From assembly GCA_023539395.1 (NCBI GenBank), contig JAKCEX010000008.1, positions 1 to 40,915 on the forward strand: DNA of 40,915 bases, in the 5' to 3' direction. This stretch comes from Candidatus Geocrenenecus arthurdayi. Lineage in GTDB: Archaea > Thermoproteota > Nitrososphaeria_A > Caldarchaeales > Wolframiiraptoraceae. This document shows, piece after piece, positions 1-40,915 of this stretch. A program made the translations under genes and the position numbers. How positions within the stretch are numbered: the stretch's first letter is position 1; each line of letters starts with the position of its first letter. The notes under the pieces were generated by a model. That model did not search any database, was not told the DNA's origin, and saw only the letters and a list, made by a program, of their open reading frames with translations.

Positions 1-2
1 GA

Positions 3-638
3 TTGTACGTAGCAAGGAGTGAGAATGCTTACTTAACTTGGAGTATCGTATTGATTAATGTTATTGTTTTTCTTCTAGTTAGGATGAACCCACGTCTTAT
101 CTTGGAGTTTGCAACTATCCCCTTACTGACTATTAGATTTTCTGAGCCTTATAGGTTACTGACTTCTATGTTTATCCACTTTGATGTTCTTCATCTTTTC
201 TTTAACATGTTCGCTCTCTTCATATTTGGACCAGATATTGAGAAGGTTCTCGGAAAACTTCGTTACCTAGCATTATACTTTATAAGCGGTGTAATGGCTG
301 CTATCATCCATGCATACTACATCTTTATCTTCTTCCCTATCATGACGTTATTAACTAGTCCTGCAATCGGTGCTTCAGGTGCAATTTATGGTGTAATGGC
401 TGCGTATGGTGTATTATTTCCTATGAGGAGACTGATTGCTTTCATAGGTTTCCCAATAGTAGCCCCAGCAGTAGTTGTAATTGTAATACTTGCTTTAACA
501 CAGACACTGTATGCTTTAGTGGCTCCATATTCTCAAGTTGCTTATGCAGCTCATGTTGGAGGATTCATAACAGGGCTAATCATTACACTTGCCTACAAAC
601 CAGGTTTAAGAAGGATAATCCCCTATAGATATTTCTAG
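3..638 (+). CDS. rhomboid family intramembrane serine protease (5' end may lie outside the window)
   Basis: Multi-TM protein with HxxxNM-like 'HLFFNMFALFIFGPDIE', catalytic 'GASGAIYG' and C-terminal His 'AAHVGGFITG'. Confidence 0.88.
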   Translation: MYVARSENAYLTWSIVLINVIVFLLVRMNPRLILEFATIPLLTIRFSEPYRLLTSMFIHFDVLHLFFNMFALFIFGPDIEKVLGKLRYLALYFISGVMAAIIHAYYIFIFFPIMTLLTSPAIGASGAIYGVMAAYGVLFPMRRLIAFIGFPIVAPAVVVIVILALTQTLYALVAPYSQVAYAAHVGGFITGLIITLAYKPGLRRIIPYRYF

Positions 639-740
639 GAATAATATTGCATTCACTATATTGAGTGTTATACAGACTTAAATATGGCCCTCACCCTAGA
701 AGAAGTTGACATATACAATAAGGTAGCAGAGGTCATGTAA

Positions 741-1400
741 ATGGTTCTTGACCAATTTAATCTTACTAGAAGGATCCCGAAGAAGACTGGTGTATTTGGT
801 TATACTCTTGCTTACTCAAAAGATATTATTGAGGCTATAGTTGAAGAAGTTATTCCAGATGATGAAAGAGAGGATGCAATTAAGGAGTATGGTTTAGGGA
901 AACCAGTAAAGATTATTAAGGGTGGAGAGACACATTATGTTCTTCAAGTTATTAAAAACAATTCTTTAATCCGTTACCTCGTTAACTGGGGTAGAATGGC
1001 TTCTCTATGGCCAGCTCATTTAACAACTGCATGTTGTAGTGTAGAGTTTGGAGCGGTCTCAAGTTCGAGATATGACCCAGAGAGGTTTGGGTGGATACCT
1101 GCCACAGGAACCTTGAGGCAGTCAGACGTATTGTTGATAGAAGGAACAGTAAACATGAAGATGGCTCAAAGAGTTAGGATTATTTATGATCAAATGCCAA
1201 ACCCCAAATGGGTTATAGCTATGGGGGCATGCGCAATCTCTGGTGGTCTCTACGCTAAAGACTCTTACAATGTCTTACAAGGATTGAATGACATAGTCCC
1301 CGTGGATGTATATGTTCCAGGATGCCCACCTAGACCTGAAACATTATTTCAGGGATTCCTACTTCTAAGAGACAAGATATTGAAATCGAGGTTGGAGTAG
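741..1400 (+). CDS. nuoB: NADH-quinone oxidoreductase subunit B-like protein (NuoB / group-4 hydrogenase small-subunit family)
   Basis: 4Fe-4S ligand pattern 'TACCSVEFGA', 'GACAISGG', 'VPGCPPRPE'. Confidence 0.9.
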   Translation: MVLDQFNLTRRIPKKTGVFGYTLAYSKDIIEAIVEEVIPDDEREDAIKEYGLGKPVKIIKGGETHYVLQVIKNNSLIRYLVNWGRMASLWPAHLTTACCSVEFGAVSSSRYDPERFGWIPATGTLRQSDVLLIEGTVNMKMAQRVRIIYDQMPNPKWVIAMGACAISGGLYAKDSYNVLQGLNDIVPVDVYVPGCPPRPETLFQGFLLLRDKILKSRLE

Positions 1401-1401
1401 G

Positions 1402-1896
1402 ATGACATGGGAGAAACTCAGAAAGATAATAGATGATGTAAAGGAAAAGTTTGGAGAAGATCTAGTGAGAGAAGTATACGTAGAGGGAAAGATAGCTAAG
1501 ATTGTAGTAAAGAAAGAGTCTATAGTTGAAGTTGCAACATACCTTAGAGATACACATAAGTTTGACCATGTTAAGGGTGTAACAGGAGTGGACTTATCAA
1601 GATTAAGAGAAGGTGGAGGACCATATATCGAGGTATTATATCACCTCGGGAGTTTAGAAGATCCAGAATTGGATGACGTTATACTAAACATGTCAGTGAT
1701 ACTTGATATAGAAAACCCGATGATGAACTCTCTATATTCTATCTGGCCGAGTGTCGAGTTCCATGAAAGAGAAGTCTACGATATGCTGGGGGTAATATTC
1801 AACGGTCATCCAAAATTAGAAAGGATACTTCTCCCCGAGTACTGGATGGATATTCCACCTCTAAGGAAAGAATACAAGGTTCCTGGGAGAGAATAA
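1402..1896 (+). CDS. nuoC: NADH-quinone oxidoreductase subunit C-like (NuoC, 30 kDa)
   Basis: 'SIWPSVEFHEREVYDMLGVIFNGHPKLERILLPE...PLRKEY' is the classic NuoC signature. Confidence 0.92.
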   Translation: MTWEKLRKIIDDVKEKFGEDLVREVYVEGKIAKIVVKKESIVEVATYLRDTHKFDHVKGVTGVDLSRLREGGGPYIEVLYHLGSLEDPELDDVILNMSVILDIENPMMNSLYSIWPSVEFHEREVYDMLGVIFNGHPKLERILLPEYWMDIPPLRKEYKVPGRE

Positions 1897-1898
1897 TT

Positions 1899-3119
1899 AT
1901 GGTTTTGGAAGGAAAAAAGAAGATAGAAGTGTATGATACGGGTGGGCCGAGGTTAACATTCAGTTATGGTCCACAGCATCCTGGTACAGGTCACTTCAGG
2001 ATGATCGTAACCATCAGCGGGGATACAGTCGTAGACCTTGAACCTGATCCAGGTTTCGTTCATAGAGGTGAAGAGAAAATGGCTGAGTATAAAACATGGA
2101 TAACGAATATTCCACACTTGGAGAGACCAGCTATTCTCGATGCTGCTGGCATGGTTATACCGTATTGTTTAACAGTTGAGAAACTCATGGATGTAGAGAT
2201 ACCTGAGAGAGCAAAGTATCTTAGAACTATAGTAGCTGAATTAGACCGTATCGCAAGCCACTTGTATTGGTTCTCACTCTACGGAGTATTTCTAGGTCAC
2301 ACAACCATGTTCCTATGGTGTGTAAGTGATAGAGAATTCATTCTAGATATCTCTCAATTGATAACGGGTCAGAGGTTTACGCATGCATACTATGTACCTG
2401 GAGGGGTTAGAAACGATGCTCCCAAGCAGGTTCCTAAAGGATTAGTTAAAGAATTCAAGTATTACTATTCAAGATTGATAGGTAAAGAACCTAGCCAGGA
2501 AGAGCTGAGTGAAGACTTTAACAAGTATGTTTTAGCTGTAACGCATTTCATGGATCTAAGACTTGACCACTATTATGAAATGTTCTTTAATAGTGAGATA
2601 TTCCTTGAGAGAGTACGTAACATAGGTGTTTTAAAGAGGGAAGATGCGATTAAGCTAGGTGTTCCTGGAACTACTCTCAGAGCTTCGGGAGTAAAGTATG
2701 ATACTAGAGTGAATGACCCCTACGATGCCTATCCATTCTTAAAGTTTGAGATACCTGTCAGGAATGAAGGAGATTGCTATGCTAGAGCAATAGTTGGATA
2801 CCAGGAAATAAGAGAAAGCTTGAAGATAATTAGACAAGCAGTTGAGCAGATGCCTGAGGGGCCATTCAAGCTAAAACAACACCCAGTAGTGATAAAGGTA
2901 CCGAAGGGTGAAGCATTAGGTAGGGCTGAAGCAGCAAGAGGAGAGATAATCTACTATATTGTAAGCGATGGTACAGATAAACCATACAGGCTTAGAATGA
3001 TAACTCCGAGTTTTAGACTTCTACCAGCCTTAAAACACCTTACAATAGGTGCTAGAATTGCAGACATACCACCAATATACTGGAGCCTAAACTACTGGCC
3101 CGTAGAAGCAGATAGATAA
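1899..3119 (+). CDS. nuoD: NADH-quinone oxidoreductase subunit D-like (NuoD, 49 kDa)
   Basis: 'SYGPQHPGTGHFRM', 'DPGFVHRGEEKMAE', 'ELDRIASHLYWF', C-term 'IADIPPIYWSLNYWPVEADR'; no CxxC motifs. Confidence 0.92.
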   Translation: MVLEGKKKIEVYDTGGPRLTFSYGPQHPGTGHFRMIVTISGDTVVDLEPDPGFVHRGEEKMAEYKTWITNIPHLERPAILDAAGMVIPYCLTVEKLMDVEIPERAKYLRTIVAELDRIASHLYWFSLYGVFLGHTTMFLWCVSDREFILDISQLITGQRFTHAYYVPGGVRNDAPKQVPKGLVKEFKYYYSRLIGKEPSQEELSEDFNKYVLAVTHFMDLRLDHYYEMFFNSEIFLERVRNIGVLKREDAIKLGVPGTTLRASGVKYDTRVNDPYDAYPFLKFEIPVRNEGDCYARAIVGYQEIRESLKIIRQAVEQMPEGPFKLKQHPVVIKVPKGEALGRAEAARGEIIYYIVSDGTDKPYRLRMITPSFRLLPALKHLTIGARIADIPPIYWSLNYWPVEADR

Positions 3120-3150
3120 AGTAACTAACAATTGTAGTGTTGTAGTATAT

Positions 3151-3269
3151 AGCCCGGGCCGGATTCGAACCGGCGTCCCCGGGTTTCTTCTCTATGCGGC
3201 CAATGATCCAAAGCCCGGGATCCCTAGCCCTCTTCTGACCAGATAGCTTGGCCGCTAGACGACCGGGCT
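3151..3269 (-). tRNA. tRNA-Gln(TTG) with two introns (D-loop intron 3224..3247; anticodon-loop intron 3185..3207)
   Basis: Hand fold: acceptor AGCCCGG/CCGGGCT, T-arm GCCGG-TTCGAAT-CCGGC, anticodon stem CCGGG/CCCGG with loop CTTTGG^A. Removing 23 nt (BHB central helix CTTT/GAAG, bulges GGA and AAA) and 24 nt (central helix GGCC/GGCT, bulges AAG and AGG) gives a 72-nt tRNA with D-region GTCTAGCGGCCAAGGATC. Confidence 0.88.
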
Positions 3270-3427
3270 TCCACTTTCTACTTATTGCAAGGTAGTTTTT
3301 GTAGTTTTTGGATATGGTATATTAGTGTCTTTAGGGTTATCGAGGGTTTATAGAATTAAATATAGCTGTGAATTTTCTTTCCATAAAACTTTTACTTAAA
3401 TAGACGAAGATTATCTCTTATCTAGGA

Positions 3428-3760
3428 ATGAGTAGTAAGTCTATCTCTGCAGCTATCTCGATCTTAGAAGATTTTGAGAAGAAGATTGATGAAATACTTT
3501 CTGAGAGTGAAGATTTCAAAAAGAAGATTCTAGAGATTGCAGAAGAAGAATCGAGAAAGATCCGGGAGAAAATAGTTTCCGAGATTAGAATCGAGCTTGA
3601 TAACTTATTGAGGAATATTGAGGAGGAAGCTCAGAGAGAAGCTGAACAGTTATTAAAGAAAGCAGATGAAGAAGCTAAAAGAATCAAGGATAGATTTCAC
3701 AGTAAAATAGATGAGATAATTAACCAAGTCTTGAAGATTTTATTTGAGGGAGAAGGCTAG
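3428..3760 (+). CDS. A/V-type ATP synthase subunit H-like coiled-coil protein
   Basis: 110 aa charged heptad-rich coiled coil directly upstream of ATPase subunit C. Confidence 0.65.
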   Translation: MSSKSISAAISILEDFEKKIDEILSESEDFKKKILEIAEEESRKIREKIVSEIRIELDNLLRNIEEEAQREAEQLLKKADEEAKRIKDRFHSKIDEIINQVLKILFEGEG

Positions 3761-3761
3761 C

Positions 3762-4823
3762 ATGTCAACTACAAAGCTTGGAAGCCTCTACTCAATAGTA
3801 CGAACATATGCTCTGAAGGGGATGCTGCTTGAATACCCAATATACGAAGATCTATCCAATTCAAGGAATCTTGGAGAGATGGTTGATAAGCTGAGACCAA
3901 CAATCTACGGTAATGTGTTCGGAGAACCACCTAAACCATTAACCTCTGAGAATCTTGAGAAAATCTTTCTGACAAGCTTGATAGATACGGAGTACTCGCT
4001 TATCAAGTATATTCCTAGAGCTGTATTTCTTGAAAAATACTTTCTCAGACATATTTTCAGGAATCTTAAGATTATCCTTAAAGCTAGAGCTTTAGGAACA
4101 CCATATGAAGAAGTATCCCCAAAGATAAATCTTAGAGCTGAAGAACATCTTAAGATGAGAGACTTAGTTGTTAAAGCATTAGTTGAGAAAGAGTTAGAGG
4201 CTACTGTAGAGACTCTTAGAAACACACTTATGTATAGAGATCTATTAAATGCATTAGAAATTTACCAGAAAGAGAAAGACCCACTAATATTCGAGACATC
4301 ACTAGATAGGTCTTTCTATGAACAGCTATTCTATGCAATTAAGAAGATGAGGAGAGATGAGAGAAAACCATTAGAATCATTGTTAGCATATGAAATCGAT
4401 GGATACATATTAACAGCAGCATTAAGATCTAAACTCTGGAATCTAACGCCAGCTGAAGCAAGAAAATTCATGTTATCTTCTGGAGTAAGAATTAATGGTA
4501 GAATGATTGAGAGAATGGTCCAAGCCGCAAACATTGAAGAAGTGCTTAGAGAGTTAGAAGATACATACTATGAAGACCTCTTAAAGATTATAGATCTTTC
4601 TCAGCCTCTAAGGACGGTAATTTCTATAGAATCATGGTTTAAAGAAGAATCCATAAAAAAGGCTAAGAAAACGTTCCTGCAGGATATATTCAAGCTGGCT
4701 ATCATATACTCATTCATAAAACTTAAGGAAGTAGAAGTGAAGAACCTATCAGCGATAGCATTCGGAATAGAATATGGACTAACATCTTCCGAGATACTTG
4801 AAAATGTTAAAAGAATAATTTAA
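3762..4823 (+). CDS. atpC: A-type ATP synthase subunit C (V0D/AC39 family); start set at MSTTKLGSL
   Basis: 'TTKLGSLYSIVRTYALKGMLLEYPIYEDL' and helical AC39-type repeats; ORF track starts slightly upstream at 3744. Confidence 0.8.
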   Translation: MSTTKLGSLYSIVRTYALKGMLLEYPIYEDLSNSRNLGEMVDKLRPTIYGNVFGEPPKPLTSENLEKIFLTSLIDTEYSLIKYIPRAVFLEKYFLRHIFRNLKIILKARALGTPYEEVSPKINLRAEEHLKMRDLVVKALVEKELEATVETLRNTLMYRDLLNALEIYQKEKDPLIFETSLDRSFYEQLFYAIKKMRRDERKPLESLLAYEIDGYILTAALRSKLWNLTPAEARKFMLSSGVRINGRMIERMVQAANIEEVLRELEDTYYEDLLKIIDLSQPLRTVISIESWFKEESIKKAKKTFLQDIFKLAIIYSFIKLKEVEVKNLSAIAFGIEYGLTSSEILENVKRII

Positions 4824-4848
4824 GATAATTCTTCTATTTTTAGGAGCT

Positions 4849-5064
4849 ATGAAAAAGCGAATATACAAAGTCGTAGTATGTAGGAACTGTGGCCACATCC
4901 AGATAACTTATGCAGAAGCTAGCTATCGATGTTTCAAATGCGGTAAGATAGTAACGATAGATAGCGACATAGTCATGCTGAAAACATTCGACCCCTTAAA
5001 GGCTAGAGAGAAGCTTATTAGTTTATGGTCTGCCAAGCAGATAGAATTTAAGAAGCTGAAATAA
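4849..5064 (+). CDS. small zinc-ribbon protein (DUF1922-like)
   Basis: CRNCGHIQIT...YRCFKCGK two-CxxC ribbon. Confidence 0.7.
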   Translation: MKKRIYKVVVCRNCGHIQITYAEASYRCFKCGKIVTIDSDIVMLKTFDPLKAREKLISLWSAKQIEFKKLK

Positions 5065-5160
5065 CGTAGATGAGAAATAGATACTGGGTTTTGAAGTATT
5101 ATTGGTATTAATGTAGAGTAAACTTTTTGTGTACCTTGAGACCGTAAATATTGGAATATC

Positions 5161-6000
5161 ATGCTATTAGGAGCACATGTTTCAATATCAGGAACAATAG
5201 ATAAAGCTGTAGATAGAGCTCGTGAACTTGGATGTACTACTTTTCAGATATTCACAAGGAATCCTAGAGGCTGGAAAGCAAAAAAATTGAGTAATCGGGA
5301 AATTGAAGAATTTAGGAAAAAGATGAAAGAATTTAATTATTCTATTGCTGTTTCCCATATGCCTTATCTCCCCAATATTTCTTCTCCAATACAGGGAACT
5401 TTCAAGAAGTCTGTATCATCACTCATACAAGAACTTGAGAGAAGCGGAGAGCTTGGATTAAAATACTTAGTCGTACATATCGGGAGTCATCTAGGTAAAG
5501 GGCTTGAAGCAGGAATAAAGAAAGCAGCAGAAGCTGTCAATACAGCTCTCAGTAAGGTAGACAATAATGTAATAGTCTTGTTAGAGAATATGGCTGGACA
5601 GAGGAATAGCGTCGGCTCAAGATTTGAAGATATAAGAAGGATACTAAACATGATCGAGTATCCAGATAGAATTGGAGTATGTGTAGATACTTGCCATGCT
5701 TTTGCAGCAGGATACGATTTTAGAACTAGAGAAGCAATAGAAAATACTCTTAGAGATTTTGATGAGATAATAGGTTTAAAACTACTAAAAGTAGTGCATA
5801 TCAATGATTCAAAAGGAGATCTTGGATCTCATCTTGACAGGCATGAGCATATAGGAATGGGGAAGATAGGTGAAAACGGTTTTAGAGAATTATTCCACAA
5901 CCCACATATCAGAGATTTACCATTGATTCTTGAGACCCCAGTAGACTCAAGGGGAAATTTTGCAACAAATCTAGCTAAGTGCAAAGAGCTATATCTATAA
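5161..6000 (+). CDS. nfo: deoxyribonuclease IV (AP endonuclease IV)
   Basis: 'LGAHVSISGTIDKAV', 'VVHIGSH', 'LLENMAGQ', 'GVCVDTCHAFAAGYD', 'VHINDSKGDLGSHLDRHEHIGMGKIG'. Confidence 0.96.
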   Translation: MLLGAHVSISGTIDKAVDRARELGCTTFQIFTRNPRGWKAKKLSNREIEEFRKKMKEFNYSIAVSHMPYLPNISSPIQGTFKKSVSSLIQELERSGELGLKYLVVHIGSHLGKGLEAGIKKAAEAVNTALSKVDNNVIVLLENMAGQRNSVGSRFEDIRRILNMIEYPDRIGVCVDTCHAFAAGYDFRTREAIENTLRDFDEIIGLKLLKVVHINDSKGDLGSHLDRHEHIGMGKIGENGFRELFHNPHIRDLPLILETPVDSRGNFATNLAKCKELYL

Positions 6001-6014
6001 TCTACGTGGTTTAT

Positions 6015-6443
6015 ATGAATAGGCTTGTTAAATTAATCTCTAAGATACTGAGAAGATTGTTCTCGGCAGAGTTTCTCAAGTTTAATATTGTTGGAGGATT
6101 TGGAATCTTAGTTAACATGGCTGCATACATTGTTCTAAAAGATTGGCTTCAAGTATATTACATGATTTCTGGAGCATTAGCTACAGAGGTCGCTATAATC
6201 AATAATTTTATCCTTAACGATTTATGGACTTTCAGAAATAGGAATACGAAGGTAAATGTATGGGTTAGAGCTGGATTATTCCATCTCTCACGTCTTCTGG
6301 GAATGGGTGTAACTCTTGGAGCACTATACATATTGGTTGATTTCTTCAAGTTGAATGATCTACTAGCTTACTTCTTCAGTATAGGCTTAGGTGTCTTAGC
6401 CAACTTTTATACTAGCGATATCTATGTATGGTCTCAGAAATAG
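6015..6443 (+). CDS. GtrA-like family membrane protein (start set at MNRLVKL)
   Basis: 'LKFNIVGGFGILVN', 'INNFILNDLWTFR', four TM segments; ORF track start at 5979 overlaps nfo. Confidence 0.8.
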   Translation: MNRLVKLISKILRRLFSAEFLKFNIVGGFGILVNMAAYIVLKDWLQVYYMISGALATEVAIINNFILNDLWTFRNRNTKVNVWVRAGLFHLSRLLGMGVTLGALYILVDFFKLNDLLAYFFSIGLGVLANFYTSDIYVWSQK

Positions 6444-7020
6444 TTGAGCTAGGTATCTGGACTCTCTTCATAGTTGATGTTAGAGTAGTTATTATGCCCA
6501 ATCTATCTAGAGTTAGAATTACCACGTAACCTATGATCGAACCTGGGATAGAGCTTGCAGCCCATCCAGCCCAGAAGATAGGTAAAAGGCTTAGAACACC
6601 TTGCTCCCTAATCATACCAGTAAGCCTTACATCACCTATTAGTGGTGCGAAGATGAGAAGTGAAAATGTTCCACCTATTAAAACTGTTCCAATAGGTTCT
6701 AGAAACGCTGCAGAGTATTTTATGAATCTATTCTTTGCACGTCTTGTGAGTTTGTATCCTAGTCCTACAAGTATTGCTCCAGGTATCCCTCCTGGGAAAG
6801 CATATAGAGTTCCTATTCCAAGCATATTTCTAATTGATCCAATAAATATTGCTGCAACCGCTCCCCACCATGGCCCGATTGTTACTCCACTTAGTACATT
6901 TACGAAGTGCTGGGTAGGATAAGCTTTCGTTGTAATGAACTGGAACCAGAAGAATGGTGCTAGAGATACTCCTAACGCTGTAAATACAGCTAATAAAGAT
7001 ATCTTCTTAGTATCTATCAT
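6412..7020 (-). CDS. thiW: ThiW-like ECF transporter S component (thiamine precursor uptake)
   Basis: 'ALGVSLAPFFWF...AYPTQHFVNVLSGVTIGPWWGAVAAIFIGSIRNMLGIGTLYAFPGGIPGAILVG'; GGCGG-type RBS next to the start. Confidence 0.85.
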   Translation of the reverse strand: MIDTKKISLLAVFTALGVSLAPFFWFQFITTKAYPTQHFVNVLSGVTIGPWWGAVAAIFIGSIRNMLGIGTLYAFPGGIPGAILVGLGYKLTRRAKNRFIKYSAAFLEPIGTVLIGGTFSLLIFAPLIGDVRLTGMIREQGVLSLLPIFWAGWAASSIPGSIIGYVVILTLDRLGIITTLTSTMKRVQIPSSTISETIHRYR

Positions 7021-7060
7021 CTCCGCCTCTTAGATGATTAAGCATCCTTATAATTTATGC

Positions 7061-7075
7061 TATAAGTGGCTTATA
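7061..7075. promoter_or_regulatory. palindromic candidate operator TATAAG-TGG-CTTATA upstream of thiW
   Basis: Perfect 6-bp inverted repeat 41-55 nt upstream of the thiW start (7020), plus an additional CTTATA half-site at 7047-7052. Confidence 0.35.
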
Positions 7076-7194
7076 CCATTATTTTTATTGGGTTTAATAA
7101 TGTTCATTAAAACGCCTCAATTTTGAATACTTCCTAACGTATTCTTATCTCCAAATCATTAGATAAATTATCAATCGCAAAATTCTTAGTCTAG

Positions 7195-8547
7195 TTGAGA
7201 GGAATTAATCTACAGAAGAGGATGTATAGAAAGAAAGTAATCATTATGGGTGCAGCTGGAAGGGATTTCCATAATTTCAACATGTATTTCAGAGATAATC
7301 CATTCTATGAAGTAGTCGCATTTACTGCTGCTCAAATACCTGGATTAAGTGGTAGAATATATCCACCAGAACTCTCAGGGGAAAACTACCCTAATGGTAT
7401 TCCAATATACTCTGAGGAGATGCTCACCGAATTAATCAGGAAATATAATGTAGATTTAGTTGTTTTATCTTACAGTGATTTAACCCATGAAGATGTAATG
7501 CATAAAGCTTCAGAAGTCTTAGCTGCTGGAGCGGATTTTATGCTCCTCGGTCCGAGGAGTACTATGCTTGAATCAGATGTACCTGTTATAGGAGTTACAG
7601 CTGTAAGAACTGGTGCTGGGAAGAGCACAGTTACGAGAAGACTAGCATCAATACTGAAGAAACATAATGTAAAATTCAATATCGTCAGACATCCTATGCC
7701 ATATAGTAGATTACTGAGATACAGAGTACAGAGATTCAGCTCATTTGAGGATCTTGAGAGATATGAGTGTACAATTGAAGAAAGAGAAGAATATGAACCA
7801 CACTTAGAAATGGGAAATACTGTTTATGCTGGAGTCGATTATAGAGAGGTTTTAAGAGAAGCCTCAAAAAATGTTGATGTTATTTTATGGGATGGTGGAA
7901 ATAATGACTTCCCATTCTTTAAACCAAGCATACTTGTAACAGTTGCAGATGCTCTTAGACCAAATCAAGAAATCTCAACATATCCAGGAGAAGTAAACGT
8001 TAGGATGGCTAATGTTGTTGTAATTAACAAAGTCGATTCAGTAAGCCGAGAGAACGTGAAGATAATTGAAGAGAATATTAGGAAGATAAACAAGAATGCA
8101 TTAATAATTAAAGCATCATCTAAACTTTATTTACCAAATCCTAAAGCTATCGAAGGTAAGAAAGTCCTCGTTGTAGAAGATGGTCCTACAGTAACACATG
8201 GGGGCATGAGCTACTCTATAGGGTTTATTGCTGCTAGGATGTATAATGCAGGAGAAGTTATAGATCCTAGAGATTACGCAGTTGGATCTATCAAGGAAGT
8301 ATATCAAACCTATAAGCATCTAGGTCCAGTTCTTCCAGCTATGGGTTATAGTAAAGAACAGATTAAGGAACTCCAAGAAACAATCAACAATATTGACTGC
8401 GACCTAGTTATCCTCGGTACACCCATAGACCTTGGAAGATTAATAGAATTGAAAAAACCATATGTAAAGGTTAGATACGAGCTTGAAGAAGTTAGTAAAC
8501 CAGACCTTGAAGATGTTTTAAGAATATACGGTATATTAAAGAGTTGA
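7195..8547 (+). CDS. cyclic 2,3-diphosphoglycerate synthetase-like P-loop protein
   Basis: 'KKVIIMGAAGRDFHNFNMYFRDNPFYEVVAFTAAQIPG' N-terminus, P-loop 'GVTAVRTGAGKST'; family often annotated cDPGS/GTPase. Confidence 0.8.
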   Translation: MRGINLQKRMYRKKVIIMGAAGRDFHNFNMYFRDNPFYEVVAFTAAQIPGLSGRIYPPELSGENYPNGIPIYSEEMLTELIRKYNVDLVVLSYSDLTHEDVMHKASEVLAAGADFMLLGPRSTMLESDVPVIGVTAVRTGAGKSTVTRRLASILKKHNVKFNIVRHPMPYSRLLRYRVQRFSSFEDLERYECTIEEREEYEPHLEMGNTVYAGVDYREVLREASKNVDVILWDGGNNDFPFFKPSILVTVADALRPNQEISTYPGEVNVRMANVVVINKVDSVSRENVKIIEENIRKINKNALIIKASSKLYLPNPKAIEGKKVLVVEDGPTVTHGGMSYSIGFIAARMYNAGEVIDPRDYAVGSIKEVYQTYKHLGPVLPAMGYSKEQIKELQETINNIDCDLVILGTPIDLGRLIELKKPYVKVRYELEEVSKPDLEDVLRIYGILKS

Positions 8548-9092
8548 ATACTTTGGAGGAGTTCCTTAAAAAGAAAACTCTACTAGTAGGAGATGTCGGT
8601 TCAGGTAAAACAGCATTCCTTGCAGAATTCTTGAAATTTCTAATAGAAAAAGGTTATTCAGATGATATTACAATCATTGATATAGCTCCATCGAGGATCC
8701 ACGGGGTAGGAGGGTCGGTAAGAGAATATACAGAGTATGTTCTAAGGGTTAGGTATCTTAGATTAGAGAGAGTATGGGCACCTAGATTGATGGGGAAGAC
8801 TAGAGAAGAAGTACTAAAGTATGCAGAAGAGAATAGAATCAATATTGAATCTTTGATTAATACATATCTATCTAATCCAACCAAGATACTCTTAGTAAAT
8901 GATTTAACAATATACCTACATGCTGGAGACGTTACTAGAATAATAGACTTGATAAATACAGCTGAAACATTCATGGCCACTGCATATGAAGGAGAAAAAC
9001 TGAAGGACGATAAAAACTCAGGTATAACAGAAAGAGAAAGAAAACTACTAAACCTATTAAAAGAGAAAGTAGATATTATCAAGAGGTTTTAA
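8544..9092 (+). CDS. uncharacterised P-loop ATP-binding protein (TTG start, overlaps preceding stop)
   Basis: Walker A 'LLVGDVGSGKTAF', Walker B-like 'KILLVND'; TTGA start/stop overlap with upstream gene. Confidence 0.7.
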   Translation: MNTLEEFLKKKTLLVGDVGSGKTAFLAEFLKFLIEKGYSDDITIIDIAPSRIHGVGGSVREYTEYVLRVRYLRLERVWAPRLMGKTREEVLKYAEENRINIESLINTYLSNPTKILLVNDLTIYLHAGDVTRIIDLINTAETFMATAYEGEKLKDDKNSGITERERKLLNLLKEKVDIIKRF

Positions 9093-9154
9093 CGCTCTAT
9101 GATAAGCCTCTTGTATACAAATATATTAAAGACTGAGAGAATCCTAGAGTAGAT

Positions 9155-10513
9155 ATGAGGATTCCTAGAGCATTAACAATTGCTGGTTCAGACTCAGGTG
9201 GAGGTGCAGGTATTCAAGCAGACTTAAAGACCTTTGCAGCTTTAGGAGTCCACGGTATGTCTGCTATAACAGCTATTACAGCTCAGAATACAAGAACTGT
9301 TACTATGATACATGATATCCCAGTTGAGATGGTTCGTGAGCAGATAAGAGTAGTAGTTGAGGATATAGGTGTAGATGCAGTAAAGACTGGTATGCTTCAT
9401 ACAGTAGAGATTATATCTGCAGTCGCAGATGAAATAGGAAAGATTAATGCACCAGTAGTTATAGACCCTGTAATGATTGCGAAAAGTGGTGCTAGACTAC
9501 TGAGAGAAGAAGCAGTAAATACTTTAATTGAAAAACTAATCCCTCTAGCTACAGTAATAACACCAAATGCTAGGGAAGCTGAAGTACTAGCTAAGATCAG
9601 GATTAAAGACGTAGATGATCAGAAGAAAGCCGCTGAAGAGATTTCATCTCTAGGTCCAAAAGCCGTAGTTATTAAAGGAGGACACATCAATGGGAGAGAA
9701 GCTGTAGACGTACTATATTATCAAGGAGAGTTTAGAATCTATGTAGGAGAACGTATCGATACGAAGAATACTCATGGAACAGGATGTACCTTCGCCTCAG
9801 CAATAGCTGCTCAACTAGCTAAAGGATACAGTATTCCTGAAGCTGTTCAAACAGCTAAGGAATTCGTTACATCCGCCATTAGATACAGCTTACCTATTGG
9901 TAGTGGACATGGCCCCGTAAATCCAACAGGTAAAGTTGTTAAAGAAGCTGAGAAATTCAGAGTACTAGAGAATCTTAGGAATGCAGTGAACGTAATTGAA
10001 GAGTCTGATTGGGTGGCGGATTTCATACCTGAGTCTCAGAGTAATCTAGTAATGGCTATAGAGAATCCAGAAAGCTTAGATGATATTGCAGGTATACCTG
10101 GTAGAATAGTTAAAGTAGATAGTAAAGCTAGAGCATCATCATGCCCATGGTTTAATTCATCAAAACATGTAGCCTCAGCAGTCTTAACTATAATGAGATA
10201 CTACCCTAATCTCAGGTCAGCGATAAACATCAAATATAGTGAAGAAGTAATATCAGCTGCAAAGAAGCTGGGATACATAGTAAGTAGCTATGATAGGAGG
10301 GAAGAACCTCCTGAAATTAAATATGCTGAAGGAAAAACAATACCATGGGGTGTTAAGACAGCCCTTGAAAAAATCGGGTGGAGAGCTCCAGACCTTATCT
10401 ATCATCTTGGAGATTGGGGTAAAGAACCAATGATACTAGTATTCGGAGAGGATGCTTTAAGAGTTTTAGAAAAACTAGAGAAGATTGCTAGAATCTTAAG
10501 AAATAATAAGTAG
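9155..10513 (+). CDS. thiDN: bifunctional hydroxymethylpyrimidine (phosphate) kinase / ThiN-type thiamine-phosphate synthase (ThiDN)
   Basis: ThiD 'TIAGSDSGGGAGIQADLKTFAALGVHGMSAITAITAQNT', 'NTHGTGCTFASAIAAQL'; ThiN C-term 'DFIPESQSNLVMA...LIYHLGDWGKEPMILVFG'. Confidence 0.94.
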   Translation: MRIPRALTIAGSDSGGGAGIQADLKTFAALGVHGMSAITAITAQNTRTVTMIHDIPVEMVREQIRVVVEDIGVDAVKTGMLHTVEIISAVADEIGKINAPVVIDPVMIAKSGARLLREEAVNTLIEKLIPLATVITPNAREAEVLAKIRIKDVDDQKKAAEEISSLGPKAVVIKGGHINGREAVDVLYYQGEFRIYVGERIDTKNTHGTGCTFASAIAAQLAKGYSIPEAVQTAKEFVTSAIRYSLPIGSGHGPVNPTGKVVKEAEKFRVLENLRNAVNVIEESDWVADFIPESQSNLVMAIENPESLDDIAGIPGRIVKVDSKARASSCPWFNSSKHVASAVLTIMRYYPNLRSAINIKYSEEVISAAKKLGYIVSSYDRREEPPEIKYAEGKTIPWGVKTALEKIGWRAPDLIYHLGDWGKEPMILVFGEDALRVLEKLEKIARILRNNK

Positions 10514-10619
10514 GTGAAGCCCAGAATTTTGCTAAAAAGCTCTAGACAGATCATTCACCTACGTCTTCTCAAACATTATTACTGAAGTATCAAAGAATAT
10601 GACCTAGATTTTAGTTCTA

Positions 10620-12140
10620 TTATCTAGGTATTGCCTCTAGGTTTACTTCAAGCCTTCTGGCTAGCTTAAGTAGCTTATTCTGACATTTCCTCAGATAGAT
10701 TCTATAGTATTTTTCAGGAATGTAGATCCTTACCGTATTTTCATTCTCCTCAATCCTGAATTCTGGAATATACTTATGTAGGAAGCTACTTATCTGCCTC
10801 GTAGGAGTACTTAATTCTTCTACAAACTTCTTTACTGGTACTACGAAGGTTCTCTCACCGAAAACATAGAGCTCATACTTAGGTTCACCTGAGAGAAAAT
10901 CTCTAACGATAACTGTTGGTCTAGCTAAGTCTGCTTTCTTTAAGCCTGATGGAACCTTCACAGCCATCTCTAAAGTGTATATCTCAGATACTTCTCCCTT
11001 ATCCATGAAGATTACGGTGTCTATTATAGATGGTAGGACTCCTACATCTACTTTATTAGCGATCCTCTGTATAGCATCTATAGGTGTTGTTGCATGGATT
11101 ACTCCAACCATCCCTATTCCAGCAAATCGGAGATCTATAAAGAGGTCGAAATCTTCTGAGCTTCTAATCTCATCGAAGATTGTATAATCTGGTCTACTTA
11201 GTAGGAGAACATCATGTAGCTCATCCTCTTTTGAAGAAGACTTAGAATATTGTGTAATATCTGGAGAGAGATGCAGGTCTCTAGGGCTCTCAATAGTCTT
11301 AACTATCTTATTCATCTGTCTATAGTATTCAGCTAGAGCTTGAGCAAAAGTTGATTTACCCATTCCAGGTGGACCAGCTATAAGTATACCTTCAGCATGG
11401 TTTTCAAGTCTCTCGACTACTTCTAAGGGTAGATTATAATCTCTTAGATTCTTCTTTAATATTGGTCTAACTACTGTTAGCTCAAATCCATCTGAAAAAG
11501 GTGGTCTAGTAACGACTATTCTATAATCTCTAAGCTGGAATATCTTTACATTAGGTTTATCAATCTCTAGGAAAGCGTTTATTCCAAAAAATGTATAGGC
11601 TTCTTTCAGAAGGTGAGCTATTAACAACTCTAATTCTTCACGATTCATAGGCTTATCGGAGATTTCTTGAAGCCTCCATCTGCCGGGAATCCCTCTTTTA
11701 ACTCTTGGTGGTAAACCTTCTTTCAAGTGGACGCTCATAACATCTTCAGAGAATAGTTCGTCTATCTTGAAAGGTGGTGGGGGAAGCTCATACAGTACTC
11801 TTATACCTATCGATTCAGCTAATTTGGCTGTTGTAGGATCACATGTAATTAAGATTGCATCAAGCTTTTTAGCTTCATCTAGAATGCTTAGCCTATCATT
11901 TCCAAAGCTTTCTACAGATGAGCCAGTGTATATTATTTCAACATTACAGCTTCTACAAGCCTCCTCTAATTCTTCTAAGCCTCTTATAGCTAATGTATCC
12001 CCTTGAGATGCTTGCTTCTCAATCTCCATCAATATTGCTCTATGAATTATCAATCTTCCTCTAATCAAGCCTTCTCTCACTAGATATGATGCTGACTTAA
12101 GCTGAATTGCTGAGACATCTACTAACCAGATATCTCCCAT
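10620..12140 (-). CDS. PIN domain - ATPase - KH domain protein (PINA-type)
   Basis: N-terminal PIN 'WLVDVSAIQLKSASYL...ILITCDPTTAKLAESIGIRVLYE', Walker A 'LIAGPPGMGKSTFAQAL', type IV secretion-like ATPase core, C-terminal KH-like segment. Confidence 0.88.
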   Translation of the reverse strand: MGDIWLVDVSAIQLKSASYLVREGLIRGRLIIHRAILMEIEKQASQGDTLAIRGLEELEEACRSCNVEIIYTGSSVESFGNDRLSILDEAKKLDAILITCDPTTAKLAESIGIRVLYELPPPPFKIDELFSEDVMSVHLKEGLPPRVKRGIPGRWRLQEISDKPMNREELELLIAHLLKEAYTFFGINAFLEIDKPNVKIFQLRDYRIVVTRPPFSDGFELTVVRPILKKNLRDYNLPLEVVERLENHAEGILIAGPPGMGKSTFAQALAEYYRQMNKIVKTIESPRDLHLSPDITQYSKSSSKEDELHDVLLLSRPDYTIFDEIRSSEDFDLFIDLRFAGIGMVGVIHATTPIDAIQRIANKVDVGVLPSIIDTVIFMDKGEVSEIYTLEMAVKVPSGLKKADLARPTVIVRDFLSGEPKYELYVFGERTFVVPVKKFVEELSTPTRQISSFLHKYIPEFRIEENENTVRIYIPEKYYRIYLRKCQNKLLKLARRLEVNLEAIPR

Positions 12141-12267
12141 TCACTATTCGACCACTCTTGTCTATCTAATCTATGAACTACTACTTAATAAATTCCACTA
12201 TTCTTACCAATGAAGACTAGCATTGGAAACGTAAAGAATCCATGTTTAAACAGAATATATAATTCTC

Positions 12268-12573
12268 TTAAGATTTAGTCTTTTCAATTTTGTATTTAAC
12301 GATGAATTTATTATCTCCAATCTGTTTATAGTTTTTTAAAGATGCTACATAATCACTCGTTACTCTCTCCATTTCATAGATGAAATCTTCAAGATAATCT
12401 ACGAAGCCGCAGGTATGACATAATGTCCCAGAAATCTCCAGCAATACTTCATCACCATTTATATTCAAGAGTTTAGCTTCTGCTACCGTCCTCCTATACT
12501 TGTTGTATTCTTCAATAGTTTTTTCTACGACTTCTTCCAGCCTCATACCTGTCTCGATACTTATAGGATTCAT
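12268..12573 (-). CDS. conserved hypothetical protein with single CHTC motif
   Basis: 101 aa ORF, 'EISGTLCHTCGFVDYLEDFIYEME'; divergent from trm5. Confidence 0.55.
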   Translation of the reverse strand: MNPISIETGMRLEEVVEKTIEEYNKYRRTVAEAKLLNINGDEVLLEISGTLCHTCGFVDYLEDFIYEMERVTSDYVASLKNYKQIGDNKFIVKYKIEKTKS

Positions 12574-13660
12574 GTTTTTAAGGTTTCTCTACAACAATAG
12601 TTTAGGAAAATTGGAAGAAAAGATAGCAGTTAAAGTCGTGAAATCCAAAGCTGAAGAAGTAAGAAGAAAACTAAAACTACTCGGGTTAATTGATAATGAT
12701 TTTAAGCCTAAGGTTGAAGAAGACTATGTCTTCTTTCCACTGAAGACCACTAATGGTTTAGATGTCTTAACAAAAGATTATTCTCTTGAAGTTGCCTCAA
12801 CATTCTTTAAGAGACGTTCGGAGAAGGCTAGGAGTTTAAGAGAAGCCTTGGTGAATATCCTTCCTGAGAAACTCCATCAATATATTCCATCATCAATCGA
12901 TTTTGTTGGAGATGTAGCTTTAATACATATACCAGAAGAGCTTGAAAGTTACAGTAAGGAGATAGGGAGAGTAGTAATGGAGATCTATCCAAGAGTTAAG
13001 ACGGTCCTCTCTAAGCAAGGTGAAACGATTGGAGAATACAGGATAAGAATGTTCAATGTAATCGCAGGTAGACTGGATACCGAGACTATCCATAGAGAAC
13101 ATGGATGTATCTATAAACTAGACATAATGAGAACATTCTTTAATCCTAGAATGAGCGGTGAGAGGCTGAGAGTAGCGCAACTAGTTAAAGATAATGAAGA
13201 TGTTTTAGATATGTTTGCAGGTATTGGGCCATTCTCAATCTTAATAGCTAAGAAGAATTCAACAGTAAAAGTTACAGCTATTGAGTTAAATCCAGATGCA
13301 TACAGGTATCTGTTGACGAATATATCGTTGAACAAAGTTGAAGATAGAGTTAGAGCTATACATGGAGATGTAAGACAAGTGCTAAGAGGCATTGAAACAG
13401 TTTATGATAGAATAATAATGGATCTACCATTTGATTCCTTAAAATTCCTTGGTTTAGCATTAAGTAAACTAAAAAAGAATGGAGTGATCCACTTATACCA
13501 TGTTGAAAGTGGAGAAGACCCGATTAGCAGAGCTTCCACAAGAGTAGCTAAGTTAGCTGAAGAGTTAGGTTATAAAGTAGAATTAATATACTCACGTCGA
13601 GTACTTGAGGTAGCACCCTTAAAATTCATCATAACCCTGGACTTGATGAAAACAAACTGA
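12572..13660 (+). CDS. trm5: tRNA (guanine-N1)-methyltransferase, Trm5 family (start uncertain; TTG near 12611 also possible)
   Basis: 'TIHREHGCIYKLDIMRTFFNPRMSGERLRVAQLVKDNEDVLDMFAGIGPFSILIAKK', 'IIMDLPFDS'. Confidence 0.9.
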   Translation: MFLRFLYNNSLGKLEEKIAVKVVKSKAEEVRRKLKLLGLIDNDFKPKVEEDYVFFPLKTTNGLDVLTKDYSLEVASTFFKRRSEKARSLREALVNILPEKLHQYIPSSIDFVGDVALIHIPEELESYSKEIGRVVMEIYPRVKTVLSKQGETIGEYRIRMFNVIAGRLDTETIHREHGCIYKLDIMRTFFNPRMSGERLRVAQLVKDNEDVLDMFAGIGPFSILIAKKNSTVKVTAIELNPDAYRYLLTNISLNKVEDRVRAIHGDVRQVLRGIETVYDRIIMDLPFDSLKFLGLALSKLKKNGVIHLYHVESGEDPISRASTRVAKLAEELGYKVELIYSRRVLEVAPLKFIITLDLMKTN

Positions 13661-13819
13661 AAGCCTGGGATGTTTTAAGTCTGCCCACTCCATACTTGCC
13701 ATCTTAATTTAAGAGATTAATCATAATCTAAAAAACACTCTTTAGAACGTAGCCCATATTAAAAGTAATAATTTATACGTCTGAATAAGCTATATAATTT
13801 GTAGAGAGTTGAGGCTTAG

Positions 13820-14854
13820 ATGGGTGTTAAACTCGGAGACTTAATTCCAGAAGAAGTTATTGAGAAGCTTAACCTAGAGGACCTAAGAGGAAGGGCTATA
13901 GCTCTAGATGCATACAATATGCTGTACCAGTTTATCACTATAATACGTGGTCAGGATGGTAGACCACTAATGGATAGGCATGGAAGGATTACAAGCCATC
14001 TAAGTGGATTATTCTTTAGAGTTATAAATTTCTTAAAAGTAGGTATGAAGCCTATCTTCGTCTATGATGGTAGACCACCTGAACTTAAGAAACAGGCTGT
14101 AGAGAAGAGAATGGAGAGGAGGGCTGAAGCAGCTGTACTCTATCGTCAAGCATTAGAAGAAGGTAGGATTGAAGAAGCAAGAAAATATGCTCAACAAGCA
14201 GCTACACTTGATGAGTTTATAGTTGAGAGTTCTAAGACTCTAATAAGCTTAATGGGGCTACCGGTTCTACAAGCTCCAAGTGAAGGTGAAGCTCAGGCAG
14301 CATACATAGCTTCGAGGGGGGATGCTTATGCTTCAGCATCTCAAGATATGGATTCTCTACTTTTTGGTTCACCTAGACTAGTTAGGAATCTTTCAATAGT
14401 TGGTAGGAGGAAGCTTCCAGGTAGAAAAGAATATGTTGAAGTTGTACCTGAGCTCATACACTTGGATAAGCTTCTAAATACTTTGAAGATAAGTAGAGAG
14501 CAATTAATAGATATTGGGATACTTGTTGGAACCGATTACTGGGAGGGGGTTAAGGGTATCGGTCCAAAGAAAGCTCTTAAATTAATCAAGGATTACGGGA
14601 CTGCTGAGAATGTTTTAAAACACTTGAAGATAGAAGTTGATGTAGACCTAGAACAGATTAGAAATATATTCTTAAAGCCAAATATACTGGAATCCTACAA
14701 GATAGAATGGTCTGAGCCTAACTACCAAGCTATTGAAGATCTCTTATGTGGAGAGTATGATTTCTCAGTTGAGAGAGTTAGGAAAGCATTAAATGAGTTA
14801 CAGAATACATTAAGAGAAGAAAGAGGAAAAACCAGTCTAGATGCATGGTTTTGA
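13820..14854 (+). CDS. fen: flap endonuclease 1
   Basis: 'MGVKLGDLIP', 'IALDAYNMLYQF', 'APSEGEAQAAYIA', 'ASQDMDSLLFG', 'VGTDYWEGVKGIGPKKAL'; C-terminal PIP-like 'KTSLDAWF'. Confidence 0.97.
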   Translation: MGVKLGDLIPEEVIEKLNLEDLRGRAIALDAYNMLYQFITIIRGQDGRPLMDRHGRITSHLSGLFFRVINFLKVGMKPIFVYDGRPPELKKQAVEKRMERRAEAAVLYRQALEEGRIEEARKYAQQAATLDEFIVESSKTLISLMGLPVLQAPSEGEAQAAYIASRGDAYASASQDMDSLLFGSPRLVRNLSIVGRRKLPGRKEYVEVVPELIHLDKLLNTLKISREQLIDIGILVGTDYWEGVKGIGPKKALKLIKDYGTAENVLKHLKIEVDVDLEQIRNIFLKPNILESYKIEWSEPNYQAIEDLLCGEYDFSVERVRKALNELQNTLREERGKTSLDAWF

Positions 14855-14948
14855 AAGTAGCAGAATAATTAGTAGTAGAAAAATTGGAAGTTAAGATATC
14901 ATAGGAATCTCTAAAAGCGATACCCTCAGATACGATAAACTCTCCCTT

Positions 14949-15188
14949 TCAAGTCTTAGTTAGCAATTCAATTAACTTCTTTTCTTCATCTAAGCTTAAT
15001 ACTCTTACTTTATCATGGATCTCCAGCTTCATTAATATGCTTCTAAGTTCAGACTGGGTTACTTCTATACCTCTCTTTCTTAATTCTTCAAGAAGATTTT
15101 CTTCTAAAGCTTTCCCCCCCATTCTCTGGAGTGCTTCCATTACTTTTGAATATAACTCACTTCTAAGAACTGTGTGCTTCTTGCTCAA
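14949..15188 (-). CDS. small winged-helix-like protein downstream of cdc48
   Basis: 79 aa ORF, 16 nt after cdc48 on the same strand; helical wHTH-like 'VMEALQRMGGKALEENLLEELRKRGIEVTQSELRSILMKLE'. Confidence 0.55.
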   Translation of the reverse strand: MSKKHTVLRSELYSKVMEALQRMGGKALEENLLEELRKRGIEVTQSELRSILMKLEIHDKVRVLSLDEEKKLIELLTKT

Positions 15189-15204
15189 TGTTTTGAATCT
15201 TCTC

Positions 15205-17379
15205 CTAACCTATCATTGTTAATTGTTTCTCAGTATACCTTAGGAACTCTCTAACTCTCTCATACTCTCTTACCATCTGGGGTGATATGCTAGGCTTAAC
15301 TATTTTTAATGCTTCTTCAAAATCTTCCCTAGTTACGTATTCTGCTTCGATATTCTTTCTAAGACTGTTTAAAGCTGCTTCTCTACAGAGTGATTCTAAA
15401 TCTGCTCCTGAATATCCTTCAGTTCTAGCAGCTAATTCTCTTAGATTAACATCGTGAGCTAGAGGCATCTTCCTAGTATATATCTTGAGGATAGAATACC
15501 TAGCTTTCTCATCAGGTGGAGGTACATAGATTAATCTATCAAGCCTTCCAGGTCTCATAACTGCTGGATCTATCAAGTCAGGTCTATTTGTTGCACCGAT
15601 AACTATGACATCTGATAATTCTTCTACTCCATCCATCTCTGATAAGAGTTGGCTTGAGACCCTGTTAGTTACTCCTGAAGAATCGTCTACCAAGTCTTTT
15701 CTAGGTATGACTGATTCAATCTCATCAAAGAATATTATGCATGGTGCAGCTTGCCTTGCTTTCCTAAATATTTCTCTTATAGCTTTCTCTGATTCTCCTA
15801 CCCATTTATTGAATATCTCTGGCCCCTTAACACTTATGAAGTTTGCTTCAGATTCTGTAGCTATAGCTTTCGCAAGTAATGTTTTACCGCATCCAGGTGG
15901 CCCGTAGAGGAGTATTCCTCTAGGAGGCTTAATGCCGAATTTCTCAAACTTTTCAGGATATTTTAGTGGCCACTCAACTGCTTCTACGAGTCTCTGTTTT
16001 ACTTCTTCTAGACCTCCAACATCTTCCCATCTAACGTTAGGTATCTCAATCTCTACTTCCCTCAATGCTGTAGGTGTTATCTCCTTAAATGCGTCTAGGA
16101 AGTCTTTCATCGTAACTACTAGGCTATCTAGTATCTCAGGTGATATATGTTCTTCATTAAAATCTATACTTGGAAGTATTCTTCTAATTGCTTTCATTGC
16201 TGCTTCACGGCATAATGCTGCTAGGTCTGCTCCAGTATATCCTCTAGTCATCTCTGCGAGTCTATCTATATTTACATCTTCTGCGAGAGGCATACCACGA
16301 GTATGTATTTGCAGTATCTCTCTTCTACCTTTCTTATCAGGTATGCCTATCTCTATCTCCCTATCAAATCTTCCAGGTCTCCTAAGAGCAGGGTCTAGAG
16401 CATTAGGTCTATTTGTTGCACCAATAACTATTACCTGACCTCTCGCTTCTAAACCATCCATTAAAGCAAGTAGCTGAGCTACAACTCTCTTCTCAACTTC
16501 TCCTGTTACTTCACTCCTCTTAGGAGCTATAGCATCGATCTCATCAATGAATACTATACTTGGAGCTTCTTCTTCTGCTTTCCTAAAGATCTCTCTAAGC
16601 CTTGCCTCTGTTTCACCATAATATTTATTCATAATCTCTGGACCATTGATTAGAATGAAGTTTGCTTCAGCTTCTGTAGCTACAGCTTTTGCTAGAAGAG
16701 TCTTACCGCATCCAGGTGGACCGTATAGTAAGACACCTTTAGGAGGCTCTATCCCAAGCTTCTGGAATAATTCAGGATATCTAAGAGGTAGTTCTATCAT
16801 CTCTCTAATTCTCTGTATCTGTTCTTGCAGTCCACCAATATCTTCATAAGTTACGCTCGTCCTAAATGCTTTCTCTTGTATTATCTTGCTGTGTACTACA
16901 AGCTTAGTCTTAGGTGTAATCTTAACTACACCTGTAGGTCTCGTCTGAATAACTGCAAAGGTGAATAGGTTCCCAAAGAATAGTACTGGCACAATATTCT
17001 TCTGTACTAAGGGATACTCGATAAGTCTACTCTTAACTAATCTAGTAAAGTTTTCATCTGGTTTAACTGTTGTATTAACTGGAGCGAGTACTACTAGTTG
17101 AGCTTCTCTCACATCTGCTTTACGTACTATGACCCAGTCATTTAATGCTACACCTGCATTGCTCCGTATGTATCCATCAATCCTGATAACATCTTTCTCA
17201 TCTTCAAGGTATCCAAGCCAGAGGGTTGCAGCAGCAACTTTCTTCCCTCTAATCTCAACCATATCACCTGTCTGGAAACCTGCGCTAGCTCCCACTTCTC
17301 TATCTATTCTAGCTATACCATACCCAACGTCTCTCTGCCTAGCTTCAGCAACTCTAAGCCGTAGTTCCTTAGCACTCAT
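15205..17379 (-). CDS. cdc48: Cdc48/VCP-type AAA+ ATPase (N-D1-D2)
   Basis: Two AAA modules '[22 protein letters not shown]' and '[22 protein letters not shown]', double-psi barrel N-domain. Confidence 0.97.
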
Positions 17380-17601
17380 CCTTACTCTACTTACCTTATC
17401 TAGTATTTAAATGAAAACTTCTAGAAAATCAATTAACTTTGATTAGAATTTTGAGAATCGTAAGAAAGATTATATCCTACTAGTCGGCTGAAATCTTCTA
17501 GATAAGTTTTAATTGTATTGAGTCAAACATCATTATACTTTATGAGGAGTTTGAGAACCCGCCTAGCGCATATTCTTCCAAAATTTGTGATATGCTATAT
17601 T

Positions 17602-17871
17602 CTAAGAGCTAGCTCTACTCATTGAGATTATTTCGAGTTCTCCTACTTCTTCAAAACCTTTCAAGTAATCCTCTAATATGTTTGGGTAGCCTTCTTCATC
17701 AGGTATCTTGAATAAAGCATTTATTACATTAAGCCCAAAGACGAATGGCTCAGTCTCTACAGAGATAAGCTCAATATTTTGAGGAAGATTAGACTTCATC
17801 TTTAACAATAAGTTCTCTATGTTTACAGATTCATCGAGAGGCATTATCCTAACAAGTACTACTACTTTCTT
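17602..17871 (-). CDS. ef1b: translation elongation factor aEF-1 beta (start set at MKKVVVLVRIM)
   Basis: 'VVLVRIMPLDESVNIENLL...VETEPFVFGLNVINALFKIPDEEG'. Confidence 0.88.
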   Translation of the reverse strand, partial: KKVVVLVRIMPLDESVNIENLLLKMKSNLPQNIELISVETEPFVFGLNVINALFKIPDEEGYPNILEDYLKGFEEVGELEIISMSRASS

Positions 17872-17881
17872 CATTCTCAAT

Positions 17882-18055
17882 TCACGGTCCTTCAAACCCG
17901 CATGATGGGCATATGTAGGGTTTAGCAAGCTCCCTACATATCTCACATCTCCATATCTTTACTCTTCCACAATTAGGGCATGGGAAATTTACAGCTGATT
18001 CTCCAGGAGCTATCGGCTTATTACATGATGTACAGACTACTGCCCGCCTACTCAT
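17882..18055 (-). CDS. zinc-ribbon protein (DUF1610-like) upstream of aEF1B
   Basis: '[50 protein letters not shown]'; start set at MSRRAV. Confidence 0.82.
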
Positions 18056-18217
18056 ACTGTCTCTCCATTCTAAATCTACAATATAAAGTAATCCCAATCT
18101 TTCTAAATCAATTCAGCATTCTTCTAGGAACTGGTAACAAACTACTATAAAATTAACTTAGTTGGATTAGAATAAGTATTTTAAGAAAATGGTTCAGGGT
18201 ATTATTCGGGTGAAGAG

Positions 18218-18388
18218 TTGGGTTTAAAAGAATTCATTAAGAATTCCATAATTTTGTTTAAGTTAGCTAGGAAGCCTTCTAAGGATGAATTTCTACTTGC
18301 ATTGAGGATAACTCTAATCGGGGTAGCAGTTATCGGCGTAATAGCATTTATTATAAGGTTCGTGGCATTAGCTATCCAAGGAGTATAG
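18218..18388 (+). CDS. secE: SecE preprotein translocase subunit (56 aa, TTG start; absent from ORF track)
   Basis: Manual translation MGLKEFIKNSIILFKLARKPSKDEFLLALRITLIGVAVIGVIAFIIRFVALAIQGV*: single-TM SecE/Sec61-gamma pattern ('LARKPSKDEF', C-terminal TM), immediately upstream of nusG. Confidence 0.9.
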   Translation: MGLKEFIKNSIILFKLARKPSKDEFLLALRITLIGVAVIGVIAFIIRFVALAIQGV

Positions 18389-18400
18389 GGTAGAGGGATA

Positions 18401-18898
18401 TTGTCTCAAGGTTCTCCAAGATACTTTGCAGTAAAAGTAACCGTAGGTCAGGAGAGGAATGTAGCCAGGATCATTGAGAGTAAAATCATTAGGGAGATTA
18501 TACAGGATGGGAAGGTAGTTGGAAGAGAGATTGTAGTAGATGGTGTATACTCTATAATAGCTCTACCGAATATCAAGGGATACATATTCATTGAAGCAGA
18601 TAGTAAGGAGAAAGTCTCATTAGTAACTCAAGCAGTAAGGCATGTAAAATCTAGACCTGCTTTAGTAGTTAAGAAGGAAGAGATTATGCAGCATCTAGTT
18701 GAGAAACCAGTTATTGAGACAATCTCAATTGGAGACATAGTTGAAATAGTTGCTGGACCACTAAGAGGGATATATGGTAGAGTAGTAAGAATAGATAAAC
18801 CTAAAAATGAGCTTACGATAGAGCCTACGGATGCTGCCTTCCCCCTCCCAATCTCCATCTCAGCTGACCAAGTACGTCTAACCAGACCTTCCAAGTAG
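18401..18898 (+). CDS. spt5: transcription elongation factor Spt5/NusG
   Basis: NGN domain 'YFAVKVTVGQERNVARII...GYIFIEAD', KOW 'IGDIVEIVAGPLRGIYGRVVRID'. Confidence 0.95.
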   Translation: MSQGSPRYFAVKVTVGQERNVARIIESKIIREIIQDGKVVGREIVVDGVYSIIALPNIKGYIFIEADSKEKVSLVTQAVRHVKSRPALVVKKEEIMQHLVEKPVIETISIGDIVEIVAGPLRGIYGRVVRIDKPKNELTIEPTDAAFPLPISISADQVRLTRPSK

Positions 18899-18936
18899 AT
18901 GTATGTGAGCTCCCCAAAACTATTCACGCAGTACTA

Positions 18937-19095
18937 CAACCATCTAGAGGTTGGCTTAAGCTGATGTATCCAACCTATGAGTAGTAAATCTGTAGGCTCG
19001 TAGGTTAGATCTAACTCATTCAGAGATTGGCTCAGACGACTATCGCCACCAGTCTTGATAGCTAATATAGCTCATCAGATAAAACTCTATTTTTA
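18937..19095 (+). ncRNA. candidate structured RNA / leader between nusG and rpl11
   Basis: GC-richer than neighbouring intergenic DNA; hairpins AGGTTGG/CCAACCT, CCTATGAG/CTCGTAGG, GTTAGATCTAAC, CTATC/GATAG, AGCTA-ATA-TAGCT, followed by CTATTTTT. Confidence 0.35.
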
Positions 19096-19203
19096 ACCTA
19101 CATTAGATAAATAGTTATATACAGTCAAGTTTAACTTTAAGATGGTTTTTAATTTACTGAGTCAGATTAGCTTAATAACCAGCTAACGGAGGTGGTAATT
19201 AAA

Positions 19204-19683
19204 GTGCCTGAGAAAACTGTCCGATTCCTCGTACCAGGTGGTGAGGCAAATGCTGGTCCACCTATAGGTCCAGCTCTCGGTCCACTAGGTGTAAATGTTC
19301 TACAGATAGTTGAGGAGATAAATAGGGTTACCTCAGAGTTTAGAGGTATGAGAGTTCCAGTAGAAGTAACCGTTAACACTGATACTAAGGAATTCAAAGT
19401 CGTAGTTGGAACACCTACTACCGCTGCTCTAATAGTCAAGGAGGCTGGAGTAGAGAAGGGTTCTAAAATGCCTGGTAGAGAAAATATTGGTGGGTTAACC
19501 CTAGACCAGGTTATAAAGATAGCTAGAGTAAAGATTGATGATATGCGTGCTAAGAATTTGAAGTCTGCTGTTAAACAAGTACTCGGTACATGCTTAAGCA
19601 TGGGTGTAACGGTGGATGGTAAAAACCCCAGAGAAGTAATTAAAGAGATAGATCTAGGAGTACATGACGATAAACTAGTGTAG
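19204..19683 (+). CDS. rpl11: ribosomal protein L11 (uL11); start set at GTG after GGAGGTG
   Basis: 'VRFLVPGGEANAGPPIGPALGPLGVNVLQIVEEIN'; ORF track start 19192. Confidence 0.96.
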   Translation: MPEKTVRFLVPGGEANAGPPIGPALGPLGVNVLQIVEEINRVTSEFRGMRVPVEVTVNTDTKEFKVVVGTPTTAALIVKEAGVEKGSKMPGRENIGGLTLDQVIKIARVKIDDMRAKNLKSAVKQVLGTCLSMGVTVDGKNPREVIKEIDLGVHDDKLV

Positions 19684-19905
19684 AATATCTGGAGATTGAA
19701 GTCATGAATCTTTATGGTTTAGAGATTCTAGAAGATTAACTGTAGAAGTGATTGAGCTGGATATGAGAGGATCGATTTAGAATATCATGCTTATAATTTT
19801 CTAAGACGGCTTCTAATTCTTGCAATTTTAACTATGCCTCACCCGTCATGTGTGGGAACGATTATCCTTATATTAACCTGGCTTCTGGAAGGTATGTGAA
19901 GAAGA

Positions 19906-20571
19906 ATGTCTAAAGCTTTAGAGAAGAATCTTATTGAAGCAATTGAAGAAGTAAAGAAATCTACTAAGCCTAGGAGGTTTAAGCAGAGTATAGAGCTTCT
20001 GATCAATATTGAGGGTGTAGACCTAAAGAAGCCTGAGAATAGATTTGTTGAAGATATTGAGCTCCCGAATGGTTTAGGTGGGAAGAAGAGAAGAATATGT
20101 GTAATAGCTACGCCAGCTCTAGGATCTGAAGCGAGAAGGATTCCTGAGATCGATAGAGTAATAGAAAGAGATGAATTAGAATCGCTGGTTGGGAATAAGA
20201 GAGCTGCAAAGAAGATTGCATCTCAGTATGATTATTTCTTAATTGACCCTCCACTGATGGGTTTAACGGCTAAAGCTCTCGGAGCAGCATTAGGTGGTAG
20301 AGGTAAGAGACCTATCCCAATACCTCCTGGAGCAAACATCGCAGATCTTGCTAAGAAATATAGTAAGACGGTAACCGTTAATGTTAGGAAGAATCCTCAG
20401 GCTATGTGTATGATAGGTGTTGAAGACATGGATACGAGAAGCTTAGTAGAGAATGCTTTAACAGTAATATCTAAGATTGCCGATAGGTTAGAAAAACACT
20501 ACAATAATATTAAATCCATATATGTAAAGAAAACGATGGATAAACCTGTCAAAGTCATATTAGAGGAATGA
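19906..20571 (+). CDS. rpl1: ribosomal protein L1 (uL1)
   Basis: 'KPRRFKQSIELLINIEGVDLKKPENRF', 'LGGRGKRPIPIPPGANI', C-term 'NIKSIYVKKTMDKPVKV'; TATA-like CTTATATTAA about 30 nt upstream. Confidence 0.96.
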   Translation: MSKALEKNLIEAIEEVKKSTKPRRFKQSIELLINIEGVDLKKPENRFVEDIELPNGLGGKKRRICVIATPALGSEARRIPEIDRVIERDELESLVGNKRAAKKIASQYDYFLIDPPLMGLTAKALGAALGGRGKRPIPIPPGANIADLAKKYSKTVTVNVRKNPQAMCMIGVEDMDTRSLVENALTVISKIADRLEKHYNNIKSIYVKKTMDKPVKVILEE

Positions 20572-20837
20572 AGTAAAAAAGAGGATATACAGAGAATAAT
20601 ACTTATCTTAACAGATATCCTCCTATATCCCGGTTGGATTGAGGCAGAAGCTAGGCTTAAAAACTTTAAAGATACTAATACATCATAGTGATTGCAAAGT
20701 ACTAGATTTTCTACGCCGAAGAGGAATAGAGGCAGAATTTAAGAAAGTTAGGATAAGCGATTACCACTCAACACATCTATTAAAGCTGTCTTAACCCTAT
20801 TCAGAAGGCTCAGTTAAACGATATTCCTGGTTCATAC

Positions 20838-21242
20838 ATGCTTCTACCAGGTAATTATCTCTGGGTTACAGTTGAGAGCTGTCAGTATTGTAAGGTCCTT
20901 TCTAAGCTTCCTATAATAATTGAATCTGTATCTTATTCTGAATCTTTAGGGATTATAGCAAAAATAATAGTACCTGGTAGGCTATTCCAGAAGAAACTCA
21001 TTGAGAGTTTGGTTAGTAAAGGTTTAGACGTAGAAATTCTATCAGTCCATGATTATGTAGGTTACGAGTTAACTCAGAGGCAATTAGAAGTCTTAAATAC
21101 AATCCTTAAATCAGGCTACCTAGACTCTAGAAAGAATGTTAAAATGAAAGATGTAGCTTTCCTCTTAGGTGTAGATGCTTCTACAGTTTCTAGAATATTT
21201 AAAGCTGCATTAAAGAAAGTTCTCCTTAAGATTCTAGACTAA
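20838..21242 (+). CDS. HTH_10 (bacterio-opsin activator-like) helix-turn-helix protein
   Basis: C-terminal 'LTQRQLEVLNTILKSGYLDSRKNVKMKDVAFLLGVDASTVSRIFKAALKKVL' typical of the HTH_10 family. Confidence 0.8.
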   Translation: MLLPGNYLWVTVESCQYCKVLSKLPIIIESVSYSESLGIIAKIIVPGRLFQKKLIESLVSKGLDVEILSVHDYVGYELTQRQLEVLNTILKSGYLDSRKNVKMKDVAFLLGVDASTVSRIFKAALKKVLLKILD

Positions 21243-21284
21243 GAGATGAAGAATAGAGAGACATAAATAATATGTGCGACCTTC

Positions 21285-21509
21285 GTGAGTGGTCTGGTAA
21301 TGGGGTTAAGCATGGGGCTTGCTGGAACTCTTGGAATGTTGAGGAGGACTCTCTACCCGATGGGGCTTGGACCATATGAGCCTTACATGTTCTACGCTAC
21401 AGTGGGAGCATTAATGTTAGCTTTAGGCTTCATAGTCTTCTTAGTAAATATTCTCAAAACAGTGAAGATAACCGACTTAGTAAAGATAATCTTCTCCTCC
21501 AAGTATTAG
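21285..21509 (+). CDS. two-TM mini-protein resembling the C-terminal end of heme-copper oxidase subunit I (ATG at 21300 may be the real start)
   Basis: 'GLAGTLGMLRRTLYPMGLGPYEPYMFYATVGALMLALGFIVFLVNILKTV' resembles the 'GMPRR...' loop and last TM helix of COX1-family proteins; A/T-rich TATA-like box about 30 nt upstream of 21300. Confidence 0.5.
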   Translation: MSGLVMGLSMGLAGTLGMLRRTLYPMGLGPYEPYMFYATVGALMLALGFIVFLVNILKTVKITDLVKIIFSSKY

Positions 21510-21683
21510 AATAGTCTTCAACTCATAAAATTCCCTACTCTTTTTTGAAATACTTCTATCATTGAGAATCCTAGTAAACAATTTTGATGAACAAAGTGGT
21601 TAGAATATTCTCAAGTTCAATGTTTTAAGTTTTTTAAGTAGGTTGAATAATCAGTATTCGAGCTATTGTGATCTAGAGGTGTG

Positions 21684-22559
21684 ATGCTGGTCTTGCATAG
21701 TCAAGCTGCTACTATGAGAGTTCAGAAGTGGAAGATTAATGAAGTAAATGAGTTAGCTGATCTTATCGAGAAGCACAAGGTGGTAGCAGTCTTCAAGTTG
21801 ACAGGCTTAAGAGCTAACTTGATACATGAGATTAGGAAGAAGCTTAGAGGTACCGCTATAATACGTGTAACTAAGAAGACTCTCTTCATTAAAGCTGTAG
21901 AGAAAACAGGTAAAAGAGAATTGGCTAAGCTTATAGAAGATTTACGTACACCAGTTGGGTTCATCTTCTCAAATATAAGTGCATTTAAACTTAAGATCCT
22001 GCTAGATAAGAATAAGATACTAATGCATGCTAAAGCAGGTGAGAAAGCAGATGTAGATGTAATCATCCCAGAGATGAATACTGGTTTACCGCCTGGACCG
22101 ATACTAAGTGATTTCGGTAAACTGAAGATACCAACTAGGATTGAGGGTGGACAGATATGGATTGCAAAAGATACTTTAGTAGCTAGGAAAGGTGAAGAAA
22201 TATCCCCTCAATTAGCATCTCTCCTCGCAAGACTAGACATAAAAGCAGTTATGAAAGGAATAACTATCGATAAAGCTTATGAAGACGGAGTTTTAATCAC
22301 AGGAGAAAGCCTTGCGATAGATTTGGAGAAAGTAAAGAATGAGATTATTGAAGCAGGGAGCTCAGCTATCAGACTAGCGGTTGAGATGGGTTATGTTACA
22401 AGGGAAACGATCCAGTTCATATTAGTTAAAGCTGCTAGGGAAGCAAGAATACTCGCTGTTGAATTAGCTTTACCATCTAGAGAAGTAATACGAGATATAA
22501 TCATGAAAGCTGAAATCATAGCTACGAAGCTTAAGGAAGCACTAGAGTTAAAGAAATAG
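21684..22559 (+). CDS. rpl10: ribosomal protein L10 (uL10/P0), without the acidic C-terminal tail
   Basis: 'KWKINEVNELADLIEKHKVVAVFKLTGLRANLIHEIRKKLRGTAIIRVTKKTLF', 'MNTGLPPGPILSDFGKLKIPTRIEGGQIWIAKDT'; start after GAGGTG. Confidence 0.94.
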   Translation: MLVLHSQAATMRVQKWKINEVNELADLIEKHKVVAVFKLTGLRANLIHEIRKKLRGTAIIRVTKKTLFIKAVEKTGKRELAKLIEDLRTPVGFIFSNISAFKLKILLDKNKILMHAKAGEKADVDVIIPEMNTGLPPGPILSDFGKLKIPTRIEGGQIWIAKDTLVARKGEEISPQLASLLARLDIKAVMKGITIDKAYEDGVLITGESLAIDLEKVKNEIIEAGSSAIRLAVEMGYVTRETIQFILVKAAREARILAVELALPSREVIRDIIMKAEIIATKLKEALELKK

Positions 22560-22571
22560 TCTTATCGTCTC

Positions 22572-25355
22572 CTAACCTTTGAGAACCTCCCCAATAACTT
22601 CTAAGATTATTTTTCTTAAAGCTTCTTCATCTACATCATTTTGTAGTACTCCTTGACCAAGCTTACTCTGTCCTCCAGCTCTACCACCTATTCTAGATGC
22701 AATCTTGCTTGCAAGTTCTCCTGCATGTAAACCTAGATTCTGAGCTTCTTCATTACATACTATGAGTATACTTGGTTTCTCCCCACCATAAACAGCTATA
22801 AAACATTTAGGCTGTGGAGGCCCTATCAATTCATCTGAAATTGCGAAAACATATTCTTTATCATCTTCTCTTTCTCTAGATACGTATATTCTCAGTTTAT
22901 CAAACTCTAAAGATTTAATGGATAATTCCTTCGCTCTATATTTTGCAGCAATCTTAATGAATGAACGATATCTTCTTCTAAGGTCTCTAAGCTCATTAAT
23001 TGTTTCCTGAAGCTTTTGTAAGATGCTGGCTGAAGGTGTCTCAAGCATCATTGATGCTTCAGAGATAATCTTCTCATTCTCCTGAATATATGGTAGAGTT
23101 GATGTACCTGCTGTAAAGATTAGTCTCTCAACTCCTTCTTGTATTCGCTCTGTTCTTACTATCTTTATTAATCCTACATCTTCTGTACTCTCACAATGTA
23201 TTCCTCCACATGCTTCTGCATCCCACCCAGGTATTTCTACTACTCTAATAATCGCTGATGGGACTTCTCCTCCCTGGTATAATGTGAAACCGTAAATTTT
23301 TTCAGCTTCATTTCTATCCATCCATTTAATAATAACTGGAATTCTACTCATAACGATGCCGTTAGCTAGGTGTTCAATCTTCTCTAAATCTTCTCTAGTT
23401 AATCTCTTATGATGGTATATGTCAAGTCTAGCTTTATCTGGTTCTTTTTCAGCTCCTGCTTGCCAAGCATGTTTTCCTAAGACTCTTCTAGCAGCTCCAA
23501 GTATTATGTGTGTAGCTGTATGATGCCTCATTAATCTAAGCCTTCTCTCTCTATCTAATTCTCCTTCGATCTCTATTCCTGAAGGTGGTATGAGACCTTC
23601 CACTTTATGTAAGATTACTCCACCACTAAGTAGTATAGCTTCTGTAACTCTTGTTCTATTATCCCCCCATTTAAGGAATCCATTATCTGAAGCCTGCCCA
23701 CCGCTTGTTGGATAAAACAATGTTTGATCTAAGATAACGTAGTTGTCAACTGTTCCTAAGACCTTAGCTTTAAAATTGAATTCAAGAGGGCGTTCATAGA
23801 ATAGCTTCTTAGTAGCAGGGTAGTTCTTTACTTTCTCTTCAAGAATTCTTATCCAATCTTGTGTTGGTGCTTCAACTGCTTTTAGATGTCTTGAAGCTAC
23901 AAGTTCATAGAAGTTCTCAGGGATACTTATCTTCAGATTCATTTTTTCAGCTATCTGTTTAACGAAGTCTGGTGTTAGACCTTTCTCATCATACATTCTT
24001 ACCAAGAATTCTGTAGGTAACTCTTCCATTCTTGTCTTCAACTGTTTAATTTCCCTCTCAACATAAGCTGCTCCACGCTTTATAGTCTCCCTAAACTTGT
24101 TTATTTCTGATTCAATTATCTCGATTGTTTCATTTCTTATCTCTTCTAGATGTGGGAAGTCTCTAGCCCAATAATTTATCTGTAAATCTATTAAGTCGAC
24201 TAGCTTATCTGCTGAGTTAATGAATTCTAATAATCTATATGCTTTCCTTATGAGTAGCCTTGCTAGATAACCAACTTTAACGTTTGAGGGGACAACTCCC
24301 TCGCTAATTATGAAGGTTATAGACTTGGTATAATCTAGGAGAGCGTAGATTCTCTCTAAAGGAATTATTTCTCTCTCGATAACTTCTAAGGGTATCCCAG
24401 ATCTTTCAGATACGATTCTCCGAGCTTCATGAATAGTCTGATTAGCTTTAGGAGTTACGAGTGCTGTATATGGTGAATAAGCTTCTAGGAGTTTTCTATC
24501 GGGTTTAGGTAGTTCTATTATCTTTTCTAACTTTGGGTATAGTTCTCCATATATTGCATCAAAGCAGCTAGGTGTCCCTTGGCTAAACCATGCGAATCTT
24601 TCTATTCCGTAACCTGTATCTACTGTTCTTATCGGTAATTCGATAAGCCCACTATCTAATGTTTTATACTGCATGAATACTAGAGTAGCTAATTCAAGCC
24701 CATATGAAATAGTTTCAAAACATGGTCCAGCATTTCCTCCACCACTCCATATAGATTCTTTATAGATTATCTCTTCTTCAGGTATGCCGTATTCTTCTCT
24801 AACGAATTCATGATAGTATCTTACAGTATCTTCTTTCCAGTAGACTTCTTTATCAGGGTAGTTGAAAGCATGTGCTCCACCCATCTCAAATATTGTTAAG
24901 TGTCTACCGAAGGTTAACCCAACCTTGTCTACGTCTACTAGCCTTATACATGGCTGGCTAATAACTAGAGGGTTTGCGGGTGGCGGAGCTATACCTGAAG
25001 TAACAAATGGCTGAAAATCTACAATACTTGCATCAGTTAAGAACATGTCTGTTCTCCATCTAGCTACGACTGGATAAGGCTTAATGATTCTATGACCCCT
25101 CTTCTCAAAGAATCTTAAGAAAACTTCCCTAGAGCCTCTAACATCTAATTTCTTTTTTGCTAGATTCCTGCCAACGAATTTGTATTCCTCGCAAGGCGAT
25201 TCACCACATACATCTCTATCAGGATTAACAGTCCAGAAATATTCTCCACAGACCCTACACTTTTTTCTAATGTACCCTCTCTCTTTGAAAAACTCTAGAG
25301 AGTATGCTTCAGCATCACGAAGTCTATCAAAAGTAACTAATGCCTCATGAGGCAT
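22572..25355 (-). CDS. alaS: alanyl-tRNA synthetase (archaeal type)
   Basis: 'RFFEKRGHRIIKPYPVVARWRTDMFLTDASIVDFQPFV', editing domain 'HHTATHIILGAARRVLG', 'CGGIHCESTEDVG', C-term 'GGRAGGQSKLGQG'. Confidence 0.97.
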   Translation of the reverse strand: MPHEALVTFDRLRDAEAYSLEFFKERGYIRKKCRVCGEYFWTVNPDRDVCGESPCEEYKFVGRNLAKKKLDVRGSREVFLRFFEKRGHRIIKPYPVVARWRTDMFLTDASIVDFQPFVTSGIAPPPANPLVISQPCIRLVDVDKVGLTFGRHLTIFEMGGAHAFNYPDKEVYWKEDTVRYYHEFVREEYGIPEEEIIYKESIWSGGGNAGPCFETISYGLELATLVFMQYKTLDSGLIELPIRTVDTGYGIERFAWFSQGTPSCFDAIYGELYPKLEKIIELPKPDRKLLEAYSPYTALVTPKANQTIHEARRIVSERSGIPLEVIEREIIPLERIYALLDYTKSITFIISEGVVPSNVKVGYLARLLIRKAYRLLEFINSADKLVDLIDLQINYWARDFPHLEEIRNETIEIIESEINKFRETIKRGAAYVEREIKQLKTRMEELPTEFLVRMYDEKGLTPDFVKQIAEKMNLKISIPENFYELVASRHLKAVEAPTQDWIRILEEKVKNYPATKKLFYERPLEFNFKAKVLGTVDNYVILDQTLFYPTSGGQASDNGFLKWGDNRTRVTEAILLSGGVILHKVEGLIPPSGIEIEGELDRERRLRLMRHHTATHIILGAARRVLGKHAWQAGAEKEPDKARLDIYHHKRLTREDLEKIEHLANGIVMSRIPVIIKWMDRNEAEKIYGFTLYQGGEVPSAIIRVVEIPGWDAEACGGIHCESTEDVGLIKIVRTERIQEGVERLIFTAGTSTLPYIQENEKIISEASMMLETPSASILQKLQETINELRDLRRRYRSFIKIAAKYRAKELSIKSLEFDKLRIYVSREREDDKEYVFAISDELIGPPQPKCFIAVYGGEKPSILIVCNEEAQNLGLHAGELASKIASRIGGRAGGQSKLGQGVLQNDVDEEALRKIILEVIGEVLKG

Positions 25356-25801
25356 TGTATCTCCCCGCTAAACTCTTTAAATCAGGATACTTTAAATTAA
25401 GTTTTTCCTTTTTTACATCTATAAGCTGTTTCTGTTATATCATACATGTGTTATCATGTTTTATGCTGCCAGTCTAAGTCTTTAAGACTTGTCTGAGAGA
25501 TATTTTATAACTATGGCTTTCTGGAGAATGTTAAGAATTGGCTCCATATGTAATAAAGTTGAAAGATTCATTGGATACTTGGAGGAAGAATAGTCGACCC
25601 ATCATAGAGTAAGAGAACATTTAACGAACTAGCAATCTCAAGCTGTTCCTAACATTATATCATTAACTATCAGGATGAAGTGCATGTAATATGCTTATCT
25701 AGGCACTTTGAGGTCAAGCAAAGGTAATGCTTTAGACTTCTAGAAATAACTAGGTCTAGGGAGATAATAAGTTAGTCTTCAGCTCCTTATAAGTTATCTG
25801 G

Positions 25802-26143
25802 TTATCCGAATAGTGCGCTTAATCCAGCTAATGCTTCTTCTTCCTCTTTCTTTTCTTCCTTCTTCTTTTCTTCAGCTGGCTTGGCTTCAGCTGTTACTGT
25901 TGGTGCTGGTGCAGCTGTAGTTACAGTAATAGGCATAAACGTAGCTGACTTCAGTATTTCATCGATATTTACTTCTGAGATAGCTGCAACGAGAGATTTA
26001 ATTCTAACTTCATCTGGGTTTATACCAGCTGCTGCTAACACCTTCTTTAGATTTTCTTCGTTTATTTGTTTTCCCGCTTTGTGAAGTAGGAGAGCAGCAT
26101 AAACATACTCCATAATTATCGTATAGAGTTTATTTATTCTCAT
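25802..26143 (-). CDS. rpl12: ribosomal protein P1/L12 (archaeal)
   Basis: '[30 protein letters not shown]' and acidic tail '[23 protein letters not shown]'. Confidence 0.96.
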
Positions 26144-26306
26144 TTTTAAGTATTATCCAGCTTCATAAAGAGAAAGTGGGGTCAGCTGAGTTTTAATGAA
26201 CTCTAGTCGATATGGTATAATAAAATGGGTTACCATGAATGCTCAATTTCTTGTAGCTCGTCAATATTAATATGTATATAAGTGGGCTTTAAGATCCGAT
26301 ATCAAT

Positions 26307-27716
26307 ATGGGTAATATTAGTTATAGGGTTGAGGAAGATGCATTAGGTGAAGTGGAGATCCCAGCAAATGCTTATTATGGCATAAATACTGCCCGTGCTA
26401 TTCAAAACTTCCAGATCTCTGGACTACGCCTTCCAAGGAACTTCATTAAAGCTTTAGGATTGATAAAATACGCTGCTGCAAAGGCGAACATGCAATTAGG
26501 TTTACTTGAAAGAGAGAAAGCTGAAGCAATAATGAAAGCATCTATGGAGGTAGCCGAGGGTAGATTTGATGAACAATTCCTAGTAGATGTTTTCCAGACT
26601 GGTTCTGGAACTTCTACAAACATGAATGCTAATGAAGTTATCGCGAATAGAGCAATAGAAATACTTGGAGGTAGAATAGGTGACAAGAAATTAATACATC
26701 CAAATGACCATGTAAATATGTGTCAATCAACAAATGATGTCTTCCCAACTGCGATAAATGTATCAGTCGCAGATTCCATCATTAACGATCTTCTACCTAG
26801 TCTTGAGATTCTGAAGAATACTCTAGAGTCTAAGGCAAGCGAATTTGAAGAAGTTATTAAGTGTGGTAGAACCCATCTCCAAGATGCTGTTCCAATAACT
26901 TTAGGACAAGAATTCAGTGGATACGCATCTGCTATAACTCATGGAATCGAAAGAATAAAGAAGAATCTAGATGAATTACTGGAGCTACCGATTGGTGGAA
27001 CAGCAGTAGGGACGGGGTTAAATGCTCATCCAGACTTCGGTAAGCTGGTTGTAGACGAATTATCTAGATTGACTGGAATACCTTTTAGAATAGCTAGGAA
27101 TAGATTTGAAGCTCTACAATTGAGGGATTCATGCGTATCTATTAGTGGAGTTCTAAAGACTATTGCTGGAAGCATCTTGAAGATATGTAACGATCTAAGA
27201 CTACTAAGTTCAGGACCTAACACTGGTTTAGGCGAGATAGAGATACCAGCTGTTCAGCCAGGTTCATCTATTATGCCTGGTAAGGTTAATCCAGTAATTC
27301 TTGAGAGCACTATGCTTGTATGTGTAAAAGTTTTAGGAAACGACTTATCTATTACATTAGCTAATCAACTAGGTGAACTAGAGCTAAACATGGGTATGCC
27401 ATTAATAGCCTACGACTTACTCCAATCTATACAAATACTAGCAAATTCTTCTAGGAATCTAGCTACCAAATGTATTAATGGAGTTGCTCCAAACGTTGAA
27501 AAATGTAGATACTATGCTGAAGTCAGCCCATCTTTAATAACTGTTATAACACCATTCATAGGATATGATTTAGCTGCAAAAATAGCTAGGAGAGTAGTAA
27601 GAGAGAAGAAAACCATTAGAGAAGCATTAATTGAAGAAGGGTTTAATGAAAGAGAATTAGATGAGATTCTAGATCTTAAGAGATTAACGAGGGGAGGCAT
27701 TATTAGAAAAAGATAA
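26307..27716 (+). CDS. fumC: class II fumarate hydratase / aspartate ammonia-lyase family
   Basis: 'GSGTSTNMNANEVIANRA', 'HPNDHVNMCQSTNDVFPTA', signature 'GSSIMPGKVNPVI'. Confidence 0.9.
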   Translation: MGNISYRVEEDALGEVEIPANAYYGINTARAIQNFQISGLRLPRNFIKALGLIKYAAAKANMQLGLLEREKAEAIMKASMEVAEGRFDEQFLVDVFQTGSGTSTNMNANEVIANRAIEILGGRIGDKKLIHPNDHVNMCQSTNDVFPTAINVSVADSIINDLLPSLEILKNTLESKASEFEEVIKCGRTHLQDAVPITLGQEFSGYASAITHGIERIKKNLDELLELPIGGTAVGTGLNAHPDFGKLVVDELSRLTGIPFRIARNRFEALQLRDSCVSISGVLKTIAGSILKICNDLRLLSSGPNTGLGEIEIPAVQPGSSIMPGKVNPVILESTMLVCVKVLGNDLSITLANQLGELELNMGMPLIAYDLLQSIQILANSSRNLATKCINGVAPNVEKCRYYAEVSPSLITVITPFIGYDLAAKIARRVVREKKTIREALIEEGFNERELDEILDLKRLTRGGIIRKR

Positions 27717-27773
27717 AACTCCGCATATTAGTATTCAATTGGATAGGTGTAAAAACTGTTAGAAAAGAAGCTT

Positions 27774-28955
27774 ATGTTTAAGGTATTCATAACACTCGGG
27801 GTCGTGTCACTACTTGGAGATATAGTATATGAAGGCGCTAGATCTGTTTCTGGAGCATACCTTAACTTTCTAACTGCACCTGCAATAGCTGCTGGACTCC
27901 TAGCTATAGGAGAAGTCTTAAGCTACCTAATGAGGCTGCTAGGCGGCATAATAGCTCAGAAGACTTACTCACCGAGAAGATTCTGGAGCTTAATATACAT
28001 TGGCTACTCCGTTAACCTAGCTATACCACTACTTGCATTAACTGATTACTGGCTTATTGCTTTAATCTTATACTTCATTGAGAGATTAGGTAAAGGGTTG
28101 AGGGCACCCGTAAGAGATGTACTCCTTTCAGAAGTCTCTGAGGGTATAGGTAAAGGTAAGGGGTTCGGCATTCATGAAGTGATAGACCAGCTAGGAGCAA
28201 TTGCTGGACCGTCAATTCTAGGTATTTTACTAGCATATCATCCTGATGAGCTTGGAATAGGTTTTAAGATAGGGTTTTCTATACTTGGAATACCTGCAAT
28301 ACTTTCCATGGTTGCAATTTCTTATGCTTACATTAATTATCCAAATCCTAGAAGTGTAAGCTTAGAGAAGACAAGTTTAACAACTAAGAAGTTAGGGAGA
28401 AATTACTGGGTCTATTTAGTAGGTTCAACTGCAGCTGTTACAGGGTTAATTTACTGGGGATTCATATCATACTATCTTCAAGACTTAGCAAAGATTAACA
28501 TAATTCATCCTAGTGAGATTGCATTTCTTTATCTTATAGCTATGGCCTCTGATGCAATTATAGCATTCCCAATAGGATTACTATACGATAAGTATAGAAG
28601 TTTCTCATTGTTACTTACACCAATTACAGCTCTGTTTATCCCATTATCCTTGTTTATACATATTGAAAGAGCTTCTCTATATTTCGCTTCTATTCTATGG
28701 GGTCTATCGATGGGCGGTGTTGAAACAGTTATGAGAGCATCCGTTGCAGACATCGTTGATTACTCTTCAAGACCGATAGCCTACGGGATATTCTCAACCG
28801 CTATAGGATTCTCCATCCTAGTCAACGGTATAGTTAGCTCTCTCCTATATCAAATAGGGAAGATTAACTGGATAATATTGATGACACTAATCCTAGAGAT
28901 ACAAGCAATAATCACTTATGGGGTATTGATTAAGCTTGAAAAACATAGAAAATAA
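27774..28955 (+). CDS. major facilitator superfamily transporter
   Basis: About 12 TM segments; 'LGDIVYEGARSVSGAYL', 'ERLGKGLRAPVRDVLLSE', 'GLLYDKYR'. Confidence 0.85.
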   Translation: MFKVFITLGVVSLLGDIVYEGARSVSGAYLNFLTAPAIAAGLLAIGEVLSYLMRLLGGIIAQKTYSPRRFWSLIYIGYSVNLAIPLLALTDYWLIALILYFIERLGKGLRAPVRDVLLSEVSEGIGKGKGFGIHEVIDQLGAIAGPSILGILLAYHPDELGIGFKIGFSILGIPAILSMVAISYAYINYPNPRSVSLEKTSLTTKKLGRNYWVYLVGSTAAVTGLIYWGFISYYLQDLAKINIIHPSEIAFLYLIAMASDAIIAFPIGLLYDKYRSFSLLLTPITALFIPLSLFIHIERASLYFASILWGLSMGGVETVMRASVADIVDYSSRPIAYGIFSTAIGFSILVNGIVSSLLYQIGKINWIILMTLILEIQAIITYGVLIKLEKHRK

Positions 28956-28957
28956 AA

Positions 28958-29899
28958 CTAAAAAGATATCATTAACAGCTGGCTTATTACGTGAGATATA
29001 AAGTAAATCAGGAGTACTACAATTGCAGCTGTCGTCCCACTAAGCCTTCTACCATAAGCTGTTAAAGCTATCAAGAATGGAAGACTAATAGATTGCGCTA
29101 TAATCATGTAGAGGTCTCTTATCTGATAGTATCCTGGTTTCCCAGGCTCTGGGAGTAAGTGGAGGTTAAAGAACCTATTTAATGCTAGAAGACCTGGATA
29201 GAAAATCATTGGAATTATAGCGATAATTAGTGAGGAGAAGAATTTTAATTCCTCATTTAGAGAGCTTAAAGCGATACTCTTAATACTGTCCATAGTCTTT
29301 CCTACACCTTTATAATGGAATAATCGACCGGAGATTAGTATTGAAATAAATGTTAGAAGTAGATACATTATTACAAGGTTTCCAAGATACTTAGCTACAA
29401 TCTCGAATATATTCGTGGACGATTCATAAATATGTAAGATTAAGGGCGTAGTCCTAGTATAGATTAGCAAAAGTATACTGACCATTATTGAGAGTGTAGA
29501 TGTTATAACCCTGAGGCCAGTACTCTCGTATAATGGAGAGAATAACCAGATAGGGAAAAACATATTGGTTAACAGCTTCATGAATCTACTAGGAGGCTTT
29601 GGTTTTAACAAATCTAGAGAGAGAACGCCACCCTCTTTCAAAACCCTGTAGACTCTCTCACCCTCTTCTGTTAAAGTATAGTTTCTATCTTCATCTTGCC
29701 TAACGAAATCTTTCAACTGTCTAAGGTTATAGTATAGTGACCCTGTGCTTATCTTTAGCATGTCTCTTAAAGTTGTTGCACTTATTTTCCCTGCATCCCC
29801 GATGGCCAATATGATTCTCCTCCTAGTCTTATGCCTTAGAAGCCAGACAAGCTCATCTTCACTAGTTGAGTCAATGGAGCCTAGAGGCAAAGCATTCAC
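28958..29899 (-). CDS. membrane-anchored winged-helix transcriptional regulator (N-terminal wHTH plus about 5 TM)
   Basis: 'HKTRRRIILAIGDAGKISATTLRDMLKISTGSLYYNLRQL...YTLTEEGERVYR' then hydrophobic segments. Confidence 0.72.
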   Translation of the reverse strand: MNALPLGSIDSTSEDELVWLLRHKTRRRIILAIGDAGKISATTLRDMLKISTGSLYYNLRQLKDFVRQDEDRNYTLTEEGERVYRVLKEGGVLSLDLLKPKPPSRFMKLLTNMFFPIWLFSPLYESTGLRVITSTLSIMVSILLLIYTRTTPLILHIYESSTNIFEIVAKYLGNLVIMYLLLTFISILISGRLFHYKGVGKTMDSIKSIALSSLNEELKFFSSLIIAIIPMIFYPGLLALNRFFNLHLLPEPGKPGYYQIRDLYMIIAQSISLPFLIALTAYGRRLSGTTAAIVVLLIYFISHVISQLLMISF

Positions 29900-30026
29900 T
29901 CTCTGAACAGTAAAATGTACACTAAATTTTAAACTTGACTATATCGGTAGAGATAAATTCTGTAGTATTACTTAGCTTAAATATATCTTTTTCACTAATT
30001 TATCTAGAGAAGAGGTATGCAGAAAG

Positions 30027-30602
30027 ATGAGCTGGGTCGAAGATAGCGTAGTATTCAGGGGGGCGATAAGGAGAAGTGGGAACAGCTTAGTTATCACTAT
30101 CCCCTCAGAATTATCACAAAGGCTTCTTCTTAGAGAAGGTCAAGAATTTATCATATATGGTATAGGTAGGAAGAGACCAGAATTTGAAGGTGGTTTACAA
30201 GTTTATCTAGGATACTTTATAATTCATGAGAAAGTATTCGTAGCGAGAATGAAGATTGAGGTATCAGACGGAAGCTTTGAGAAATTCAGCTCAATAATTA
30301 AAGAATTCCAGGAAGCGTATTCTCTAACAGATATTAGATATAAGCAGAGTAGTTCTTCTATTGTAGAGACTGAGCTATATTTCGGAGCATTAACCGATAG
30401 GGGGGTTATTAGACCTAAGACTAGGGAAGAGGTAGAAGAAATAGCTTCATCTATGGAGTTTAAGCTTAGGCTTGAAGGATTCAAAGTACTAGAAAAAGAA
30501 ATTCTAGAGAAGATTATTGAGAAGAGGAATATAGATCCAGCCACGATCTCTAAAGCACCCTACAAGGTTACTGAGATAGTTAGATGGCGGTGGGAGATAT
30601 AG
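30027..30602 (+). CDS. AbrB/SpoVT-AbrB-like N-terminal domain protein
   Basis: 'FRGAIRRSGNSLVITIPSELSQRLLLREGQEFIIYG' swapped-hairpin motif. Confidence 0.72.
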   Translation: MSWVEDSVVFRGAIRRSGNSLVITIPSELSQRLLLREGQEFIIYGIGRKRPEFEGGLQVYLGYFIIHEKVFVARMKIEVSDGSFEKFSSIIKEFQEAYSLTDIRYKQSSSSIVETELYFGALTDRGVIRPKTREEVEEIASSMEFKLRLEGFKVLEKEILEKIIEKRNIDPATISKAPYKVTEIVRWRWEI

Positions 30603-30635
30603 TTTTATCTAATACTGGGGAGGCCCTTCATAAGT

Positions 30636-31916
30636 ATGAAGCTTATCGCAGACCTCCATCTCCATAGTAAGTATTCTGGGGCCACATCCCAGAGAATGAA
30701 TATTACAGAGCTCGTAGATTTTGCGAAGATAAAAGGATTAGACATTCTAGGTACAGGAGATGCTCTTCATCCAAAATGGATAAGAGAGCTTGAGAAAGAA
30801 CTAGAGTATATTGGAGATGGAATATACATTTCTAGAAGAGATGAAAAAACCTATTTTATCATACAAGTAGAAGTTGCAACTATACATCAGTTTAATGGTA
30901 AATCAAGAAGAATACATCACGTAATCCTTATGCCTAACTTAGAAGTTGCTATACAACTCTCTGAAGATTTAAGAAAATATGGAGAAATAGAATCTGACGG
31001 GAGACCAATTCTTAACATAAACCCTGCTGAGCTAGTTGAGATTGTAATGGAGGTAGATAAGCAGAATATAGTTTTCCCGGCTCATGCTTGGACTCCTTGG
31101 TGGAGTATGCTTGGAGCATTCAGCGGGGTAGACCATATTAGAGAATGCTATCAAGACATGGTGAAAAACATTTACGCCGTAGAAACAGGCTTAAGCAGTG
31201 ACCCTCCAATGAACTGGAGAATAAGCTGGCTAGACAACTATACTCTTGTAAGCTTTAGCGATTCACACAGCCCATATCCATATAGGCTTGGGAGAGAAGC
31301 AGTAGTATTTAATCTATCGAAGCCAAGTTACAGAGAAATACTTGAAGCATTAAAGAATAAGGATCCATCTAAGATATTAATGACTATTGAAGTCCCCCCA
31401 GAATATGGAAAATACCATTGGAGTGGTCATAGAAATTGCAGCTTCGGTCCAATAGAACCTGAGGAAGCAAAGAGAGTAAATTATAGGTGCCCCGTATGTG
31501 GAAGAAAACTTACAAAAGGAGTTGATGATCGTGTAGAAGAACTTGCAGACAGGTCTAGAGGATACATCCCGGAAAATAAGATAAACTACATACACTTAAT
31601 ACCTCTACAAGAATTAATCGCCTTAAGCATGGGGATTCAAGTAGAAAATGAATCAAAACTCAATAGTAGCAAGATATGGAGTGAGTATGAAAAATTAATT
31701 AACACATTTGGAAATGAATTCAAAATACTATTAGAAGTAAAAGAAGAAGAAATAGAGAGAGTTGGTGGAAGAAAGCTTGCAGGATTAATATCTTTCATGA
31801 GACAAGGTAAACTTAAGATTATCCCAGGATATGATGGTGTATACGGAAAGCTTGTCGTGGAACATGAACAGCAGGGAAAACCAATAAACATTAGAAAGCT
31901 TGAAGATTACTTCTAG
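30636..31916 (+). CDS. PHP-domain endonuclease Q (EndoQ)-like
   Basis: 'IADLHLHSKYSGATSQRMNITELVDFAKIKGLDILGTGDALHPKW', 'FPAHAWTPWWSMLGAFSG', 'SFSDSHSPYPYRLGRE', zinc finger 'HRNCSFGP...YRCPVCGRKLTKGV'. Confidence 0.85.
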   Translation: MKLIADLHLHSKYSGATSQRMNITELVDFAKIKGLDILGTGDALHPKWIRELEKELEYIGDGIYISRRDEKTYFIIQVEVATIHQFNGKSRRIHHVILMPNLEVAIQLSEDLRKYGEIESDGRPILNINPAELVEIVMEVDKQNIVFPAHAWTPWWSMLGAFSGVDHIRECYQDMVKNIYAVETGLSSDPPMNWRISWLDNYTLVSFSDSHSPYPYRLGREAVVFNLSKPSYREILEALKNKDPSKILMTIEVPPEYGKYHWSGHRNCSFGPIEPEEAKRVNYRCPVCGRKLTKGVDDRVEELADRSRGYIPENKINYIHLIPLQELIALSMGIQVENESKLNSSKIWSEYEKLINTFGNEFKILLEVKEEEIERVGGRKLAGLISFMRQGKLKIIPGYDGVYGKLVVEHEQQGKPINIRKLEDYF

Positions 31917-32238
31917 ATCTAACGTAAAAAGCCTTAGCATTTAGTTACAAAATCTAACTATCTACGACTATAATAGCATGCTATTAATTAATACCTGTAA
32001 TAAAAGATCTCTTATAAAAATGAAGAATCAAGTACATATCAATGGTAAAGTATATCTACATGCTTTCAGGATAAGGAACATATCCTTGAAATCAACTTAT
32101 CCTACAACTTCTATCTCTTAAGCATAATCCTACAAGACACTGAGATAGATGAAGGATTAGTACCCCCCAAGGATTCAGTAGATAAAGTCTCAACAGGATC
32201 AATTAAGTCATTAGTTAAAAAGATAATACATCTAGATA

Positions 32239-32342
32239 GCCCCGGGCGGGATTTGAACCCGCGACCTGCGGCTTTCCTGCAAACTTAACAAGTTTTCATC
32301 AATGATACAAGGCCGCCGCTCTACCCGCTGAGCTACCGGGGC
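32239..32342 (-). tRNA. tRNA-Thr(TGT) with 32-nt intron at 32274..32305 (37/38)
   Basis: Acceptor GCCCCGG/CCGGGGC, D-arm GCTC...GAGC, anticodon stem GCGGC/GCCGC, T-arm GCGGG-TTCAAAT-CCCGC; BHB central helix CTTG/CAGG with bulges TAT and AAA; mature length 72 nt. Confidence 0.93.
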
Positions 32343-32540
32343 TCAACACTACAATATTGAAACTAAACATTCTCCTTTTTATGTTTAATTTTCTTCGATG
32401 AGCAGTAACAGAAGGGGGAAAAGACATTTCTCAAAGACTTAAAAACAAAACAGACTCAAACTATGAACTATCTTATTAAGGCTATCAAAATCTAATAACT
32501 ACCATACATTTATACATTAAAGAAAACAACGGATAGAAGC

Positions 32541-32615
32541 GGGGCCGTGGTCTAGCTTGGCTATGACACGCGGCTCGGGCCCGCGAGATCCTGGGTTCAA
32601 ATCCCAGCGGCCCCA
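32541..32615 (+). tRNA. tRNA-Pro(CGG), intronless
   Basis: GGGGCCG/CGGCCCC acceptor, CGCGG-CTCGGGC-CCGCG anticodon arm, CTGGG-TTCAAAT-CCCAG T-arm; upstream TTTATACATTA. Confidence 0.95.
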
Positions 32616-32717
32616 CATAATATGTAATCTGAGAAAACCACTTAACGTTATGCGTTAATGAGATTATTTATTCACTGAAAATCAAAAGATCTTCATAGAT
32701 GTTTAGAGTCATCTTAA

Positions 32718-32807
32718 TGGGCCCGAGGGGACTTGAACCCCTGTCCTCCGGCTCTCTACGAGTCTTCACCGCAGGCCGGCGCCATGTCCATTCTAGGCCA
32801 CGGGCCC
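32718..32807 (-). tRNA. tRNA-Arg(GCG) with 15-nt intron at 32754..32768 (37/38)
   Basis: GGGCCCG/CGGGCCC acceptor, anticodon stem CCGGC/GCCGG, T-arm AGGGG-TTCAAGT-CCCCT; BHB central helix CTGC/GTAG with bulges GGT and AGA. Confidence 0.92.
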
Positions 32808-32995
32808 ATTCCTATGTATAGCTAGGTTTTTCCCGATTCTTCTATTTTTACTTAGACTATTTAAACAGTAGATTGGCCAAGAGGCTTTCTTAAAGTCTAT
32901 TTTTCAAGTTAATAGCGTTTTTAAGTGGTGTTTTTATCTCCATGTGGTGAGCTCTATCTTTATATGGTGGAGTATCATATGTTGAGAAGGGTTTT

Positions 32996-33727
32996 GTGGG
33001 CTATTGCCCAGAAGGGAGAGCTCCTTTAAAATTATGGAGATTAGCTGAAGATAGAAGTAGTAGGTTGATTTTAGCATTAGATGTCATAGATGGGTCTCCC
33101 TTCAAATGGGGGGATAGAAGTCTTCTTGATAGATGCTTCAGACTGCTTGATAGCTTAAGAGAATACATTGTAGGTGTTAAGATAGGTTTTCCACTACTAT
33201 TATCAATCGGTGTTAGTGGGGTAAGAGAGATAATAGCAGATTTTAAGGGAGAATTCTACTTTCTATCAGATTTTAAGATAGGAGACATACCAGAAATAGC
33301 TACGTATACTGTGAGTTCTCTACAAGACCTAGGATTTGATGGTGCAACTATACACTTATTTCAAGGAGGTTTAACAAGGATAACTAGAGACTCTATTGAT
33401 TTATTCGGAGTATTAATGATGAGCCATCCTGAAGCAATACTCTTCGAAAAGAACTTTAATGAATTAATTAATGAAGCATTAAAAGCCAGAGTAGATGGTG
33501 TAATTGTTGGAGCAACTAAGAAAGAATACATACAAAAAGCTAGAAAAAAGATACCTCAAAAAACGATCTTGTGCCCAGGTATAATAACTCAGGGTGCTGA
33601 ACCTAGTCAAGCCTTAAAGTATGGTGGAGATTTTGAAATAATTGGAAGAGCAATTACAGCATCTACTGATCCTATCTTATCTACTAGAAAAATCCTAGAG
33701 GTTGAGAGAGGTGTACTCCAAAGATAG
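32996..33727 (+). CDS. pyrF: orotidine-5'-phosphate decarboxylase
   Basis: 'LILALDVIDG', 'VKIGFPLLLSIG', 'FLSDFKIGDIPEIATYT', 'CPGIITQG...GGDFEIIGRAIT'. Confidence 0.93.
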   Translation: MGYCPEGRAPLKLWRLAEDRSSRLILALDVIDGSPFKWGDRSLLDRCFRLLDSLREYIVGVKIGFPLLLSIGVSGVREIIADFKGEFYFLSDFKIGDIPEIATYTVSSLQDLGFDGATIHLFQGGLTRITRDSIDLFGVLMMSHPEAILFEKNFNELINEALKARVDGVIVGATKKEYIQKARKKIPQKTILCPGIITQGAEPSQALKYGGDFEIIGRAITASTDPILSTRKILEVERGVLQR

Positions 33728-34298
33728 GTTAGCAGAAATCCTAATATCTACTAACTGTGTAAAATTTGGAGAATTCATTCTTAGCTCAGGAGCTAAGAGT
33801 AATGTTTATGTTGACATGAGGAAGATAATATCTCATCCAGCTGAATTCATGGAGTTGATTAGGATTTATGCAAGAATGGTAAGCAATTTAAAGTTTGATA
33901 TCTTAGCGGGTGTAGAATCTGGGGGGATACCATTTGCTACAGCAATTGGAGTAGAACTAAAGAAGCCAATAATATATGTTAGGAAAGAATATAAGAATCA
34001 TGGATTAAAGAAGATTATCGAAGGAGAATACAAAGAGGGAGATATAGCGTTAGTCATTGATGATGTATCTACAACAGGCAGCTCTATTGCCAGAGCCGTA
34101 GAAGCCTTGAAGTCAAACAACTTGATAGTCTACGATGCATTCGTTATCGTTGATAGAGAAGAAGGAGCAAGAGAGAAACTACAACAATTAAACATCGAAT
34201 TACATTATTTGATAACACTTAGAGAGATTCTCTCTCTGATGTCTCAGCAAGCCTCGATACCTTATACTAAGGAGATTAGGGGGAACCGCCATGAATAA
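33702..34298 (+). CDS. pyrE: orotate phosphoribosyltransferase
   Basis: 'FGEFILSSGAKSNVYVDMRKIISHP', PRPP motif 'VALVIDDVSTTGSSI'-like 'ALVIDDVSTTGSSIARAVE'. Confidence 0.95.
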   Translation: MREVYSKDRLAEILISTNCVKFGEFILSSGAKSNVYVDMRKIISHPAEFMELIRIYARMVSNLKFDILAGVESGGIPFATAIGVELKKPIIYVRKEYKNHGLKKIIEGEYKEGDIALVIDDVSTTGSSIARAVEALKSNNLIVYDAFVIVDREEGAREKLQQLNIELHYLITLREILSLMSQQASIPYTKEIRGNRHE

Positions 34299-35154
34299 TA
34301 GATCATCCATGAACAAACCCTTAAACGATGAAGCAGGAAGCATACAGCTACCTCGCCAGACTCAATCAAGATATATCCTTGGAGAAGTATATAGCATAAG
34401 GCAGCTAACTCCATCCATTAAAGAATATACTATTAAGCTTGAAGAGGAGATTAATCCAAACCCAGGGCAATTTGCAATGCTCTGGATACCCAACATAGGA
34501 GAGATACCCCTAAGCTTTGCAGATTATTCTACAGGGACTGTAAAATTCATTATTTGCAGAGTAGGCTTCGTCACCACCTATATTCATCGGAATATCCTTG
34601 TCGGCTCAAGAGTATTCTTAAGAGGTCCTCTTGGAAACGGTTTTACATTATGCTCATTGAAGAACTGCTTATTAATAGGAGGGGGATACGGGCTTGCGCC
34701 ACTCTATTATCTAGGTAGAATACTAGCTATGAATAATTGTAGATTGAAGACTTTGTTGGGATTTAAGAATTCTAGCGATGTATTCTATGTTAGTGAATTC
34801 AGTGAAATCTCCGATACTTATATCTCAACCGAGGATGGTGAAGAAGGATTTAAAGGAACAGTAGTAGATATGGTGAGAAAAATTCTAGCAGAGGAGACAT
34901 TCGATATAGTTTATGTATGTGGGAGAGAACAAATGTTAATGAAAGTGGTTAAAGAATGTTCAGCAAAAGGTATGAAGACTGAGGCTTCTCTTGAGAGAAT
35001 AATTAAATGTGGAGTAGGTCTCTGCGGGTCATGCTCAGTTGAACCCCTAGGATTAAGAGTTTGTAGAGATGGTCCAGTATTTGACGGTAGACTTCTATTA
35101 AAGCTTGAGGATCCTTTGAAAAATAATAGGGAAGAAATATGTATAAAGAATTAA
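34291..35154 (+). CDS. pyrK: dihydroorotate dehydrogenase electron-transfer subunit (PyrK-like)
   Basis: FAD/NAD reductase fold 'GPLGNGFTL', 'LIGGGYGLAPLYYLG', 2Fe-2S Cys cluster 'KCGVGLCGSCSVEPLGLRVCRDGPVF'. Confidence 0.92.
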   Translation: MNNRSSMNKPLNDEAGSIQLPRQTQSRYILGEVYSIRQLTPSIKEYTIKLEEEINPNPGQFAMLWIPNIGEIPLSFADYSTGTVKFIICRVGFVTTYIHRNILVGSRVFLRGPLGNGFTLCSLKNCLLIGGGYGLAPLYYLGRILAMNNCRLKTLLGFKNSSDVFYVSEFSEISDTYISTEDGEEGFKGTVVDMVRKILAEETFDIVYVCGREQMLMKVVKECSAKGMKTEASLERIIKCGVGLCGSCSVEPLGLRVCRDGPVFDGRLLLKLEDPLKNNREEICIKN

Positions 35155-36113
35155 AAAATCTAGATTATTTCTGTAAGATGGGTTTTCCAGAGGATCTTTC
35201 AATAGATTTAGCAACATCTATATCAAAGCTATCCCTCCGAAATCCTACAATATTAGCTTCTGGGATATTAGGGTCGTCTTGCAGTTTATTGAAACGTATA
35301 GAGGACGCTGGAGCAGGTGCATTAACTACTAAGACTATTACTAAGAATCCACGTGAAGGCTACGTAAACCCTGTATTCGTAGATCTTGGCTATGGTTACC
35401 TGAATGCAATAGGTTTAAGGAATCCAGGAGCAGATAATTTCAGTAAGGAACTCTCCAAAGCAAAGAAAAACATCCAGATACCAATAATAACTAGTATTGG
35501 GGGGAGTAGCATAGAAGAATTCATGTATGTAGCGGAGAGAATGTTAGAATCGGGTTCCGATGCTTTAGAGATTAACCTCTCTTGCCCTCATGTTGAAGGA
35601 TACGGTCTAGACATCGGCTCCGATATAAAACTAACACAGCAGATAATAAAACAGTTAAAAAGTATATCTTCGAAGCCATTATTTGCAAAGATTTCATTAC
35701 ATCAATCTCGAATAGATATTCTAGAAAAATATATTGATGCAGGTCTTGATGGTATATCAGCTATCAACACTGTGAAAGCTTTAGCAATCAATATTAAAGC
35801 ATTATCTCCCATTCTCTCGAACATCGTTGGAGGATTATCAGGACCATGTATAAAACCTATAGCCTTAGCAGTCGTATACGAAATCTATAGAGAATTCCCA
35901 GATATACCAATTATTGGAGTTGGAGGAATACAGAGCCCTGAAGATGCAGTTGAGATGATCTTGGTTGGAGCATCCGCAGTTGGTATAGGCTCAGCCATAG
36001 TTAGAAAAGACCTAGAAATATTTAGGGAGATAACGAGGGGAATTGGAAAATTCATGCTTGAAAATGGATTCAAATCTATAAGAGAGCTCATAGGATACAT
36101 ACATAGAAGATGA
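35139..36113 (+). CDS. pyrD: dihydroorotate dehydrogenase (class 1B type)
   Basis: 'NPTILASGILGSS', 'GAGALTTKTITKNPREGY', 'LEINLSCPHVEGYG', 'GGLSGPCIKPIALAVVYEI', 'GVGGIQSPEDAVEMILVGASAVGIGSA'. Confidence 0.95.
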   Translation: MYKELKNLDYFCKMGFPEDLSIDLATSISKLSLRNPTILASGILGSSCSLLKRIEDAGAGALTTKTITKNPREGYVNPVFVDLGYGYLNAIGLRNPGADNFSKELSKAKKNIQIPIITSIGGSSIEEFMYVAERMLESGSDALEINLSCPHVEGYGLDIGSDIKLTQQIIKQLKSISSKPLFAKISLHQSRIDILEKYIDAGLDGISAINTVKALAINIKALSPILSNIVGGLSGPCIKPIALAVVYEIYREFPDIPIIGVGGIQSPEDAVEMILVGASAVGIGSAIVRKDLEIFREITRGIGKFMLENGFKSIRELIGYIHRR

Positions 36114-36225
36114 CCATGATATAGATTCCACAACTGGAGATTATGCTTCACAACAATATCTATGTCTAAGCCCACCGAGACCATAGGAAAAAGATTATTA
36201 TCCTAACCTTATGACTAATTGATAG

Positions 36226-37365
36226 ATGAAACGTAAAGATGAGATAACTAGTATCTTAGGAAAGTATTCTAAGAACCAATTAACGATAGGTATTCTCGGG
36301 ACGCACTCTGCCTTAGAAGTATGTAGAGGAGCAAAGGATGAAGGTTTCAAAACAGTAGTTATATGTCAGAAGAAAAGAGAAAAAATCTACTCTAATTATT
36401 TTATCTCTAGAGAGAGGTTCGGAAAGAGGGTCGGCATTATTGATGATGTAATAATCTTAGAAAGATTTAGAGATATAGCTAGAGATGAGGTTCAAGAAGA
36501 GCTTAGGAGGAAGAATACAATATTGATTCCACATAGAGGACTATCTGTATACGTAGGATACGAAGTAATAGAAAATATGTTAAGAGTACCGATCTTCGGA
36601 AACAGATACCTTTTAAAGATCGAAGAAAGAGGAGTAGACTTCGACCAATACAAGTTATTGGATAAAGCAGGAATACCATATCCGAGGATCTATAGAAGTC
36701 CTGATGAAATCGATAGGCCTGTAATAGTTAAAGTATCTGAAGCAGTCAGAGAATATGAAAGAGCTTTCTTCCTAGCTTCCTCCCCTAGGGAGTTTGAAGA
36801 AAAATCAAGAGATCTTATAGAAAAGAAGCTAGTAACGAGACAAGCTATCGAGAAAGCAGTTATCGAAGAATTAATAGTAGGAGCATACTTCAATTTTAAC
36901 TTCTTCTATTCTCCACTAGATGGAGAGATCGAGCTGCTTGGAATAGATATGAGGAGGCAGACGAACCTCGACGGATTGTTAAGGCTGCCTGTTACTCAAC
37001 AGTTAGAGGTATTGAAGTTTATAGAGGTTAGAAATATCGAAGTAGGTCATATAGCTTGTACTATTAGAGAATCTCTGCTTGAAAGAGCATTTGAATTAGC
37101 TGAGAGATTTGTGAAGACTACTCAGGATACCTGTCCACCTGGAGTCATAGGACCGTTTGCTCTTCAGAGTATAGTAGTCCCTGGCCCCCCTCAAGAGGAA
37201 ATTATAGTATATGATGTTAGCGTAAGAGTTCCAGGATCTCCAGGCGTAAAGTTTACTCCGTACTCTGAGAATCTATGGGGTTTCCCTATAAGTGTTGGTC
37301 GAAGAATCGCTATGGAGATTAAAGAAGCATTAAGAGAAGATAGATTAGAGGAGGTTCTTACATGA
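36226..37365 (+). CDS. purP: PurP-family ATP-grasp protein, diverged paralogue (FAICAR synthetase family)
   Basis: 'IGILGTHSALEVCRGAKDEGF', 'VPIFGNRYLL', 'VIGPFALQS'; glycine-rich loop region diverged ('VIVKVSEAVREYERAFF'). Confidence 0.85.
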   Translation: MKRKDEITSILGKYSKNQLTIGILGTHSALEVCRGAKDEGFKTVVICQKKREKIYSNYFISRERFGKRVGIIDDVIILERFRDIARDEVQEELRRKNTILIPHRGLSVYVGYEVIENMLRVPIFGNRYLLKIEERGVDFDQYKLLDKAGIPYPRIYRSPDEIDRPVIVKVSEAVREYERAFFLASSPREFEEKSRDLIEKKLVTRQAIEKAVIEELIVGAYFNFNFFYSPLDGEIELLGIDMRRQTNLDGLLRLPVTQQLEVLKFIEVRNIEVGHIACTIRESLLERAFELAERFVKTTQDTCPPGVIGPFALQSIVVPGPPQEEIIVYDVSVRVPGSPGVKFTPYSENLWGFPISVGRRIAMEIKEALREDRLEEVLT

Positions 37366-38462
37366 TTAGTAGAAGTGAAATATTAAGCACTCTATCACAA
37401 TACAATGAATCAGATATTAAGATAGGGACACTATGCTCTCATTCCTCTCTCCAGATATTTCATGGGGCTAGAAGAGAAGGTATACCATCAGTAGGAATAG
37501 TGTTGAAGGAGAATAAACCATACTATGAAAGCTTCACTAATGCTCTTCCAGAGATGTTCCTAGAGGTTCAAGACTATAAAGAAATAATGACTGATAATTT
37601 TCAGAAAAAACTGATTTCGGAAAATGTAATCATTATTCCACATGGATCATTAGTAGAGTATATTGGAGCAGAGAATCTTCTAGAAAGATTTAGAGTGCCC
37701 ATGTTCGGTAACAGATTAACATTGTACTGGGAAAGTGATAGAAGGAGACAGAGAAGATGGCTTAAGGAAGCTGGAGTGAACTCCCCGACTATCTATGAGA
37801 ACCCCTCCAATATTGATAAGCCTGTAATCGTTAAACTCCACGGCGCAAAAGGTGGAAGAGGATATTTCAAAGCTTCCAACTCACAAGAATTCTTTACAAA
37901 GTTTAACGAGCTTAGAATGAGGAAACTCATAAGCAGCTTAGACGATATAATTATAGAAGAATTCATAGCTGGAGTAAGATATTATCCCCACTTCTTCCTC
38001 AGCATCCTTGAAGAAAAGAATCTACCAGGCTTGGACGAAGGGAGACTAGAACTTCTTGGGATAGACCGAAGACTTGAAGTTATTGATGAAATACATAGAG
38101 GATTACCCCTAATTATTGAAGATTACCTAGATTATACCGTGACAGGGAATGTCGGCGTAGTTGTTAGAGAAAAATACCTGGTGGATCTACTAAGATACGC
38201 TGTCAGAATTGTTTCTTCCGCTAGGAAACTCTTTTACCCAGGTTTAATCGGCCCATTCTGTTTAGAAACTATATATAATCCAGCTAGAGGATTCATCGTG
38301 TTCGAAGTTTCAGCTAGAATAGTGGCTGGAACAAATCTGTACCCAGATGGTTCTCCATACTCAACATACTACTATGATGAACCTATGTCTATGGGTAGGA
38401 GAATAGCGAAAGAGATAAGGAGAGCAGTTAATCTAAATTCTTTACATAAACTAGTTTATTAG
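37362..38462 (+). CDS. purP: PurP: 5-formaminoimidazole-4-carboxamide ribonucleotide synthetase
   Basis: 'IGTLCSHSSLQIFHGARREG', 'VIVKLHGAKGGRGYFKA', 'EVSARIVAGTNLYPDGSPYS'; ATGA overlap with upstream paralogue. Confidence 0.93.
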   Translation: MISRSEILSTLSQYNESDIKIGTLCSHSSLQIFHGARREGIPSVGIVLKENKPYYESFTNALPEMFLEVQDYKEIMTDNFQKKLISENVIIIPHGSLVEYIGAENLLERFRVPMFGNRLTLYWESDRRRQRRWLKEAGVNSPTIYENPSNIDKPVIVKLHGAKGGRGYFKASNSQEFFTKFNELRMRKLISSLDDIIIEEFIAGVRYYPHFFLSILEEKNLPGLDEGRLELLGIDRRLEVIDEIHRGLPLIIEDYLDYTVTGNVGVVVREKYLVDLLRYAVRIVSSARKLFYPGLIGPFCLETIYNPARGFIVFEVSARIVAGTNLYPDGSPYSTYYYDEPMSMGRRIAKEIRRAVNLNSLHKLVY

Positions 38463-38586
38463 AAAGTAAGCAATCAACGACGATTAGATAAGCTGAACAT
38501 GCAACTTTATTAAACCATGTAATCTTTTATTATCTGGTTGAGATAAAAGATATATTCTAGTTCTAGATTATCGTGAGAGGGATTTC

Positions 38587-40044
38587 GTGGTTAAGGTTTT
38601 AGAAGATACAGGGTTATCTTTCGATGATGTTCTCCTAATACCCAGAAAATCATCTATAGCTTCTAGAAGGGAGATCGATACAAGGTCTAGGTTTACTCAA
38701 AGAATTATGATAAATATTCCTATTGTATCTGCAGCAATGGATACTGTTACAGAGTCTGCTATGGCTATAACTCTTGCAAGAGAAGGTGGAATAGGAGTTA
38801 TACATCGTTTCATCCCTCCTGAGAGGCAAGCAGAAGAAGTAGCTAAAGTAAAGAGAGCAGATAATGTAATCATTGAGAAGCCTATAACCATAGCCCCAGA
38901 TAGAACAATTGGAGAAGCAAGAGAACTTATGAGAACCCTCGGGATAAGCGGGTTGCTAGTTGTAGATCCTGAAAATAGGCTTCTAGGGATCCTTACAAGA
39001 AGAGATGTATTATTCGAAGCCGACTCTACACCTGTAAGTAGATGTATGACCCCTAGAGAAAGAATGATTGTTGCTGAATCAAACATATCTTTAGAGGAAG
39101 CTAAGAATATCTTCAAACAATATAAAGTTGAGAAGATACCTATAGTTGACCGAGAGAACAGAGTTAGAGGATTAATAACATGCGTCGACCTATTAAAGAG
39201 AGAAGCCTACCCTAATGCTTCCAGGGATTCTAAGGGTAGATTACTTGTCGCAGCCGCAATAGGCGTAAAAGAGAAAGAAATAGACCGTGCAAAGCTTCTG
39301 GTAGAGGCTGGAGCTGATGCAATAGTGATAGATGTTGCACATGGGCATACAAGCATGTGTATTGAGACTATAAAGAAGCTTAGAAGAATCTATGGAGATA
39401 ATGTAGAGATAGTTGCAGGCAATGTTGCTACAGCTGAAGGTGTTGAAGATCTTGCCTCAGCAGGAGCAAACGCTGTAAAAGTAGGCGTAGGACCGGGCTC
39501 CGTATGTACAACGAGGATAGTTGCAGGTGTAGGTGTACCACAATTATCTGCTATTCTTGAATGTGCTAATGCAGCTGAGAAGATGGATGTACCAATTATA
39601 GCTGATGGAGGTATACGTGAAAGCGGAGATATAGTTAAAGCATTAGCTGCAGGAGCTTCCTCCGTCATGATAGGTAGGTTGCTAGCTGGAACAGATGAGA
39701 GCCCTGGAGCAGTAGTAGTTAAGAATGGTAGAAGATACAAAATCTATAGAGGTATGGCTTCAATATATGCTATGCTAGGTAGAGAGGCTAGGTCTAGGGA
39801 AGATCCTACAGAAGCATTGATAGATGCTTCTGAATATTCATACTATGCTGAAGGTGTCGAAGCATACATACCATACACTGGCTCAGCTTCAGAGATGATA
39901 AAGAAGCTAGTTGCAGGATTAAGATCTGGAATGAGCTACCTAGGTGCGAGAACTATACCTGAACTAAAACATAACTCTATATTCATTAGAGTTACACAAG
40001 CAGGAATAAGAGAAAGCATGCCTCATGATGTTGAAGTAATCTAG
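38587..40044 (+). CDS. guaB: inosine-5'-monophosphate dehydrogenase
   Basis: '[14 protein letters not shown]', CBS pair, '[24 protein letters not shown]', '[30 protein letters not shown]'; GTG start. Confidence 0.97.
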
Positions 40045-40133
40045 TGTAGCATCTCAGGAGTACCACCCTACTCTATCCTCGGAAACATAAACAAACCATC
40101 CTAAAAATAATGAAGTAAATAAAATAATTTAGG

Positions 40134-40256
40134 GAGAGTGGCTGGCCGATGAGTTATAGTAGTTGCTCGGCTAGCGGGAGATCTAGATTTCACCACTCTC
40201 TGGAGTATTACTTCAAACCCTACTAGCCTCACAACTTTTACTGCTCATCGGCCAGC
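40134..40256. repeat. inverted-repeat/hairpin module at the 3' end of the transposase gene
   Basis: 13-bp perfect IR GCTGGCCGATGAG (40141-40153) / CTCATCGGCCAGC (40244-40256); 8-bp IR GAGAGTGG (40134-40141) / CCACTCTC (40193-40200); GCTGGCCGA (40141-40149) / TCGGCTAGC (40167-40175) 9 bp with one G.U. Confidence 0.8.
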
Positions 40257-40910
40257 AGGGTCGTTGATTGTCTGGTCGTCTGCTATAAAATATGCTTTCC
40301 TAAACATCTTCAGTATCCTTGACTGTATCTTGTATATTGCTTTCATTTGTGGTAGAGAATAGACGATCCCTCTGAATTCTTCTGGGACCTCCCATTTATC
40401 TCTCCATCGTTTTGCATTAATGTAAATGTTTATAGCTAGCTGAGATAGATGATTGCGGATATGGTAGTTGTATCTTCCATTGTTACGGTTTGGCGTTAAT
40501 CCTACGAACTTCTTAAGAATATTCAATGGTAGATGTAATGGTAGTTTTATCGTTAATATAGCGACTTCAACACTATCATTGAATCCAAGTAGTCTACAAG
40601 CCTCCTTATAAATAGTGTTATCAGAAAGCATCTCAATAATCTTCTCTGCGAGCTTCTTTTTATCCTCCTCCATTAGTCTTATGTCGTCTCTCAGCCAGTC
40701 ATACCCATCATTCCTAACCCACTGCTTCAATGCCTTAATCCTCCTAGATAATAGCTCGTACTCGTTGATCAACGGTTGTACTTTTATCTTCTTTTCTATC
40801 TCTTCGATTGTTAAAGCCCTAAAACATTCTCTAGGAATCTTTGAAAGCATCAATGCATCAACTTCATCAGACTTCCTTACATTATTCTCTCTTCTAAGCT
40901 TCTTCAACAT
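40245..40910 (-). mobile_element. IS110-like transposase, partial (5' end outside the window)
   Basis: 'NVRKSDEVDALMLSKIP' resembles the end of the DEDD domain; 'LLGFNDSVEVAILTIKLP...KKFVGLTPNRNNGRYNYHIRNHLSQLAINIY' resembles the Tnp_IS110/IS116 C-terminal domain. Confidence 0.65.
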
Positions 40911-40915
40911 ACTTG

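Follow-up and report, generated by a model that had tools for sequence, protein, structure and literature searches.

A predicted guide RNA overlapping the end of a divergent IS110-like transposase gene in Candidatus Geocrenenecus arthurdayi

The minus-strand segment 40256-40141 of the window (the whole stretch of 40,915 nucleotides analyzed here, which makes up all of contig C30 in an archaeal assembly of 1.53 Mb) is very probably a guide RNA belonging to a mobile element with a divergent IS110-like DEDD transposase, and it would guide the insertion of that element. The initial annotation had proposed that the 3' end of the element holds a guide resembling a bridge RNA, and this proposal is now backed by covariation within the fold, by complementarity between guides and their own flanks in comparison with swapped pairs, and by target sites that are uninterrupted in related genomes. 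Where an element has interrupted host DNA, the target consists of two adjoining halves, one identical in sequence to the 3' guide and the other to the reverse complement of the 5' guide; the RNA could therefore pair with one strand in the first half and with the opposite strand in the second, on either side of a core of a few base pairs. As judged from the flanks of several copies, the element sits at such a guide-defined core, flanked by a direct repeat of 4 to 8 bp, and appears to have inserted in both orientations, with either target half adjoining its right end.

We hypothesize that the segment is co-transcribed with the terminal part of the transposase mRNA and then released, that the released RNA is bound by the transposase, and that the resulting complex finds its target through base pairing and inserts the element. 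Copies that consist of the RNA only might move in trans. The window copy would have targeted the stop codon of the IMP dehydrogenase (IMPDH) gene, in an IMPDH-purA pair that lies side by side in relatives.

The element in the window

In the window copy, the 5' part of the transposase gene lies beyond the contig end, and the open reading frame (ORF) stops at a TGA (40247-40245, minus strand) located inside GCTGGCCGATGAG (40256-40244). The parts are as follows.

40245 to 40913, minus strand: 3' part of the transposase gene, 222 codons plus stop (ORF list; homologues including a 304-aa full-length copy on C76)
40141 to 40256, minus strand: predicted guide RNA core (P1, P2, and guide loop), 116 nt (z of -7.0; covariation; covariance-model match of 92.6 bits)
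40244 to 40256, minus strand: P1 5' strand GCTGGCCGATGAG, which holds the transposase stop codon (complementarity and covariation)
40223 to 40237, minus strand: P2 5' strand (fold and covariation)
40202 to 40218, minus strand: putative 5' guide GTTTGAAGTAATACTCC, of which TTGAAGTAAT is complementary to the right flank
40193 to 40203, minus strand: P3, a small, weak terminal hairpin in the loop (fold)
40177 to 40192, minus strand: putative 3' guide TGAAATCTAGATCTCC, of which CTAGAT equals bases at the right junction
40161 to 40174, minus strand: P2 3' strand (fold and covariation)
40141 to 40153, minus strand: P1 3' strand CTCATCGGCCAGC (complementarity and covariation)
40045 to 40140, minus strand: right end of the element, from P1 to the junction; the initial ~20 nt (CACTCTCCCTAAATT..) recur in other copies
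40031 to 40044, minus strand: right junction and target site CTAGATTACTTCAA, at the IMPDH stop codon (10-nt complement to the 5' guide; IMPDH and purA adjacent in relatives)

The initial annotation had suggested a search for loops complementary to core sequences near 40100, and the 5' guide does pair with 10 nt at the junction: its TTGAAGTAAT is complementary to ATTACTTCAA at 40040-40031, at the IMPDH stop codon, and CTAGAT of the 3' guide equals six bases at the same junction. The left junction of this copy is off the contig. In most readable relatives, an apparent purA gene begins no more than a few bases after the IMPDH stop codon, and the window element therefore sits between two otherwise adjoining genes. 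Since the insertion splits IMPDH from the start of purA (window 40031-40140), it may affect the co-transcription of purine genes in this archaeon.

Fold of the RNA and its conservation

The 13-bp helix that the initial annotation had placed around the stop codon, with a perfect complement of GCTGGCCGATGAG 90 nt further on, was confirmed together with its position (complement at 40153-40141, 90 nt between the arms), and it covaries. The RNA as a whole (40256-40141, minus strand) folds at -56.9 kcal/mol, versus -29.6 ± 3.9 kcal/mol for dinucleotide shuffles (z = -7.0). Across copies, the architecture comprises a P1 helix of ~14 bp, whose 5' strand is the end of the transposase gene; a small internal loop between P1 and P2, in which GTAAA and TAC are near-invariant among the copies compared; a P2 helix of 15 to 18 bp; and then one large loop, which holds in order a 5' guide of ~14 nt, the small hairpin P3, and a 3' guide of ~13 nt. 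This is the only guide loop within the conserved segment.

Double compensatory changes were observed at 17 of the 25 scored pairs. Main-fold cells are paired in 95.3% of cases, compared with 87.5% in shuffles and 18 to 47% when the alignment was slid, and the covariation score (0.397, versus 0.242 shuffled) was reached by none of 500 shuffles. The stop codon and the C-terminal residues vary (PAGR, PLADE, LAGGQ, and PLAGG) while the RNA structure is constant; because the C-terminal reading frame drifts and the structure stays, selection acts on the nucleic acid. The aligned sequences thereby indicate one nested stem (P1 and P2) that is maintained by selection across relatives and presents a single large guide loop.

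An alternative reading with two mutually exclusive folds was rejected, as its second helix is not conserved and, when read on the RNA strand, includes an A.C mismatch. The helix given for it, TCGGCTAGC with one G.U pair, turned out to be a plus-strand reading, and on the RNA (minus) strand GCTAGCCGA meets TCGGCCAGC with that mismatch. Among 24 relatives, the alternative pairing is formed in 64% of cells versus 95% for the main fold, so two exclusive functional folds are unsupported. The companion pairing of GAGAGTGG (40134-40141) with CCACTCTC (40193-40200) held up as a perfect 8-bp complement in the window, but its loop half is missing in the other aligned copies. In the window copy, loop GAGAGTGG is complementary to CACTCTC, a sequence that several copies have just after P1; its loop half occurs only here.

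Guides match the flanks of their own copies

Guide sequences vary from copy to copy. Guides were hand-set with fixed loop boundaries in 28 copies and later cut automatically from the covariance-model alignment in 57 copies, and the reverse complement of each guide was sought, at a length of at least 10 nt, in the 300-nt right flank of its own copy, with swapped copy pairs as the control. With the hand-set boundaries, the 5' guide matched its own flank in 4 of 28 copies (versus 3 of 756 swapped pairs), and the 3' guide did so equally often (4 of 28, versus 1 of 756). The automatic cuts gave matches of at least 10 nt for the 5' guide in 11 of 57 copies, compared with 26 of 3,192 swapped pairs (0.8%), and for the 3' guide in 9 of 57, compared with 15 of 3,192 (0.5%), each with a permutation p of <0.0005. 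Same-sense guides produced no matches in the right flanks of these 57 copies. About two thirds of the copies have no match of at least 10 nt, and the matches of L069 and L082 fall in apparently intact tRNA genes. Two loci, L066:1915-2037 and L176:1459-1581, share a near-identical 5' guide (GCAGTGAGACACTAC) and have different 3' guides, as if the guide halves were exchangeable or drifted separately.

Several insertion sites could be read on both sides or compared with orthologous DNA; gene names at these sites are our reading of translated or RNA sequences. In L053, CTTAGCCGAG (the 3' guide) stands at the left edge and GCTTCTTTCT (the complement of the 5' guide) stands at the right edge, 1.6 kb apart, and the site is contiguous in the orthologous DNA of genomes G005, G012, and G014, with empty sites reading CTTAGCTGAGCTTCTTTCT in G014 and CCTAGCCGAGCTTCTTCCT in G012. 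L051 likewise has 12 nt of its 3' guide on the left and 10 nt of the 5' guide complement on the right, 1.2 kb apart. The right flank of C76a matches the complement of its 3' guide, and the empty site in G004 reads, uninterrupted, TATCTCGGTGGATTCACATAATG, versus the predicted TATCTTGGTAGATCACGTGAA. The right flank of L066 begins with ATTATCTGAG, at the start of a gene whose ortholog is uninterrupted in six genomes, and its left half, ATGGAAGCCGTCCTGAGACATTAT, was located by synteny 7.9 kb upstream on the same contig; when the two flanks are joined, the frame is restored and reads MEAVLRHYLRED. Joining the flanks of L177 restores the frame of ribosomal protein L11. Orthologous DNA also confirmed the right junctions of L178 (5' end of 5S rRNA), L065, and L180 (5' end of tRNA-Asp). 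It refuted a 9-nt match in L182 that had been a candidate junction. Left-flank searches gave no match for most reverse-sense copies, several of which lie on contigs ending inside repeats, and L059 has a left match without a convincing right one.

Targets are often at the edges of housekeeping genes (those for IMPDH, nob1, ribosomal protein L11, 5S rRNA, and tRNA-Asp). tRNA genes also adjoin many elements, as in the right flanks of L068, L079, L080, L082, L055, L069, L089, and L180. One locus, L198 (G016 C16, 109474-117343), is a 7.9-kb insertion between the two halves of a single target, with a guide RNA and a transposase fragment; it also holds apparent genes for a leuA-type synthase, a MacB-like ABC transporter, and a TrmB-like regulator, which are possibly cargo or nested insertions.

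Copies and distribution

Within the same genome, the 3' segment was also found at C53, C55, C65, C76 (twice), C49, C62, and C66, and several of these copies are without an intact transposase gene. The initial annotation had considered that other copies might end before this segment; they do not. A covariance model (R1), built from 24 copies and searched in 44 genomes of the order, detected the RNA in 6 of the 44, in two genera and in dozens of copies, and the fold is common to the copies in these six genomes. The loci examined have one RNA per element copy. About ten copies are open over their full length, many are decayed, and in some the RNA segment is present with little or no transposase. 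Transposase homologues in genomes of the same order include ~30 matches in G016 and nine in G001. A PHROGs search returned a weak transposase match, a PDB sequence search returned unrelated matches only, and the viral contigs searched returned none.

Elements from other genera and families of the order (L086, L087, L089, L068, and L069) have different inverted repeats after the gene, which model R1 missed; these repeats probably represent a broader set of related guide RNAs. Many G016 elements (L055, L061, L054, L057, and L058) share a module ~0.6 to 1.5 kb upstream of the transposase, which consists of a decayed opposite-strand ORF with the look of a CxxC...CxxC zinc ribbon and a short ORF just before the transposase.

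A hairpin that overlaps a stop codon, with a T-run 20 to 60 nt downstream in many copies, could also be a terminator, riboswitch, or attenuator of the transposase gene with no role as a guide. We regard this explanation as very unlikely: RNA copies without an intact gene exist, an Rfam search with the segment gave no match, and neither the covarying structure nor a variable loop matching the insertion site would be expected of such a regulator.

Orientation and ends of the element

The right flank is matched by the 5' guide in L053, L051, L065, L180, and the window, and by the 3' guide in C76a, L066, L177, and L178. In about half of the assigned copies, the top-strand match lies 5' of the bottom-strand match in the RNA, as in the IS1111 group, and the order is reversed in the rest. 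Direct repeats of 4 to 8 bp surround six elements (GAGCTT, ATAGGTTT, CATTAT, CCCTGAA, AATTA, and ATAT), of which CCCTGAA and AATTA are biased because they were found with a repeat criterion. No common end sequence was found among the five elements compared, and the distance from the RNA to the junction ranges from 58 to 366 nt across copies. IS1111 elements have subterminal inverted repeats of 7 to 17 bp. The initial annotation pointed to repeats of this type, and none were found here: terminal or subterminal inverted repeats in L053 amounted to 7-nt matches only, at unrelated positions.

These observations bear on whether the segment acts as DNA, that is, as a palindromic end-recognition site or a cruciform bound by the transposase, with incidental loop sequences. 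Such a site would account for the presence, close to the right end, of a long inverted repeat with perfectly matching arms, and the subterminal inverted repeats of IS1111-group elements offer a precedent. However, the left end of L053 has no partner repeat, the spacing between the palindrome and the right junction is not fixed but ranges from 58 to 366 bp, the pairs covary with G-U tolerated on one strand, and the loop holds a copy-specific match to the insertion site. A purely DNA-level role is therefore very unlikely, and we favor an RNA that guides insertion.

A divergent transposase

The description of the transposase as IS110-like stands in the sense of a remote relative: the IS110 family NF033542 of NCBIfam is the best family match of full-length relatives (E of about 4.5e-5; 22.7 bits versus a cut-off of 140), but the genome has no Transposase_20 (PF02371) match and the family has no serine at the SG position. 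PF01548 (DEDD_Tnp_IS110) reached a best E of 0.01, below the cut-off score. The N-terminal DEDD part is missing from the window copy; relatives contain the YVD and KSDE.D motifs, with D as the second acidic position. Alignment of the C-terminal domain with canonical archaeal IS110 proteins covers 132 columns (E of 0.0036; reported probability of only 9%) and places the SG loop in a gap. At the SG position, the family reads G-x-TP-x-K-N-x-G-R-Y, with a nearly invariant tyrosine, and no invariant or near-invariant serine was found in 20 relatives; the usual catalytic serine thus seems to have been lost from the family. Ser241 of IS621 is an essential residue and makes the covalent bond with DNA (PMC11208158). 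The predicted structure of the window protein has a pLDDT of 55 (two-row alignment), and no reading was drawn from this model.

Tentatively, the elements may represent a branch of RNA-guided DEDD transposases in archaea from which the serine nucleophile and the donor-binding RNA loop have disappeared, and which uses a different chemistry and inserts at a guide-chosen site; with these losses and this chemistry, insertion in either orientation would follow. The chemistry might then rely on the nearly invariant loop tyrosine, or on plain RuvC-type cutting in which a staggered break gives rise to short duplications of the target.

It is possible, though doubtful, that the elements are instead ordinary IS110/IS1111 members with one orientation and serine chemistry, and that the two orientations, the repeats, and the missing serine result from rearrangement, misassigned ends, and poor alignment. 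The IS110 model is after all the best family match, copies are often decayed, the alignment to canonical proteins is remote, and duplications claimed in the IS110 and IS1111 families proved to be bases of the elements themselves (PMC11187229). Each element of these families has been reported in only one orientation at its target, with a guide order that is fixed within IS1111 and reversed in IS110 (PMC11187229). Here, however, orientation does not track RNA lineage (9 of 26 nearest neighbors agree; p = 0.91), L066 shows, at a single locus, one insertion with a target half on each side of it, in the reverse sense, and the SG loop falls in a gap, with the loop tyrosine rather than any serine near-invariant in the 20 relatives.

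IS110-type elements underlie programmable bridge recombinases, whose current mechanism relies on a serine nucleophile. If the reading of a serine-free branch is true, a compact single-loop guide without the serine motif and with two-way insertion would mean that RNA-guided insertion can use other chemistry and other end recognition. The copies record many natural retargeting events and hence offer ready material for working out guide rules, in an archaeal lineage that has been poorly sampled and to which Candidatus Wolframiiraptor is related.

Comparison with known systems

The predicted RNA resembles TIGR-Tas and box C/D snoRNPs in that a two-guide RNA is combined with an IS110-related protein partner (PMC12045711); unlike TIGR-Tas, it forms no tandem array in the loci examined, where each copy of the mobile element has just one RNA unit. 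With the bridge RNA of the IS110-group element IS621, it shares an associated transposase gene of the DEDD superfamily and guides that lie in an internal RNA loop and overlap at the core (PMC11208160, PMC11208158). It differs from IS621 in its location at the right end rather than the left, in having one guide loop in the conserved segment instead of separate target and donor loops, and in the absence of a Ser241-type catalytic serine.

The closest parallel is in the IS1111 seekRNAs (those of ISEc11, ISKpn4, and ISPa11), which are located downstream of the transposase gene, are single-lobed and ~80 to 150 nt long, and have one segment per target strand (PMC11187229). The RNA described here shares the downstream location, the single lobe, and the two-strand guide logic. 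In contrast to the seekRNA elements, both orientations occur, no subterminal inverted repeats or SG/TG motif were found, the 5' strand of the RNA overlaps the coding end, and the junctions have repeats of 4 to 8 bp. Because a serine motif, a single orientation, and subterminal repeats were sought and not found, we withhold assignment to IS110 or IS1111. On sequence evidence, it nevertheless appears to be a genuine guide RNA, one that would work like an IS1111 seekRNA.
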